This document shows, piece by piece, positions 1-64,000 of a DNA stretch of 64,000 nucleotides. The notes beneath the pieces were generated by a model that was not told where the DNA came from, did not search any database, and worked only from the letters and a program-made list of their open reading frames with translations. The first letter of the stretch is position 1. Each line of letters begins with the position of its first letter. Source of the stretch: Gammaproteobacteria bacterium (GTDB lineage Bacteria > Pseudomonadota > Gammaproteobacteria > Ga0077554 > Ga007554); NCBI GenBank assembly GCA_021731145.1, contig JAKFXX010000032.1:1-64000 (forward strand), in the 5' to 3' direction. Made by a program: the position numbers and the translations under genes.

Positions 1-5
1 GCCAT
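1..5 (-). CDS. First two codons of a gene leaving the window
   Basis: An ATG on the minus strand at 5-3 begins a gene that leaves the window at its left edge. It is preceded by an excellent Shine-Dalgarno sequence (TAAGGAGG, plus-strand 12-19) six bases upstream, and by a well-spaced promoter at 38-66. Too little is present to say what it encodes. Confidence 0.55.
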
Positions 6-37
6 TTTGTGCCTCCTTACGTTTGAATGCGCTTGAA

Positions 38-66
38 TATATAGAATCAGTCCAATTGTGGGTCAA
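38..66 (-). promoter_or_regulatory. Sigma-70-type promoter for the leftward gene
   Basis: On the minus strand TTGACC (66-61) is followed by a 17-base spacer and TATATA (43-38). The predicted start site near 31 would leave a leader of about 25 bases holding the TAAGGAGG site. This is seen in the sequence only. Confidence 0.55.
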
Positions 67-96
67 GTGTATCAAATATTCAAGGAAGAATAGCCG

Positions 97-792
97 TCAT
101 TTTTTCTCCGCCACCAACCGCGCAAACTGCCCGTCCCTGAGCGGCGTATTGTCCAACACCGTAAAACCACTGCATTCCAGAAGATAAGCCAGGTCATCGC
201 GGGAAAAACGGTTGTGCTCAATGAAGTGGGTGAAGATATCCTCCAGTTCGTCCAGCGGCGTGGCGGGATCGAACACCCTCGGCTCCGATGTCTCGTTGCG
301 GACGTACAAATCCAGTGGCGCACGCACCCAATCAAGCACATAGAAACGGCCACCCTGCTTGAGGCAGCGCCGCACCTCGCGCAGAACACGCACCGGCTGG
401 TTGAGCTCGTGCAAGACCACCGAAGCGATGGCGGCATCTATTGATCTGTCTGCCAACGGCAAATGTGGATCATGTAAATCAGCGGGGATTACCTCACAAC
501 CCGGGGGTAACTCCCCCATCGCCTCCAGCATATAGGGCGCGCACTCCACCCCGATGGCACGCGCCCCCGGATAACGCCCGGCAAGTGCGCGCAGGAAGAG
601 CCCCGGCCCACTGCCAAGATCGAGCACCACGGGCGGCGTAGACAGCACCGGCTCAATCCACTTCCCCCACGCCACCCAGAATTCCTCATTGAAACGACCC
701 GCGAAGGTATCCTTCATCAACTGGGCAAAGTTTTCACCGTGGCGATGATGTTTGGCGAGCATGGCCTGGGTACGTTCCAGCATTTCTGACAT
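97..792 (-). CDS. Class I SAM-dependent methyltransferase
   Basis: This 231-residue cytosolic protein has a Rossmann-type methyltransferase core. The SAM-binding motif I, VLDLGSGPGLFLRAL, lies near residues 56-70. An acidic strand end (GVECAPYMLEAM) would hold the ribose, and the DAAIASVVLHEL and GGRFYVLDWV strands follow, as in the Methyltransf_11/25 families. No substrate-specific motif is recognisable, so the target (small molecule, lipid or protein) is unknown. The next gene on the same strand, the acylphosphatase at 841, lies only 48 bases upstream, so the two may be co-transcribed. Confidence 0.8.
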   Translation of the reverse strand: MSEMLERTQAMLAKHHRHGENFAQLMKDTFAGRFNEEFWVAWGKWIEPVLSTPPVVLDLGSGPGLFLRALAGRYPGARAIGVECAPYMLEAMGELPPGCEVIPADLHDPHLPLADRSIDAAIASVVLHELNQPVRVLREVRRCLKQGGRFYVLDWVRAPLDLYVRNETSEPRVFDPATPLDELEDIFTHFIEHNRFSRDDLAYLLECSGFTVLDNTPLRDGQFARLVAEKK

Positions 793-840
793 AAATTTTC
801 TCCCGGTTAGGAATGGTCTAACATTTGCAGCCTGCCGACC

Positions 841-1110
841 TTATTTAATTTCGAAGCCGGTAATTTCAGACACCTCGGCGGGCGCGCACACCACATCCGT
901 GACATGCGCCAGCGGCGGACCATTCCATAGCCAGTCGCGCAACTTTTCCACCTGCTCCACTTCACCACAGGCCAGCACTTCAACGCGCCCATCGGACAAG
1001 TTGCGCGCCCAGCCCGTGACGCCCAACGCCAAGGCATGCCTGCGCGCAGCAGCGCGGAAGGCGACGCCCTGCACCCGCCCTGATACCAGGCAATTCATAC
1101 AGATCGTCAT
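841..1110 (-). CDS. acyP: Acylphosphatase
   Basis: Acylphosphatases hydrolyse carboxyl-phosphate bonds such as those in acetyl or carbamoyl phosphate. The 89-residue length is typical. The signature VSGRVQGVAFRAAARRHA carries the phosphate-binding loop and catalytic Arg, and GWARNLSDGRVEV carries the catalytic Asn. The C-terminus ends in the usual short strand (ITGFEIK). Two in-frame starts are possible: ATG at 1110, or ATG at 1098 giving MNCLVSGR. No strong ribosome site decides between them. It lies directly upstream of the methyltransferase and is divergent from aspA. Confidence 0.9.
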   Translation of the reverse strand: MTICMNCLVSGRVQGVAFRAAARRHALALGVTGWARNLSDGRVEVLACGEVEQVEKLRDWLWNGPPLAHVTDVVCAPAEVSEITGFEIK

Positions 1111-1198
1111 ACAGAAAAACCCATCTTAAACCAAGTAACGTTATAATCCGCAGAAAGCTCTGTGCCCTCTGTGACAAACAAAATATCAAGGAAAACCC

Positions 1199-2599
1199 AT
1201 GACCAACGATACCACCTGCCGCGCCGAAAAAGACAGTCTGGGCGAACTGGCCGTGCCCGCCGATGCCTGGTATGGCATCCAGACGGCCCGTGCGGTTGCC
1301 AATTTCCCCATCAGCGGGCGCGGGCCGGACCGCGACTTCGTTGCCGCCCATGTGCGCATCAAGCGCGCCGCCGCCGTTGCCAACCAGCAGGTGGGATGGC
1401 TGAACGATACCCTGGCCTCCGCCATCATCACGGCATGCGACAAGATTCTTGGCGGCGAATACCTTGACCAGTTCGTGGTGGATCGTTTTCAGGCGGGCGC
1501 AGGCACCAGCCATAACATGAACAGCAACGAGGTCATCGCCAATCTTGCCAATGTGGCGCTGGGTGGCGTACGCGGCGCGTATAAGCCGGTCAACCCCAAC
1601 GATCATGTCAACATGGGCCAAAGCACCAACGACACCATCCCCACCGCCATCCGCCTCGCCGCGCTGACCAAGCTGCCGCGCCTGATCAAAGCCGTGCGGA
1701 TGATGGCAGACGAGTACGCGCGCATCGGCTTCAATGAGGCCGACACGGTCAAGAGCGGACGCACCCATTTGCAGGACGCTGTACCCACCACCGTGGGACG
1801 CGAATTCAATGCCTATGCCTGGACGCTGCGCCGCTGCTGCCTGCGCCTGGAGCAGGCCCGTCAGCCTTTGTGCGAGACCGGCTTGGGCGGCAGTGCGGTG
1901 GGAACGGGTCTTAACACCGCGCCAGACTATGCGGTCAACGTGGCGGCTGAGCTTGCGCGCTTGACCGGCGAGCCGATCTGCGCGGCGGACGACCTGGTGG
2001 CGCAGATGCAATCCATGCATGACCTGCAAACCCTGTCATCGGCGATCCGCGACCTCACCCTGGAGCTGATTCGCATCGCCAACGACATGCGTCTGCTGGC
2101 CTCCGGCCCGCGCACCGGTCTGGGCGAAATCCTGCTGCCACCGGTACAGCCCGGCTCCAGCATCATGCCGGGCAAGGTTAATCCGGTGATGTTCGAGATG
2201 CTCAATCAGGTGTGCTATCAGGTGCTGGGTCAGGATGCTGCTATCGCCGCCATGACACAGGCCGGGCAGTTGGAGCTGAATGTGATGATGCCGGCGCTGG
2301 GCTCGGCGCTGTTCGACGCCATGGACTGGCTGACCAATGCTGTCAACGCAACCACCGAATTCAATCTCAAGGGCCTGCGTGTAGACCGCGAGCGCTGCAA
2401 GGAATTCCTGCACAACAGCGTTGGCTTGGCCACCTTGCTCAACACCCGCATCGGCTACGCCGCCGCCGCTGAGGTCGCCAAGGCCTCGGAAAAAACCGGC
2501 CGCCCGGTGCGCGACATCGTGTCCGAACAGAATCTTATGACAGCGGAAGAATTCGATGCGCTGGTGTTAAAGGCGGCGCGGGAGGGAAAGATAGAATAA
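1199..2599 (+). CDS. aspA: Aspartate ammonia-lyase (aspartase)
   Basis: Aspartase reversibly deaminates L-aspartate to fumarate and ammonia in the cytosol, as a homotetramer. The 466-residue length fits the family. The fumarase/aspartase signature GSSIMPGKVNPV lies near residues 319-330. The active-site blocks TSHNMNSNEV, NMGQSTNDT and SGRTHLQDAVP are all present. The presence of SGRTHLQDA and GSSIMPGK does not by itself exclude a class II fumarase, but the N-terminal EKDSLGELAVPADAWYGIQT and overall spacing favour aspartase. A clear terminator follows at 2616. The ATG follows an AAGGAAAACCC leader. Confidence 0.85.
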   Translation: MTNDTTCRAEKDSLGELAVPADAWYGIQTARAVANFPISGRGPDRDFVAAHVRIKRAAAVANQQVGWLNDTLASAIITACDKILGGEYLDQFVVDRFQAGAGTSHNMNSNEVIANLANVALGGVRGAYKPVNPNDHVNMGQSTNDTIPTAIRLAALTKLPRLIKAVRMMADEYARIGFNEADTVKSGRTHLQDAVPTTVGREFNAYAWTLRRCCLRLEQARQPLCETGLGGSAVGTGLNTAPDYAVNVAAELARLTGEPICAADDLVAQMQSMHDLQTLSSAIRDLTLELIRIANDMRLLASGPRTGLGEILLPPVQPGSSIMPGKVNPVMFEMLNQVCYQVLGQDAAIAAMTQAGQLELNVMMPALGSALFDAMDWLTNAVNATTEFNLKGLRVDRERCKEFLHNSVGLATLLNTRIGYAAAAEVAKASEKTGRPVRDIVSEQNLMTAEEFDALVLKAAREGKIE

Positions 2600-2615
2600 G
2601 GCCAACCGAATCGCA

Positions 2616-2650
2616 AAGCCTCTGATATATTCAGAGGCTTCACTTTTTAT
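2616..2650 (+). terminator. Rho-independent terminator of aspA
   Basis: AAGCCTCTGA and TCAGAGGCTT form a perfect 10-bp stem around a TATAT loop (2616-2640). CACTTTTTAT follows, 17 bases after the aspA stop codon. Confidence 0.85.
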
Positions 2651-2687
2651 CCGAGATTGTCCATTAGGCGAAATAGAGCGCACGCCA

Positions 2688-2746
2688 CCGTTCGTGGTGA
2701 GCTTGTCGAACCATGAACGGCCCTTCGACAGGCTCAGGGCGAACGG
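2688..2746. repeat. Palindromic intergenic repeat (CCGTTCG...CGAACGG)
   Basis: CCGTTCG and CGAACGG bound an imperfect palindrome with inner arms GAGCTTGTCGAA and TTCGACAGGCTC. A degraded relative lies at about 61192-61235, sharing CCATGAACGGCCCTTCGACAG, and both are preceded by the word GATTGTCCATTAG. It is probably a REP-like dispersed repeat. It lies between the convergent aspA and beta-propeller genes. Confidence 0.6.
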
Positions 2747-2777
2747 TTTTGGAGATAATTTACAAACTTCTTTTATT

Positions 2778-3890
2778 TCAATTAGCTACCGCCGCAGTAG
2801 TCAGGGAATAAGGACCCTTCCCTGATATAAACGGCGAACCTGCCACCAACGTCAGCGCGCCAGTTTTGGGATTGATGGCATAGGCCGACACATCATTGTC
2901 ACCGTTATTGGCGACATAGGCAAAACGCCCTGATGGGGCAACAGAAACGGCATAGGGAAACCACTCCGTAGCGACGGAGGAGGAGCCAGTGCCAGGGGAC
3001 AGCGCGCCCGTCCTGGGGTCGATCGCATGGGCTGTCACGACATTGCCGCTCCAGCTCACCACATAGGCGAAATGATCCGCCGGGTCAATACTCACCGAAT
3101 AGGGGCGCGGCCCTGTCTTGAAAGGCGACCCTGCCACCGGCGCCAACCCCCCGGTCCCCGCATCAATCATGTACGCCGATATCGTCGTAGAACCATAATT
3201 TGTGACGTAAACAAACTTGCCGGCAGGATCGACCGTGGCGAAAATGGGATGCATGTCTGACGCCGCCGACGGCCCCGCAGCGGTCAGAACACCCGTTTTG
3301 TGGTCAATTTTATAAGCCGACACCGTATTCGAATCGTAATTTACCACGTAGACAAACCTGCCTTTCGGATCAATGGCTACCGACAAAGGATTCCCCTGCG
3401 TCGCGGCGGGATGCCCTGCGGGCGTCAACGCACCCGTACTGGAATTAACCTTAAAAGCCGAAACACTGCTGGAATCACGCGCCGTGACATAGGCGAACTT
3501 TCCGGCGGGATCGATGGCAACCGCGAGCGGGTGCGCATTCACCTTGAATGGCGAACCGGCAACTTCTTTCAGCGCCCCGGTGACAGGGTCGATCTTGTAT
3601 GTCGAAATACTGTTGGACCCCTGGTTCACCACATAGGCAAAATGACCCGCGTGATCAACAGTAACTGAGATGGGGAACTTGCCCGACGCGAACGGTGAAC
3701 CTGCAACCTCTTTCAACGCACCACTGGCAGGATCTATTTTGTAGGCTGAAACATTATGTGAGATCTGATTCGCCGTGTAAACGAACTCAGCCTTATTCTC
3801 CCTGGACGCACTTTCCCCGGAAAATGCTGGCGCAGTGCCCAGCGCCAACAAAAAGAAAAGCATCGCGACAATTTTCGTTTGAAACCCCAT
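2778..3890 (-). CDS. Secreted seven-bladed beta-propeller (lactonase/YVTN type)
   Basis: Starting at the ATG at 3890, the product is 370 residues. It has a Sec signal peptide (KIVAMLFFLLALGTAPAFS) and about eight repeats of roughly 40 residues, each with a FAYVVN-type strand and a YKIDPxTGAL turn. This is the pattern of the YVTN / 6-phosphogluconolactonase-like propeller fold. An ATG at 4025 would add 45 residues before the signal peptide. The 3890 start is preferred because GGGAGGACG lies just upstream and the signal peptide then begins correctly. Enzymatic lactonase activity cannot be inferred; many such proteins are periplasmic binding or scaffold propellers. There is no clear functional partner nearby. 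Confidence 0.75.
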   Translation of the reverse strand: MGFQTKIVAMLFFLLALGTAPAFSGESASRENKAEFVYTANQISHNVSAYKIDPASGALKEVAGSPFASGKFPISVTVDHAGHFAYVVNQGSNSISTYKIDPVTGALKEVAGSPFKVNAHPLAVAIDPAGKFAYVTARDSSSVSAFKVNSSTGALTPAGHPAATQGNPLSVAIDPKGRFVYVVNYDSNTVSAYKIDHKTGVLTAAGPSAASDMHPIFATVDPAGKFVYVTNYGSTTISAYMIDAGTGGLAPVAGSPFKTGPRPYSVSIDPADHFAYVVSWSGNVVTAHAIDPRTGALSPGTGSSSVATEWFPYAVSVAPSGRFAYVANNGDNDVSAYAINPKTGALTLVAGSPFISGKGPYSLTTAAVAN

Positions 3891-4114
3891 CTCCAACGTC
3901 CTCCCAGACCAAATGTGACTCAATAAACAACAAAAATTACCGATAACCCATCCATCACCGGAATTCCCGACCAAGATCATTGGTCTTTTACTACCATAAG
4001 ATGAGACATTATTACAAGCCCACACGCAAAAACTGCTCGTGATAAAGCCGTGATAAAGCGGCGTTATCCTCCCGACATAATGATCGAACTGGCATCTGCA
4101 CGCGAGAAACCCCC

Positions 4115-5065
4115 ATGCTAATAAAAAAACCCAGCGATATTCGCCCCTCTGAAATCCTGGACCAAAAGATTTATCTGACGCGGCGAGAATTCATACGCAA
4201 CACGGTTGGCGCCACAGTGGCAGCGGCATTGATGCCACCCTTGCTGGCGCCCCACAGCGTGTATGCAGGGACAAAGCTGCCGGGCGTGCGCAAAGGCCCC
4301 TTCGGCACCAGCGAGGAGCCAACCCCTTATGGCGATGTCACAAGTTACAACAATTTTTATGAGTTCGGCACAGAAAAAGAGCAACCTGTCATCATGGCGA
4401 AAAATTTCCGCACCAAGCCATGGACGGTAACAGTGGAGGGTGAAGTCAACAAACCCGCAGTTTATCAGCTTGAGGACTTCATCAAACCGCACACCCTGGA
4501 AGAACGCATCTACCGGCTGCGCTGCGTCGAGGCGTGGTCAATGGTGATCCCCTGGGTGGGCATCCCGCTGGCGGACATCATCAAGCGTTTCGAACCCACA
4601 TCGAAGGCGAAATACGTGGAATTCACCACCCTGCACGACCCGGCACAGATGCCCGGCCAGCGCCGCGCCATTCTGAAGTGGACCTATGTCGAAGGCCTGC
4701 GCATCGACGAGGCCATGCACCCCTTGACGATGCTGGCGGTGGGGCTTTATGGGGAAACCCTACCCAACCAGAACGGCGCGCCGCTACGCCTGGTGGTACC
4801 CTGGAAATACGGCTTCAAGAACATCAAGTCCATCGTCAAAATCCGTTTCCTGGAAAAGCCACCGGTTACCGCCTGGATGACGGCAGGCCCCGCCGAATAC
4901 GGCTTTTATGCCAACGTTAACCCCGAAGTCGATCATCCGCGCTGGAGCCAGGCGCGCGAACGCCGTATTGGTGAATTCTTCAAGCGCAAAACGCTGATGT
5001 TCAACGGCTATGCCGAGCAAGTGGCGCACCTGTATGCGCACATGGATTTGAATAAATATTTTTAG
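4115..5065 (+). CDS. msrP: Protein-methionine-sulfoxide reductase catalytic subunit MsrP
   Basis: MsrP is the periplasmic molybdopterin enzyme that reduces oxidised methionines in envelope proteins. The 316-residue protein begins with a twin-arginine signal ([20 protein letters not shown], residues 21-40), which explains export after cofactor insertion. The molybdenum-ligating cysteine is Cys137 in [15 protein letters not shown]. The [14 protein letters not shown] and [15 protein letters not shown] blocks of the sulfite-oxidase fold follow. Its membrane partner msrQ lies 173 bases downstream, separated by a 162-bp palindromic element that is unusual for this operon. Confidence 0.95.
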
Positions 5066-5071
5066 AGCCTA

Positions 5072-5233
5072 GCAGCCTGTCGGACTTAGGGGATCGTAGC
5101 GAGAAAGTGGGAGAGCGAGGACAATTTTCCGCTATTTTGAGGAGAATAGCTGGCACTATTCGACGAAAAATAGCGGAAAAGTGGACCGCTCTCCCGCTTT
5201 CGCAGTAGATTCGACCTAAGTCCGACAGGCTGC
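5072..5233. repeat. 162-bp palindromic MITE-like element
   Basis: The 19-base ends GCAGCCTGTCGGACTTAGG (5072-5090) and its exact reverse complement (5215-5233) bound an element. Its two arms continue to match imperfectly for about 80 bases each (GAAAGTGGGAGAGCG against GAAAGCGGGAGAGCG; TTTTCCGCTATTTT in both). It fills almost the whole gap between msrP and msrQ. It could fold into a long stem in the shared transcript. No transposase is encoded. No clear target duplication was identified. Confidence 0.8.
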
Positions 5234-5238
5234 CAGAC

Positions 5239-5898
5239 ATGCACATGACGCAAACCGAATGGGTCCAGCGGGTTATCAAGCCCACCATCTTTCTAATGTG
5301 CCTGATACCGCTGGCACTGCTGGCGTGGGATGCCCTGAACAACCATCTGGGCGCCAATCCCATCGAGAAGGTCATCCGCCGTACCGGCGACTGGACGCTG
5401 CGCTTTCTGCTGATCACGCTCGCCATCACTCCCGCGCGGCGGCTGTTCGGCTGGAACTGGCTGATGCGGCTGCGTCGCATGCTTGGCCTGTTCGCTTTTT
5501 TCTATGCCTGCCTGCACTTCATCATCTACATCGGGATTGACCAATCCTTCGACGTGAACGAGATCATCAAGGACGTGATCAAGCACAAATATGTCACCGT
5601 GGGCTTTGCCAGCTTTCTTCTGCTCATTCCGCTGGCGGCCACCTCCACCAATGCCATGATGAAACGGCTGGGCGGCAGGCGCTGGCAGCAACTGCACAAA
5701 TCAGTGTATGCCATCGCCATTGGCGGGGTCATCCATTACCTGTGGCTGGTTAAGGCCGATCTGCGGGAACCGCTCATCTATGCCGCAATCCTGACCGTGC
5801 TGCTAGGCTATAGGCTGTGGGTCAAACAACGCCAGGCATTGCTCCCAGATACGGTCCGTTCCTCTATTCATCCCTCCTCGATCAGACCCGCCAAATAA
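5239..5898 (+). CDS. msrQ: MsrPQ system haem-binding membrane subunit MsrQ
   Basis: MsrQ is the b-type cytochrome that passes electrons from the respiratory chain to periplasmic MsrP. The 219-residue product has about six hydrophobic segments and belongs to the ferric-reductase-like family. Candidate haem histidines lie in FYACLHFIIYI, QLHKSVYAIA and GGVIHYLWL. The start is ATG 5239 or ATG 5245. Neither has a convincing Shine-Dalgarno sequence, because the preceding bases belong to the palindromic element ending at 5233. Translation may therefore depend on coupling or on the inserted sequence. Confidence 0.92.
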   Translation: MHMTQTEWVQRVIKPTIFLMCLIPLALLAWDALNNHLGANPIEKVIRRTGDWTLRFLLITLAITPARRLFGWNWLMRLRRMLGLFAFFYACLHFIIYIGIDQSFDVNEIIKDVIKHKYVTVGFASFLLLIPLAATSTNAMMKRLGGRRWQQLHKSVYAIAIGGVIHYLWLVKADLREPLIYAAILTVLLGYRLWVKQRQALLPDTVRSSIHPSSIRPAK

Positions 5899-5915
5899 AA
5901 GGCGGGCCTAAGCCC
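5864..5915. repeat. Left copy of a ~50-bp direct repeat carrying a half terminator
   Basis: This segment overlaps the end of msrQ. It matches 8404-8453 with only a few mismatches and single-base gaps (shared words CTATTCA, GATCAGACCCGC, GGCGGGC, TAAGCCC). The right copy continues into a full terminator stem, while the left copy stops at AAGCCC. The two copies bracket the 2.5-kb island that carries the GGDEF-EAL gene. Confidence 0.7.
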
Positions 5916-6178
5916 AATACTGTTCACTTAAATAGTGATGCTGAGCTTCACCAGAAATTTCGTCAACTAACGCCATTAAGAATCGCGTGTCCTGAGCCGA
6001 TACAGGTACATCTTGACGCACATATCAATCATGTCGCGTGGATAATTCCTGGGATTATATTCCGAGGATCTGGGGCGAAGGGGTCAAGTAGGCGGCAGCG
6101 GCAATATCACCTACTATTCAAATCCGGCCAGTGTGTAGCTTATGTCCAAAGAAATGAAAACTTCCACCCACCCGAGAA

Positions 6179-8167
6179 TTGCATCTTATGATGAAACAAT
6201 GTCTTGAATGTCCTTCCAATGCACAGGGGCTGAGAGAATCCACCCCCCAGAAAACTTTCGGGGAAGGTGTTACGGCTGCCGCCATTTTGAAAAAGATTCC
6301 GCCGCTTGCTCCCACTGCCACTGTTGCAACCGCCTTCCAGATCCTTGTTGACAACCCGGAGTATCTGGCGATTGCAGTCGTTGCCGACAAGCAGCCGGTC
6401 GGCCTGATCATCCGTCACAAGCTTATTCAACAATTCTCCAAGCCGTTTGCGCGGGATCTGTTTGGCCGCAAACCGATCTCCGGGTTTATGGACTGTGCCC
6501 CACCTATTATCGACCTGCGGGTCAATCTGGATGACATGGCCCGGATAATGATGGAGGATGGGAAGCAGGCGATGTGGGACGGCTTTATCCTGGCCGATCA
6601 AGGCACCTATGCTGGAATCGGGACCGGCTACGATCTAATGATCAGATTGACCCAACTTAAGCAAGAATATCTGTTTCAGTTGGCTCACTACGACGCGGTG
6701 ACAGGCCTTCCCAATCGACTGCTGTTTAAAGACCGCATCAATCAGGCTCTGGAGCACGCCTCTCGGCACAAGGCTCAGCTGGCGATCCTCTTTATCGATC
6801 TGGATCGCTTTAAATTAATTAACGATTCACTGGGGCATACTTCCGGAGATTGTCTCCTCCAGGCCGTCGGTGACCGATGGTCTCAAGCTCTCCGAACCAC
6901 AGATACGATCACCCGTCCGGGAGAAGAGGGAATAACGATCGCACGCATGGGGGGGGATGAATTTGTGATCCTGCTTCCCGACATCAAAAATGACCTGGAC
7001 GCCGGCAGGGTTGCGCACAGGATTGTAGAGACGCTTTCCAAGTCTTTCATAATCGATCAACAGGAGCTTTTCATTACTGCCAGCATCGGAATCAGCCTCT
7101 GCCCAACCGATGGCAACGACTTCGAAACATTAGTCAAAAATGCCGATGCCGCAATGTACCGCGCCAAAGACCAGGGAAGAAACCGCTATCAATTTTATAC
7201 GGCGGAAATGAATGCGCGGGCCATGGACCGATTGAAGATCGAAACCCGGCTCCGGCACGCCATCGAACAGGACGAGCTCCTATTAAATTACCAACCGCAG
7301 ATTGACCTGCAGAGCGGCAGGATCATCGGAATGGAGGCCTTGATCCGCTGGCATCAGCCGGAGATCGGGCTGGTTTCCCCCGCAGATTTCATACCTCTAG
7401 CCGAAGAAACCGGCCTGATTATTCCGATTGGAGAGTGGGTGCTGCGTACCGCCTGCAGGCAGACCAGAGTGTGGCAGGAAGAAGGGTTTGTCGCACCTCG
7501 CATCGCGATAAACGTTTCAGCCAGGCAATTCTACATGGAGCACCTTCCCGATCAAATAGCGCAAATACTGGCAGAAACCGGGCTGAATGCCGATCAGATT
7601 GAAATTGAATTGACCGAAAGCGTCCTCATAAAAAACGTGGATGTGGCTATCAACAACCTCCATCGGATCAAAAAAATGGGCATTCAGATCTCCATCGATG
7701 ATTTCGGCACCGGTTATTCTTCACTGGCTTATTTGAAGCGTCTTCCAATCGATATTCTGAAAATAGACCAATCCTTTGTCCGCGATCTAACCAACAATCC
7801 AGCAGACGCGGCGATTATCAATTCGATTATTACCCTGGCTCACAGCTTAAAATTACGGGTCATTGCCGAAGGGGTTGAAACTGAGGCGCAACTGAAATTT
7901 CTGAAAAGCCATGGCTGCGATGAAGCCCAAGGGTATTATTTCAGCCGCCCATTGCCCGTGGATCAGATTCCTGCACTCCTCAAAAAAAGTCCGCTTTTAG
8001 CATCTGAAACATCAGGCGGAAGCTCGCCTAACGAACGCTACAGCCACGACGCTGTAGGCAACCGGCTCACCAAACACACCCACAATGGCGAAAACCGCCT
8101 CACCCACAGTGATCAGTTGCGTCTTCCAGGGGATCATAACGTGAGCCTGGCTGAAGAATCTTGCTAA
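6179..8167 (+). CDS. GGDEF-EAL cyclic-di-GMP turnover protein with N-terminal CBS-like domain
   Basis: The 662-residue cytoplasmic protein starts with a region of about 150 residues resembling a CBS-type sensory pair (FQILVDNPEYLAIAVVADKQPVGLI). A diguanylate cyclase domain follows, with intact MGGDEF near residue 257, and then an EAL phosphodiesterase domain with intact EALIRW near residue 386 and DDFGTGYSSL. Both active sites look complete, so it could make or degrade c-di-GMP. The last ~45 residues after the EAL domain are not part of the family: YSHDAVGNRLTKH is an RHS/YD repeat remnant fused in frame. Codon use looks more AT-rich than in neighbours. The start is uncertain, with further ATGs at 6188 and 6191. 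Confidence 0.85.
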   Translation: MHLMMKQCLECPSNAQGLRESTPQKTFGEGVTAAAILKKIPPLAPTATVATAFQILVDNPEYLAIAVVADKQPVGLIIRHKLIQQFSKPFARDLFGRKPISGFMDCAPPIIDLRVNLDDMARIMMEDGKQAMWDGFILADQGTYAGIGTGYDLMIRLTQLKQEYLFQLAHYDAVTGLPNRLLFKDRINQALEHASRHKAQLAILFIDLDRFKLINDSLGHTSGDCLLQAVGDRWSQALRTTDTITRPGEEGITIARMGGDEFVILLPDIKNDLDAGRVAHRIVETLSKSFIIDQQELFITASIGISLCPTDGNDFETLVKNADAAMYRAKDQGRNRYQFYTAEMNARAMDRLKIETRLRHAIEQDELLLNYQPQIDLQSGRIIGMEALIRWHQPEIGLVSPADFIPLAEETGLIIPIGEWVLRTACRQTRVWQEEGFVAPRIAINVSARQFYMEHLPDQIAQILAETGLNADQIEIELTESVLIKNVDVAINNLHRIKKMGIQISIDDFGTGYSSLAYLKRLPIDILKIDQSFVRDLTNNPADAAIINSIITLAHSLKLRVIAEGVETEAQLKFLKSHGCDEAQGYYFSRPLPVDQIPALLKKSPLLASETSGGSSPNERYSHDAVGNRLTKHTHNGENRLTHSDQLRLPGDHNVSLAEESC

Positions 8168-8367
8168 TCAAGAGTTTCACATGCCAGCGACAGCGGTAAA
8201 GACCGGCAATTGTCTGGGCAGAAAGATGAACAACTTGTCGTGTTTTGCATCGCCCGGCCTTGCGTATCGTAACGGTAGACAGAAAAGCGATCGCCGTTTT
8301 CATCGATGATGCCGGTGAGGGCGCAGGGTAAATCGGTGTTTCCGGTATAGGCAGGCTCGTTGTACAA
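8150..8367 (-). pseudogene. Debris of an RHS repeat gene joined to an IS4-type transposase tail
   Basis: On the minus strand 8367-8245 reads as an RHS/YD repeat fragment (LTGIIDENGDRFSVYRYD then TQGRA). In another frame 8240-8150 reads LSAQTIAGLYRCRWHVKLL, which resembles the C-terminal block of IS4-family transposases (compare the family pattern IYxxRWxVELxFK). The two fragments abut near 8242. Neither is a complete gene. Together with the RHS tail fused to the GGDEF-EAL gene they mark this stretch as a graveyard of mobile and polymorphic sequence. The remainder of 8168-8484 holds only this debris, a direct repeat and a terminator. Confidence 0.6.
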
Positions 8368-8403
8368 ATAAGTGCGGGGCCTGCCATCACATCGGGCTAA
8401 TCG

Positions 8404-8453
8404 CTATTCACCCCTCCGCGATCAGACCCGCATAAAAAGGCGGGCATAAGCCC
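8404..8453. repeat. Right copy of the ~50-bp direct repeat
   Basis: It matches 5864-5915. Here it runs into the complete terminator stem at 8434-8461. See the left copy for the shared words. Confidence 0.7.
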
Positions 8454-8461
8454 GCCTTTTT
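8434..8461. terminator. Bidirectional rho-independent terminator
   Basis: AAAAAGGCGGGC and GCCCGCCTTTTT form a 12-bp perfect stem around ATAA. The terminator works in both directions. It lies 24 bases past the stop of the cytochrome c4 gene (minus strand) and originally probably also ended the msrPQ transcript. Confidence 0.9.
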
Positions 8462-8484
8462 GCACTATCACGCGATTAATTTGA

Positions 8485-9138
8485 CTAAGGCAATTGCTGG
8501 GACAGGTATTCCGCCACCGCCTCAACTTCGTCCGCGCTGAGCTTCTTGGCAATCTCGGACATCATAGCGCCGGGGTCATTGGCACGCGTACCTGCCTGGA
8601 AATCCTTCAACTCCTTGATGATATAGTCACGATGCTGGCCGCCGATCACCGGAAAAACGGAAACCGTAGGCGACTTACCCTTGCCGCGCTCGCCGTGGCA
8701 GTTGATGCAGGCATAGAGGTCTTTTTCAGGCCTGCCGTTCTTGAAGATTTCCTCGCCCTTGTCGGCCAGCTTCTTGTTCACCTTGGCAAGAGGCTCTTTC
8801 ACCATCGCCTGCTGCGAGAAATAGCTGGCGATGTCCTTCATATCCTGGACAGTCTCGACGGTGGCCGCCATCCCCGCCATGGTCTCGTTATTGGCCCGCA
8901 CACCAGACTTGAAGTCTTTGATTTGCTTTACAATATAACCGGCATATTGGCCGGCGAGCCGAGGAAACTCGGCGCTCTCGCTGTTCCCCGTGCCACCGTG
9001 GCAGCCTTGGCATACCGCCGACTTTTCCTGGCCGGCAACAGGATCGCCGATAGGCGCACCCGCAGCCCATGCGCCCTGCGCAAAAAATGCCAGAGAAAAC
9101 AGTGCAAACAACCCACCCACTTTATTCATTATCGCCAT
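8485..9138 (-). CDS. Dihaem cytochrome c4
   Basis: The product is a 217-residue periplasmic protein with a Sec signal peptide (FALFSLAFFAQGAWA). It has two similar cytochrome c domains, each with a CXXCH haem site: CQGCH at residues 43-47 and CINCH at 144-148. Likely axial methionines follow in METMAGMAA-like and GAMMSEIAK contexts. Cytochrome c4 carries electrons between the bc1 complex and terminal oxidases or other acceptors. The ATG at 9138 or at 9129 (MNKVGG) could be the start. It stands alone, with a terminator immediately downstream. Confidence 0.9.
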   Translation of the reverse strand: MAIMNKVGGLFALFSLAFFAQGAWAAGAPIGDPVAGQEKSAVCQGCHGGTGNSESAEFPRLAGQYAGYIVKQIKDFKSGVRANNETMAGMAATVETVQDMKDIASYFSQQAMVKEPLAKVNKKLADKGEEIFKNGRPEKDLYACINCHGERGKGKSPTVSVFPVIGGQHRDYIIKELKDFQAGTRANDPGAMMSEIAKKLSADEVEAVAEYLSQQLP

Positions 9139-9363
9139 ACAGTTAACCCTTAGTATTTTAGAATTATGACGCCCTCACCCCGCAAACAACCCATGCCCTG
9201 TTACTACTAAAAGACAGATGGATTGATTATCTGTTATAGCAAGCCCTATTTCTTCCGTCAATCCGCATCGCTAATCTTTACCTGTCCCGCACGCCTGTGG
9301 ACAGCATATCATTACCAAAAAAATACGCACCTGAGGATCATCAACCATCTGAAATTAATGGCA

Positions 9364-9792
9364 TTACTGCGGCCACTCCAGACGATAAGGGAATTTGAGC
9401 GTCTGAGATTTTCCGTTACAGTCGAGCGCAAGCTCGACGACCCACTCCCCGCCCATTGAAAATTCACCGCCGCGCGCCCGGTAAACGCCCGAGGCGCCGT
9501 CTTGCACCATGTCGAAATAGGTCTTGTCGCTACTCATCTCCATGCCGGGCATATACTGCCGGAAACGGACCCGGCAATCTTTCGCGGGTTGGCCATCCTG
9601 CTTCACGGTAGCGATGACCTCCGCACTGCTGCCCACTTCCGGGGGCATGGGATTGGTATTTACCGACAGAAAAAAATTGCCCACCTGCTGCGCCTTAGCC
9701 TGCGAGCCGGACGGTTCCCCGCCGGTACACCCCGCCTGAAGCCAGGCAAAAAAAATGAGCAGTAAAGAGAGTACGCGTTTTGAGTTCAACAT
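9364..9792 (-). CDS. Lipoprotein with YtkA/FixH-like domain
   Basis: The 142-residue protein begins with a lipoprotein signal peptide ending in the lipobox LQAGC (Cys22). The mature part is an all-beta YtkA-like domain: VNTNPMPPEVGSSAEV is the opening strand pair, FRQYMPGMEM the metal-binding-like methionine motif, and GGEWVVELAL the closing strand. Relatives are often linked to copper handling or cytochrome oxidase assembly, but nothing next door confirms that here. The preceding intergenic stretch 9139-9363 shows no gene. The ATG at 9792 is the only plausible start. Confidence 0.7.
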   Translation of the reverse strand: MLNSKRVLSLLLIFFAWLQAGCTGGEPSGSQAKAQQVGNFFLSVNTNPMPPEVGSSAEVIATVKQDGQPAKDCRVRFRQYMPGMEMSSDKTYFDMVQDGASGVYRARGGEFSMGGEWVVELALDCNGKSQTLKFPYRLEWPQ

Positions 9793-9918
9793 GGTATCCC
9801 CTTGGCAACCAATCGCAATATTTTCAAAATACCATCAATGGCAAGAATTGTGAATCATCATTACAAACCTGCGCCTCGCCGCTACAATACTGCCAAGCCA
9901 ACGCTGGAAATCACCACA

Positions 9919-10248
9919 ATGAAAGCCGGTGTAATCGGACTCGGCGCGATGGGCATGCCCATTACCATCAACCTGCACAAGGCAGGGCGGCGCGGCGGCC
10001 AACTGGTTTCTCTCCCGGCGCGGGCCAAGCATGACACAGGGGAACTTCGCACCAGGTTTTCCAGAGTAGCCTTGCACGCCAAGGATTTGACGATTTGCAA
10101 ACAAATGGCTGCGGATCTGCGCGCCCAATTGCCCGTGGTCGAGATGACACTGATCCATTATCAACGGCTTATGGAGGCGGGCTATGGCGACGAGGATATC
10201 TCCGCCCTGTTCCGCCTCAAGCAACGCCTATTCGAGGAAGGCAAATGA
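9919..10248 (+). pseudogene. Internally deleted 3-hydroxyisobutyrate dehydrogenase-family remnant
   Basis: The frame encodes the first strand of an NAD-binding beta-hydroxyacid dehydrogenase (MKAGVIGLGAMGMPITINL) and then jumps to the C-terminal helices (ALHAKDLTICKQMAADLRA ... GYGDEDISALFRLKQRL). About 180-190 residues that normally lie between are missing, including the catalytic Lys region and most of the dinucleotide fold. The 109-residue product cannot be an active dehydrogenase. The frame is open because the deletion is in phase. An upstream ATG at 9802 would only add unrelated sequence. Its stop overlaps the start of the cupin gene (ATGA), suggesting the two once formed an operon. Confidence 0.65.
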
Positions 10249-10520
10249 GCAATATCGACGTGACGCATAATCCCTCGCAAGAATATCTGCGTGAAATGGA
10301 GGTGTTTTTCTGGCCGATCTGGACCAAAGAGATTTCTACCTTTCCTTGGACTTATGATTGCAATGAAACCTGCTATTTCCTGGAAGGCGACGTGGTAGTC
10401 ACCCCTGATGGCGGCGCGCCAGTCACGATGGGCACAGGCGACCTGGTCACTTTCCCCGTCGGCATGTCATGCACCTGGGAGATCCGTAGCGCGGTGAAAA
10501 AGCATTATTCGTTTGATTGA
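10245..10520 (+). CDS. Small cupin-domain protein
   Basis: The 91-residue single-domain cupin resembles the DUF861 type (ureidoglycine-aminohydrolase-like cupins): TFPWTYDCNETCYFLEGDVV is split by the cupin motif region, followed by GGAPVTMGTGDLVTFPVGMSCTW. The canonical metal-binding histidines are mostly absent (C and E instead), so catalysis is uncertain. The start ATG overlaps the stop of the preceding dehydrogenase remnant in ATGA. This is preferred over a longer in-frame ORF from 10095, whose extra residues have no family character. Its function is unknown. Confidence 0.75.
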   Translation: MSNIDVTHNPSQEYLREMEVFFWPIWTKEISTFPWTYDCNETCYFLEGDVVVTPDGGAPVTMGTGDLVTFPVGMSCTWEIRSAVKKHYSFD

Positions 10521-10533
10521 ACCCAGATTCGAT

Positions 10534-10953
10534 TCAAAAGCGTAAGGCCTGATCCAGCGCCTTGCGCAACGCGTCCGGATCCTGCGCGCCACTCTCACCA
10601 TCAACAATACCCAAACGGCGGCCATCCCGCGCAAACAATATCAGGGAAGCGCTAGGCACCTGGTGCTTTTCGGAAAATGCCAGCCCTTCCTTGGTGTTGG
10701 CATCGGCAACACGAAATTCTATCCGATCCGCATATTCGCCCCGCACCTTATTGATCATCGACATGAGGTTCATGCTTTGCACGCCCTCCTTGTCATGCAC
10801 CATCACCGCAACATTCTTTCCTTGGCCAATAACGGACAAATCCTCACTGAAACCACGAGGCAGTTTAACCACCACAAACGCAAGCGCCGCGACGAACAGC
10901 AGCAACGTCAACCATTTTGACCAGGGTTTATTTATTTTCTTCGCATCACTCAC
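10534..10953 (-). CDS. Membrane-anchored thioredoxin-fold protein without CXXC
   Basis: The 139-residue protein has one N-terminal transmembrane segment (WLTLLLFVAALAFVVVKL). It is followed by a periplasmic domain with thioredoxin-like alternation: NVAVMVHDK, IEFRVADANTKEGLAFSEKH, VPSASLILFARDGRRLG. The redox CXXC is missing, so it is not an oxidoreductase of the usual kind. It is the third gene behind lptF and lptG, 52 bases downstream of lptG, and may be co-transcribed. I do not recognise a named family member. Confidence 0.65.
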   Translation of the reverse strand: MSDAKKINKPWSKWLTLLLFVAALAFVVVKLPRGFSEDLSVIGQGKNVAVMVHDKEGVQSMNLMSMINKVRGEYADRIEFRVADANTKEGLAFSEKHQVPSASLILFARDGRRLGIVDGESGAQDPDALRKALDQALRF

Positions 10954-11005
10954 AGCTCATCCCTCCAACTAAATTTGAACAACACGCGACGATTGACAGG
11001 GCCGA

Positions 11006-12070
11006 TCAACGCACCCTGCGCATCAACAGCACCCCCGCCACAAAAAACGCTGCCACGGGAAACGCAGCGCTGAACAACGGGTTCATGTCATACACCAGGC
11101 CAACATAGCCGAAGGTCTGGTTGAACAGGTAAAACCCGATGCCTACCAGTGCGCCGACCAGTATTCTCTGCCCTATCCCTACCGAACGCAGCCCTCCGAA
11201 GACGAAGGGGATGGCGAGGAATACCATCACGCCGGTGGCGAGTGGCGAGATGATCTTTTTCCAGAAGGCGAGTTCGTAACGCTCGGCGCTCAGGCCGTTG
11301 TCATGCAAATAATCAATATACTTATACAACCCCCACGCCGAAAGCTTTTCGGGCTTGACCGCGACAACACCAAGCACCGTGGGGCTGAGTAGCGGACCCC
11401 ATTCCGCACGTGGCAGGTGATCGGTGGTCACACCACTTTCACTGATCGTGCTGCGCTCCACATCCTGCAGCAGCCATTTGTTGTTCTGATACGAGGCCGC
11501 ACTTGCATGAGTCACTACCTGCAGGCGTTGCCGGGCATCAAAATCATAGACTGAAATATCACGCAGATTGCTGTCGGGGAGGATGTCGCGGACATGAATA
11601 AAGCTCTGCCCATCACGCACCCAGAAACCGGTTTGCGTTTTCAGGGATATGCGCTCCGCCAGTGCGCTGGAGCGCATGGTTTGAGCGTATTGTTCAGCTT
11701 TTGGGGCTATCCATTCACCAACAATCACGGCTGCAAGCATGAGCAGCACGCCCACCTTCATCACCGACAAAATAATCCGCGCCATGGAGACACCCGCAGC
11801 GCGCACCACGATCAACTCGCTGTTGCTGGCGAGCGTGCCGAGGCCAATCATGCTGCCTATCAAGGCTACCGGCGGGAACAACTGATAGATAAGGCTGGGC
11901 AAAGTGAACAACACATACAGTGCGGCCTGCGGCAGGCCGTATTTGCCCGTGCCGACGGAATCCATCTCGCCAACAAAATTGGCGAAACAAAACAGCGCCA
12001 GGAATACCAGCATCACCACGACGGTATGACTTGCGACGGTAACGCCGATATAGCGGTCGATTATTTTCAT
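11006..12070 (-). CDS. lptG: LPS export ABC transporter permease LptG
   Basis: LptG pairs with LptF and LptB to extract lipopolysaccharide from the inner membrane and push it along the Lpt bridge. The 354-residue protein starts MKIIDRYIGVTVASHTVVVM. Three transmembrane segments precede a large periplasmic beta-jellyroll domain (about residues 120-260), and three follow it (ATGVMVFLAIPFVFG onward). The ATG at 12070 overlaps the lptF stop as ATGA. A longer frame to 12109 would only extend into lptF. Confidence 0.93.
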   Translation of the reverse strand: MKIIDRYIGVTVASHTVVVMLVFLALFCFANFVGEMDSVGTGKYGLPQAALYVLFTLPSLIYQLFPPVALIGSMIGLGTLASNSELIVVRAAGVSMARIILSVMKVGVLLMLAAVIVGEWIAPKAEQYAQTMRSSALAERISLKTQTGFWVRDGQSFIHVRDILPDSNLRDISVYDFDARQRLQVVTHASAASYQNNKWLLQDVERSTISESGVTTDHLPRAEWGPLLSPTVLGVVAVKPEKLSAWGLYKYIDYLHDNGLSAERYELAFWKKIISPLATGVMVFLAIPFVFGGLRSVGIGQRILVGALVGIGFYLFNQTFGYVGLVYDMNPLFSAAFPVAAFFVAGVLLMRRVR

Positions 12071-13167
12071 GCCCTCACCGCGCGGCCTGTGGCTGTAGCG
12101 AAAAACCACTTAATCCCCACCTGCTGCAACAACAAGGCCGCAATACCCAGCAGCAGCAGGCCATGCACCCACCACAGACCAACCCCGGCAGGCACCACAC
12201 CACGCTCCAGCCAAGCGCGCGCGACACCTAGCAGGTTGTTATACACCACGTAAATTAGTATCCCGGCAAACAGTTTGGCATAACGGCCCTGACGCGGATT
12301 GCTGCGGCTTAACGGCACCGCCAGCAGGGCCAGCAGCACGGCGGAGACGGGCATGGCGATGCGCCACTGAATCTCCGCGCCCGCGCCCGGCTCGGTTGAC
12401 TGCCATAATGCCTGCGTCGGAACCGCCGCCAATTGGCGTGTCGATGGCTCCACCGCCTTTTCCTCGATACGCACGGCATGTTCTTTATATTGGACAATTT
12501 TGAAATCAGCTTTGCCGGGCACACCTTCGTAGCGGTAGCCGTTCACCAGCACAATAAACCGGTCGCCGGTTTTGGGGTCGGTACGCTGATAGGCGCTGGG
12601 CGCTGTGATAATGGTTTGCCTGCCCTTTTTCTCGCTCTGGATAAACACGTTGTTCATCGTTCGCCGGTCTGGCGCCAGTCCCTCGATGTAGACGATCAAA
12701 TCCCCACTGCTGGATTCCCTGAAACTGCCAGGTGTAATGGTGCTGATGTCCGAAGCCGTTTTGGCGCGATCCATAAGCTGATAGCTGCGTTCCTCCGCCC
12801 ATGGCCCGGCATACAACGACACCCCGGCCACCAGCACTGCGAACACCAGAGCAATCCCAAGAATATTCCTCAGCATCCGCCCGGGCCCCACCCCGCAGGC
12901 AGCCAGGGCGGTCATTTCGCTGTCTTTATACAACCGTCCAAAGGCGAGCATGATTGCCAGATAGAGGGCCAACGGCAGCAGCAGTACCATGGCATTCAGC
13001 GATTTCAGCGAGAGCAGCTCGACCACCATGCTGGCGGGCAAAGCGCCCGCGTCGGCCTCGGTCAGGAAACGTACAAAACGGTTGCTGACGTAAATGAGAG
13101 ACAACACGCCCGTCACCGCCAACAGTGTTTGCAACACTTCCTTCAACAAATAACGTTCAATGATCAA
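12067..13167 (-). CDS. lptF: LPS export ABC transporter permease LptF
   Basis: This is the 366-residue partner of LptG with the same fold: N-terminal MIIERYLLKEVLQTLLAV, three membrane segments, a periplasmic jellyroll domain (about 115-265) and three C-terminal membrane segments. The coupling-helix region GRLYKDSEMTALAACGVGP contacts LptB. The stop overlaps the lptG start in ATGA, so translation is coupled. The gene is divergent from pepA; the 182-base gap (13168-13349) must hold both promoters. I saw no strong consensus hexamer pair there. Confidence 0.93.
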   Translation of the reverse strand: MIIERYLLKEVLQTLLAVTGVLSLIYVSNRFVRFLTEADAGALPASMVVELLSLKSLNAMVLLLPLALYLAIMLAFGRLYKDSEMTALAACGVGPGRMLRNILGIALVFAVLVAGVSLYAGPWAEERSYQLMDRAKTASDISTITPGSFRESSSGDLIVYIEGLAPDRRTMNNVFIQSEKKGRQTIITAPSAYQRTDPKTGDRFIVLVNGYRYEGVPGKADFKIVQYKEHAVRIEEKAVEPSTRQLAAVPTQALWQSTEPGAGAEIQWRIAMPVSAVLLALLAVPLSRSNPRQGRYAKLFAGILIYVVYNNLLGVARAWLERGVVPAGVGLWWVHGLLLLGIAALLLQQVGIKWFFATATGRAVRA

Positions 13168-13349
13168 CAGGTCGCACCCGAAAGGAAAAATGCATTCTCT
13201 ATATGGAAAAAGGGAGTATTTCAGGTAAACTTGAAATCAGGCCTGTTTTATAAAGTTTTCCTTATAGCCTCCGCTACAGGATAAACATCAAACATCAAAG
13301 AAATGCAATTATCCACTGGTTTATGGTCATTTGTCTTTAGGAGTTCGGC

Positions 13350-14852
13350 ATGGAGTTCACAGTAAAAAGCGGCGATCCCGAAAAACAGCGCACAGCCTGT
13401 ATCGTAATGGGGGTGTTCGAACCACGGCGGCTTTCACCCGTGGCGGAGAAGCTGGATGACATCACCGGCGGCTACTTGTCCAAATTGATCCGGCGCGGCG
13501 ACCTGGAGGGCAAAATCGGCCAGACGCTGCTGCTGCACGATGTCCCGAATACGCTGTGCGACCGCATCCTGCTGATCGGCTGCGGGCGCGAGCGCGACCT
13601 GGGCGACACCCAGTATCGCAAAATCGTCTCTACCGCCATCAACACCCTGAATGAGATCGGTGCGATGGAGGCCGTGTGCTATCTGACCGAATTGCACATT
13701 AAACAGCACGATGTCCCGTGGAAAGTCCGCCAAACGGTGGAGGCTGCGCAAAACGCACTGTACCGTTTCGATCAACTCAAAAGCAAAAAGGACACCGAGC
13801 GGCGTCCGCTGCGTAAACTGGTGCTGAGCGTGCCGAGCCGCCGCGATCTAACGGAGGGCGAGCGGGCGCTTGAGGTCGGGCTTGCTATCGCCACGGGCGT
13901 GACGCTGACCAAAGATCTGGGCAACCTGCCTGCCAACATTTGCACACCCACGTATCTTGCCGAGCAGGCCAAGGATATGGGTAAACGTTACAAAAATATC
14001 AAGGTCGACGTGCTTGAAACCGCCGACATGGAAAAGCTCAAAATGGGCTCGCTGTTATCCGTGTCGCGCGGCAGCGATCAACCTCCGAAGCTGATCACCC
14101 TCGAATACAGCGGCGGCAAAAAGCATGACAAGCCCGTGGTGCTGGTCGGCAAGGGCGTCACCTTCGATTCCGGCGGCATTTCAATCAAGCCCGCCGACAA
14201 GATGGATGAAATGAAATATGACATGTGCGGCGCAGCCAGCGTGCTGGGCACCTTGTCCGCCGTGGCCGAAATGAAACTGCCCATCAACGTGGTCGGCATC
14301 ATCCCCGCCACGGAAAACCTGCTCAATGGTCAGGCCACCAAGCCAGGCGACATCGTCACCAGCATGTCCGGCCAGACCATCGAGATCCTTAACACAGACG
14401 CGGAAGGCCGTTTGATCCTGTGCGACGCGCTGACCTATGCCGAACGCTATGAACCGGATACAGTCATCGACATCGCCACACTCACCGGCGCCTGCGTCAT
14501 TGCCCTCGGCAAGCACGCCAGCGGTCTGCTGAGCAATCACAGCCCACTGACACACGACCTGCTCAACGCCGGCAAGAGCAGCGGCGACCGCGCCTGGGAA
14601 CTACCCCTGTGGGACGAATACCAGGATCAGCTCAAAAGCAACTTTGCCGACATGTCCAACGTCGGCGGGCGCGAGGGCGGCACCATCACTGCTGCCTGCT
14701 TCCTGGCGCGCTTCACCAAGAAATTCCACTGGGCGCACCTCGACATCGCCGGCACCGCCTGGCTGTCCGGCGACAAGAAGGGCGCCACCGGGCGACCCGT
14801 ACCGCTGCTGACACAGTATTTGATGGATAGGTGCGCGGAGAAGCAGGTATAG
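13350..14852 (+). CDS. pepA: Leucyl aminopeptidase (M17 family)
   Basis: PepA is a hexameric dimetal aminopeptidase that finishes peptide breakdown in the cytosol; in some bacteria it also binds DNA in regulation and plasmid resolution. The 500-residue length is typical. Metal-binding and catalytic blocks are present: [29 protein letters not shown], and the family signature NTDAEGRL near residues 349-356. A strong ribosome site (TTAGGAG) lies seven bases before the ATG. It is followed by holC and valS, a common gammaproteobacterial arrangement. Confidence 0.95.
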
Positions 14853-14875
14853 ACGAACACGCGCATTCCAACGTG

Positions 14876-15315
14876 ATGACCCGCATCGACTTCTATATCC
14901 TCCCCGACGCGCAGGTGCGAAGCAGGCCGCTGCTCGCCTGTCGCCTGGCGGACAAGGCCTACCGGCTGGGTCACCGCGTTTATATCCACACCGAATCCCG
15001 GGAGCAGGCCGTCTACATGGATGATTTACTGTGGACATTCAGCCAGGGAAGCTTCCTGCCCCATGCGCTGACGGAGGCAAGCGGCGAGCCGCCGCCGATC
15101 TTGATCGGCCATGACGCAGCTCCATTGGCCGGCACGGATGTGCTAATCAATCTGGCAGGCAGCGTACCGTCATTTTTCGGCCGTTTCGAGCGTGTCGCGG
15201 AGATCGTCGATCAAAGTGATGCGCAAAAACAGGTGGCGCGAGAACGTTACCGCTTTTATCGTGATCGCGGTTATGCTTTGCAATCGCATAACGTTCCAAC
15301 ACCAGGCATTGAGAC

Positions 15316-15319
<4 letters not shown>
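14876..15319 (+). CDS. holC: DNA polymerase III chi subunit
   Basis: HolC links the clamp loader to single-stranded DNA-binding protein at the replication fork. Starting at ATG 14876 the product is 147 residues: [12 protein letters not shown], then [35 protein letters not shown] and [19 protein letters not shown], all standard HolC blocks. A GTG at 14873 is an alternative start. It lies 23 bases after pepA and overlaps the next frame by four bases (ATGA at 15316). Confidence 0.92.
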
Positions 15320-18633
<3,314 letters not shown>

Positions 18634-18715
18634 TTTAGGAGCCAGTCAATATAAGATGACTAACCGTTAGAAATGACATGTACTTTCAGAAAAAATGTTA
18701 CCGGAGAAAAAACTT

Positions 18716-19105
18716 ATGAAGAAACTAATCGCAATCGCATTGTTCCTCGCAGCCACCGCCTCCAGCGGCATCTCGGGGCAAGCGATGGCGGCCACTAACC
18801 CCGCAGCTGCCGCAAACTCCAACGTAATTAATTTGAGTTCACAAGCGTGGCTGGGCAATTTCAAGCTGGATCAAAAACAATTGGCATCGATAAAAGCCGC
18901 CGTGGAAAGGGCACTGGATGCCCCTGTTGACGTGGAACAGCAGTGCGGCGATGAGACGGGCCTTTGCGTAGTACGCTCTGCGCGCGAATGGATTTATGAG
19001 GGTGTCAAATACCGGAAGATTGTTATTTATCTCCACACGATAGGAGATGCTTCTGGTGCGGCTCGTCAAATCAATGGCAAATGGACCGAAATCACAATAA
19101 AATAA
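18716..19105 (+). CDS. Small secreted protein of unknown function
   Basis: The 129-residue protein has a Sec signal peptide (KKLIAIALFLAATASSGISGQAMA). The mature domain has two cysteines (VEQQCGDETGLCVVRSA) likely to form a disulfide, and a closing basic strand region (YRKIVIYLHTIGDASGA). ATG 18716 is chosen because GGAGAAA lies upstream and the signal peptide starts there. I do not recognise a family. It converges on prfC with only one base between the stops. Confidence 0.6.
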   Translation: MKKLIAIALFLAATASSGISGQAMAATNPAAAANSNVINLSSQAWLGNFKLDQKQLASIKAAVERALDAPVDVEQQCGDETGLCVVRSAREWIYEGVKYRKIVIYLHTIGDASGAARQINGKWTEITIK

Positions 19106-19106
19106 A

Positions 19107-20687
19107 TCAATGCTCCCGCGTTGCCCGGAACTCGATGTCCGGCCAGCGCTCCTTGGTTAGTTCCAGATTGACGCGGGTGGGGGCTATGTAGGTCAGGTCA
19201 CCCGCGCCGTCGAGGGCCAGATTGTCGCGGGCCTTGATACGAAATTCTTCGAGCTTTTTGGAATCGTCGCAACTGACCCAGCGCGCAGTGGCGACCTGCA
19301 CGTTTTCGAAGCTGCACTCCACGCCGTACTCATGCTTCAGACGATAAGCCACCACATCAAATTGCAGCACGCCAACTGCACCCAGGATCAAGTCATTGCT
19401 ATTGAGGGGGCGGAATAACTGCGTCGCCCCCTCTTCACATAGCTGCAACAGCCCCTTTTGCAGGGCCTTCATGCGCAACGGATCGCGTAGCCGGGCACGG
19501 CGAAACAGCTCTGGGGCGAAGTGAGGGATGCCGGTAAATTTGAGATCCTCGCCCTGTGTAAAGGTATCGCCGATCTGGATGGTGCCATGATTGTGCAGAC
19601 CGATAATGTCACCGGGATAGGCATCCTCGACATGCTCACGCTCGCGTGCCATGAAGGTAATGGCGTTGGAAATCTGCACATCACGGCCAATGCGCACCTG
19701 GCGCATCTTCATACCCGCAGTAAAGCTGCCCGAGCATACGCGCATGAAGGCGATGCGGTCGCGGTGCTGCGGGTCCATGTTGGCCTGTATCTTGAATACG
19801 AAGCCACTGAATTTCTCCTCCAGTGGCGACACCTCGCGCGTCGTCGTTTCGCGCGGCAGCGGCGGCGGTGCATACTCAACAAAGGCATCCAGCAGCTCCT
19901 TGACGCCGAAATTGTTGATCGCGGAACCGAAGAACACCGGGGTCAGCCTGCCGTCCAGAAAAGCCTGTTTGTCAAAGACATTGCTTGCACCACGCACCAG
20001 CTCAATCTCGTCACGGAACTCGCTCGCCAAACTTCCAAGCAGATCATCCAGGCGTGGATTGTCCAGACCCTCGATCACCTCGCCTTCCTTGATCTTGCCG
20101 CCGTGAGTGGCGCTGAACAGGTGCACACAATCGTGATAGAGATCAAACACGCCCTTGAAGCCCTTGCCCATGCCGATCGGCCAGGTAATGGGTGCGCAGC
20201 GGATCTTCAGCACCTCTTCCACCTCGTCGAGCAGATCGATGGGCGGGCGGCCTTCGCGGTCGAGCTTGTTGATAAAGGTGATGATCGGCGTGTCGCGCAA
20301 GCGGCACACCTCTATCAGCTTGATGGTGCGCTCTTCAACGCCCTTGGCGCTGTCGATCACCATCAGCGCGGAATCCACCGCCGTCAGAGTGCGGTAGGTA
20401 TCCTCGGAGAAGTCTTCATGGCCTGGCGTATCGAGCAGATTGATGATCGCGTCCCGGTAAGGGAACTGCATCACTGACGACGTGACCGAGATGCCACGCT
20501 GCTTCTCCAGCTCCATCCAGTCGGAGGTGGCATGGCGCGCGGCCTTGCGGCCCTTCACCGTACCGGCGAGCTGAATAGCGCCGCCGAATAACAGCAACTT
20601 CTCGGTGAGCGTAGTCTTACCCGCATCGGGGTGAGAGATAATGGCAAAGGTACGGCGGCGCGCCGCCTCTTGGACAATATTGGTCAT
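19107..20687 (-). CDS. prfC: Peptide chain release factor 3
   Basis: RF3 is the GTPase that removes RF1/RF2 from the ribosome after termination. The 526-residue product from ATG 20687 shows the GTPase motifs: [13 protein letters not shown] (P-loop), [12 protein letters not shown] (switch I), [16 protein letters not shown] (G3) and FINKLDRE (G4 NKLD). The RF3-specific C-terminal part follows. An upstream ATG (20735) would add 16 residues without family character. No strong Shine-Dalgarno sequence is visible. A tRNA fragment lies about 95 bases upstream. Confidence 0.95.
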
Positions 20688-20780
20688 TATGACGGAACCG
20701 GCTTGAATGATCTGACAACTGCGGAATGTTCGCACTGGAAAAACAACAAGGGCTGCACTCTATCGCAACTCTTTAATTTT

Positions 20781-20828
20781 TGGTGGACCCGCTCGGACTC
20801 GAACAGAGGACCAAGAGATTATGAGTCC
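20781..20828 (-). tRNA. 3' half of a CAU-anticodon tRNA (fragment, attachment-site-like)
   Basis: On the minus strand 20828-20781 reads as the end of a tRNA: anticodon loop CTCATAA, variable loop, T-loop GTTCGAGTCC, then GGGTCC and a CCA end. The anticodon CAT and the sequence resemble elongator Met or Ile2 tRNAs. The 5' half is absent: upstream bases do not supply an acceptor or D arm, and the T stem has a mismatch. This is what an integrase attachment site looks like after an island has come and gone. It is not a functional tRNA. Confidence 0.65.
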
Positions 20829-20889
20829 GTTAATTTGAATCGCCATATCCAGCAATGCTTAACAACACGATAAATTATATCACGATATC

Positions 20890-21230
20890 TCACTATGCAC
20901 CGCAATACCCAGACACCAGTGCAACTGGTTTTCGATCGCCCAGTGACCTCGCACGCCCTCGGCGGCTCGCTGGACTTCGGCGACGGGTAAGGTGCTGAGA
21001 AAATAGCGTGTTTCCAGCTTATCTCCTCGCCAATATGGCGCTCGCTCTGCACCCGCACGGCGCTTTGCAGGCCTTTCCACAGCGCTCGCTCGGGAAACCA
21101 CTCCATGGATTCGGCAGGATCTTCGGCGCCAGCTTGGTGTTGTCCACGGTGATTTCAAAAGCTTGCATGACGACTGCTGCGCCATCGCCGGCCTTGACCG
21201 TGAAGCGGTGCGGGCCAGGGCAGGCATGCC
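20890..21230 (-). pseudogene. ISAs1-type transposase C-terminal remnant, frameshifted
   Basis: Two overlapping frames together give the C-terminal block of an ISAs1-family transposase: EWFPERALWKGLQSAVRVQS, ERHIGEEIS in one frame, then TRYFLSTLPVAEVQRAAEGV, RGHWAIENQLHWCL in the next. At least one frameshift separates them and the end is truncated after LHWCLG. The element is dead. It sits between the half tRNA (20781) and a REP-like hairpin (21354), in an otherwise gene-free stretch of about 800 bases. Confidence 0.65.
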
Positions 21231-21353
21231 TATTTCACCACTCCACCGGTGGCTTCAGGGGATCGAGCTTGGCTGCTACTGCACGGGGAGCGCAAACTCC
21301 AAGCACTCACTAGCACATGAACACATAAATTGTGCAGCGTAATGCCGCATGAT

Positions 21354-21401
21354 TGTAGGTCGGCCTTCAGGCCGACATGTCTGGCTAAAGCCAGACCTAC
21401 A
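21354..21401. repeat. REP-like double hairpin
   Basis: TGTAGGTC opens and GACCTACA closes two adjacent stem-loops, TCGGCCTTCAGGCCGA and TCTGGCTAAAGCCAGA. This resembles the GTAGGTCGGcnTTCAGnCCGAC repeats scattered in many proteobacterial intergenic regions. An inverted pair ACTCCAAGCACT (about 21296) / AGTGCTTGGAG (about 21434) encloses it. Confidence 0.7.
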
Positions 21402-21482
21402 TGGGATGCGGATCATGTTTCGTAATTTATAATTTCATGTACTCTAGTGCTTGGAGCTTGACCCAACCCCGCCAAAACAGCC

Positions 21483-21917
21483 CTACCTTATCGCAAGCTT
21501 CTTGGCCGCAGTCACCGCCTTTTTCGGCAGCGTCAACGTCAACACGCCGTCAGTATATTTTGCCTGGCTTTCGGTTTCATCCACGTCTTGGGCGAGCGTA
21601 AAGCTGCGGTACATGCTGCCATAATAGCGTTCGCTACGCAGCAACTTCTCGCCTTCCTTTTCTTCTTTTTCTTTTTTCACTTCGGCGCTGATGGCAACCT
21701 GATTGCCATTGATCGTTACATTAATATCCTCTTTGTTTACGCCTGGCATCTCGGCACGCACCGTGTAGGCCTTGTCATTCTCGGAAATATCGAGTGTGAG
21801 CTGCGGTTTGCCCAGCATTTCATGGCGCAACGGCCTGACAAAGTCCCGCATCAACTCCTCAAGCCTGTTGTCAAAGGCGCTGATATCAAAGGGATTAAAC
21901 CGAACAAGATTGGTCAT
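21483..21917 (-). CDS. Hsp20-family small heat-shock protein
   Basis: The 144-residue holdase chaperone binds unfolding proteins. A short N-terminal arm (MTNLVRFNPFDISAFD) precedes the alpha-crystallin domain: LDISENDKAYTVRAEMPGV, KEDINVTINGNQVAISAEVK and the conserved end YTDGVLTLTLPKK. An ideal ribosome site (AAGGAGACATGTC) precedes the ATG. The promoter region carries a perfect FNR-type box centred near -41 of a TATATT -10 element, so expression may respond to oxygen rather than only to heat. Confidence 0.92.
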   Translation of the reverse strand: MTNLVRFNPFDISAFDNRLEELMRDFVRPLRHEMLGKPQLTLDISENDKAYTVRAEMPGVNKEDINVTINGNQVAISAEVKKEKEEKEGEKLLRSERYYGSMYRSFTLAQDVDETESQAKYTDGVLTLTLPKKAVTAAKKLAIR

Positions 21918-21955
21918 GACATGTCTCCTTTTCCTTGAGTGGGAACTGCAAGGGA

Positions 21956-21997
21956 AATATATACCCGGCTAACTCAAGAAACCTTGATATAGATCAA
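21956..21997 (-). promoter_or_regulatory. FNR/Anr box and -10 element of the Hsp20 gene
   Basis: TTGAT-ATAG-ATCAA at 21984-21997 is a perfect match to the FNR/Anr/Crp-Fnr consensus. On the minus strand the TATATT at 21961-21956 would give a start near 21949, placing the box at about -41.5, the class II activator position. On the plus strand CATACT at 22020-22025 would place the same box at about -41.5 for the lactate-dehydrogenase-like gene, though that hexamer is weaker. The spacing is seen in the sequence; the activation itself is inferred. Confidence 0.7.
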
Positions 21998-22073
21998 TAA
22001 AAATGCAGTTATTACCCCTCATACTGGGCAGTGTGGGCGGTTAGTAAGATGCTTTTTTAACGGATACAAGTAT

Positions 22074-23090
22074 ATGGTTGCCGATATTACCTTTTACGAT
22101 GTCTCGGAAGACCAGCACCCGCTGCTGCGCAGGGCGCTTCATAATTATCCGTTTTGGGACGCCCGGCTGGTGGAGGAACCACTGAGCCTGACAAATACCA
22201 CGCTTGCGGAAAAGAGCGCGGCTATCTCAATCTTCACCGATAGCCCGATCACCCTGGAGATACTTGAACGGCTTCCGGCGCTGCGCCTCGTGGCGACACG
22301 TTCTTCCGGTTTCGATCATATTGATCTGGCGGCCACGACACAGCACCGGGTAGCCGTGAGCAATGTGCCACACTATGCTGAAATCGCAAAAGCAGAATAT
22401 GCCTTCGGCCTGCTCATCGCCCTGATGCGGCGCCTGACGCCCACATTGAAGCGATGCACCAATGGCAACTTTTCCCGCATCGGTCTCACAGGGCAGAATT
22501 TGCACGGCAAGACGTTGGGGGTAATCGGCACTGGCCCGGTCGGGATGCAGGTGGTGCGCTTCGCCCACGCCTTCGGCATGCGCATCCTGGCCTGGGATCC
22601 TCTGCCCAATGCACAGGCTTATCTGGACCTTGAGGCCTTGTTGCCACAGGTGGATGCGCTTAGTCTCCACCTGCCTTATACCGGCACCCTGCATCACCTG
22701 TTCGATGAGGCGCGGCTGCGATTACTCAGGGCGGGAGCGGTGCTGGTCAATACCGCGCGCGGGGGGCTGATCGACAGCCGGGCATTGGCACGGCTGCAGG
22801 CGGAGGGACATTTCGGCGGTCTGGCACTGGATAGTTTCGAGGGAGAAAGGGTATGGCTCCATGCCCAGGCGCCCCTGCCGCGTGACCTGACACCAACGCA
22901 GCTTGAGCAGGCGCTGCACAGCTTTCAGTTACAGTTGGGTGAAAACGTCATCCTGACGCCCCACAATGCCTTCAACACCACCGAGACGTTGGAGAGTAGC
23001 CTGTCAACAACGATTGAAAACATAGGCGGATTTTTTGCCGGGCAACCGCAGAATATCGTGAAACTTGAGCACGAATCACCGCTCGAATAA
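22074..23090 (+). CDS. D-lactate dehydrogenase-like 2-hydroxyacid dehydrogenase
   Basis: The 338-residue NAD-dependent enzyme of the D-isomer-specific family would interconvert a 2-keto and a D-2-hydroxy acid. The dinucleotide motif is GVIGTGPVGMQV; the catalytic residues are the Arg in LVNTARGGLID, the Glu in ALDSFEGE and the His in LTPHNAF. Length and the YDVSEDQHPLLRRAL-like N-terminus suit the D-lactate dehydrogenase subgroup, but substrate cannot be proved from sequence. The FNR box upstream fits a fermentative role. The 3' end overlaps rlmD tail to tail by 15 bases. Confidence 0.85.
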   Translation: MVADITFYDVSEDQHPLLRRALHNYPFWDARLVEEPLSLTNTTLAEKSAAISIFTDSPITLEILERLPALRLVATRSSGFDHIDLAATTQHRVAVSNVPHYAEIAKAEYAFGLLIALMRRLTPTLKRCTNGNFSRIGLTGQNLHGKTLGVIGTGPVGMQVVRFAHAFGMRILAWDPLPNAQAYLDLEALLPQVDALSLHLPYTGTLHHLFDEARLRLLRAGAVLVNTARGGLIDSRALARLQAEGHFGGLALDSFEGERVWLHAQAPLPRDLTPTQLEQALHSFQLQLGENVILTPHNAFNTTETLESSLSTTIENIGGFFAGQPQNIVKLEHESPLE

Positions 23091-24398
23091 TGCGATGGAT
23101 TCTACGTGCGTGGTATGCGGGAACATGTCCATGACACCTGCGCTGACCAGGCGGTAGCCATGATTGTGCACCAGCTCGGCGGCATCACGCGCCAAAGTGG
23201 CGGGATTGCATGAGACATACACCATGCGCGAGGCACCAAACGCAGACAGGTGTTTGACGGCCTCAAAGGCACCAGTGCGGGGCGGGTCGAGCAGTATCTT
23301 GTCAAAACCGGGGCCGGCCCATGAATAATCCACAGCAAGATTCAAATCGGCGGCATGGAACTCAACATTGGTGATGCCATTGCGTTGCGCATTGTCGCGT
23401 GCGCGTTGCACCAGTTCCTCGCTCCCCTCCACGCCCACCACGCTGCCCGCGCGCCGCGCCAGCGGCAGTGTGAAATTGCCCAAGCCACAAAACAAATCGA
23501 GTATTCGCTCGCCCGGCTGCGGGTCCAATAGCTCCAGCGCACGATTGATCATCGTGCGGTTGAGTTCGACATTCACCTGGGTGAAGTCGGTGGGCAGGAA
23601 GAACAGCTCGAGATCGTAATCCGGCAGACGATAGCTGAGCGTGGCGGACTCCGGCCACAGCAGTGTCGCTGTCTCCGGTCCACCCGGTTGCAGATAGATC
23701 TGAAAACCGTGGCGCTCGCCAAATCCACGCAGCCTGATTTGATCGTCGCCATCAAGATCGGCAAGGGTACGAAACACCAAGGCGGTATGATGGTCGCCTA
23801 CTGCAATCTCAATCTGTGGTATGCGGTCACGCGCGTCCATGCCATTGAGCAACGCCCGCAGCTCCACAATGCGCTCACCCACGGAGGGATCAAGCACATC
23901 GCAGCGCGTCAGGTCGGCGAGCAGGTTGCTGCGTTTTTCACGGAAGCCCACCAGCATTGCCGGTTTTTTTATCGCATATTTCGCGCTCAGACGCGCCTTG
24001 CGCCGGTATCCCCGGTGTCGCCCGGTGAGCGGGGACAGCAGGGATTCAGGGGCCACCTTGCCGATGTGTGCAAGGCTGTCGAGCAGCACCTGCTGCTTGG
24101 CGAGAATCTGTGCCTCAACCGCCATGTGCTGCAGGCTGCAGCCGCCGCACACATTGAAATGCGGGCAGCGCGGTTCGACACGGTGCGGTGAGGCTTTGAG
24201 TATCTGCACCACTTGGCCTTCATCATAACGCCTGTGTTGTGCGACATAGGTAAACATCACCTCCTCGCCCGGCAACGCCCCTTCGATAAACACCGCCTTG
24301 CCGCCGATATGCGCCACGCCACGGGCGTCCTGAGTCAGGGATTCAACATCGGCCCGCACCGGTTCGGCCGGCATTTTTTTGAGATTGCGTCTTGTCAT
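23076..24398 (-). CDS. rlmD: 23S rRNA (uracil-5)-methyltransferase RlmD
   Basis: RlmD (RumA) methylates a single uridine of 23S rRNA (U1939 in E. coli). From ATG 24398 the 440-residue protein has an N-terminal TRAM RNA-binding domain. An iron-sulfur motif CPHFNVCGGCSLQH and the SAM fold ERILDLFCGLGNFTLPLA follow. The catalytic-nucleophile region is VYVSCNPATLARD. The E-rich FQIYLQPGGPETATLLWPES region is typical of RlmD. An upstream ATG at 24437 adds 13 unconvincing residues. It is the last gene of a cysM-exonuclease-rlmD run. Confidence 0.92.
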   Translation of the reverse strand: MTRRNLKKMPAEPVRADVESLTQDARGVAHIGGKAVFIEGALPGEEVMFTYVAQHRRYDEGQVVQILKASPHRVEPRCPHFNVCGGCSLQHMAVEAQILAKQQVLLDSLAHIGKVAPESLLSPLTGRHRGYRRKARLSAKYAIKKPAMLVGFREKRSNLLADLTRCDVLDPSVGERIVELRALLNGMDARDRIPQIEIAVGDHHTALVFRTLADLDGDDQIRLRGFGERHGFQIYLQPGGPETATLLWPESATLSYRLPDYDLELFFLPTDFTQVNVELNRTMINRALELLDPQPGERILDLFCGLGNFTLPLARRAGSVVGVEGSEELVQRARDNAQRNGITNVEFHAADLNLAVDYSWAGPGFDKILLDPPRTGAFEAVKHLSAFGASRMVYVSCNPATLARDAAELVHNHGYRLVSAGVMDMFPHTTHVESIALFER

Positions 24399-24411
24399 GC
24401 TTCGGTGTTTA

Positions 24412-25182
24412 TTACCGCCACGCCTGCAGAAACTCATTGAGGTGGGTCTTGTTCTCTTTGATCAGTGCATCGCGCAGGCGCTGGCTCTCCCCAGCGTAGG
24501 ACTCAGCAGTAAGGCGCCCCCTGATCAACTCAAAGCGCAAATAGACGAGGTAGGTGTTGAGCACATCCGTCTCGCAATAGTTGCGGATGCCGATGATATC
24601 GCCGCGCTGGTAGCTGTCCCACACCTGGGCGCCGTGCATGCCCATCTTGCCGGGAAAGCCCAACAACATGGCGATATCGTCCAGCGGTGCGGTGGCGCGC
24701 GCCTGAAAACCCGACAGCACATCCATCAGATCGGTATGCCGGTCATGATAGCGGTTCAGGTAATTGTTCCAGCGAAACTCGCGATTATCATCTCCGGTAT
24801 CCCAGTAACGCGGCGCGGCGATGCCGTGCAGCAAGGCGCGATAGTGCAGCACCGGGAGATCAAATCCTCCGCCATTCCATGTCACCAGGGTGGGGGTGAA
24901 TCTGTCGATGCCGTCGTAGAAGCGCTGGATCAACTCCTGCTCCGGGGCATCCGGCTCACCCAACGACCAGACCTTGACGGTATCGCGGGTGCGCAGAACC
25001 GCGGAGATTGCAACGATCTTTTGCAGGTGCAGGCGCAGAAAATCCGAACCGCCAGTCTCCTGGCGGCGCAGGTGATACATCACTTCGGCAACGTCCTTGT
25101 CGCTCAGCCCCTCCAGCGCATGAAGCCGCCGGCCCGCCTCGACATCAGGCACCGTTTCAATATCAAAGACAAATACATTCAT
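24412..25182 (-). CDS. 3'-5' exonuclease related to the PolB exonuclease domain
   Basis: The 256-residue protein of the DnaQ-like fold has acidic catalytic motifs: VFDIETVP (Exo I DxE), VTWNGGGFDLPVL (Exo II) and YCETDVLNTYLVY (Exo III, with the D). It matches the PolB-like predicted exonuclease family often found near cysM/rlmD in gammaproteobacteria. Its physiological substrate is unknown. The start overlaps the cysM stop (ATGA at 25182-25179) and the stop is 13 bases before rlmD, so the three genes are probably one operon. Confidence 0.85.
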   Translation of the reverse strand: MNVFVFDIETVPDVEAGRRLHALEGLSDKDVAEVMYHLRRQETGGSDFLRLHLQKIVAISAVLRTRDTVKVWSLGEPDAPEQELIQRFYDGIDRFTPTLVTWNGGGFDLPVLHYRALLHGIAAPRYWDTGDDNREFRWNNYLNRYHDRHTDLMDVLSGFQARATAPLDDIAMLLGFPGKMGMHGAQVWDSYQRGDIIGIRNYCETDVLNTYLVYLRFELIRGRLTAESYAGESQRLRDALIKENKTHLNEFLQAWR

Positions 25183-26069
25183 TCAGGAAATACCCCGGTA
25201 GACAGATAGCGATCACCCCGGTCGCAGGCAATGCTGACGATCACGGCGTTCTCCACTTCTTGTGACAGACGCAATGCCGCGTACAGCGCACCACCGGAAG
25301 AAATGCCCGCGAAAATACCCTCGCGCGCCGCGAGCAGCCGCGTGGTGTCCTCCGCCTCCATCTGCCCCACTTCCATGACACGATCCACACGGGAGGCGTC
25401 ATAAATCCTCGGCAGGTATTCCTTGGGCCAGCGGCGGATGCCCGGGATATTGGCGCCCTCTGCCGGGTGTACGCCAACAATCTGGATAGCGGAGTTTTGT
25501 TCCTTGAGATAGCGCGATACGCCCATGATGGTGCCGGTGGTGCCCATGGCGCTGACAAAGTGGGTGATCTTGCCGCCAGTGTCGCGCCAGATCTCCGGGC
25601 CGGTGCCTTCGTAGTGGGCGCAGGGATTGTCAGGATTGGAAAACTGATCGAGCCGCTTACCCTGCCCCGCCTGCTCCATATGCACAGCCAAATCACGAGC
25701 CGCCTCCATGCCCCCTTCGCGCGGGACAAGCACCAGCTCCGCACCAAAGGCCTTCATCACCGCGCGACGCTCCACGCTCATATGCTCGGGCATGATCAGC
25801 ACCATACGATAACCCCTGATGGCGGCGGCCATCGCCAGGGCGATGCCGGTATTGCCGCTGGTGGCCTCGATCAAGGTATCGCCAGGCGCAATCTCACCAC
25901 GCGCCTCGGCGTGACGTATCATGCTCAGGGCGGCCCGATCCTTGACCGAGCCGGCGGGATTGTTACCCTCCAGCTTTACCAGAACGGCGTTGCTGGTGGC
26001 GCCCGGCAGACGCCGCAACCTGACCAGCGGGGTATTGCCGACAAATGTTTCAAGTGTTGAGAAATTCAT
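25179..26069 (-). CDS. cysM: Cysteine synthase B
   Basis: CysM makes cysteine from O-acetylserine and sulfide or thiosulfate with a PLP cofactor. The 296-residue length is typical. The PLP lysine lies in NNPAGSVKDRAALSM, the substrate loop is EATSGNTGIALAMAA, and the CysM-type C-terminal GISSGGALYAALRL is present. The first gene of its operon, it is divergent from the TonB-dependent receptor across a 140-base gap (26070-26209). Confidence 0.93.
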   Translation of the reverse strand: MNFSTLETFVGNTPLVRLRRLPGATSNAVLVKLEGNNPAGSVKDRAALSMIRHAEARGEIAPGDTLIEATSGNTGIALAMAAAIRGYRMVLIMPEHMSVERRAVMKAFGAELVLVPREGGMEAARDLAVHMEQAGQGKRLDQFSNPDNPCAHYEGTGPEIWRDTGGKITHFVSAMGTTGTIMGVSRYLKEQNSAIQIVGVHPAEGANIPGIRRWPKEYLPRIYDASRVDRVMEVGQMEAEDTTRLLAAREGIFAGISSGGALYAALRLSQEVENAVIVSIACDRGDRYLSTGVFPE

Positions 26070-26209
26070 AATGGTAATTTTATCTCAATTTTTGCAGACA
26101 AACGCCCTTTTCTTTAGAATAAGGCCGATAGTTCTTCTCTTACAGCGTACGTGGCCATCCCCTGACTGACGCCCCCCGAAAAATACATTCTAATCCCGGA
26201 ATCCCTACT

Positions 26210-28204
26210 ATGTATAAAAACAGCCACGCCCTGAAAGTGGCATTACTGACGTGTTTGGAAATCATGCTATCAATGACCGGCCATGCACATGCGGAAAACA
26301 GCAAGGAAACCGGAACAAAAATGCTCTCGGACGAGGATTTTCTTGGAAAAATGCCTGTCGTACTCTCTGCCTCACGCCTCTCTCAACCCCCGGCTGAAGC
26401 GCCCGCCGCAACCACGCTCATCGACCGCGACATGATCAACGCCTCGGGAGCACGCGAGCTGGCCGACCTCTTCAGGCTGGTACCGGGCTTTCAGGTAGGG
26501 TATGCGAGCGGCCACTGGCAAACCGTAACCTACCATGGCCTGGCAGATACCTATGCAAAACGCCTGCAAGTCCTGGTCGATGGACGCTCGGTATATACCC
26601 CCGCCTTCGGCGGCGTGCAATGGAGTGACTTGCCGCTGGCACTGGACGACATCGAGCGCATCGAGGTGATACGCGGCCCGAACATGGCGAGTTATGGCGC
26701 CAACGCCTTTCAGGGAGTTATCAACATCATCACACGCCACGCCTCACAGGATGCGGGCACACGCATCAAGGCGATAGCGGGATCAAAAGGCGTGGCGGAG
26801 GGCTTTCTGCGCCATGGCGGCACAAACGGCAACCTCGACTACCGCTTCACCGTTGGCCACCGCGAGGATAATGGCTTCGACAACCGCAACGACAGCAAAC
26901 GTGTTTCTCTGGCTACGCTGCGCGCCGATTACCGTCCCAACACGAATGACACCGTCATGTTTCAATTCGGGCTCAACACCGGCCCGCGCGGCATGGGTGA
27001 GCTGCCGGCACAGAATAACCCAAACCCCACCAATAACGAACACACAAGAACCGTCAACAGCCGTTATGAACAGCTCCGCTGGCAACGCAGCATGAATGCC
27101 GATCAGGAAATCAGCATTCAATTTTTTCACAATTACCACCAGGCCAGTGAGGCATGGCTTACGCCACCGCTGAAAATCATTGGTGGCGCGCAATTCCCCA
27201 TGAACGAGGACGTGACAGCGCAGCGTTATGATCTGGAGCTGCAACACAACCTGAGCCCCTTTGAAAGCTGGCGTTTCGTATGGGGCGCGAGCACCCGCGT
27301 CGACCAGGTCACTTCACCCACGTTCCTGGGCACGACACAAACGCTTAACCATAGACTGCATCGCTTGTTTGCCTCCAGTGAGTGGCGTATCACACCGGCA
27401 TGGCTTTTGAACATGGGGGCGATGCTGGAAAAAAACGACATTACCAACACGGATATTGCGCCACGCCTGGCGGTGAACTACCTGATCAACGAACACCATT
27501 CGTTACGCGCCAGTGTTTCAAAAGCGCTACGTACGCCAGTGATATATGAGAACCGCGCCGACTATAAGGCAACCTTTGGGCCGTTACGAAACCAGCTTTA
27601 TCTTGGCAGTAACACTCTGATGCCAGAAACCATAGTCTCGCAAGAAATGGGCTATCTTGGCAACTTCCCGGCGGCGCACCTTGCACTGGACATCAAGATT
27701 TTTCAGGATGAAATAAAGGGCCTTATCAGTGCAGGCCAAGTCTCCTATGCCGCCGACAATGTCGACGGAAAGACCCGGCAATTCCTGAATGGCGACAACG
27801 CCACCATCCGTGGCGCGGAAACCCAGATAAAATACACTCCCCAAAAAAACACGCAAGTGATATTGAGTTATGCCTATACCGATATCAACAGCAGCAACTA
27901 CTGGATTCGCTACTCAACGACAGCCCCTGCCAACTCGCTCAGCCTGCTGGCCATGCAAAATTTGCCGGGCAATTTGCGGGGCAGTCTTGGGTACTATCAA
28001 ACCGACAAAGTTTATTATATAGGCATGGTTACAAAAGAGAGCGCCGGCGCAATGAAACGGCTCGATCTGCGTCTTGCACGCCCGTTCCGTGGCGGTGAAA
28101 TTGCAGTGGTCGCTCAAAATGTCCTGGATGGCTACCAGGAATACCGATACCAGAATGTCTTCGACTCGCGCTGGTATGCGACACTGACCTTGGACCTGCA
28201 ATGA
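26210..28204 (+). CDS. TonB-dependent outer-membrane receptor
   Basis: The 664-residue protein has a signal peptide (VALLTCLEIMLSMTGHAHA), a plug domain (about residues 55-170) and a 22-strand barrel ending in an aromatic-containing strand (WYATLTLDLQ). The plug carries AATTLIDRDMINASGARELA, LVDGRSVYTP and IERIEVIRGPNMASYGANAF. The size is closer to vitamin B12/colicin-type receptors than to large siderophore receptors. The substrate cannot be read from sequence. The next two genes, a solute-binding protein and a hybrid kinase, follow closely on the same strand with no transporter permease. This suggests a sensing role for the locus. Confidence 0.88.
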   Translation: MYKNSHALKVALLTCLEIMLSMTGHAHAENSKETGTKMLSDEDFLGKMPVVLSASRLSQPPAEAPAATTLIDRDMINASGARELADLFRLVPGFQVGYASGHWQTVTYHGLADTYAKRLQVLVDGRSVYTPAFGGVQWSDLPLALDDIERIEVIRGPNMASYGANAFQGVINIITRHASQDAGTRIKAIAGSKGVAEGFLRHGGTNGNLDYRFTVGHREDNGFDNRNDSKRVSLATLRADYRPNTNDTVMFQFGLNTGPRGMGELPAQNNPNPTNNEHTRTVNSRYEQLRWQRSMNADQEISIQFFHNYHQASEAWLTPPLKIIGGAQFPMNEDVTAQRYDLELQHNLSPFESWRFVWGASTRVDQVTSPTFLGTTQTLNHRLHRLFASSEWRITPAWLLNMGAMLEKNDITNTDIAPRLAVNYLINEHHSLRASVSKALRTPVIYENRADYKATFGPLRNQLYLGSNTLMPETIVSQEMGYLGNFPAAHLALDIKIFQDEIKGLISAGQVSYAADNVDGKTRQFLNGDNATIRGAETQIKYTPQKNTQVILSYAYTDINSSNYWIRYSTTAPANSLSLLAMQNLPGNLRGSLGYYQTDKVYYIGMVTKESAGAMKRLDLRLARPFRGGEIAVVAQNVLDGYQEYRYQNVFDSRWYATLTLDLQ

Positions 28205-28244
28205 TCGCCGCGCCTGAGTGTGACCATGAACTGAAGCAAGAGAA

Positions 28245-29237
28245 ATGCCTCGCTTCGTGATCAATGGTGTTTTTTGGAAACCGCACTTGCTGCTTGGTCT
28301 TCTCCTGCTCATCATGTCGCCGGCCATTGCCACCGCAGCGAATATTACAATTGTCGCCAATCCGCAAGAGGACTCCCACGCTGAATTGATAGAGGGCGTG
28401 AAAGCCGCGCTTGCGCGACACCCTGGCAACGGGTTCAATATCAACATCGTTCCTCTGGCGTCACTGGATAACAACAGCATTCGGGAACGGGATTTTCTGG
28501 ATGCTGATCTCATCGTTACAGTGGGAACAACAGCCGCACAGCAAGCTGGGCAACTGAGTATCCCGGCAATCGCCAAAACACCGTTGCTTCACGCTCTTAT
28601 CCCTAAAATAAATTTTGATAGCATCACCCAGCGGCGGCGGACTGAAGCTAATCCTGCGCGCGATTTATCAGCTATCTATCTTGACCAGCCACTGCCACGA
28701 CAGTTCGATCTATTGCGTCTGGCACTGCCTCAATACAAGCGGCTTGGGGTAGTGCTGGGGCCAGCCTCGCAAACACTCCTGCCAGACATGGAGGACGCCG
28801 CAGAAAAGGAAGGTTTACACCTCTACAGCCGCACCGCAAGAAACGAAGGTTCGCTGATAGCGACACTCAACGATGTGCTGGCGGAAAGCGATATGATACT
28901 GGCCATTCCTGATCCATTGATATTCAATCGTTACACAGTGCAAAATCTGCTATTGACAACCTATCGCCAAAAAACTCCCGTCATCGGGTTTTCGCAGGCC
29001 TACGTCCGGGCAGGGGCGCTTATGGCAGTCTATTCCACACCCACGCAGATCGGCCAGCAAGTCGCGGAGACGCTACGTCTGGCCGCCACCAAGAACTGGA
29101 AACTACCGGCACCACAGTATCCGCACAATTACACCATCACGATCAACCATCAGGTAGCACGTTCCCTGGGGCTGCGTCTGCCCAACGAGAACGATCTCCA
29201 GCTTCGTCTGCAACAAATAGACAACCCATCCTTATGA
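28245..29237 (+). CDS. Periplasmic binding protein (ABC substrate-binding, TrpX-like family)
   Basis: The 330-residue secreted protein has a signal peptide (LLLGLLLLIMSPAIATAA) and two Rossmann-like lobes: ITIVANPQEDSHAELIEGVK, DADLIVTVGTTAAQQ, KRLGVVLGPAS and PVIGFSQAYVRAGALMAVYS. It fits the PF04392-type substrate-binding family. No ABC permease or ATPase accompanies it. Its last four bases overlap the start of the hybrid kinase gene (29234). It probably presents a ligand to that kinase's periplasmic domain rather than serving uptake. An AAGAGA site precedes the ATG. Confidence 0.75.
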   Translation: MPRFVINGVFWKPHLLLGLLLLIMSPAIATAANITIVANPQEDSHAELIEGVKAALARHPGNGFNINIVPLASLDNNSIRERDFLDADLIVTVGTTAAQQAGQLSIPAIAKTPLLHALIPKINFDSITQRRRTEANPARDLSAIYLDQPLPRQFDLLRLALPQYKRLGVVLGPASQTLLPDMEDAAEKEGLHLYSRTARNEGSLIATLNDVLAESDMILAIPDPLIFNRYTVQNLLLTTYRQKTPVIGFSQAYVRAGALMAVYSTPTQIGQQVAETLRLAATKNWKLPAPQYPHNYTITINHQVARSLGLRLPNENDLQLRLQQIDNPSL

Positions 29238-30706
29238 AGCGCTGGAGCATCAAAAATAAAATCCTGCTTCTGGCGCTGCTGCCCGCCACGGTCATCGCCC
29301 TGCTAATCACTGCCTACTTTACCAGTATGCGCATCGCAGACCTTGATCAGACGTTGCTGAATCGCGGCAAGGCCATAACAACACATGTCACCCAGGCAAG
29401 CGAATATGCGGTTTTCTCCGGCAACCGTGACATCCTCCGCGATCTGGTGAATGCCACACTCAAGGAAACTGATGTCGTCTCGGCCATTATCACCGACGTC
29501 CAGGGTGTGCCACTGGTCAAATCAGGCGCGACCCCGGCACCTGCTGGCTTACCAACAGAGGCACACTCAAACACCGCCATGACACTCTCGGCGAACAAAA
29601 AATTCCTGGTATTCCATTCGCCGATCCTGCTCGCCGGAATCGCCATCGACGACTACGCAGACACAACAGGAAGCGCGCAACGCCAGCCTCTTGGATATGT
29701 CACCATCGCATTGTCACGGGCAAGCACAGTGAAAAAACAAGAGGAGGCGTTTGTCACCGCACTGTTTATGATTTTCGCAGGATTGATAGTGAGCGCATTA
29801 ATCGCGTTGCGCATGGCGCGCGGTGTTACGCGACCGATAATGAATGTAACTGAGGCAATGAAGCGGCTGGAGCAGGGTGATCTTGAAATTCATATCGCAC
29901 CCACATCCACCGATGAATTGCGCGTCCTTGAAACAGGCATTAACTCAACGGCCTCCGCACTAAAAGCCGCGCAAGATGAACTGCAAGACAAAATAGCCCA
30001 GGCCACGCTGGATTTGCGCAACACACTGGACATGATGGAGCTGCAAAACGCCGAACTGGATAGTGCGCGCCACAATGCGCTTGAGGCGAGCAGGGTGAAG
30101 TCCGAGTTTCTTGCCAACATGAGCCACGAAATCCGCACACCTATGAATGCGATTGCCGGATTCACGAACCTTATCCTGAAAACAAAGCTGGATGATGAGC
30201 AGCGTGATTACATAGAAACTATCCGAAAATCCTCTGAAAATCTGCTTGCCATCATCAATGACATTCTTGATTTATCGAAAATCGAGTCCGGCAAACTGAA
30301 GCTGAACAATGTCGCATGTGATCTGCGCGAATGCCTCGACGAGGTACTGTCACTGCTCGCACCCATCGCTCACGAAAAGGGCCTGGAACTGGTGCCGATT
30401 GTCTATTCCGATGTGCCATTTCATCTTGGTGGTGATCCTCTAAGAGTAAAGCAACTCATCACCAATCTGGTGGACAATGCCATCAAGTTTACCCATGAGG
30501 GCAGCGTAGTGGTCCGCGTCATGCTCGATGATGAGGATAGCTCTGACCAGACCATACTGCGCATCAGCGTCACCGATACCGGCATCGGCATCGCACCGAA
30601 GGACCGGCAACGGTTATTCTCAGCCTTCACCCAGGCGGACACTTCGGACACACGAAAATATGGCGGGACAGGACTCGGACTTGCCATCTGCAAGAAACTT
30701 GGTTGA
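29234..30706 (+). CDS. Hybrid sensor histidine kinase, N-terminal part (frameshifted)
   Basis: The 490-residue 5' section of a BarA-like kinase has a first membrane segment (KILLLALLPATVIALLITAYF) and a periplasmic sensor of about 140 residues. A second membrane segment (ALFMIFAGLIVSALIAL), a HAMP linker, and a coiled coil follow. HisKA has its phospho-acceptor in ANMSHEIRTPMNA, and HATPase boxes are NLVDNAIKFTH, DTGIGIAP and GGTGLGLAICKKL. The frame then hits a stop at 30704-30706. Removing one G of 30701-30702 restores LVEQMGGEIGLES and joins the receiver domains, so this is a one-base frameshift or a sequencing error. The kinase core itself is complete. Confidence 0.85.
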   Translation: MKRWSIKNKILLLALLPATVIALLITAYFTSMRIADLDQTLLNRGKAITTHVTQASEYAVFSGNRDILRDLVNATLKETDVVSAIITDVQGVPLVKSGATPAPAGLPTEAHSNTAMTLSANKKFLVFHSPILLAGIAIDDYADTTGSAQRQPLGYVTIALSRASTVKKQEEAFVTALFMIFAGLIVSALIALRMARGVTRPIMNVTEAMKRLEQGDLEIHIAPTSTDELRVLETGINSTASALKAAQDELQDKIAQATLDLRNTLDMMELQNAELDSARHNALEASRVKSEFLANMSHEIRTPMNAIAGFTNLILKTKLDDEQRDYIETIRKSSENLLAIINDILDLSKIESGKLKLNNVACDLRECLDEVLSLLAPIAHEKGLELVPIVYSDVPFHLGGDPLRVKQLITNLVDNAIKFTHEGSVVVRVMLDDEDSSDQTILRISVTDTGIGIAPKDRQRLFSAFTQADTSDTRKYGGTGLGLAICKKLG

Positions 30707-30710
30707 GCAG

Positions 30711-32030
30711 ATGGGTGGCGAAATCGGGCTGGAAAGTGAACCCCGCGCGGGGTCAACCTTCTGGTTTACCTTGCGCGGGGAAAAGCTCGCCACCCCACAC
30801 AACGCCCGGCCTGCTGCTACTCCGTTAGCGGGTTATACAGTCCTGCTGTATGAGCCACATCCACTGGCACGATTGGCGGCCTATCACACCCTGACGGGGT
30901 GGGGCATGTCAGTGATGGAAGCCGAGGACCCATCAGCCCTCAATCCGATGTTGCACGATGCCGCCACCCGGGGTATCCGTGACCCGATGGTAATACTAAG
31001 CGCGTCGAGGCATACGCTCGAATCAGGCACGCTTTCCGCAGCAGTCAAGGCGATCAAGGCCAATGGCAACTGCAAGGTCGCCATACTTGTGAACGACAAC
31101 AGTCAAAACGCACTGAGCCGCATTTCTGCCAGCGGCGCAGATGCCTGCCTGGTCAAACCCTACCGGCAAAGGGATCTCTTTCGGGTGCTATGCCGGTTTG
31201 TTGCCACCGGGAACACGCCTGCCGAACAAGATGTTTTTTCCTCGCCAACATCTGCGACTGCGATACAGCGGCTTGCGGGCCTGCGGATACTGGTGGCGGA
31301 TGATAATCCAATCAACCGCAAATTCATTATCACATTATTACGGCAACAAGGCGCCCAAACAATCGAGGCTGAAGACGGCCAGCACGCCGTCAGCGCGGCA
31401 GCCACACAGCGCTTCGACCTCATCCTGATGGATGTTCATATGCCTGTGATGAATGGCATTGAGGCATCATCCAGTATCCGGGCACGGGAACCAGAGGAAC
31501 AGCACACCCCCATCATCGCCCTCACTGCCGATGCCCTCATCGCAGAACGTAGTGACATTGGCGCTGCAGGAATGGACGATTTGCTGATCAAGCCGGTTCA
31601 GGAAGAACAGTTGTGGCGCATGATTGCAAAGTGGGTGTATCGCACGGCGCCGGGAACACCACCCGCCACGAACGTGCATCAGGCGAGTGATACTAGAGTG
31701 TTGGATGAAACCTTAGGTTTACAACTGGCGGGAGGCAATGCCGCGCTTGCTGCGGATTTGCTGGCCATGCTGCTGGAGGACTTGCCCAGACAGCGTCACA
31801 GGCTCAATGAGGCCTACGCCAGCGGGGATAGGGGAGAATTCCTGGAGCATGTGCATAGACTACATGGATCGGCGTGCCAGTGCGGGGTCCCCGCATTGCG
31901 GGCCGCTGCGGCACGACTGGAAAGCGCGATAAAAGCAGAAGAGGGACTCGCACCCGCTTCTGCTGTCCGGGCACATATGGAATCGGTCAGCAAGGAAATC
32001 GAGCGTTTGCTTACTTCTTGCCGCGCTTGA
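30711..32030 (+). CDS. Hybrid sensor histidine kinase, receiver-receiver-HPt part (frameshifted)
   Basis: The 3' section begins in the last strand of the ATPase domain (GSTFWFTLRG). A degenerate receiver follows (YTVLLYEPHPLARLAAYHTL; no clear phospho-Asp). Next is a canonical receiver with the phospho-acceptor Asp in FDLILMDVHMPVMNG and the conserved Lys in DDLLIKPVQEE. An HPt domain ends it, with its histidine in HVHRLHGSACQCG. A re-initiation ATG exists at 30711, but no good ribosome site precedes it. With the 29234 frame it would form one protein of about 930 residues with a full phosphorelay. It ends 20 bases past the convergent dehydratase stop at 32011. Confidence 0.8.
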   Translation: MGGEIGLESEPRAGSTFWFTLRGEKLATPHNARPAATPLAGYTVLLYEPHPLARLAAYHTLTGWGMSVMEAEDPSALNPMLHDAATRGIRDPMVILSASRHTLESGTLSAAVKAIKANGNCKVAILVNDNSQNALSRISASGADACLVKPYRQRDLFRVLCRFVATGNTPAEQDVFSSPTSATAIQRLAGLRILVADDNPINRKFIITLLRQQGAQTIEAEDGQHAVSAAATQRFDLILMDVHMPVMNGIEASSSIRAREPEEQHTPIIALTADALIAERSDIGAAGMDDLLIKPVQEEQLWRMIAKWVYRTAPGTPPATNVHQASDTRVLDETLGLQLAGGNAALAADLLAMLLEDLPRQRHRLNEAYASGDRGEFLEHVHRLHGSACQCGVPALRAAAARLESAIKAEEGLAPASAVRAHMESVSKEIERLLTSCRA

Positions 32031-33891
32031 GCACCACCACATTGGATGTCTGCACCACAGGAAGCGCGGGCGACTCGCCCATTTCAGGCACCAGTTGCTT
32101 TAGCAGAGGCACGAATTGCGCCTCGTCATAATCCTTGCTAGCCCGCTCCATCGCGTCGACAGTCTCATTCAAATAGCGCCAATCGACTTCGCGGCTCTGT
32201 GCGAGCATGATTTTGTCATGCCCGGTTTCAGTCAGTCCCTCCTGCTCATAAAACAACTCCTCGTACAGCTTTTCGCCCGGCCGCAAGCCGGTATACACAA
32301 CTTGCACATCCTCGCCGGGGATCTTGCCCGACAAGCGGATCATCTGCTCGGCAAGATAGCCGATCTTGACCGGCTCGCCCATGTCCAATACGAAGATCTC
32401 CCCGCCCTGCCCCATCACACCCGCCTGCATGATAAGCTGACAGGCCTCGGGGATAGTCATGAAATAACGGGTGATCTCAGGATGGGTGACGGTGACCGGA
32501 CCACCTGCCGCGATCTGCTTTTGGAACAGAGGCACAACACTGCCCGCCGAACCCAGCACATTGCCAAATCGCACAGTGATAAAGCGCGTGCTCGAACGCC
32601 GGTCCAGCATCTGGCAGAAAATCTCGGCGACCCGCTTGCTCGCGCCCATCACATTGGTGGGGTTGACCGCCTTATCAGTGGAAATCATCACGAAATTGGC
32701 GCAACCGTATTTATCCGCCGCCAGCGCCAACGTCTTGGTGCCGAGCACATTGTTGCGCACACCCTCGCGTGCCTGGCTCTGGAGCATGGGTACATGCTTA
32801 TAGGCGGCGGCGTGGAAGATCATTTCGGGGCGGTACTTGCTCAGTACATACTCGACGGCGACCTTATCGCAGACATCGCCCAGGCAGGCATGCAGCACCA
32901 GATTTGGGTACTCGCGGCGCAATTCCATTTCGATGCTGTAAAGATTGAACTCGCCACGCTCAAACAACACCACTGAGGCCGGCCCCAGGCGTGCAATCTG
33001 CCGGCACAGTTCGGAGCCGATGGAGCCTCCCGCGCCGCTTATCAGGACGGTCTTGCCCGCCAGTCCGTCATTGATCGACTGCCAATCGAGCGATACCGGC
33101 TCACGGCCCAGCAGGTCATCAATAGCTACCTCGCGCAAATCACGCACGCTTACCATGCCGGACACCAGGTCCTGCATACGCGGCAGGATTCTGAACACCA
33201 CGCCGGCCTGTTCGCACAACTCAACCACGCGCCGCACCTGGACGCTGTTCGCGGAGGGGACAGCGATCACCACAATATCCACACCCACATCATCGACGAC
33301 CTGCGCCACCTGGTCGAGAGCACCAAACACCGGTATGCCATGCACCTTGGCGCCCTTGAGCTGCGGATTATCATCCAGAAAGCCGACGGGGACGCATTCA
33401 TTATCCCGCCGCATATCGCGCGCCAGCATCTCGCCCGCCCGGCCTGCGCCCAGGATCAATACCCGTTTGCACTCGGGCGCGGAGCTCAGGTTCAGACCGC
33501 GGTCTTTCCAGACACGATAGATCAGGCGCGGCGCACCCAGCAGGAACACAAGAAACAGGGGGTAAAGGGCCAGCGTGGTACGCGGCACGCCATCAAGGCG
33601 GTTAAACAGAAACAGCGCAAGGCTGACTGCCAACCCGCCTATTACAGCAGCACGCAAGATATTCCAAAGATCCGGGACACTGGCGAAACGCCACAGCCCA
33701 CGGTACAGACCGGTCCACCACAACACCAGGCCCTGGGCGGCAACAACCACCGCCAGTATCTGCATGAAGGCAGCGCCCTCAAAGGCCTGAAAAGAAAAAC
33801 TGTGCCTGACAAGATAGGCGGCACTCCATGCCAGCAAGACCATACACAGGTCATGCACGGCAATGGCAAGGCGACGATTTACGACCTTCAT
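32011..33891 (-). CDS. Nucleotide-sugar dehydratase/epimerase of the CapD/WbpM/PglF type
   Basis: The 626-residue inner-membrane protein has four N-terminal membrane segments (about residues 10-120). A first nucleotide-binding region (RVLILGAGRAGEMLAR) is followed by a cytoplasmic extended SDR domain with GKTVLISGAGGSIGSELCRQ and the region around MLQSQAREGVRNN. The family converts UDP-GlcNAc to the 4-keto-6-deoxy sugar used in surface polysaccharide or glycoprotein synthesis. ATG 33891 is preferred over 33951 because AAGGAAG precedes it and the membrane anchor begins there. No other polysaccharide genes are next to it. The gap 33892-34088 holds only repeats. Confidence 0.88.
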   Translation of the reverse strand: MKVVNRRLAIAVHDLCMVLLAWSAAYLVRHSFSFQAFEGAAFMQILAVVVAAQGLVLWWTGLYRGLWRFASVPDLWNILRAAVIGGLAVSLALFLFNRLDGVPRTTLALYPLFLVFLLGAPRLIYRVWKDRGLNLSSAPECKRVLILGAGRAGEMLARDMRRDNECVPVGFLDDNPQLKGAKVHGIPVFGALDQVAQVVDDVGVDIVVIAVPSANSVQVRRVVELCEQAGVVFRILPRMQDLVSGMVSVRDLREVAIDDLLGREPVSLDWQSINDGLAGKTVLISGAGGSIGSELCRQIARLGPASVVLFERGEFNLYSIEMELRREYPNLVLHACLGDVCDKVAVEYVLSKYRPEMIFHAAAYKHVPMLQSQAREGVRNNVLGTKTLALAADKYGCANFVMISTDKAVNPTNVMGASKRVAEIFCQMLDRRSSTRFITVRFGNVLGSAGSVVPLFQKQIAAGGPVTVTHPEITRYFMTIPEACQLIMQAGVMGQGGEIFVLDMGEPVKIGYLAEQMIRLSGKIPGEDVQVVYTGLRPGEKLYEELFYEQEGLTETGHDKIMLAQSREVDWRYLNETVDAMERASKDYDEAQFVPLLKQLVPEMGESPALPVVQTSNVVVLKRGKK

Positions 33892-33969
33892 TAGCACTTC
33901 CTTTTGATATCGTTCTGTATGCCTTAAACCCAGATTGTCGACTAGCCCCAAAACCGTTCACTTAAAGTA

Positions 33970-33996
33970 GGTTGGGTCAAGCGAAGCGGACCCAAC
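33970..33996. repeat. Short GGTTGGGTC...GACCCAAC palindrome (unoccupied copy)
   Basis: GGTTGGGTC-AAGCGAAGCG-GACCCAAC forms a hairpin typical of small intergenic REP-like repeats. The copy at 61250-61325 has the same flanks (TAGGTTGGGTC, AAGCGAAGCGGACCCAAC, ATTGCA) but a 48-base insertion. Confidence 0.7.
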
Positions 33997-34088
33997 ATTG
34001 CAATGACGGAGCAACCATCAAAAATCTACTTTCACCATAATACCAACCCGCTTGAAGGAAGCAAGGTTTTCCTATAAACAGCAACGTG

Positions 34089-35042
34089 TTATACAACCCT
34101 GTTGCGTTCAATACCTGAGAAAAATGCCCTGATATTTTCAGCTGTTTCGTTAACCAGGCGCTGGCGCGATTCACGGCTCGCCCAGGCGATATGCGGTGTA
34201 ACGATCAGGTTCGGCACATCGCCTGTCAGCAGTGGATTGCCATACACCGGCGGCTCCTCGCGCAGCACATCCACCCCTGCCCCACCGAGTCTGCCATTGC
34301 GCAGGGCCTCCGCCAGCGCTACCTCGTCCACGATGCCGCCACGCGCGGTGTTGATGAGCAGGGCATCGGGTTTCATCAGCGCCAATTCCTGCGCGCCAAT
34401 CAGGCCGCGCGTTTCAGGGGTAAGCGGACAGTGCAGACTGAGCACATCGATCTGAGGCAGCATCTCGTGCAGGGGCATCCGTCCCGGCGCTGCAGGGGCG
34501 GATGCGCGTTGCGCCACCAGTACCGTCATCCCAAATGCCTCGGCAACCCGCGCCACCGCCTGCCCCAGCTCGCCATAACCGACAATGCCCAGCGTCTTTC
34601 CGGCGATCTCGCGGATCGGATAATCCAGCAGGCAAAACTGCTCACTCGCCTGCCAGCGGCCTTCACGCAGCGCCCTTTGATAATCCGGCAGACGGATAGA
34701 AAGCGCCAAAATTAAAGCGAAGACATGCTGCACCACGGAGGGCGTGGCATAGCCACGCACGTTACACACGGCAATCCCGTGACGCTTGGCCGCCTCCAGA
34801 TCCACGTGATTGGTACCCGTGGCGGCGATGCAGATCAGGCGCAACTGTGGCGCGTTTCGCAGCGCCGTTTCATCCAGCCGGACCTTATTGCTGATCACTA
34901 CCGTCGCATCCGTGATTCGCCCAGCCACCTCAGCGTCATGAGTAGACTCATATGCGCGCCAATCAGGCAGAGCACGCTCAAGCGCGCCAAGATCCAGATC
35001 TCCACAATCCATGGCGCCACGATCAAGCAGGACAGTTAGCAT
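34089..35042 (-). CDS. D-2-hydroxyacid dehydrogenase (glycerate/hydroxypyruvate type)
   Basis: From ATG 35042 the product is a 317-residue NAD(P)-dependent enzyme of the D-isomer-specific family. It has KTLGIVGYGELGQAVARVA (dinucleotide loop), NTARGGIVDEVALAEAL with the catalytic Arg, LREEPPVYGNPLL with the Glu, and VTPHIAWASRESRQRL with the His. Sequence style is closest to HprA-type glycerate dehydrogenases. The start lies inside the end of queG as ATGCTAA, a translational coupling arrangement. An upstream ATG at 35069 is less likely. Confidence 0.82.
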   Translation of the reverse strand: MLTVLLDRGAMDCGDLDLGALERALPDWRAYESTHDAEVAGRITDATVVISNKVRLDETALRNAPQLRLICIAATGTNHVDLEAAKRHGIAVCNVRGYATPSVVQHVFALILALSIRLPDYQRALREGRWQASEQFCLLDYPIREIAGKTLGIVGYGELGQAVARVAEAFGMTVLVAQRASAPAAPGRMPLHEMLPQIDVLSLHCPLTPETRGLIGAQELALMKPDALLINTARGGIVDEVALAEALRNGRLGGAGVDVLREEPPVYGNPLLTGDVPNLIVTPHIAWASRESRQRLVNETAENIRAFFSGIERNRVV

Positions 35043-36097
35043 AAGCTCACATGCCGCATCAACGCCCATTGCACATGCTCGCGCACCATTCCGGAAGCGT
35101 GATCGGCCCGCGCCTGAAGGGCGGCGATTATGGCGGGAGTGGAAGATGCGTTACCGAGCGCCACGGCGATATTGCGCAACCAGCATTCATATCCGATGCG
35201 ACGTATCGCCGAGCCTTCGGTGCGCCGCAAAAATTCCTCTTCACTCCAGGCAAACAATTCTACTAGCTGCGGCGCATCCAGGCCGGCGCGGGGCGAAAAA
35301 TCGCTCTCGTCAGTAGGTCGGGCAAAGCGGTTCCATGGACAGAAAAGCTGGCAATCGTCACATCCATATACCCTGTTTCCGATCAAGGGCCGAAACTCGA
35401 CAGGGATAGAGCCGCGCAGCTCAATGGTGAGATAAGAAATACAACGGCGCGCGTCGAGTTGATAGGGGCCAATGATGGCCTGCGTCGGGCACACGTCGAT
35501 ACAGGCCCGGCAAGTGCCGCAGCGATTTTGCGCTGGGGCATCATCCACCGGCAACGGCAGATCGGTATATAACTCACCGAGAAAAAACCACGAACCCGCA
35601 TGCTGATTAATCAGATTAGTGTGTTTACCAATCCATCCCAGCCCGGCCTTTTGCGCGAGGGCTTTTTCAAGAACCGGCGCACTGTCGGCGAAGGCGCGGT
35701 AGTTGAACGGCCCCGCTGCCTCGCCAATACGCTGCGCAAGTTTTTGCAGTCGGCTGCGCAATACCTTGTGATAATCACGGCCCAAGGCATAACGCGAAAT
35801 GTAGCCAAGGCGTGCGTCCGCCAAGACAGCTTCAGCATCGGCACCGGAGGGCGGCAGATAATCCATGCGCGCCGAGATAATGCGTAACGTACCCGGCTGC
35901 AACGCCTCGGGCCGGCTGCGCTTGCTGCCATGACGCGCCATATATTCCATCTCACCATGATGGCCCGCATCCAGCCAGGCCATCAGATGGGCTTCGGCCT
36001 CATCCAGCCGGGTATTCGTGATGCCAACCTGCTGAAAACCCAGCGCCTGGCCCCAGAGTTTGATGTCAGCGGCAAGTTTGGTGAAATCGGCGGACAC
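35036..36097 (-). CDS. queG: Epoxyqueuosine reductase
   Basis: QueG reduces epoxyqueuosine to queuosine in tRNA, the last step of the pathway, using cobalamin and two [4Fe-4S] clusters. The 353-residue protein carries the cluster motifs CGTCRACIDVCPTQAI and GCDDCQLFCPWN and the conserved YISRYALGRDYHKVLR and GWIGKHTNLINQHAGSW blocks. The C-terminal HEAT-like end is present. It follows nagZ with an 18-base gap and overlaps the hydroxyacid dehydrogenase gene by seven bases. Confidence 0.93.
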   Translation of the reverse strand: MSADFTKLAADIKLWGQALGFQQVGITNTRLDEAEAHLMAWLDAGHHGEMEYMARHGSKRSRPEALQPGTLRIISARMDYLPPSGADAEAVLADARLGYISRYALGRDYHKVLRSRLQKLAQRIGEAAGPFNYRAFADSAPVLEKALAQKAGLGWIGKHTNLINQHAGSWFFLGELYTDLPLPVDDAPAQNRCGTCRACIDVCPTQAIIGPYQLDARRCISYLTIELRGSIPVEFRPLIGNRVYGCDDCQLFCPWNRFARPTDESDFSPRAGLDAPQLVELFAWSEEEFLRRTEGSAIRRIGYECWLRNIAVALGNASSTPAIIAALQARADHASGMVREHVQWALMRHVSLC

Positions 36098-36115
36098 GCT
36101 ATGGTCGTTTCAGGA

Positions 36116-37159
36116 TCACAGCAAATCCAGCGTCTTCGGCTGTATGCCCTCTTCCATCGCCATTACCGCCTGCTTCCAGGCAGGGTCGCTACGCAGTTGG
36201 GCACGGGTAATGGGGTTACGTCCGTGCATGCGCACCAGGCGGAAGTGAGACGCCGGATCATCATGGCTGCGCATCCCATCCAGCAGTTTCGCCATGGCCA
36301 TGAAATCATTGCACGCCAGCACCATGTCGCACCCGGCATCCAGTGCCGCATGGGCGCGATCCACGATATCTCCGGCGACACTCGCGCCCTCCATTTCCAG
36401 ATCGTCACTGAATATCACGCCCTGAAAACCCAGGCGTTTGCGCAACACCTCCTGCATCCAGAAACGCGAAAAACCCGCAGGTTCAGGGGCAACATTCGGG
36501 TAAATGATATGCGCGGGCATGATCGCCGCCAGACCATAATGAATCATGCGCTCAAAGGGCACGATATCATCAAGATAGATATCGTTGTAACTGCGCTCAT
36601 CCACCGCGACATCGACATGCGAATCCGGCGCCACCGCACCATGCCCAGGAAAGTGTTTGCCCGTTGCCGCCATGCCTGCGCGGTTCATGCCGGACATATA
36701 GGCATGGGCGAGATCGGCGACAATTTCAGGGTTGCGGTGAAAGGCGCGATCACCGATCACCCCGCTCACGCCATGATCAAGATCCAGCACCGGCGCAAAA
36801 CTGAAATCCACCCCCACCGCACGCAACTCCACCGCCATCAGCCAGCCGATAGTCTCGGCCAGCCCTTTGGCGCGCCTGGGGTCATGCCCATAAATCACAC
36901 CCACATCGCGCATTGGCGGCAGGCGCGTAAAACCATTACGAAACCGCTGCACCCGGCCCCCTTCGTGATCCACCGCCACCAACAGGTGTGGCGTGCGCAA
37001 CGCATGAATCTCCCCAACCAGCGCCTCAACCTGCACAGGATCAGCGTAATTGCGGGTGAATAAAATAACACCGCCGACCAGTGGATGCTGGAGCATCTCG
37101 CGTTCTTCGGGGGTCAGTGCAAGCCCGGACACGCCGAGCATCAAGGGGCCTAACGACAT
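36116..37159 (-). CDS. nagZ: Beta-N-acetylhexosaminidase NagZ
   Basis: NagZ cleaves GlcNAc from anhydromuropeptides in the cytosol during peptidoglycan recycling (GH3 family). The 347-residue length is typical. The catalytic-loop motif KHFPGHGAVAPDSHVDVAVD carries the His/Asp pair, and VIFSDDLEMEGA contains the nucleophile Asp. LLVAVDHEGGRVQRFR is the conserved substrate-binding block. Its start is directly adjacent to the mltG stop. Both encode cell-wall enzymes, consistent with one operon. Confidence 0.94.
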   Translation of the reverse strand: MSLGPLMLGVSGLALTPEEREMLQHPLVGGVILFTRNYADPVQVEALVGEIHALRTPHLLVAVDHEGGRVQRFRNGFTRLPPMRDVGVIYGHDPRRAKGLAETIGWLMAVELRAVGVDFSFAPVLDLDHGVSGVIGDRAFHRNPEIVADLAHAYMSGMNRAGMAATGKHFPGHGAVAPDSHVDVAVDERSYNDIYLDDIVPFERMIHYGLAAIMPAHIIYPNVAPEPAGFSRFWMQEVLRKRLGFQGVIFSDDLEMEGASVAGDIVDRAHAALDAGCDMVLACNDFMAMAKLLDGMRSHDDPASHFRLVRMHGRNPITRAQLRSDPAWKQAVMAMEEGIQPKTLDLL

Positions 37160-38170
37160 TCAATGATCTCCCAACTGATACTTCCTCACCGCATTATTAT
37201 GCTCTTGCAGTGTTTCCGAAAAATAGTGACGGCCATCACCGCGCGCCACAAAATACAAGGCCTTGCCTGGCGCAGGATGCACTGCGGCTTGCAGGGCATC
37301 ACCGCCGGGCATGGCAATCGGCGTGGGCGGCAGGCCACGGCGCAGATAGGTATTGTACGGGGAATCCGCCATAAGGTCATGCTTGCGCAAGTTACCGTCA
37401 AAAGCGTCGCCCAAGCCGTAAATAATGGTGGGATCGGTGGCCAGCGGCATGCCGATTTTCAGGCGGCGGATGAATACGCCCGCGATCATGGGACGCTCGA
37501 CGGGTGCGGCGGTCTCCCTCTCCACGATGGAGGCCATGGTCAGCGCCTCATAAGGCGTTTTATAAGGCAGATCCGGGCTGCGCTTTTGCCAGGCTTCCTC
37601 CAGGCGCTGGCTCATCAAACGGTAGGCGCGCTGTAAAAATGCCACATCAGTGAAATTGCCGGAAAACCGGTAAGTATCCGGGTAAAAACGGCCTTCAGGG
37701 TGCTGGTCCGGCCAGCCCAGCCTGGCCATGACCTGCTGATCCGTCAGACCGGGCAGGGTGTGTATCAACTTCGGGTGGCTGTTGACGGCGGCCATCACCT
37801 GCCGGAAGTTCCAGCCTTCCACGATAGTAAGCGTATATCCCACTACCTTGCCCGTCACGAGATTGTCCAGCAACTCCACGGGAGTCATCACCGAGGTCAA
37901 CTGATATTCCCCCGCCTTGATACTGTGCTCCTTGCCCTGCCAGCGTGCCAGCCATACAAGATAGGTGGGATGATCAATCATGCCGCGCTGCGCAAGATCT
38001 CTTGCAACCTCCTTCAAACCGGCACCAGGCATAACAGTATAAGAGACGCTCTGCTCCGGAATGTGCAGCGGGGTTTCGACGAATTGCGTCATTTCCATAT
38101 ACAGCCAGCCGATGGCAAAACTGCCGAACAGGATAAGGAAACCGGTAAGCTTGAACAGGATATTTCGCAT
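37160..38170 (-). CDS. mltG: Endolytic murein transglycosylase MltG
   Basis: MltG (YceG) cuts nascent glycan strands at the inner membrane and sets their length. The 336-residue protein has an N-terminal membrane anchor (LTGFLILFGSFAIGWLYM) and a LysM-like region. The catalytic domain contains the catalytic Glu region MASIVERETAAPVERPMIAG and LATDPTIIYGLG and ends in PGKALYFVARGDGRHYFSET. In many relatives tmk and holB follow mltG; here nagZ follows immediately. The gap to pabC (38171-38244) has no gene. Confidence 0.94.
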   Translation of the reverse strand: MRNILFKLTGFLILFGSFAIGWLYMEMTQFVETPLHIPEQSVSYTVMPGAGLKEVARDLAQRGMIDHPTYLVWLARWQGKEHSIKAGEYQLTSVMTPVELLDNLVTGKVVGYTLTIVEGWNFRQVMAAVNSHPKLIHTLPGLTDQQVMARLGWPDQHPEGRFYPDTYRFSGNFTDVAFLQRAYRLMSQRLEEAWQKRSPDLPYKTPYEALTMASIVERETAAPVERPMIAGVFIRRLKIGMPLATDPTIIYGLGDAFDGNLRKHDLMADSPYNTYLRRGLPPTPIAMPGGDALQAAVHPAPGKALYFVARGDGRHYFSETLQEHNNAVRKYQLGDH

Positions 38171-38244
38171 GGTGTAAGGTCAGGTGTAGGACAAAAAATC
38201 AGCGCCAAAGCACCAATGGTATTCGATAACGCATATCTTTACTT

Positions 38245-39072
38245 CTACAACTCCTGCCCCCCAATCCTCGCAGCAATATAGCCTGTTATCGGACGATGCG
38301 CCGGAAAATCAATCCCCGCGCAATGCTTCACTGGCCACACGCCAATCAGGCTGTTGCATAGAAACACCTCATCGGAGGACTTTACATCATCAAGGGTGAT
38401 TTGTGTGATTTCGGCTGGAATGCCTGTGTCTCGCACACCGTCAAGGATACATCCGCGCATCACGCCCGCCACGCCACACCGTGACAGATCCGGGGTCAGC
38501 AGACGTCCGTTGCGCACGATGAAGAGATTGCTCATCGTGCCTTCGATGACATGACCTTCGCCATCCAGCATCAACCCCTCCGGGATCGCCGGATCTTCCC
38601 ATTCGCTACGCGCCAGCACCTGCTCCAGGCGATTGAGATGCTTGATACCTGCCAGCGCGGGATTGCTGCCCAGGCGGGTTGAACATAACCGCACGGCCAC
38701 CCCCTCCACCCAAAACGCCGGAGGATATTCCGGCCACGCATAGAGCGCCACCAGCCGGGTGGGCTGCGTCGCACCGCTAGGTGGAGCACGATACCCTCGG
38801 CCACCGCTGCCACGGGTGATGATGATCTTGAGCACACCCTCGGCTACGCCCTCGCACAACTGCAATGACTCGCGCCGAAGCTGTGCAGCGTCTATCGGAG
38901 CAATGCCCAGACGCTCACAACCAAGCAAAAGACGCTGCATGTGTCTGTCCCATAACGCAGGCGCGCCACCATGCACGGCAATGGTTTCAAACAGACCATC
39001 GCCGTAATGCAGGCCGCGATCATTGGCGTCGAAGCTCGCGCCCGGCACACCATTCACCAGCATCCCTGTCAT
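38245..39072 (-). CDS. pabC: 4-amino-4-deoxychorismate lyase
   Basis: PabC converts aminodeoxychorismate to p-aminobenzoate and pyruvate for folate, as a PLP-fold type IV enzyme. The 275-residue product starts MTGMLVNGVPGASFDANDRG. It contains LHYGDGLFETIAVHGG, the PLP-lysine region GIKHLNRLEQVLAR and EGTMSNLFIVRNGRL. The start overlaps the pabB stop by one base (TGATG). The longer frame to 39237 lies inside pabB and is not used. Confidence 0.9.
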   Translation of the reverse strand: MTGMLVNGVPGASFDANDRGLHYGDGLFETIAVHGGAPALWDRHMQRLLLGCERLGIAPIDAAQLRRESLQLCEGVAEGVLKIIITRGSGGRGYRAPPSGATQPTRLVALYAWPEYPPAFWVEGVAVRLCSTRLGSNPALAGIKHLNRLEQVLARSEWEDPAIPEGLMLDGEGHVIEGTMSNLFIVRNGRLLTPDLSRCGVAGVMRGCILDGVRDTGIPAEITQITLDDVKSSDEVFLCNSLIGVWPVKHCAGIDFPAHRPITGYIAARIGGQEL

Positions 39073-40565
39073 CAACTTTCTCCCTTTACAGCAGGAAGTC
39101 CAGGGGAAAATTCCACGCCCAGCGCCAACAACAACCCACGCGCCTTGGCGCGGGTTTCCTCCAGTTCGGCCTCCGGCACGGAGTCGGCCACGATACCGGC
39201 ACCGACGCGCAGTTGCACATGGTTCTCTTCCACCCACATGGTGCGAATCAGTATATTCAGGTCCATGCTCCCATCATGGTTGAGATAGCCCATCGAGCCG
39301 GTGTAGGGTCCGCGCGCCGTTTGCTCAAGTTCGGCAATGATTTCCATGCAGCGCACTTTGGGGCAACCGGTGATGGTGCCGCCGGGGAATACTGCGCGGA
39401 TCGCCTGCCCCGGCGTTACATCGGGGCGCTTGGTGCCGCGCACGTTGGAAACGATGTGATGCACATGGGCATACGATTCCAGCCCCATCAACTCATCCAC
39501 CTGCACGCTACCGGGCACACATATGCGCCCCAGATCGTTGCGCTCCAGGTCGATCAACATCACATGCTCGGCACGCTCCTTGGGATGGGCAAGCAAGGTC
39601 TGCGACAACGCATGATCTTCATCGCCGATACCGCGTGGCCGGGTGCCTGCGATGGGGCGGGTCTCGACCACATCGTCGCGCATACGCACCAAGCGCTCCG
39701 GCGAGGAGCTTAGTATCGCGCTGTCGTTGTACGTCACCAGTCCAGCGAATGGCGCCGGGTTATGCCGCCGGAGATTCCGGTAAAGTTGCGCACAGGTAAC
39801 ACCTTCCGCCAGCACGCCGGAATAGGCGCGTGAAAGGTTAACCTGGAACACATCACCTTCAACAATATAGTCTTTAATGCACCGCACTGCGCTCAGATAC
39901 CGCTCCGGCTCGTCCTCCCGCACGTCCGTCTGTATATGGGGCAGATCGTCATCCGTACCTATCGTTACGGCGTCCAGATCGCACATCATCACATCCAGCG
40001 ATAACGCATGAGAATCTTCAGCCACGAGGAAGGTCTGTTTCAGCACGTGGTCTCTGATAACAGCCGCAGGAATACGTGTGGCGAAGGCGATGGGCAGGCG
40101 TGAGGTGCGCCTGGACAGATCAAGGGGCAAATCAAGACAGGGTTCAACCTGTCCGGCAAGCTCATAACCAAGGTAGATAAACCACCCGCCGGAAAATGGC
40201 AGGCTCGATTCAGCATCCGTGGAGGGTATACGTTCTCTTGCCCACCAGGCATCGAGGTTATTCAGAAAATCCGGCCCATTGACAAGCAGGCCATCACCGT
40301 TGAGGGTGTGGAAACCAGTCAGCGGCCGCTCCAGCGCATCCGGCAACTGCTCCCTGCGTTGCTCTACCTCCGGCATCCATGCCGTCGCCTGCGGCACTTG
40401 TCCATCCATGCACAGCGCAAGTGACTGCCCCGGAAAGGCAAACAGGATGTCATAACGGGCATGCGGCGTGCCATGCGCAACACTCTCCAGCAGAAAGGGG
40501 TAGCGTTGCGGATGAGCCAGGTGTAACCCTAGCAGGTCTTGGTAGATGTCGAGCTGGCGTATCAG
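39072..40565 (-). CDS. pabB: Aminodeoxychorismate synthase component I, start unresolved, with repeat-derived segment
   Basis: PabB aminates chorismate with ammonia from PabA. The C-terminal chorismate-binding domain is intact: DVFQVNLSRAYSG, LSSSPERLVRM, TRPIAGTRPRG, LERNDLGRIC and FPGGTITGCPKVRCMEII. The first ATG in frame (40409) would remove conserved N-terminal sequence; upstream codons still read RYPFLLESVAHGTPHARYDI, LFAFPGQSLALC. Yet between the in-frame TAG at 40577-40575 and that ATG there is no ATG, GTG or TTG; a CTG at 40565 is used here as a provisional start. Residues around MDGQVPQATAWMPEVEQRRE come from a dispersed hairpin repeat (40342-40423) inserted in frame. Confidence 0.82.
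   Translation of the reverse strand: MIRQLDIYQDLLGLHLAHPQRYPFLLESVAHGTPHARYDILFAFPGQSLALCMDGQVPQATAWMPEVEQRREQLPDALERPLTGFHTLNGDGLLVNGPDFLNNLDAWWARERIPSTDAESSLPFSGGWFIYLGYELAGQVEPCLDLPLDLSRRTSRLPIAFATRIPAAVIRDHVLKQTFLVAEDSHALSLDVMMCDLDAVTIGTDDDLPHIQTDVREDEPERYLSAVRCIKDYIVEGDVFQVNLSRAYSGVLAEGVTCAQLYRNLRRHNPAPFAGLVTYNDSAILSSSPERLVRMRDDVVETRPIAGTRPRGIGDEDHALSQTLLAHPKERAEHVMLIDLERNDLGRICVPGSVQVDELMGLESYAHVHHIVSNVRGTKRPDVTPGQAIRAVFPGGTITGCPKVRCMEIIAELEQTARGPYTGSMGYLNHDGSMDLNILIRTMWVEENHVQLRVGAGIVADSVPEAELEETRAKARGLLLALGVEFSPGLPAVKGES
40342..40423. repeat. Hairpin repeat copy R4 inside pabB
   Basis: The 46-base unit from GGCAACTGCTCC to GGCATCCATGCCGTCG (40342-40387) recurs at 61260-61305 with five changes. 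The next part, CACTTGTCCATCCATGCAC (40395-40413), recurs with one change inside valS (18049). CACTTG and CAAGTG close a hairpin. The segment is read in frame on the minus strand as about 27 residues of PabB. Confidence 0.7.
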
Positions 40566-40661
40566 TTTTGCAGTCTACCCAGGGTAAAGGAATTATCCAA
40601 CGTTGGACTTAAAAGGCACGCCAGCGATGAGGCCAGAGCAATGCCCCTATTGAATGGCGTG

Positions 40662-41078
40662 TTAGCGGATTTTTGGCCAATGTCTCGGATTGCGAGCATC
40701 ATGCAACACAGCCAAAACATGTACGAGGCTCCCCCGCACCGCGTAAAACAAACCGTAAGGGAAGCGCGGAAGGAAAGCTCGGCGAATGCTGGGAATCACC
40801 TCGGCATAAAGCAGAGGTGCTTGCTCTAGTGTTATGTCACGCATTGAATGTTGGATATAAAGTTTCATTTTAACGCTATCAATTTATCGGTAAAAATGGC
40901 TGTAGTTTGGCGCTATACATGCGACAAATCACGCATGACGCGACACTAGCCGTTTTAGCTGTAACTCCATTGCAGCCATGAATTCTTCACCGAGGCCGGG
41001 ACTCTGCGATTCGTACCACTCTTGAGCTTCACCAATTTCACGCAATACCCGTGAAGAGAACTTTAAGCGGAACGCCAT
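40662..41078 (-). pseudogene. ParE/RelE-family toxin gene split by a MITE
   Basis: The minus strand from ATG 41078 encodes the N-terminal half of a ParE-type toxin (MAFRLKFSSRVLREIGEAQE, WYESQSPGLGEEFMAAM, ELQLKRL) and then runs into a stop at 40931-40929. The C-terminal half (EQAPLLYAEVIPSIRRAF, PRFPYGLFYAVRGSLVHV, LAVLHDARNP) resumes in the same frame at 40826 after a 118-base element plus a duplicated TA. Precise removal gives a 98-residue protein of normal length and order. The start overlaps the antitoxin stop by 16 bases, as in intact modules. As it stands no functional toxin can be made. Confidence 0.88.
40829..40946. mobile_element. MITE A (CTAG target, TA duplication)
   Basis: The 118-base element begins GTGTTATGTCACGCATTGAA and ends with the related inverted sequence TGACGCGACAC. 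CTAG occurs on both sides (40826-40829 and 40946-40949), consistent with insertion at CTAG with TA duplicated. There is no coding capacity. It interrupts the ParE toxin gene. Element plus one TA is 120 bases, so the reading frame is kept in phase across it. Confidence 0.82.
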
Positions 41079-41305
41079 GAGCCATCTTTAAGGCTTAATT
41101 TAACCTGACCCCAGGAATAACCAGCCTCCGGATTCTCCTCGAACTCTTTCAGGCGCGCTTCGAGCTCGGCCTTTAATGCAGGCGAAATCTCCACGGCGTC
41201 AGGAACCGCTGCAACACTGTCCCAGATCAGCTCAACAAGACGAATACGTTCCTGTACCGGAAGCTCAAGAATGGCGGAAATAGAGATATTGTTCATGTCG
41301 GACAT
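41063..41305 (-). CDS. Addiction-module antitoxin (putative addiction module component family)
   Basis: The 80-residue protein from ATG 41305 has an AGAGGG ribosome site five bases upstream. It matches the TIGR02574-type antitoxins that pair with ParE toxins: ISAILELPVQERIRLVELIW and DSVAA at the N-terminus, then SPALKAELEARLKEFEENPE and GYSWGQVKLSL, the toxin-wrapping tail. A longer frame to 41365 lacks a ribosome site. The partner toxin next to it is broken, so this antitoxin is an orphan. The pair sits between fabF and pabB, interrupting the usual fatty acid / pab gene order. Confidence 0.85.
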   Translation of the reverse strand: MSDMNNISISAILELPVQERIRLVELIWDSVAAVPDAVEISPALKAELEARLKEFEENPEAGYSWGQVKLSLKDGSWRSA

Positions 41306-41386
41306 TATACCCTCTTTCGGAATATACGCTAACCACGAATAGTTGCCAGGTGACGTTTCACTCACCTGACAATCAACACACTCAGC

Positions 41387-41439
41387 GGTCGCTCACGGCG
41401 TCCCGCCTACCGCGACACTAGCACATCCCTGTGCGTCGC
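41387..41439 (-). repeat. Hairpin repeat copy R3 at the fabF 3' end
   Basis: On the minus strand it reads GCGAC-GCACA-GGGA-TGTGC-TAGT-GTCGC, then GGTA, then GGCG-GGA-CGCC, then GTGAGCGACC. Compared with R1 in valS, the second stem has changed on both sides (GGCA/TGCC to GGCG/CGCC), so pairing is preserved. It supplies the last residues and the stop codon of fabF. Confidence 0.8.
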
Positions 41440-42677
41440 AGCTTGCTCACCACCAATGTCGCGTTGGTTCCGCCAAACCCAAATGAGTTGGACAGCACAT
41501 GCTCAATCTTCATCTGCCGCGCCGTATTGGGCACATAATCCAGATCGCACTCAGGATCCGGCGTAACAATATTGATCGTGGGCGGGGCAACCTGATCACG
41601 TATTGCAAGCACACTGAAAATCGCCTCGATGCCACCCGCCGCGCCCAGCAAATGGCCGGTCATGGACTTGGTGGAACTCACCGCCAGACGGTAGGCATGC
41701 TCACCAAAGGCTGCCTTGAGCGCCTGGGTTTCAATCTTGTCACCTGCGGGCGTGGATGTGCCGTGGGCATTGATATAGCCGATATCATCAGGATTGAGAC
41801 GCGCATCGCGCAGTGCGTTGGTCATGCAGCGCCGCGCGCCGTCACCACCCTCGGAAGGCAGGGTCATGTGATAGGCATCGCCGCTCATGCCAAAGCCGGT
41901 CAGTTCCGCATAAATCGTGGCGCCGCGTTTTTTGGCGAATTCATACTCTTCCAGCACCACCACGCCCGCGCCATCACTGAGCACAAAGCCATCGCGGTCT
42001 TTATCCCAGGGACGGCTGGCGGTCTGAGGATCATCATTGCGGGTGGACAACGCCCGCGCCGCAGAAAATCCGCCCAACCCGCTGGGAGACGTCGCCATCT
42101 CCGCACCGCCCGCCACCATCACGTCGGCATCGCCATACATGATAATACGCGCAGCCTCGCCGATGTTGTGCGCCCCCGTGGAGCAGGCGGACACCAGCGC
42201 AATATTCGGCCCCTTCATGCCATATATGATCGAAACATTGCCGGAGATCATGTTAATGATGTTGCTGGGCACGAAAAACGGTGAGATCTTGCGCGGACCG
42301 CCATCCAGGAAGCTCTGGTATCCCTTCTCAATGCCCGGCAGGCCACCAATGCCCGAGCCTATCGCAACACCGATGCGCTCGGCATTCTCTTCAGTAATCT
42401 CCAATCCGGCATCCGCAATCGCCTCTTTTGCGGCGGCGACGCCGTAGTGGATGAAAGGGTCCATTTTTTTGACATCTTTCGGGGAGATATAATTCGCAGG
42501 ATCAAAATTCCAAACAGACCCGCCAAAACGCGTCGGGAAATTCGAGACATCAAAATGGGTAATCGGGCCGATGCCGCTCTTGCCCGCCAGGATATTTCCC
42601 CAGGATTCCTTGACAGTCAGGCCCACGGGTCCAACCATGCCAAGCCCGGTGATGACGACACGTCTTTTTGCGCTCAC
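41418..42677 (-). CDS. fabF: 3-oxoacyl-ACP synthase II
   Basis: FabF elongates acyl-ACP with malonyl-ACP in fatty acid synthesis. The 419-residue protein has the catalytic Cys in [14 protein letters not shown] and the two histidines in [12 protein letters not shown] and [13 protein letters not shown]. Near the end [12 protein letters not shown] is conserved, but the last residues SKLRRTGMC and the TAG stop are encoded by the hairpin repeat R3, so the native C-terminus has been replaced by about seven residues. It lies 119 bases downstream of acpP, behind a hairpin. Confidence 0.94.
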
Positions 42678-42730
42678 GTTTGATCTATCCCTTCAAGTTA
42701 CATCAGAAATACGGCGGGGCATAAAGAAAA

Positions 42731-42759
42731 GGCCGCCACCACCATAGTGGTATGCGGCC
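42731..42759 (-). terminator. Hairpin between acpP and fabF (terminator or attenuator)
   Basis: GGCCGC (42731-42736) pairs with GCGGCC (42754-42759), and ACCAC with GTGGT inside. On the minus strand CTTTTCTTTAT follows the stem. It could partly end transcription after acpP. Uneven acpP and fabF expression by this means is inferred. Confidence 0.6.
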
Positions 42760-42796
42760 CCCGTCCGGTAGTCTTCTTATTTAATCTGGCGAGTAT

Positions 42797-43036
42797 TCAG
42801 TGGCTCAGGTGGGTATTGACGTAGTCAATCGCCTGCTGAACGGTGGTGATCTTTTCTGCTTGTTCATCTGGAATTTCGCACTCGAATTCTTCCTCAAGCG
42901 CCATGACCAGCTCCACAGTGTCAAGTGAGTCAGCGCCAAGATCATCCACGAATGAAGACGTATTGCTCACCTCTTCATCCTTTACCCCTAATTGTTCTAC
43001 AACGATCTTCTTGACACGTTCTTCGACAGTGCTCAT
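42797..43036 (-). CDS. acpP: Acyl carrier protein
   Basis: The 79-residue acidic carrier of growing acyl chains has its phosphopantetheine serine in the invariant motif [20 protein letters not shown] (Ser near residue 37). The sequence is close to gammaproteobacterial AcpP throughout ([18 protein letters not shown]). GGAGG lies upstream of the ATG. It is placed between fabG and fabF as usual. The gap to fabG (43037-43289, 253 bases) holds no gene that I can see and may contain a separate acpP promoter. Confidence 0.97.
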
Positions 43037-43289
43037 GACAGGTAAATCCTCCAGGTATATAAATAGCAGATTAACTGCAAACGGTATTTTATTGAAAAAG
43101 TGCTACGGATGCTAGTTGTTTAGGAGCCGTTAAGGAATAACCAGTGTTTTTTTGGTTAAGCCTCATTGTCACCTCATTGTGCCCTTCACGGGCATACGGT
43201 GATTACGGTCCCTTATGCCGTTTCCGCCATTCCAAATGTACAGATTACAATGAACGACGGCTTAGCTGTAAACCATACGCTATCACATA

Positions 43290-44033
43290 TCAATTCATGT
43301 ACATCCCGCCATTAACATGCAATGTCTCACCGGTAATGTACGAAGCGGAGGGCGATGCCAGAAAGGCCACCGCCGCCGCAATATCCTCGACACGGCCCAG
43401 ACGGGTCAACGGGATTTGCTGCAATAACGCCATTTTCTGATCTTCGGGCAAGGCGCGCGTCATGTCGGTATCGATAAAGCCGGGGGCTACGACGTTGACG
43501 GTGATGTTGCGCGCCGCCGCCTCGCGTGCCAGTGCCTTGCTAAAGCCAATGATCCCCGCCTTGGCAGCGGCATAGTTGGTCTGACCGGCATTGCCAGTAC
43601 ACCCCACCACTGACGCAATGCTGATGATGCGCCCCTTGCGCGCTTTCATCATGGCCCGCAAACAGGCCTTTGAAAGGCGGAAAACAGACGTGAGATTGGT
43701 GTTTATGATGCTATCCCACTCCTCGTCCTTCATACGAATCAGCAAGTTATCGCGCGTAACACCCGCATTGTTGACCAATATCCCTGGCGCACCGAAATCC
43801 TGCTCGATTTTTTCCAGCGCGGCGTCAATAGATGCCTGATTGGTGACATCCAGCACCAACCCAGCGCCCTTTAACTCGCTATCCGCCAGATATTTTGAAA
43901 TTTTCTCTGCGGCGTCAAGCGAAGTTGCTGTGCCTATCACCACGGCACCCTGACGCCCCAGCTCCAGCGCTATCGCGCGTCCAATCCCGCGGCTTGCGCC
44001 GGTCACGAGAGCTATTTCGTTGTTCAAAGACAT
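43290..44033 (-). CDS. fabG: 3-oxoacyl-ACP reductase
   Basis: FabG performs the first, NADPH-dependent reduction of each fatty acid cycle. The 247-residue SDR protein has the cofactor loop TGASRGIGRAIALELG, the NNAGVTRD motif, catalytic Ser in IASVVGCTGNAG, and the YxxxK pair in NYAAAKAGIIGFSKAL. The C-terminal GETLHVNGGMYMN is typical. GGGGTTT precedes the start. It lies 24 bases downstream of fabD. Confidence 0.96.
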   Translation of the reverse strand: MSLNNEIALVTGASRGIGRAIALELGRQGAVVIGTATSLDAAEKISKYLADSELKGAGLVLDVTNQASIDAALEKIEQDFGAPGILVNNAGVTRDNLLIRMKDEEWDSIINTNLTSVFRLSKACLRAMMKARKGRIISIASVVGCTGNAGQTNYAAAKAGIIGFSKALAREAAARNITVNVVAPGFIDTDMTRALPEDQKMALLQQIPLTRLGRVEDIAAAVAFLASPSASYITGETLHVNGGMYMN

Positions 44034-44057
44034 TTAAACCCCATCCACAAAGACAAC

Positions 44058-45014
44058 TTACGGGCGCGACGACCAAGCTTGAAGCGCCTCTTCCAGAGTA
44101 GCCGGATCGAGCACCGGCAGCGCCGTCATGTCACGCTCGATGCGTTTATTAAGCCCCGCGAGCACTTTGCCGGGGCCACATTCTACCAAATTCTTCACAC
44201 CTGCGTCTGCCATGGCGCGAATGGTTTCCACCCAGCGCACCGGGTTGTACAACTGCCTGACCAGCGCATCGCGGATTTTATCCGCCTCGACACAAACAGC
44301 CACATCGGCATTGTTAATGACGGGTATTTCGGGCGTCTTCAGCGCAACCGTTTGCAGCAGCGCGGCAAGGCGCTCGGCAGCGGGTTTCATCAACAGGCAA
44401 TGCGATGGCACGCTCACCGGCAGCAGAAGAGCCCGCTTGGCGCCAGCCTGTTTGGCCAGATCAACTGCACGCGCCACTGCCGCCGCCGTCCCTGCCACCA
44501 CTACCTGGCCGGGGGAATTGAAATTCACCGCCGCCACCACCTCATCCAACGCGCCGGGAGCGACCGCCGCGTCCGCGCACACCTGGATCACCTGCGCGTC
44601 CTCAAGGCCGAGAATCGCCGCCATCGCGCCCTCGCCCGCCGGCACGGCCTCCTGCATGTAGCGCCCACGCTCCGCAACGAGGCGCACAGCATCGTTATAA
44701 TCCAGCGCACCGGCACACACCAGCGCCGTGTACTCACCCAGGCTATGCCCCGCCATCATCATAGGCATGGCACCCTGCCGGGCCTGCCAGACACGCCATA
44801 CGGCAACCCCTGCGGCAAGCATGGCGGGCTGGGTCTTATGGGTCTGATTCATCTCGGTTTCCGGGCCAGACTGAACCAGATCCCACAGATCATAACCCAG
44901 GACTTCCGAGGCCTGACCAAAGGTTTGGCGCACCTCGGGATAGACAACAGCCAACTCCGAGAGCATCCCCACGGATTGCGAACCTTGACCGGGAAAGACA
45001 AAAGCAAGCGACAT
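44058..45014 (-). CDS. fabD: Malonyl-CoA:ACP transacylase
   Basis: FabD loads malonyl groups onto ACP. The 318-residue protein has FPGQGSQSVGML at the start, the catalytic Ser in GHSLGEYTALVCAGAL, the conserved Arg in LVAERGRYMQEAVP and the catalytic His in SVPSHCLLM. The glutamine-containing GPGKVLAGLNKRI closes the active site. It lies between fabH and fabG in the standard order. Confidence 0.96.
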   Translation of the reverse strand: MSLAFVFPGQGSQSVGMLSELAVVYPEVRQTFGQASEVLGYDLWDLVQSGPETEMNQTHKTQPAMLAAGVAVWRVWQARQGAMPMMMAGHSLGEYTALVCAGALDYNDAVRLVAERGRYMQEAVPAGEGAMAAILGLEDAQVIQVCADAAVAPGALDEVVAAVNFNSPGQVVVAGTAAAVARAVDLAKQAGAKRALLLPVSVPSHCLLMKPAAERLAALLQTVALKTPEIPVINNADVAVCVEADKIRDALVRQLYNPVRWVETIRAMADAGVKNLVECGPGKVLAGLNKRIERDMTALPVLDPATLEEALQAWSSRP

Positions 45015-45081
45015 CGACGAGCCCTGTAACAGATTGATATTTTTGACGTTACTTTATATTTTCAACGAAACATGCGAGACA

Positions 45082-46050
45082 TTAATACTTAATCAATGCC
45101 GATCCCCAAGTGAACCCTGCACCAAAGGCCTCCAGCAATAGCGTATCACCGCGCTGGATGCGGCCATCCCGCACCGCAACATCAAGCGCGAGCGGCACCG
45201 AGGCCGCCGAGGTGTTGCCATGCTCACCCACAGTGACAATCACCCGCTCCATGGGCATTTTCAGCTTTTTAGCGGTGGCTTCGATGATACGAATATTCGC
45301 CTGATGCGGCACCAGCCAATCCACGTCGGACTTTTCGAGCTGATTAGCCGCCAGCGTCTCATCCACAATACGCCCCAGGGTATTCACGGCGACCTTGAAA
45401 ACCTCGTTACCCTGCATCTTGACGTACTGGCTACCCTGTTGAACGTTTTCAAAACCTTGCGAGATGCCGTAGGGAATGGTCAGCAGGTTTTCGTAGATGC
45501 CATCGGAATGTAAATGCGTTGACAGGATACCCGGCGTATCGCTGGCGCCGAGCACTACTGCGCCGGCGCCATCACCGAACAGCACGCAGGTGCCACGGTC
45601 GGTCCAGTCAACGACGCGCGACATGGTTTCCGCGCCCACTACCAGGACATTGCGCGCACTACCAGAACGGATAAACTTGTCCGCAACATCCAAGGCATAG
45701 ATGAAGCCAGTGCAGGCGGCCTGAAGATCAAAAGCCGCCGGACCGTGGATATCCAGACGCCGCTGGAGCAGACAGGCAGTGCTGGGAAATATCCGATCCG
45801 GGGTGGTGGTTGCCACTACAATGAGATCGATATCGGAGGCCTGAATGCCCGCCGCTTCAATAGCGCGCCGCGCAGCGACTTCGCTCATGTCGCAAGTCGT
45901 TTCACCGGGGGCCGCGATGTGACGCTTGTGGATGCCGGTACGCTCCACGATCCACTGATCCGTGGTATCGACCATCTTTTCAATATCGGCGTTGGTCAAC
46001 ACCTTTTCAGGCAGGTAACTGCCGGTGCCGATGATGCGCGAATATTTCAA
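45082..46050 (-). CDS. fabH: 3-oxoacyl-ACP synthase III
   Basis: FabH starts fatty acid synthesis by condensing acetyl-CoA with malonyl-ACP. In the 322-residue protein the catalytic Cys lies in [15 protein letters not shown], the His in [11 protein letters not shown] and the Asn in [36 protein letters not shown] is a typical start. The ATG overlaps the plsX stop in ATGA (46050-46047). Confidence 0.96.
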
Positions 46051-47069
46051 CTTGCACGCCTCTCTGTCAGGAAGGATTCCAGTTGCTTTCTGATGCGTTG
46101 CGGCACGTCCTTTTTGACTTCGATCACCGCCTCCTTGATGGCGTTGGCGAACGAAAATGCGTCTGCACTGCCGTGACTTTTGATGACTATCCCCTGCAAT
46201 CCCACCAGACTTGCGCCGTTATACTGGCGGGGATCAATTTTGGCGCGAAACGCCTTCAATACCGGCATCGCCACCAATGCCACCGACCGGGTAAAGATCG
46301 AACGCTTGAATTCCTGCTTCATGTAGTGGCTGATCATTTTCGCCACGCCTTCGCTGGTTTTCAGCGCGACATTACCAATAAAACCATCACACACCACGAC
46401 ATCGACGCTGCCTTTATAGATGTCATCGCCTTCGACGAACCCCACATAATGGATGTCGCTGGCGGCGAGCATGCGCGCGGCCTCCTTGACCGTCTCGTTG
46501 CCCTTGATCTCTTCCTCGCCGATATTGAGAAGGCCGACCCGCGGGCGCTCGATGTTATCCACCGCGCTGGTCAACACCGACCCCATCACGGCAAACTGGA
46601 ATAAATGCTCGGCAGTCGAATCCACATTCGCGCCCAGATCAAGCATATGGGTGTGCCCCGTCATGGTCGGCAAGGCAGAGATAATGGCGGGCCGGTCGAT
46701 ACCAGGCAAGGTTTTCAGCACATAACGGGCGGTGGCCATCAATGCACCCGTGTTGCCAGCGCTGACGCAGGCCTGGGCGCGGCCAGCCTTGACCAGATCA
46801 ATGGCAACACGCATCGATGAATCCTTCTTCCCACGCAATGCCTGGGAAGGCGGCTCATGCATTTCAACACATTGAGAGGCGTGCTGGATCTGCAACCGGT
46901 CACTGGTCTGCACGCGATGCGCCAGCAGTTCCCTGGCAAGGACATCCTGATCGCCCACCAGGATCAGCGTGAGATCAGGCTGCTCGGCAAGCACACTCAG
47001 GGCGGCGGGTACAACAACATGGGGGCCATGATCGCCCCCCATGGCATCCAGCGCGAGAGTAAGACCCAA
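46047..47069 (-). CDS. plsX: Phosphate acyltransferase PlsX
   Basis: PlsX makes acyl-phosphate from acyl-ACP for phospholipid synthesis. The 340-residue protein opens [20 protein letters not shown], the family signature, and continues with [38 protein letters not shown] and [17 protein letters not shown]. It lies three bases after rpmF and overlaps fabH, so the run is tightly coupled. Confidence 0.96.
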
Positions 47070-47072
47070 GTC

Positions 47073-47252
47073 TTACTCGCCCTTGGTGTTAAGAATCTTG
47101 CGACCGCGGTAATAACCGTCCGGGCTGATGTGATGGCGCAAATGGGTTTCACCCGTGGCGGGCTCAACCGACAGTGTGGCCGAGGTCAGCGCGTCATGGG
47201 ACCTGCGCATGCCACGCTTGGAGGGGGTTTTACGGTTCTGCTGTACGGCCAT
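47073..47252 (-). CDS. rpmF: 50S ribosomal protein L32
   Basis: The 59-residue product begins [20 protein letters not shown] and ends with the conserved [20 protein letters not shown], characteristic of L32. The four cysteines of zinc-binding L32 are absent, as in many gammaproteobacteria. It lies between yceD and plsX, its normal place. Confidence 0.95.
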
Positions 47253-47318
47253 TGTTCATACTCCTGCTATAGATTAAAGCGTTTACAAATCATTTTGAGC
47301 AGCCGGTTAGGGCCACCT

Positions 47319-47840
47319 TTACGTCTTCTTCAGTTGAGCCAGCACTGCAAACGGGTTTTTCTTGCCTTCCTGGGCTGGTTCCTCTTGCTCTTCTTCAAGG
47401 ATACGTTCTCGCCAAGCCGGGCACTGCTGTTCAGGGTGTATGGGCGCCACTGGCAAGACCAACAGCAGCTCATCTTCAATCATTTCTTTCAGGGAAACTG
47501 GCTCCGCACCCACAACCAACGGCTCATAAGCGCTTGGCAAACGCTCGGCTTCCTGCATCGACACCACCACACCCAGCGCCACCTGCGCTTCCAGCGGCAG
47601 CTCCATTGGCTGCATACAACGCTGGCAAATAACATCCAACTGCGTGCTCAGGGAGCCGTGTACACAACGAATCCCTTCCATATCCACGCTAAACGCCAGA
47701 TCGAAATCCACCACACCTTGCGTCGAACGCAATGAAGGCGCAAGCCGCGCCATGCCTGACACAGCCACCTGCCCCTGCAACACCGCACGGGCATCAGCAA
47801 GGCGCAAAGGATCTATATATTCGGGCAGCGGACTGGACAT
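47319..47840 (-). CDS. yceD: YceD-family protein (23S rRNA accumulation protein)
   Basis: The 173-residue DUF177 protein is always found upstream of rpmF and is linked to large-subunit rRNA accumulation. The conserved cysteine motif appears as LDVICQRCMQPMELPLEAQV and the acidic EMIEDELLLVLPVAP follows. The acidic C-terminus LEEEQEEPAQEGKKNPFAVL is typical. First gene of the leftward run, it is divergent from pycA across a 176-base gap. Usually the maf gene (yceF) is its divergent neighbour; here two pyruvate carboxylase genes intervene. Confidence 0.92.
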   Translation of the reverse strand: MSSPLPEYIDPLRLADARAVLQGQVAVSGMARLAPSLRSTQGVVDFDLAFSVDMEGIRCVHGSLSTQLDVICQRCMQPMELPLEAQVALGVVVSMQEAERLPSAYEPLVVGAEPVSLKEMIEDELLLVLPVAPIHPEQQCPAWRERILEEEQEEPAQEGKKNPFAVLAQLKKT

Positions 47841-48016
47841 AAGCCGGACATTTTACAACCGGCAGACACCTCCTGTCAAAAATGCCTGACAAATCCAACC
47901 CTTCCAATTGGGCGGCCTTGACTACAGCGATTGATTCCCGTAGAAGTCGATAACTAAAGAAAGCAGGGCGCAGGCCGATCCCCTGATACGACACAACCAA
48001 CCCGCGAGGCAGCCGC

Positions 48017-49450
48017 TTGATCAAGAAAGTGTTGATCGCCAACCGTGGCGAAATCGCCGTGCGCATTGTGCGCGCATGCGCGGAGATGGGAATCAAATCG
48101 GTGGCGATTTATACCGATGCCGACCGCCATGCCCTGCACGTCAAGAAGGCCGACGAAGCTTATAATATCGGCCCCGAGTCGGTCGCCGGCTACTTGAATG
48201 CCCACCGCATCGCCAATCTGGCGGTGGCTACCGGCTGTGACGCGCTGCATCCCGGCTATGGCTTTCTGTCGGAAAACCCCGAACTGGCCGAGATTTGCGC
48301 GCGCCGCAATATCCGCTTTATCGGCCCCTCCGCCGACGTGATCCGCCACATGGGCGACAAAATCGCCGCGCGCCAGTCCATGATTACTGCTGGCATTCCA
48401 GTCATACCAGGCAGTGAAGGCAATCTTAGCGGCATTGACGAGGCGCTGGCGCGTGCCGCTGAATTCGGTTACCCGGTAATGCTCAAGGCCACCTCGGGCG
48501 GCGGGGGGCGCGGTATCCGGCGCTGCGAAAACGACGAGGATCTGAGAAAAAACTATGACCGCGTGATCTCCGAAGCTACCAAGGCGTTCGGCAGCGCGGA
48601 GATATTCCTGGAAAAGTGCATCGTCAATCCGCGCCACATCGAAATGCAGGTGCTGGGCGACCACCACGGCAATGTGATTCACCTGTTCGAGCGCGACTGC
48701 TCGATCCAGCGCCGCCACCAGAAACTGATCGAGATAGCCCCGTCGCCACAGCTTACCGATGAGCAACGCGCCTTTTTGGGCGAGCTCGCCGTGCGCGCCG
48801 CACAAGCCGTCGGCTACCAGAATGCCGGAACCGTGGAATTCTTGCTGGATGCCGGGGGAAATTTCTATTTCATGGAAATGAATACCCGCTTGCAGGTGGA
48901 GCACACGGTCACGGAGCAGATTACCGGCATCGATATTGTGCGCGAACAGATCCGCATCGCGGCGGGACTGCGGCTGCGCTACCGGCAGGATGAGGTGCAG
49001 CGCCGCGGCTACGCGATGGAATTCCGCATCAATGCGGAAGACCCAAAAAACGGTTTCCTGCCCAGCTTCGGGCGTATTACCCGCTATTTTGCGCCCGGCG
49101 GCCCCGGCGTGCGCACCGATGGCGCGATATACACCGGCTATGAAATACCGCCCTATTATGATTCACTGTGCGTAAAACTGACGGTGTGGGCATTGACCTG
49201 GGATGAGGTGCTGGACCGTGCCAACCGCGCCCTGCAGGACATTGGCGTGTATGGCATCAAGACCACTATCCCTTACCATCTGGAAATCATTCGCTCACCA
49301 GAGTTCCAGAACGCCACATTTGACACCAGTTTCGTGGAAAACCATCCCGAACTGATAAACTATTCCGTGCGCCGTCCGCCGCGCGAATTGGCCGCCGTGA
49401 TTGCCGCCGCCATATACGCGCACATGGCCACGGCCAACGCCCACTCTTAA
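48017..49450 (+). CDS. Pyruvate carboxylase subunit A (biotin carboxylase)
   Basis: The 477-residue ATP-grasp enzyme carboxylates biotin. It starts at TTG 48017 with GAGG upstream, reading IKKVLIANRGEIAVRIVRAC. It has HPGYGFLSENPELAE, the ATP loop KATSGGGGRGIRRCENDEDL, EKCIVNPRHIEMQVLGD, RDCSIQRRHQKLIEIAPSP and the active-site EMNTRLQVEHTVTE. The next gene carries the carboxyltransferase and biotin domains, so the pair is most likely a two-subunit pyruvate carboxylase giving oxaloacetate. An acetyl-CoA carboxylase AccC role is less likely because of this partner. Confidence 0.87.
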   Translation: MIKKVLIANRGEIAVRIVRACAEMGIKSVAIYTDADRHALHVKKADEAYNIGPESVAGYLNAHRIANLAVATGCDALHPGYGFLSENPELAEICARRNIRFIGPSADVIRHMGDKIAARQSMITAGIPVIPGSEGNLSGIDEALARAAEFGYPVMLKATSGGGGRGIRRCENDEDLRKNYDRVISEATKAFGSAEIFLEKCIVNPRHIEMQVLGDHHGNVIHLFERDCSIQRRHQKLIEIAPSPQLTDEQRAFLGELAVRAAQAVGYQNAGTVEFLLDAGGNFYFMEMNTRLQVEHTVTEQITGIDIVREQIRIAAGLRLRYRQDEVQRRGYAMEFRINAEDPKNGFLPSFGRITRYFAPGGPGVRTDGAIYTGYEIPPYYDSLCVKLTVWALTWDEVLDRANRALQDIGVYGIKTTIPYHLEIIRSPEFQNATFDTSFVENHPELINYSVRRPPRELAAVIAAAIYAHMATANAHS

Positions 49451-49470
49451 CCCAGCAGCGAGTGCCTGAC

Positions 49471-51282
49471 ATGTCCCGCGTCTACATCACCGACACCATA
49501 CTGCGCGATGCACATCAATCCCTGATTGCCACCCGGATGCGCACCGAGGATATGCTGCCGGTCTGCGCCAAGCTGGATCAGGCGGGCTTCTGGTCGCTCG
49601 AGGTCTGGGGAGGCGCAACGTTCGATGCCTGCCTGCGCTTCCTCAAGGAAGATCCGTGGGAGCGCCTGAAAAAACTCAGGGCAGCGTTGCCCAACACGCG
49701 GCTGCAAATGCTGTTGCGCGGACAAAACCTACTTGGCTACCGCCATTATTCCGATGATGTGGTGCGCGCCTTCGTGCAGCGTGCCGCTACCGATGGTATC
49801 GACGTGTTCCGCATCTTCGATGCGCTCAACGACACCCGCAATCTGCGCGTGTCCATCGAATCCGTTAAGGCCGCAGGCAAACACGCCCAAGGTACGATGT
49901 GCTATACCACCAGCCCCGTGCATAGCACCCCCAAATTCGTTGAGATGGCGCGCGAACTGCAAGCGATGGGCTGCGACAGCATTGCCATCAAGGATATGGC
50001 CGGATTGCTCACGCCGATGGTCACCGCGGAATTGGTGCGCCACCTGGTCAACGCGGTAAAAATCCCGGTTCATTTACATTCCCATGCCACTTCTGGCCTG
50101 GCAAGCATGTGTCAGTTAAAGGCGGTTGAAAACGGCTGCCGCCACATCGACACTGCAATTTCCAGCTTTTCCGGCGGCACCAGCCACCCGCCCACCGAGA
50201 GCATGGTCGCGGCGCTGCGAGGCACACAATACGACACTGGCCTCAATCTCGAACTGTTGCAAGAGATTGGTTTTTATTTTTACGATGTGCGCAAGAAATA
50301 CCAGCGCTTCGAAAGCGAGTACACGGGCATCGACACGCGCGTTCAGGTCAACCAGATCCCCGGCGGCATGATCTCCAACCTCGCCAACCAGTTGCGCGAA
50401 CAAGGCGCACTGGACCGCATGAATGAGGTGTTGGCGGAAATTCCACAGGTGCGCGAAGATCTGGGATTCCCTCCCCTGGTGACGCCCACATCGCAAATTG
50501 TTGGCACGCAAGCCCTGCTCAATGTTTTGGCGGGCGCGCGTTACAAGACCATCACTAATGAGGTAAAATTTTACTTGCAGGGCCGTTACGGCAAGACGCC
50601 GGGGGTGGTAAACACCATCGTGCGCCAGCAGGCTATTGGCAATGAAGAAGTCATCGATTGCCGTCCCGCAGATCTGCTCAAGGATGAAATGGAAACCCTG
50701 CGTGACGACATCGGCACTCTTGCAACGTCCGAAGAAGACGTATTGAGTTACGCCATGTTCCCGGAAATCGCCCGCACGTTTCTCGAACAGCGCGCCTCGG
50801 GTACACTCGTACCCGAACCGCTGGAAGTAGCCAGCGACGGCGCCGCCATACGGGGCGCAACGCCTTTGGAATTCAACGTCACCCTGCATGGCGAAACCTA
50901 CCACATTCATGTAACAGGCAGCGGCCACCAGGAGCAGAACCGGCGGCCCTTCTATGTCTCTGTAGATGGTTTGCCTGAAGAGATTATTGTTGAAACGCTG
51001 CAGGAACTCGCTACCGAGCCTGCAAAACAAACCACAGGCAAAGGCAGCAGGCGGACGCGCGCGCAGGCACCTGGGCATGTCACCACGTCCATGCCGGGCA
51101 CTATTGTCGAAGTCCTGGTGAAGCTGGGAGACACCGTGAAGGCGGGCGATCCGGTGCTGGTGACCGAAGCCATGAAGATGGAAACTGAAGTGCAAGCGCC
51201 GATTGCCGGAAAGGTAATCGCTGTAAATGTGCGCAAAGGCGATAACGTTAACCCCGACGAGGCACTGATTGAAATCGGCTGA
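49471..51282 (+). CDS. Pyruvate carboxylase subunit B / oxaloacetate decarboxylase alpha-type
   Basis: The carboxyltransferase domain of about 450 residues begins VYITDTILRDAHQSLIATRM and keeps EVWGGATFDACLRFL, DALNDTRNLR and the metal-binding PVHLHSHATSGLA. The PYC-type C-terminal region and a biotinyl domain with the biotin lysine in VTEAMKMETEV follow. A Na+-pump beta/gamma pair is not present, which favours pyruvate carboxylation over oxaloacetate decarboxylation. ATG 49471 is used; GTG at 49462 is possible. It lies 20 bases after subunit A. Confidence 0.87.
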   Translation: MSRVYITDTILRDAHQSLIATRMRTEDMLPVCAKLDQAGFWSLEVWGGATFDACLRFLKEDPWERLKKLRAALPNTRLQMLLRGQNLLGYRHYSDDVVRAFVQRAATDGIDVFRIFDALNDTRNLRVSIESVKAAGKHAQGTMCYTTSPVHSTPKFVEMARELQAMGCDSIAIKDMAGLLTPMVTAELVRHLVNAVKIPVHLHSHATSGLASMCQLKAVENGCRHIDTAISSFSGGTSHPPTESMVAALRGTQYDTGLNLELLQEIGFYFYDVRKKYQRFESEYTGIDTRVQVNQIPGGMISNLANQLREQGALDRMNEVLAEIPQVREDLGFPPLVTPTSQIVGTQALLNVLAGARYKTITNEVKFYLQGRYGKTPGVVNTIVRQQAIGNEEVIDCRPADLLKDEMETLRDDIGTLATSEEDVLSYAMFPEIARTFLEQRASGTLVPEPLEVASDGAAIRGATPLEFNVTLHGETYHIHVTGSGHQEQNRRPFYVSVDGLPEEIIVETLQELATEPAKQTTGKGSRRTRAQAPGHVTTSMPGTIVEVLVKLGDTVKAGDPVLVTEAMKMETEVQAPIAGKVIAVNVRKGDNVNPDEALIEIG

Positions 51283-51880
51283 ACATAATAATGGACACAA
51301 GCGGCAGCAGTTGATCCTGGCTTCTTCCTCCCCTTTCAGAAAAGAGTTGCTGCATCGGCTGGGCTTGCCCTTCAACGCCATCCCACCGCAAGCCGATGAA
51401 ACACCGCTCCCCGGTGAATCACCGGAAAGTCTTGTGGCACGCCTCGCTGGCGCCAAGGCACACGCAATAGCGCAACAACACACCGATGCGCTGATCATCG
51501 GTTCTGATCAGGTAGCGGTGCTCGACGGTGAAACTCTGGGAAAACCGGGTAATCATGACAATGCTGCAAAACAACTCGCCAACGCCTCCGGCAAACGCGT
51601 GGAATTTCTGACCGGATTGTGTCTACTCAATAGCGCCACCCGGCGCATGCAGGTGGATGTCATCCCCTTCGCCGTTGTGTTTCGTGTACTGAGTGCAGCG
51701 CAGATCGAAAACTATCTGCGGCACGAGCAGCCGTATAATTGCGCGGGTTCATTCAAATCGGAAGGCTTGGGCATTGCGCTCTTTGACAAGCTGGAAGGCG
51801 AAGACCCTACCGCGCTCATCGGCCTGCCATTGATTAGCCTGGTGCGGATGCTGGAACATGAAGGTGTAAGAGTTATTTAA
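51269..51880 (+). CDS. Maf-family nucleotide pyrophosphatase (YceF type)
   Basis: YceF-type Maf proteins hydrolyse 7-methyl-GTP and related modified nucleotides. From TTG 51269 the product is 203 residues: LILASSSPFRKELLHRLGL, the signature ADETPLPGESPESLVARLA, the catalytic-acid loop IIGSDQVAVLDGETLGKP and CAGSFKSEGLGIALFDKLEG. A GAGG six bases upstream and a 14-base overlap with the preceding gene support the TTG start; no in-frame ATG exists near the family start. In related genomes this gene lies next to yceD. Confidence 0.88.
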   Translation: MKSAEHNNGHKRQQLILASSSPFRKELLHRLGLPFNAIPPQADETPLPGESPESLVARLAGAKAHAIAQQHTDALIIGSDQVAVLDGETLGKPGNHDNAAKQLANASGKRVEFLTGLCLLNSATRRMQVDVIPFAVVFRVLSAAQIENYLRHEQPYNCAGSFKSEGLGIALFDKLEGEDPTALIGLPLISLVRMLEHEGVRVI

Positions 51881-51920
51881 GTTTTTACGTTTAGACGCAA
51901 ACGCGCAAAGATAATATTCA

Positions 51921-52811
51921 ATGAAGGTTCTTTCAAAATGGCTCTGGCGCGGCTTTGTCCTCGCCATGCTCGCAGCACTGCTTTACCAAGGCTGGACCTA
52001 CTGGCAAGTAACACGTCTCGACACCCACAACCCTGAAGACACCGCGCTGATGCGCGGGCGCCTGGCGGAAATGGAAGCGGAATCAAAGCCAGCCCACATT
52101 GACTATCGCTGGGTGCCGATGCCGCGCATCTCACGCTATCTGCAACGTGCCATCATCGCCTCGGAAGACGCCACCTTTTACAGTCACGAAGGTTTCGACT
52201 GGGAAGGCATCAAGGTCGCCGCGGAAAAGAACATCAAACAGGGCAAGGTCGTCGCAGGCGGCAGCACTATCACCCAACAGCTCGCCAAGAACCTGTTCCT
52301 CTCCACCCAGCGCACCCCGTGGCGCAAGGGACAAGAGGCTATCATCACGGTGATGCTGGAAAAAAGCCTGAGCAAGCAGCGCATTTTCGAAATTTACCTG
52401 AACGTGATCGAATGGGGCAATGGCATATTCGGCGCGGAGGCTGCGGCCCACCACTACTTCGGCAAGGCCGCCGCGAAACTGACGCCCCGCGAAGCGGCGT
52501 GGCTCGCCGCCATTGTACCCAATCCGCGCTATTACGATACCCACCGCAACGCGCGTCGTGCAACACGCAAGACCAGGATCATCCTGGCACGTATGGCAAT
52601 ACGTTACGGCCGCGACTTCAACGCCGCGCCACGCCTCATCGCACCACCTGCGAAACCCGCGCCGGAACTCGACATGCCGAAGGAAACCGAGCCATCGGTG
52701 GAGCCGGAAACAGCATCCACACCCACGGGCAATATGGAGACGAGCGAGACACAAGCCGCACCGCCCCCGGACAATAGTGCCCCACCGCCTCCAGTAGCAC
52801 CAGGCAATTGA
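51921..52811 (+). CDS. mtgA: Monofunctional peptidoglycan glycosyltransferase
   Basis: MtgA polymerises lipid II into glycan strands at the inner membrane (GT51). After a membrane anchor (GFVLAMLAALLYQGWTYW) the motifs are AIIASEDATFYSHEGFDW (first catalytic Glu), GGSTITQQLAKNLFLS, EAIITVMLEKSLSKQRIFEI and YLNVIEWGNGIFGAEAAAHH. The last ~60 residues form a Pro/Thr/Glu-rich tail (APPPDNSAPPPPVAPGN) that is not part of the usual ~240-residue enzyme. No transpeptidase domain is present. Confidence 0.92.
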   Translation: MKVLSKWLWRGFVLAMLAALLYQGWTYWQVTRLDTHNPEDTALMRGRLAEMEAESKPAHIDYRWVPMPRISRYLQRAIIASEDATFYSHEGFDWEGIKVAAEKNIKQGKVVAGGSTITQQLAKNLFLSTQRTPWRKGQEAIITVMLEKSLSKQRIFEIYLNVIEWGNGIFGAEAAAHHYFGKAAAKLTPREAAWLAAIVPNPRYYDTHRNARRATRKTRIILARMAIRYGRDFNAAPRLIAPPAKPAPELDMPKETEPSVEPETASTPTGNMETSETQAAPPPDNSAPPPPVAPGN

Positions 52812-53050
52812 GCCTGTGCGCGGACTCGTGGGTGTTGGTTGCATTCATACGTTGCTGGTCATCCTCAATGCCATCATGAAACCGGGAAAAGCATGGAAGC
52901 CCCGCCATTTGAAAACAAACAATGCTTGTCCCGTAAGCGGGGCAAGGGTGTATATTAATTCTCTGTTTGAAATGTGTGGTATGAAGAGCAACAACGCTCA
53001 GACAATCCAAAAAATAATCCCTTTGCTTTTCGTTACCAAAAAAGTCATGT

Positions 53051-55606
53051 ATGCCCGCCTCCTCCTTGCCTATCGAGTCAACCCTCCCCGAGCTGCGCAC
53101 CGCGCTTGCAGCCCATCCTGCGGTAGTGCTGCAAGCCCCTCCCGGCGCGGGCAAAACCACGCTGGTGCCGCTCGCGCTCCTGCATGAATCCTGGCTGCAA
53201 GGCCGCTCGATCGTGATGCTGGAGCCGCGTCGTCTTGCGGCGCGGGCGGCGGCGGCGCGCATGGCGGATCTGCTGGGCGAGAAGGTGGGACAGACGGTGG
53301 GATACCGCATCCGTTTCGACAGCCAGATTTCGCGCCAAACGCGTATCGAGGTACTCACCGAGGGCATCCTCACCCGCCGTTTGCAAAGCGATCCGGCGCT
53401 GGAGGGCGTAGGGCTGGTGATCTTCGATGAATTCCACGAGCGTAACCTCAATGCCGATCTCGCGCTGGCGCTGTGCATCGACAGCCAGCGCGGCCTGCGC
53501 GACGACTTGAAAGTGCTGGTGATGTCGGCCACGCTGGATACTGAAGGCGTCGCCAGACTGCTGAATAATGCACCGATCATCACCAGCATGGGGCGCAGCT
53601 TTCCGGTGACTATCAGCTACCTGCCGCGCGATCCGGAAAACAGAGCGCCCGAGACCGTGGCCGCCGCAGTGCGCCGTGCCTTGAACGAACAACAAGGCGA
53701 TGTGCTGGCCTTTCTTCCCGGTGGCGGCGAGATCCGGCGCACACAGCGATTATTGGAAGCCGATCCCGCCTGCGCAGAGATCAGTATCCATCCCCTCTAT
53801 GGCGACCTGCCGAAAGAGGCGCAAGACCGGGCGATCCGGCCTGATTCCAGCGGGCGGCGCAAAGTGGTACTGGCCACCTCCATCGCCGAGACCAGCCTGA
53901 CTATCGAAGGCATCGTAAGCGTAGTGGATAGCGGTTTCGCGCGTGTACCGCGTTTCGACCCGAACAGCGGCCTAACGAGACTCGACACGGTGCGCGTGTC
54001 GCGCGCGTCAGCCGAACAACGCGCCGGACGCGCCGGGCGTCTCGGGCCAGGACATTGCTACCGGCTATGGAGCGAATCCACCCAGCGCGGCCTGCAAGCC
54101 CAGACCATACCGGAGATACGCGCCGCCGACCTCGCCCCGCTGGCGCTGGATCTTGCTCAATGGGGGGTGCGTAATACGGCGGACCTGGCGTGGCTGGACC
54201 CACCCCCGCCCGGCGCGCTGGCCCAGGCGCGGCAGTTGCTCATCGAGCTGGGCGCGCTGGATGACAAGGGCTTGATCACCCCCTCCGGCCAGGCAATGGC
54301 CGCGCTGCCCGCGCACCCACGCCTCGCTCACCTGCTGCTGGAGGGCAACAAGCTGGGATTAGGCGCGCTGGCCTGCGATATCTCGGCGCTACTTGCCGAA
54401 CGCGACATACTCATCAGCGAGAACCAGAGCCGTAAACGCACCTGCGACCTGCTGGAGCGCGTCGAAGCGATAATGGCATTCCGCAAACGCGGCAGGGCCG
54501 GTGCGCAATCCTACGGGGCAGACCCTTACGCCTGCGAACGTATCGAACAGGCGGCCAGCCAGTGGCGGCGACTACTGAATATCAAACAACCCCCGGCGCC
54601 GTCCAGCGACGAAGAGGTAGGCCTGCTATTGGCTCTCGCCTATCCGGACCGCATCGCCGCGCAGCGCGAAGCCAACACCGGGCGCTACCTGCTCGCCAAT
54701 GGCCGTGGCGCACGCCTGGCGTGTGAAGATCATCTGATCAAGCACACCTACCTGGTAGCCGCGCAGATGGATGCGGGAAAAGCGCACCGTGAAGGTGGCA
54801 ATGCCGAAGGCGTGATCTACCTCGCCGCGCCTGTCACTGCGCAGGCGTTGCGCAAACACTTGGCGGGACGAATACAAGCACAAGACGTAGTGCGCTGGGA
54901 CAGCCAGCAGCAAGCCATCATCGCGCGGCGCGAAGAACGGATTGGAGAAATCATGCTAGCCAGCCAACCGCTGGCAAAAGCCAGCCCAGAGGCGTTACGC
55001 AAAGCCATGCTTGAAGGCGTGCGCCGTCTCGGGCTGGAGGCATTGCCATGGACGCGCGAGTCCCGTGAATGGCAGGCGCGCGTGTTATCGCTGCGCCACT
55101 GGTGCCCGGAGGACGACTGGCCGGATATAAGCGATGAGCATCTTGCGGCGACACTGGAAGATTGGTTGGAGCCATACCTCGACGGCATCACCCGCCGCGA
55201 CCACCTGACCCGCCTCGACCTGTTGGCAATCTTGCAAAACACCCTGGACTGGACGCAGCGCACTCGCCTCGACGAAGGCGCGCCCACCCACCTCACCGTG
55301 CCCAGCGGATCGCGGCTACGTCTGCAATATACCCCCGGCGAGTCACCGGTGTTGGCGGTGAAACTGCAAGAAATGTTCGGCCTCGCCGACACACCGCGCG
55401 TGGCCTGGGGACGCGTGCCAGTGACCCTCCACCTGCTCTCCCCCGCACAAAACCCTATCCAGGTAACGCAAGACCTGCGCGGCTTCTGGGAACGCACCTA
55501 CGCCGAAGTAAAAAAAGAACTCAAAGGCCGCTACCCCAAACACCCCTGGCCGGATGACCCGTGGAACGCCGAACCTACGGCACGCCGGAAACCCAGGCCA
55601 CGCTGA
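53051..55606 (+). CDS. hrpB: ATP-dependent helicase HrpB
   Basis: The 851-residue DEAH-like superfamily 2 helicase has motif I VLQAPPGAGKTTLVPLAL, motif II IFDEFHERNL (DEFH, as in HrpB proteins) and motif III VMSATLD. GDVLAFLPGGGEIRRTQRLL and the motif VI block SRASAEQRAGRAGRLGPG follow. The HrpB-specific C-terminal domain ends RYPKHPWPDDPW. Its precise cellular role is unsettled in most species. No strong ribosome site precedes ATG 53051. The 240-base gap before it shows no gene. Confidence 0.93.
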   Translation: MPASSLPIESTLPELRTALAAHPAVVLQAPPGAGKTTLVPLALLHESWLQGRSIVMLEPRRLAARAAAARMADLLGEKVGQTVGYRIRFDSQISRQTRIEVLTEGILTRRLQSDPALEGVGLVIFDEFHERNLNADLALALCIDSQRGLRDDLKVLVMSATLDTEGVARLLNNAPIITSMGRSFPVTISYLPRDPENRAPETVAAAVRRALNEQQGDVLAFLPGGGEIRRTQRLLEADPACAEISIHPLYGDLPKEAQDRAIRPDSSGRRKVVLATSIAETSLTIEGIVSVVDSGFARVPRFDPNSGLTRLDTVRVSRASAEQRAGRAGRLGPGHCYRLWSESTQRGLQAQTIPEIRAADLAPLALDLAQWGVRNTADLAWLDPPPPGALAQARQLLIELGALDDKGLITPSGQAMAALPAHPRLAHLLLEGNKLGLGALACDISALLAERDILISENQSRKRTCDLLERVEAIMAFRKRGRAGAQSYGADPYACERIEQAASQWRRLLNIKQPPAPSSDEEVGLLLALAYPDRIAAQREANTGRYLLANGRGARLACEDHLIKHTYLVAAQMDAGKAHREGGNAEGVIYLAAPVTAQALRKHLAGRIQAQDVVRWDSQQQAIIARREERIGEIMLASQPLAKASPEALRKAMLEGVRRLGLEALPWTRESREWQARVLSLRHWCPEDDWPDISDEHLAATLEDWLEPYLDGITRRDHLTRLDLLAILQNTLDWTQRTRLDEGAPTHLTVPSGSRLRLQYTPGESPVLAVKLQEMFGLADTPRVAWGRVPVTLHLLSPAQNPIQVTQDLRGFWERTYAEVKKELKGRYPKHPWPDDPWNAEPTARRKPRPR

Positions 55607-55758
55607 AAAACTTAATCACAACAAAATAGCCGATGCTGTAATGCTTCACCTCGGATTTTCGCGCGTACTTGCTTCAGGCAATGCAGGGGAATTTTGCGTG
55701 GCAGGCATGTCGTTGGAAATGGCGCGCTAAAAACACAACGGAGACAGATGAAAACGAA

Positions 55759-55787
55759 TTGAACTGATTTCTAATGAGGTTTATAGT
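55759..55787 (+). promoter_or_regulatory. Sigma-70-type promoter, duplicated upstream of two secreted-protein genes
   Basis: TTGAAC (55759-55764), a 17-base spacer and TATAGT (55782-55787) form a well-spaced promoter. The surrounding ~65 bases (AAACGAATTGAAC to CACACACC) recur at 57978-58042 in front of the lipase gene with the same hexamers and spacing. The leader to the lipoprotein start is about 80 bases. Confidence 0.6.
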
Positions 55788-55875
55788 CGGAATCAATTTC
55801 ACACACCGCCCTCATGAAATTTTAAGCATTTTATTGGGTGCTACGTTTAAGTTAGGCCTTCAAAAGGAGATGAAA

Positions 55876-56223
55876 TTGAGTCGTATAGCACCCTTGATCT
55901 TCACAATAACTGCATTGATGCTCGCTGGCTGCCAGAGTACTGGTGTTATTCCAATGGACCGCGATTCCTACATGATTGGTAAGAAAGATGGTGCGCCAGG
56001 GCTTGGTGTATCACTCACCAATAAAGCAGAGGTCTATCGTGAAGCCAATATCTTCTGCCGCGAGAAAGGACTTGAAGTCGAGACGCTGCATGTCACGACT
56101 ACGCCAGCGAGACCAGGGCAACTCGGCTCAACAGAGTTGCAATTCAGATGCACATCGCCCGGTGGCGTAGCGCAACCCCTCGTCAAAGAATCCGACAAGG
56201 TCATCGAGATTCGCAATCGCTAA
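55876..56223 (+). CDS. Small lipoprotein of unknown function
   Basis: The 115-residue lipoprotein (from TTG 55876) has a lipobox ALMLAGC. The mature part has a VYREANIFCREKG helix with one cysteine and a second one in LQFRCTSPGG; it has no recognised family. The start is decided by the ribosome site: AAAGGAG directly abuts the ATG at 55870 with no spacing, while it is about seven bases before the TTG. Either choice keeps the signal peptide. Its promoter is shared in sequence with that of the lipase at 58059. Confidence 0.6.
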   Translation: MSRIAPLIFTITALMLAGCQSTGVIPMDRDSYMIGKKDGAPGLGVSLTNKAEVYREANIFCREKGLEVETLHVTTTPARPGQLGSTELQFRCTSPGGVAQPLVKESDKVIEIRNR

Positions 56224-56240
56224 AACGGAGAAAGCGCGGC

Positions 56241-56393
56241 AGGTTGGGCTGAATGCAATGAAGCCCAACAATCCAGGGCGACGATGTGATTGAAACGTGC
56301 GTGGTGAATTTTTATTTTGATTGTGGATCATCAGGTTATGCCGAGCACTGGACATTGGCTTGATGTGTTGGGCTTCGCAAGCTCAGCCCAACC
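56241..56393. repeat. 153-bp repeat, copy 1
   Basis: Bounded by AGGTTGGGCT and AGCCCAACC, this element is almost identical to 57101-57252, sharing the interior AATTTTTATTTTGATTGTGG and GACATTGGCTTGATGTGTTG. Each end is itself a small hairpin (TTGGGCT...AGCCCAA type). It has no coding capacity. Together the copies flank the 56418-56918 gene. Confidence 0.8.
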
Positions 56394-56417
56394 TTGCGCT
56401 GTAGAGAGAGACCGCGA

Positions 56418-56918
56418 GTGAGCGAAATTTCTGATTTCATCTCCATGAATGCCTCGTTGCTCGTTTCGATTTTGGCGCTAGTCATTAGTCTTGTTACAAA
56501 TGCGATCTCAAGAAAGGCTGGCAAACTAAGCCAAGCAGCCAAAGAAGAGTCAGACCGAATCTTGCTCTTTGAAAAGAAGAGAGAAATGCTGAATGAGGTT
56601 GACCGCCAGAATGCGAGAATGGGAACATTTTTGATGATAACAGTACAAAAAGTTATCTTGTTAAACGATCATCCCGATCTGCGCAAAAAATATCCCGATG
56701 AATACGGGCGCCTTCTGAACAACCTTAATTGTGTTCAAACTCTTCGGTCAAAGCATGAGGAACAACGGTCTGGGCTGGAAAGAATTGGCGATGGTTTTGA
56801 TATAACGAAACAAGACGAAATTCTTGCAAACATTCGCTGTTTAAGCATTTACATTGACGAAGAGATTTCTAAAGAGGAGCGAGGCTTAAAGGACTTTCTT
56901 TCAAAAATCAGCGAGTAG
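56418..56918 (+). CDS. Membrane-anchored coiled-coil protein of unknown function
   Basis: The 166-residue protein (GTG start at 56418) has one N-terminal membrane segment (ASLLVSILALVISLVTNAIS), then charged helices likely to form coiled coils (AKEESDRILLFEKKREMLNE, EISKEERGLKDFLSK). I do not recognise a family. Base composition is more AT-rich than the housekeeping genes. It lies between two near-identical 153-bp repeats, and its TAG stop is the first three bases of a REP-like hairpin at 56916. This looks like an accessory gene brought in with its repeats. Confidence 0.6.
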   Translation: MSEISDFISMNASLLVSILALVISLVTNAISRKAGKLSQAAKEESDRILLFEKKREMLNEVDRQNARMGTFLMITVQKVILLNDHPDLRKKYPDEYGRLLNNLNCVQTLRSKHEEQRSGLERIGDGFDITKQDEILANIRCLSIYIDEEISKEERGLKDFLSKISE

Positions 56919-56995
56919 CCCGGATGAAGCGATAGCGTAATCCGGGGATCGCCGCTCCGACACATCCCGGATTGCGTGTTACTCCATCCGGGCTA
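56916..56995. repeat. REP-like palindrome (TAGCCCGGAT...ATCCGGGCTA)
   Basis: TAGCCCGGATGAAGCGATAG and the inverted arm ending ACTCCATCCGGGCTA form an imperfect palindrome with central GGATCGCCGCTCCGACACATCC. This is the style of the TAGCCCGGATGAAG repeats common in beta- and gammaproteobacteria. The rest of the 57000-57100 gap shows no gene. Confidence 0.75.
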
Positions 56996-57100
56996 CTTTC
57001 TGGGGCGGAATTATGGGGGTGGGCTGTTATGGTGAACGGCGAAATGTTTGGCTTCATTTCACTCAATCCAACTTGCACTGGCTAAAAAAACAAGCACGGT

Positions 57101-57252
57101 AGGTTGGGCTGAATGAAATGAAGCCCAACAATCCAGGGCGATGATGTGATTGAAACGTGGGTGGTGAATTTTTATTTTGATTGTGGATCATCAGATATGA
57201 TGAGTGCTGGACATTGGCTTGATGTGTTGGGCTTCGCAAGCTCAGCCCAACC
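57101..57252. repeat. 153-bp repeat, copy 2
   Basis: Nearly identical to 56241-56393, with a handful of substitutions. It ends 15 bases before the toxin stop at 57267. Confidence 0.8.
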
Positions 57253-57266
57253 CACCACGCTTGCCC

Positions 57267-57599
57267 TTACTCAAAGATCGGGGTCAGCTTCGCAAGCACC
57301 TCGTCCATGACAGACGTCGGTACGCTTTCCAGCTTGCGGGCGTGGAGTGAGCCGAGATCGAGGGCGCGAGGCTGGTCACATCGAACGACCTCCGTTGTGT
57401 TCGTTCCGCCCCCCATGAGCGGCACCGCAAAGCCTGCCGTGCGGGCGAAGTTTCCGCCGCTGGTGATCGGCAGCACTATCGGGGTTTTCGTCAGGCGGTT
57501 GAAGGCGGCTGGCGACACAACGAGGACGGGGCGCGTGCCTTGTTGCTCATGCCCGGAAGACGGATCAAGCGACACCAGGTAAATATCGCCGCGCTCCAT
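57267..57599 (-). CDS. MazF/PemK-family toxin (ChpB-like)
   Basis: The 110-residue endoribonuclease toxin has the family opening MERGDIYLVSLDPSSGHEQQ, the conserved GTRPVLVVSPAAFN, the strand TPIVLPITSGGNFARTAGF and CDQPRALDL. Such toxins cut mRNA at short motifs when the antitoxin is lost. The start overlaps the last base of the antitoxin stop (57599), the usual coupled arrangement. It appears intact. Confidence 0.9.
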   Translation of the reverse strand: MERGDIYLVSLDPSSGHEQQGTRPVLVVSPAAFNRLTKTPIVLPITSGGNFARTAGFAVPLMGGGTNTTEVVRCDQPRALDLGSLHARKLESVPTSVMDEVLAKLTPIFE

Positions 57600-57856
57600 T
57601 ACAGCAGTTCACTACCGACCGGCTTTGCATCGAGCCAGACACGATCTTCGGTGGACAGATCGGCCGAGGCATCACATTGAGCCAGCAGATCGTCCAGGCT
57701 GTAACGTGGGCGCGACTGCGGCTCGATCACCAGGCGGCCGCCATCGACGGCCACGCTGACCGTAGCGCCTGCCTGCAGGTGCAGCAGATCGAGGATGGCA
57801 GGCGGTACGGCCAGCATGACCGAGCCGCCGACCTTGCGGAGATTGGTTGTGTGCAT
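57599..57856 (-). CDS. AbrB/MazE-family antitoxin (ChpS-like)
   Basis: The 85-residue protein has an N-terminal swapped-hairpin DNA-binding domain (NLRKVGGSVMLAVPPAILDL and VSVAVDGGRLVIEPQ). An acidic toxin-binding tail follows (YSLDDLLAQCD, LSTEDRVWLD). It pairs with the downstream toxin. AGGGGG precedes the ATG, and an A/T-rich stretch with TATAAT at 57882-57877 is the likely -10. Autoregulation by binding this promoter is known for the family. Confidence 0.88.
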   Translation of the reverse strand: MHTTNLRKVGGSVMLAVPPAILDLLHLQAGATVSVAVDGGRLVIEPQSRPRYSLDDLLAQCDASADLSTEDRVWLDAKPVGSELL

Positions 57857-57984
57857 AATGCGTCCCCCTGCGGTTTAATTATATTAATGTATAACATATT
57901 CCGCCACGCCATGCAAGCTTATTCGAGACTTTCAATTAGCCCATACCTACACAGACTAAAAAAACAACATTGACAGCAAACGAA

Positions 57985-58013
57985 TTGAACAGTGTTTAAA
58001 TGCGGCTTATAGT
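57985..58013 (+). promoter_or_regulatory. Sigma-70-type promoter of the lipase gene
   Basis: TTGAAC (57985-57990), a 17-base spacer and TATAGT (58008-58013) repeat the promoter at 55759-55787. The predicted start near 58020 gives a leader of about 40 bases. Confidence 0.6.
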
Positions 58014-58058
58014 CGAAACCAATTTCACACACCACCCTCATAAAAGGATTTTTCCACC

Positions 58059-58973
58059 ATGATCAAAACCAGCCTGCTTGTCCGTGTTTTTGGTTTGTTG
58101 CTGTTATTCTCGCCACCCTTCGTTTTCGCGCTGCCATACAACAGTCTTTATGTCTTCGGTGACAGTCTTTCCGATAATGGCAATGCTTACATATTGACGG
58201 GAGGCGTGGTTCCGCCGAGTCCGCCGTATGCGCAACGTTTTTCCAACGGGCCGGTGGCGGTTGAAAATCTGGCTGCGGCGTTCGGAATCGGGCTTGCCCC
58301 TTCTGCACTGGGCGGCACGAACTATGCCGTTGGCGGCGCCACCACAGGTGCCGCGAGCTTTATTCCCCCTTTGAACGGCACAGGCATCAGTACCCAGATT
58401 GGGGCTTTCACGGCCGCATCGCCGGTGTTTGATCCGGCGCGGAGCCTGTTCGTTGTGTGGGGTGGGCCGAATGATTTTTTTCTCAATCCGACTGCCGCGT
58501 CGATTGATCCTGCGGTGACAAATTTGGCAAATGCCATTACGGCGTTGGCGGGGATGGGGGCCGAGCATATCCTGGTGCCGAACATGCCGGATCTGGGGAC
58601 GACACCGTTTGGCCTCTCTCTGGGCGCTCCCGATTCGGCTGGCTTGACGATGTTGAGCCTGGGTTTCAATCAGGGGCTGGCGCAGATGCTGGGGTCGCTG
58701 GATGCAGTGCTTGCGGCCGATATCATACCCTTCGATACCTTTTCCCTGCTAAGCGAGGTGCGGCTTAACTCCTCCGTATACGGCTTTGCGAATGTCAGCG
58801 AGCAATGCTTGGGCAATCCGGCATGCACAGATCCCGATACCTACCTGTTTTGGGATGGCGTGCATCCGACGGCGCGCGGCCATGCCATTCTTGGCGCAAG
58901 CTTTGCCGCAGCGGTGCCAGAGCCGTCGAGCGTTGCGCTTCTTCTGCTAGTGTTTAATTGCGTAAGTTCATGA
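58059..58973 (+). CDS. GDSL-type esterase/lipase, PEP-CTERM tail cut off by a MITE
   Basis: The secreted SGNH hydrolase has a signal peptide (VFGLLLLFSPPFVFA). The nucleophile lies in YVFGDSLSDNGNAY (Ser36), block III is VVWGGPNDFFLNP and the catalytic Asp-His in FWDGVHPTARGH. The C-terminus reads VPEPSSVALLLL, the start of a PEP-CTERM sorting signal, then switches to VFNCVSS and stops because MITE B has inserted. Without the element the frame would continue GLTGILMLRRRKETMAV (314 residues), a complete PEP-CTERM signal with hydrophobic stretch and basic cluster. The catalytic domain is intact, so the present 304-residue enzyme may be released instead of sorted. Confidence 0.88.
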   Translation: MIKTSLLVRVFGLLLLFSPPFVFALPYNSLYVFGDSLSDNGNAYILTGGVVPPSPPYAQRFSNGPVAVENLAAAFGIGLAPSALGGTNYAVGGATTGAASFIPPLNGTGISTQIGAFTAASPVFDPARSLFVVWGGPNDFFLNPTAASIDPAVTNLANAITALAGMGAEHILVPNMPDLGTTPFGLSLGAPDSAGLTMLSLGFNQGLAQMLGSLDAVLAADIIPFDTFSLLSEVRLNSSVYGFANVSEQCLGNPACTDPDTYLFWDGVHPTARGHAILGASFAAAVPEPSSVALLLLVFNCVSS

Positions 58974-59043
58974 TATATGAAAGTTGTTAAAAATCAATTG
59001 CATGACCTAGAATATAATATCGCCAATTAATGCAATTAAACAC
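58950..59043. mobile_element. MITE B (CTAG target, perfect 12-bp inverted ends)
   Basis: GTGTTTAATTGC and GCAATTAAACAC are perfect inverted ends of a 94-base element lying between two CTAG words (58947-58950, 59043-59046), with TA duplicated. Its core (ATATGAAAGTTGTTA to AATATAATATCGCCAA) is about 84% identical to MITE C at 62372. There is no coding capacity. Element plus TA is 96 bases, in phase. Confidence 0.88.
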
Positions 59044-59046
59044 TAG

Positions 59047-59099
59047 GTTTGACCGGGATACTCATGCTGCGGCGTCGGAAGGAGACGATGGCTGTGTAG
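59047..59099 (+). other. Stranded 3' end of the PEP-CTERM lipase gene
   Basis: After the right end of MITE B, the lipase frame (using the duplicated CTAG) resumes as GLTGILMLRRRKETMAV and TAG at 59097-59099. It is no longer translated with the enzyme. The rest of the gap to 59284 carries no gene, only a partial GGTTGGGCT repeat word near 59124. Confidence 0.8.
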
Positions 59100-59284
59100 A
59101 TTTGTGTTGCGCTCACAAGCACGGTTGGGCTAAACGAAATGAGTTTATGGCGCTGACGGCATGGTAAAACGCGCCCCCTTGCATACGCCTTTTTTTCAAC
59201 CTATAGTTTAACGGCGGGGGCACGGCAACAGGTAAGTTGTCCCTTGCGCATAGTCACACTTGCTGCTTGATAAAGGAGGTCACC

Positions 59285-59977
59285 ATGAAACACCAAGGGA
59301 TGCTGCACAAAAGAATCGCTTCAGGCATTTTTGCCGCAACCGTTGCACTGGGGGTTTGTTATTCCGCCCAGGCCGCCGAATTCACTTTCGACAGCACCTT
59401 CGTTCAAAGCGGCACCACCGCGGCCGTCACGTTTCCGCTCCAGCTCTCCAACGTGCAGCAGAACCAAATCACCGCATATTCGATCCAGAGAAGGCCTCAA
59501 GGCTCCACCGTGTGGACCGACGTGACGCAATTGAACTGCGGCGTATCATCATCGTACTCAATGGCATCAAGCTTTATCGCCAGCTCAAGCGGCGTCAACG
59601 GCAATTTTGTCGCCACCTGCGGCCCCGGCGTCAATGCAGGCGATGTGGCGCGATTGTCGGTCACCGTCAATCCGCAACAACCGCTGATATTGGTCGCGGG
59701 TCCTCGCATATTGGCATCGAACAGCACCACCAAGCTGGTCTGGTTGCACAGCGGAGGTTTTTTTCAATGCCAACCGTTTACGCTTAACAACCAACACCCC
59801 GTCTGGAATCCAGGCAACTTTGCTTTGACAAGCCAGCTTTCGACATCGACACAGGGTGACATCAGCCTGGTCGCATCGTCTTCGCCTAAGACCGTGTCTT
59901 TCGCCCTGCAATGTATCCCATCCACCTTCGGGTTCAACATACCTCCCGTGGCCGTAGTGAACGTGACGGTAAACTAA
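59285..59977 (+). CDS. Secreted protein of unknown function
   Basis: The 230-residue protein has a Sec signal peptide (SGIFAATVALGVCYSAQAAE). The mature part is rich in Ser/Thr/Val and looks all-beta, with repeated strand patterns (AAVTFPLQLSN, ARLSVTVNPQQPLILVAGP, PVAVVNVTVN) and four cysteines. The gene start is clear: AAAGGAGG lies seven bases before ATG 59285. No family is recognised. It has no PEP-CTERM tail or lipobox. Confidence 0.6.
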   Translation: MKHQGMLHKRIASGIFAATVALGVCYSAQAAEFTFDSTFVQSGTTAAVTFPLQLSNVQQNQITAYSIQRRPQGSTVWTDVTQLNCGVSSSYSMASSFIASSSGVNGNFVATCGPGVNAGDVARLSVTVNPQQPLILVAGPRILASNSTTKLVWLHSGGFFQCQPFTLNNQHPVWNPGNFALTSQLSTSTQGDISLVASSSPKTVSFALQCIPSTFGFNIPPVAVVNVTVN

Positions 59978-60137
59978 TTCACGCCAGACAAAACCGGGCG
60001 CAGGCTCAATGCAGTGTGTGCTATGCACACCCTGCATTTACATTAACCTGACACCATCTCCGACACTCCCCTTTTTTATAGCTCCCCTTTTGGTTATGCT
60101 TTGTGCGACTCCCGTCAGACCACCAGGTAAATCTCCT

Positions 60138-61145
60138 TTGAACATAGAGCAAAATAGCCGCATCGCTGCCTGGACTGCCGTCGCACTCTTGTTGTTTATA
60201 GCGCTCAACAACCACCTTCTTCCGGCGCTGCTGGCGGGATTGCTTGTCTATGAACTGGTTCACCTGCTCGCTCCGCGCATCCGGTTAAAACAGTTGCAAG
60301 GCGGCAAGGCAAAGATCGCGGTGATTGCCCTGATTGCCGCGTTAATTGTTGGTGGTCTAACGGCGTTGATCGTTGGGGCGACGGTGTTCTTTCGCAGCGA
60401 TGCCGAAAACATTCCCATGCTTCTACAAAAAATGGCCGAGATTCTGGAAAGTTCCAGAGCCATGTTGCCGATCTCACTGGTGCAATATCTGCCAACCGAT
60501 GTGGACGCGCTTAAAGATACCGTTGTTCACTGGCTGAAGGAGCATGCCGGCGAGCTGCAAACAGCAGGAAAGGAGACGGGGCGCATGGCTGCGCACATTC
60601 TGATCGGCATGGTCATCGGCGCGATGATTTCGCTCAGGGAAGTGACAGAGGACCACAGACATGGGCCGCTTGCATCCGCGCTCATCGAACGCGCGTCGCG
60701 CCTTGGCGCTTCCTTCCGCAGGGTGGTTTTCGCCCAGGTGAGAATTGCCGCGCTCAATGCCACTTTTACCGGGATTTATCTGGCGGTTATCCTGCCTTTG
60801 GCGGGCGTTGATTTGCCGCTGGTCAAAACGATGATAGCGCTCACCTTCCTGCTCGGGCTGCTGCCTGTGATCGGGAATCTGCTGTCGAACACCATCATTG
60901 TCATCGTAAGCCTGAGCCTATCGGTTAATGTTGCTCTCGGCTCTTTGGTATTCCTGATTGTGATCCATAAGCTGGAATATTTCCTTAACGCGCGCATCGT
61001 CGGAACGCAGATACGGGCATCCGCCTGGGAATTACTGCTGGCGATGCTGGTAATGGAATCCATCTTCGGATTAATAGGCGTGGTGGCCGCGCCCATTTAC
61101 TATGCCTATATCAAGGACGAACTGTCGGCGAGAAAGCTGATTTAG
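60138..61145 (+). CDS. AI-2E transporter family (PerM/YdiK-like) membrane protein
   Basis: The inner-membrane protein of about 335 residues has seven or eight hydrophobic segments (AAWTAVALLLFIALNNHLLP, IALIAALIVGGLTALIVGA, ILIGMVIGAMISLRE). The C-terminal family block has MIALTFLLGLLPVIGNLLS and HKLEYFLNARIVGTQI, as in AI-2E/PerM proteins. Most members export unknown substrates; the autoinducer link holds for only a few. The start is uncertain. TTG 60138 begins the family-like sequence; ATGs at 60096 and 60009 extend it. No ribosome site is decisive. Confidence 0.75.
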   Translation: MNIEQNSRIAAWTAVALLLFIALNNHLLPALLAGLLVYELVHLLAPRIRLKQLQGGKAKIAVIALIAALIVGGLTALIVGATVFFRSDAENIPMLLQKMAEILESSRAMLPISLVQYLPTDVDALKDTVVHWLKEHAGELQTAGKETGRMAAHILIGMVIGAMISLREVTEDHRHGPLASALIERASRLGASFRRVVFAQVRIAALNATFTGIYLAVILPLAGVDLPLVKTMIALTFLLGLLPVIGNLLSNTIIVIVSLSLSVNVALGSLVFLIVIHKLEYFLNARIVGTQIRASAWELLLAMLVMESIFGLIGVVAAPIYYAYIKDELSARKLI

Positions 61146-61191
61146 CTTGCGCAAGATTCATGAAACCCAGATTGTCCATTAGCATACAACG

Positions 61192-61325
61192 CCGTTCATG
61201 GTGAATTTATCGAGCCATGAACGGCCCTTCGACAGTGTGTGGCGTGTAGGTTGGGTCTCGGCAACTGCTCCATGCGTTGCCCTACCTCCTGCATCCATGC
61301 AGTCGAAGCGAAGCGGACCCAACAT
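61192..61325. repeat. Composite repeat: palindrome relic plus REP-like hairpin with a 48-base insert (R5)
   Basis: 61192-61235 is a degraded copy of the repeat at 2688-2746. It is followed by TAGGTTGGGTC ... AAGCGAAGCGGACCCAAC, the same hairpin as 33970-33996, but with 48 bases inserted at 61258-61305. The insert (GGCAACTGCTCCATGCGTTG to TGCATCCATGCAGTCG) matches the hairpin repeat within pabB at 40342-40387. Confidence 0.75.
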
Positions 61326-61333
61326 TGCACTGC

Positions 61334-62326
61334 TCAAGCCCCGCGCTGCCGCAGCTTCTTCTCCCATTCCAGCGATGTCTTGACGATGACATCCAAATCA
61401 TCATATTGAGGCTGCCAGCCCAGCACTTCGCGGACGCGTTCCGCCTTGGCCACGAGCATCGGCGGGTCGCCGGCACGGCGGGGCATCTCGTGGATGGTCA
61501 ATGGCTGGCCGTGGATGCGCTGCACAGTGTCGAGCACTTCGCGCACGCTGTAGCCGTGACCATAGCCGCAATTAAGGGTAGTGGATGTGCCGCCGTTACG
61601 CAGGTAGTCGAGGGCCTTGAGGTGGGCGGAGGCGAGGTCTTCGACGTGAATGTAATCGCGCACGCCAGTGCCGTCCGGCGTGGGGTAGTCAGTGCCGAAG
61701 ATTGAGACTGAGGGACGTTTACCCACAGCGGCTTCGCAGGCGACCTTGACCAGCAGGGTGGCGTCGCGGGTGGACTGGCCGATGCGGCCTTGCGGATCGG
61801 AACCGGCGACATTGAAGTAACGCAGTACTACATGGCGCAGATCGCTTGCGGCGCTGAGGTCACGCAGCATCCATTCGCTCATCAGTTTCGAGGTGCCATA
61901 GGCGTTGATGGGTGCATTGGGGCTGTCTTCACTGGCGAGGGGACCGTCCGGGATGCCGTACACGGCGGCGGTGGAAGAAAAGATGAAGTGTTTGACGCCT
62001 GCCTCGGCGCAGCATTGCAGCAGATTGCGCGTGCTACAGGTGTTGTTGCCATAGTACTTCAGGGGATTGCTGACTGATTCGGGCACGACGGTGTGCGCCG
62101 CAAAGTGGAGCACGGAGTCGATGTCATGTTCATGCAGCAGGTGTGAAACCAGTGCGTAGTCACCGGTGTCGCCGACGACGAGTTCACCGTGCAACACGGC
62201 ATCGGCAAAGCCACTGTAAAGATTGTCCAGCACGATGACGCGCTCGCCGGCCTCGCCCAGTTGACGCGTCACGTGGCTGCCTATATAACCCGCGCCGCCG
62301 GTGACCAATATGCCTTTTTGTGCCAT
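61334..62326 (-). CDS. galE: UDP-glucose 4-epimerase
   Basis: GalE interconverts UDP-glucose and UDP-galactose. The 330-residue extended SDR protein has the NAD loop ILVTGGAGYIGSHVTRQLGE, the catalytic Ser region FIFSSTAAVYG, the Tyr-Lys pair in NAYGTSKLMSEWML, and GTGVRDYIHVEDLASAHLKA, diagnostic of GalE. It stands alone between repeats and may serve surface polysaccharide synthesis with the dehydratase at 32011. Confidence 0.93.
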   Translation of the reverse strand: MAQKGILVTGGAGYIGSHVTRQLGEAGERVIVLDNLYSGFADAVLHGELVVGDTGDYALVSHLLHEHDIDSVLHFAAHTVVPESVSNPLKYYGNNTCSTRNLLQCCAEAGVKHFIFSSTAAVYGIPDGPLASEDSPNAPINAYGTSKLMSEWMLRDLSAASDLRHVVLRYFNVAGSDPQGRIGQSTRDATLLVKVACEAAVGKRPSVSIFGTDYPTPDGTGVRDYIHVEDLASAHLKALDYLRNGGTSTTLNCGYGHGYSVREVLDTVQRIHGQPLTIHEMPRRAGDPPMLVAKAERVREVLGWQPQYDDLDVIVKTSLEWEKKLRQRGA

Positions 62327-62371
62327 ATAAAATGATCCTTTGCTGTTTTGTGTTCGATTGACAGGCTGTTA

Positions 62372-62451
62372 GCGCTTGACGCCCAATCTAATGCTATATG
62401 AATGTTGTTACAAATCAACTGAATGGCCGATAATATAATGTCGCCAAGCGC
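62372..62451. mobile_element. MITE C (TA duplication, provides the stop codon of the Lon-like gene)
   Basis: The 80-base element GCGCTTGACG ... CGCCAAGCGC lies between TTAG (62369-62372) and CTAG (62451-62454). Its core ATATGAATGTTGTTAC to AATATAATGTCGCCAA is about 84% identical to MITE B, yet its inverted ends differ from those of B. The TAG stop of the neighbouring protease gene is formed at its right junction. Confidence 0.8.
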
Positions 62452-64000
62452 TAGATCGAATCTGCCCCTTTTTTCGCCAAGGCGCGCAGGCGCTCACCCA
62501 TCTTCTGAAGCCGCTCCAGCACTGCCGCGTTAACGGTGCCTTCGGGATAGCTGCCATCGGCCTGCAATTCTCCTGAAGGGAGCCCGGTGAGGATCTGCAA
62601 TGCCTCGTCCACGGTGGAAACGGCGTAGATATAAAATCGTCCATCGGCCACGGCCTTGACTACCTCCTCCTTGAGCATGAGATGCTGGACGTTGCGTCGG
62701 GGGATGATGACGCCTTGCGTCCCGGTCATACCCAGGGCCTTGCACACGGCGTAAAAGCCTTCGATTTTTTCATTGGCCCCGCCAATGGCCTGAATCTCGC
62801 CGCGCTGGTTAATGGAGCCGGTGATGGCGATATCCTGGCGGATCGGGACGTCGGCGAGGGCGGACAGCAGGACGATCAGTTCCGCCGCAGAAGCGCTATC
62901 GCCTTCGACTTCGCCATAACTCTGCTCGAAACCGAGACTGGCGGAGAGCGAGAGCGGGATGTCGCGGGCATAACGCCCCCCCAGGAAGCCGGACAGGATA
63001 AGCACGCCCTTGCTGTGGGTTTTGCCGCTCAGCTTGGCTTCACGCTCGATATTGACAACCCCCTCCTCGCCCAGAAAGACACGCGCGGTGATACGCGCGG
63101 GCCGGCCAAACGCGAAACCTCCCAAATCGTACACGGACAGGCCGTTGATTTGCCCCACCACGGCCCCGGTGACATCCACCATCAGCGTCCCTTCGGTGAT
63201 GAGCTCGTGGATGCGCTCCTCCAGGAGGTTGGAACGGTAGATCCACTCCTCTATGGCCTTTTGCACATGCGCTCTTGAGACCAACGCTTTGCCGTCCCGC
63301 TGAGTCCAGTAGCCGGATTCGCGGATGAGATCGGAGAGGTCGCTGAAGCGTAGCGAGAGTTTCTTCTGGTGGTCCACCCAGCGTGATGCCTGCTCCAGCA
63401 CGGCGGCGCAGGCATCACGGTCAAAGTGGGGCAGCCCTTCATCCTTGCACAGCCGGGCGATGAAACGGCTGTATTGGAGAGGAGTATCATCCTTGCGGTT
63501 TTGTTGAACGTCAAAGTCCGCCTTTACTTTGAAGATGCCAGGGAATTCCTCGTCATAGGCCTGGAGCAGGTAATAAAGGTATGGGCTGCCCACCATTATC
63601 ACCCGCAGGCTGATGGGGATGACCTCGGGCTTGATGCCGGCGGAAGCGATGAATCCGTAGGTTTCCGCGATGTCCTCGATTTTCACCTCGCGCATTTTGA
63701 TGATGCGCTTCAGAGCGTCCCAAGCAAAGGGGCTGCGCAACACATCCAGCACATTGACGAGCAGATAGCCCCCATTGGCTTGCAGGATGGAGCCGGCCTT
63801 GATCATGGTAAAGTCAGTGTACAGAAACCCCAGATGGGCCTTTTTTTCGATGCGCCCCACCAGGTTGTTGTAGGTCGGGTTGCTTTCCTCGATGAGGGGA
63901 GCACCCTGCCTGCCGCTGTTATCCACGACCACATTCACCGCATAGCGGATCATGGGCCGGCGGACGGGTTCCTCGGCCATGCCTGGCGGTTGGAGAGGGG
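62451..64000 (-). CDS. Lon-family (LonB-type) ATP-dependent protease, C-terminal part
   Basis: The gene runs in from the right edge; at least 509 residues are visible and the N-terminal part is missing. The visible AAA+ region includes ILQANGGYLLVNVLDVLRSP (Walker B-like) and sensor-type helices. The C-terminal S16 protease domain has the catalytic Ser in EVEGDSASAAELIVLLSALA and the Lys in IGGANEKIEGFYAVCKALG. This matches the soluble Lon-like proteases of proteobacteria (about 800 residues), not classical Lon. The TAG stop at 62453-62451 is contributed by MITE C; without the element the frame would end at the same place with TAA. Confidence 0.85.
   Translation of the reverse strand, partial: PLQPPGMAEEPVRRPMIRYAVNVVVDNSGRQGAPLIEESNPTYNNLVGRIEKKAHLGFLYTDFTMIKAGSILQANGGYLLVNVLDVLRSPFAWDALKRIIKMREVKIEDIAETYGFIASAGIKPEVIPISLRVIMVGSPYLYYLLQAYDEEFPGIFKVKADFDVQQNRKDDTPLQYSRFIARLCKDEGLPHFDRDACAAVLEQASRWVDHQKKLSLRFSDLSDLIRESGYWTQRDGKALVSRAHVQKAIEEWIYRSNLLEERIHELITEGTLMVDVTGAVVGQINGLSVYDLGGFAFGRPARITARVFLGEEGVVNIEREAKLSGKTHSKGVLILSGFLGGRYARDIPLSLSASLGFEQSYGEVEGDSASAAELIVLLSALADVPIRQDIAITGSINQRGEIQAIGGANEKIEGFYAVCKALGMTGTQGVIIPRRNVQHLMLKEEVVKAVADGRFYIYAVSTVDEALQILTGLPSGELQADGSYPEGTVNAAVLERLQKMGERLRALAKKGADSI

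Follow-up and report, generated by a model that had tools for sequence, protein, structure and literature searches.

The lipase gene discussed here encodes a complete catalytic domain and stops in the middle of what looks like a protein-sorting signal. The locus thus raises the question of what ended the gene at this point and what the new ending could mean for the location of the enzyme. A preliminary description of the window (the whole stretch of 64,000 nucleotides that was analysed) proposed that a MITE had severed the PEP-CTERM signal of a secreted GDSL lipase, and that the insertion might have turned a sorted protein into a free one. The features needed to follow the argument are listed below with the evidence on which each assignment is based.

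58059 to 58973, plus strand: interrupted GDSL-family lipase/esterase, 304 amino acids (open reading frame, PF00657, orthologue alignment)
58914 to 58949, plus strand: retained N-terminal piece of the PEP-CTERM signal, VPEPSSVALLLL (partial match to TIGR02595)
58948 to 58949, no strand: left TA of the target-site duplication, inside CTAG (sequence, empty-site comparison)
58950 to 59043, no strand: IS630-type MITE of 94 bp with 12-bp terminal inverted repeats (sequence, folding, homologous copies)
59044 to 59045, no strand: right TA of the target-site duplication, inside CTAG (sequence, empty-site comparison)
59046 to 59099, plus strand: stranded part of the tail beyond the element, GLTGILMLRRRKETMAV with the stop, untranslated with the lipase (in-silico removal of the element, comparison with genome G001)
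about 62370 to 62453, no strand: older, eroded relative of the element between lon and galE (covariance model, identity of the core)

The protein encoded by the interrupted gene has a Sec-type N-terminus resembling a signal peptide. Its PF00657 domain scores 86.7 bits (cut-off 23.6) and it has kept the catalytic blocks GDSLSDNG, GGPND and DGVHPT, which upholds the claim that the catalytic domain is intact; in the alignment the GDS, GxND and DxxH blocks are invariant across the orthologues. The best solved relative is Lysophospholipase A 8a24 (E = 5e-33), and ChoE is likewise a solved relative. PF00657 is common to the window lipase and the PlaA/ChoE group of GDSL lipases, but the score with the PlaA equivalog model is far below the cut-off (139 of 450 bits), and the lipase differs from that group also in that PEP-CTERM tails are found in its close relatives. 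A toxin-antitoxin pair of the MazE/MazF(PemK) type, at 57267-57856 on the minus strand, lies immediately upstream of the lipase.

The C-terminus of the lipase reads VPEPSSVALLLLVFNCVSS and is followed by a stop. The final seven codons (VFNCVSS) and the stop codon are supplied by the MITE, as had been pointed out in the preliminary description, and the architecture given there for the element, 94 bases with perfect 12-bp inverted ends between two CTAG words, was found in the sequence as described. The inverted repeats are GTGTTTAATTGC and GCAATTAAACAC, and the perfect repeat extends to 15 bp if the flanking CTA and TAG are counted. The arms are 80% complementary over 30 nt, the GC content of the element is 27.7% (56.5% in the window), and its single-strand fold is 4 s.d. 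better than those of shuffled sequences, being beaten by one of 200 shuffles. A role of the element as promoter or terminator was considered and rejected, the consensus scan giving hits near the background level. Rfam gave no match in 57800-63000, and there was no match to the element in plasmid collections, phage collections or viral contigs.

Deletion of 96 bases (the 94 bp of the element and one TA) keeps the frame and yields ...VPEPSSVALLLLGLTGILMLRRRKETMAV, with the stop at 59097-59099. The features defining a PEP-CTERM signal are a PEP motif, a hydrophobic span and a basic cluster (PMC1569441), and all three parts known from the PEP-CTERM/exosortase (EpsH) system (TIGR02595, PF07589; PMC1569441) are present in the ancestral tail of the lipase. 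With TIGR02595, for which the cut-off is 16 bits, the uninterrupted reading scores 29.1 bits and the orthologues 22.6-25.9 bits; PF07589 agrees, giving 24.3 bits for the uninterrupted reading, and the orthologue in genome G003 falls 0.1 bit below the cut-off of that model. The interrupted lipase reaches 14.4 bits with TIGR02595, which is below the cut-off and covers 13 of the 24 model positions. In the window the tail is thus split, and differs in this from the known system (PMC1569441): VPEP and a short hydrophobic piece are translated, whereas most of the hydrophobic span and the whole basic cluster (RRRK) are gone.

An uninterrupted tail without the insert had been predicted for related genomes, and such tails are what the close orthologues carry. 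We compared three of them, those of G001 and G003, which belong to the same genus, and that of G005, which belongs to the same family; their protein sequences are 86%, 81% and 83% identical, respectively, to the interrupted lipase. All three show an exact gap of 96 bases, i.e. the element plus one TA, at the insertion point, and all continue into complete PEP-CTERM tails (e.g. VPEPSSVALLLVGLTGIFMLRCRKETMVV) of the form VPEP...R(R/C)R. The tail is unbroken also in the more distant PEP-tailed members (L013, L014, L016, L044-L051, L054), thus the tail is the ancestral condition of the group; GDSL proteins still further away have C-termini of other kinds. The stranded tail is 87.0% identical to the DNA of G001, compared to 88.2% for the rest of the lipase gene, and is free of frameshift and stop. 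This lack of visible decay means that probably little time has passed since the insertion, which, as judged from these comparisons, would be a recent one.

The identity of the element as a MITE, proposed from its structure, rests by now on other copies and on autonomous elements. Two further full-length copies occupy unrelated loci: one, with 80% identity, was found in G003 by blastn, and the other, which is more diverged, was found via its ends in G006, a genome of the same family; each of these genomes has one intact copy. It must be noted that the covariance model was built from the three copies (window, G003 and G006), thus its scores on them are not independent, and the independent evidence for the G003 and G006 copies is provided by blastn and the end matches. 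When 369 genomes were searched by pattern, two longer and looser MITEs that share these ends turned up in G327, and a reversed control pattern gave zero matches in the same search. The ends of the element also bound a 1142-bp IS in G142, which encodes a 366-residue transposase of the IS630-type DDE_3 family (78 bits); there are five identical copies of this transposase, and the copies examined sit between CTA and TAG. An IS with the same ends, also between CTA and TAG, is present in G327, its transposase being 58% identical to that of G142. Both G142 and G327 are gammaproteobacteria. The other copies and the autonomous IS630-family elements with the same ends identify the window element as an IS630-type MITE.

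This assignment is consistent with what is known of the family. IS630 elements insert at TA, which is duplicated (PMC2170065), and the founding member is cited as preferring TA within CTAG. The window element shares with the IS630/Tc1-mariner ISs the TA duplication in CTAG and the short inverted repeats (PMC2170065), and has ends identical to those of its autonomous relatives with a DDE_3 transposase; it differs from them in being a 94-bp non-coding derivative. It can also be compared with MITEPsy1 of Pseudomonas syringae (PMC3189936), for which derivation from ISPsy2 was suggested. MITEPsy1 is similar in size (~100 bp) and has CTAG-type targets, but creates a 4-nt duplication and has different, 18-nt ends (GGAAGGTCTGAAAAAGCC).

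In the host genome blastn and pattern searches found one intact copy of the element, and the covariance model added one eroded relative. A matching transposase was not found in this 47-contig assembly, which may miss repeats; the gene may have been lost, may lie in an assembly gap or may have gone with another replicon. Contig C31 has an IS630-type fragment at its start; this was considered as a possible parent and rejected, no matching end being seen there. This DDE_3 transposase fragment (G000 contig C31, 1-900, L075) adjoins a CRISPR-like array with the repeat CGGTTCATCCCCACGTGCGTGGGGAACAC. In G003 (C7, L091, region 1055-1920) the MITE copy follows a transposase gene of the IS5 type (DDE_Tnp_1/DUF4096) at a distance of ~10-15 bp and has one outer end altered (CCAGCG for CTAGTG).

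The account that we favour, and consider very probable as a whole, is that an IS630-type MITE inserted into the only CTAG of the gene and cut the PEP-CTERM signal, leaving an enzyme that is presumably soluble. The non-autonomous 94-bp element of the IS630/Tc1-mariner type would have been moved in trans by a transposase recognising GTGTTTAATTGC ends, and entered the CTAG with duplication of the central TA. The 96 added bases keep the frame, and the in-frame TGA after seven element codons ends the protein, which retains the signal peptide, the catalytic domain and VPEP, and has lost RRRK and the greater part of the hydrophobic span. The truncated enzyme would be exported by Sec, would probably be neither recognised nor held by the exosortases XrtA or XrtB, and would end up in soluble form, most likely in the periplasm.

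The sorting machinery assumed by this account is present in the host. An exosortase gene had been predicted elsewhere in the genome, and two were found, XrtA (364.6 bits) and XrtB (415.5 bits), both over the curated cut-offs, along with a weaker XrtM-like match. There are eight other PEP-CTERM matches over the cut-off, thus the machinery can be expected to serve other substrates. According to the current model, an exported protein stays fixed in the inner membrane by its tail until the exosortase has processed it, and then passes the outer membrane by a route that the model leaves undefined (PMC12188702). The published evidence that exosortases sort proteins in Gram-negatives is partial. In a study of a cyanobacterial exoproteome loss of an exosortase lowered the amounts of several, not all, PEP-CTERM proteins (PMC12188702). 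With the membrane segment and the basic cluster lost, handling by the exosortase should fail, and a tail-less lipase exported by Sec would, in a Gram-negative cell, first be soluble in the periplasm. Of the proposal that the lipase became free, the part that it is unanchored therefore stands; that it is released does not follow, as crossing the outer membrane would be a further step. Our expectation is an enzyme dissolved in the periplasm, from which some may leak out; free release is not a necessary outcome, and the truncated lipase might even be less, not more, available outside the cell.

It is possible, and we tentatively keep this in mind, that the lipase is turning into a pseudogene, i.e. 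that the enzyme, deprived of its sorting tail, serves no purpose or is broken down, with the MITE as the first lesion. Since the split from G001 the catalytic part has accumulated 6 synonymous and 6 replacement changes on the window branch and 13 and 6, respectively, on the G001 branch, a faint hint of relaxation in numbers too small to separate constraint from early relaxation; in addition, a second lipase copy was not matched in the host genome. Against this reading, there is no other lesion and all catalytic blocks have been kept. The dN/dS values to the relatives (0.15-0.23) also speak for constraint, although they reflect mostly the time before the insertion and are compatible with a very recent loss of constraint.

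A bolder version of the favoured account, which we regard as improbable, is that a CTAG-seeking MITE disconnected a still-active enzyme from exosortase sorting and so relocated it in one step, and that such events, if recurrent, are a general route by which sorting is lost. CTAG can arise easily in the leucine-rich hydrophobic span of PEP-CTERM tails, as it is formed whenever the codon next to CTA, which encodes leucine, starts with G. If this version were true and recurrent, CTAG-targeted insertions in PEP-CTERM tails would offer a general way out of surface sorting.

Adaptive release, meaning that the insertion was selected because it made a surface- or matrix-bound lipase soluble, seems very unlikely to us. 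The break does take away the sorting tail and leave the catalytic domain intact, but the uninterrupted gene (945 bp), with its 24 TA dinucleotides, offers only one CTAG, the one into which the element went, thus target preference alone accounts for the position of the element and no selection is needed. Moreover, the insertion is present in one genome only, and a second, independent loss of the tail was not seen among the closest relatives. The position would accordingly reflect the availability of a target site, not selection for release. An assembly artefact or a chance palindrome might be suspected from the single intact copy in a 47-contig assembly, but the homologues of the element elsewhere in related genomes, the autonomous ISs with identical ends, the exact TA duplication with its exact 96-base empty site and the eroded relative nearby leave practically no room for it.

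Truncation of a gene by a MITE is an ordinary class of event; it is the target and the clean reconstruction that make this case a useful natural experiment. The case for PEP-CTERM sorting in Gram-negative bacteria is built for the most part on correlations between genomes and on a small number of exosortase mutants. Here nature provides a tailed and an untailed allele of one enzyme, intact in other respects, with which the role of the tail can be tested. The locus is also a clean case of a bacterial MITE providing a new C-terminus and stop codon, for which the empty site, the family and the autonomous relatives have all been identified. In a limited search of the open-licence literature we found no precedent for transposon insertion in PEP-CTERM tails, nor for stop codons supplied by MITEs in bacteria.

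The lipase insertion is probably a later event than the arrival of the eroded relative located 3.4 kb from it in the lon-galE spacer. This relative, marked by the covariance model at 62369-62454, matches the lipase element with 84% identity (E = 6e-12) in its central 57 bp; its ends are eroded and make up another inverted repeat, TAGCGCTTGACG/CGCCAAGCGCTA. Related sequence occurs in the same spacer of G001, G002 and G003 and is absent from G005; its presence in the former three suggests that the family has probably been in the lineage since before the genus diversified. The TAG stop of the lon-like gene overlaps the edge of the eroded relative. Truncation of lon by this relative could be ruled out, because lon ends at the same residue in two related genomes. 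In G001 (C62, L129) the 3' end of lon is altered: between its stop and the old relative of the MITE there is an additional inserted sequence, which takes the place of the last residues of Lon.
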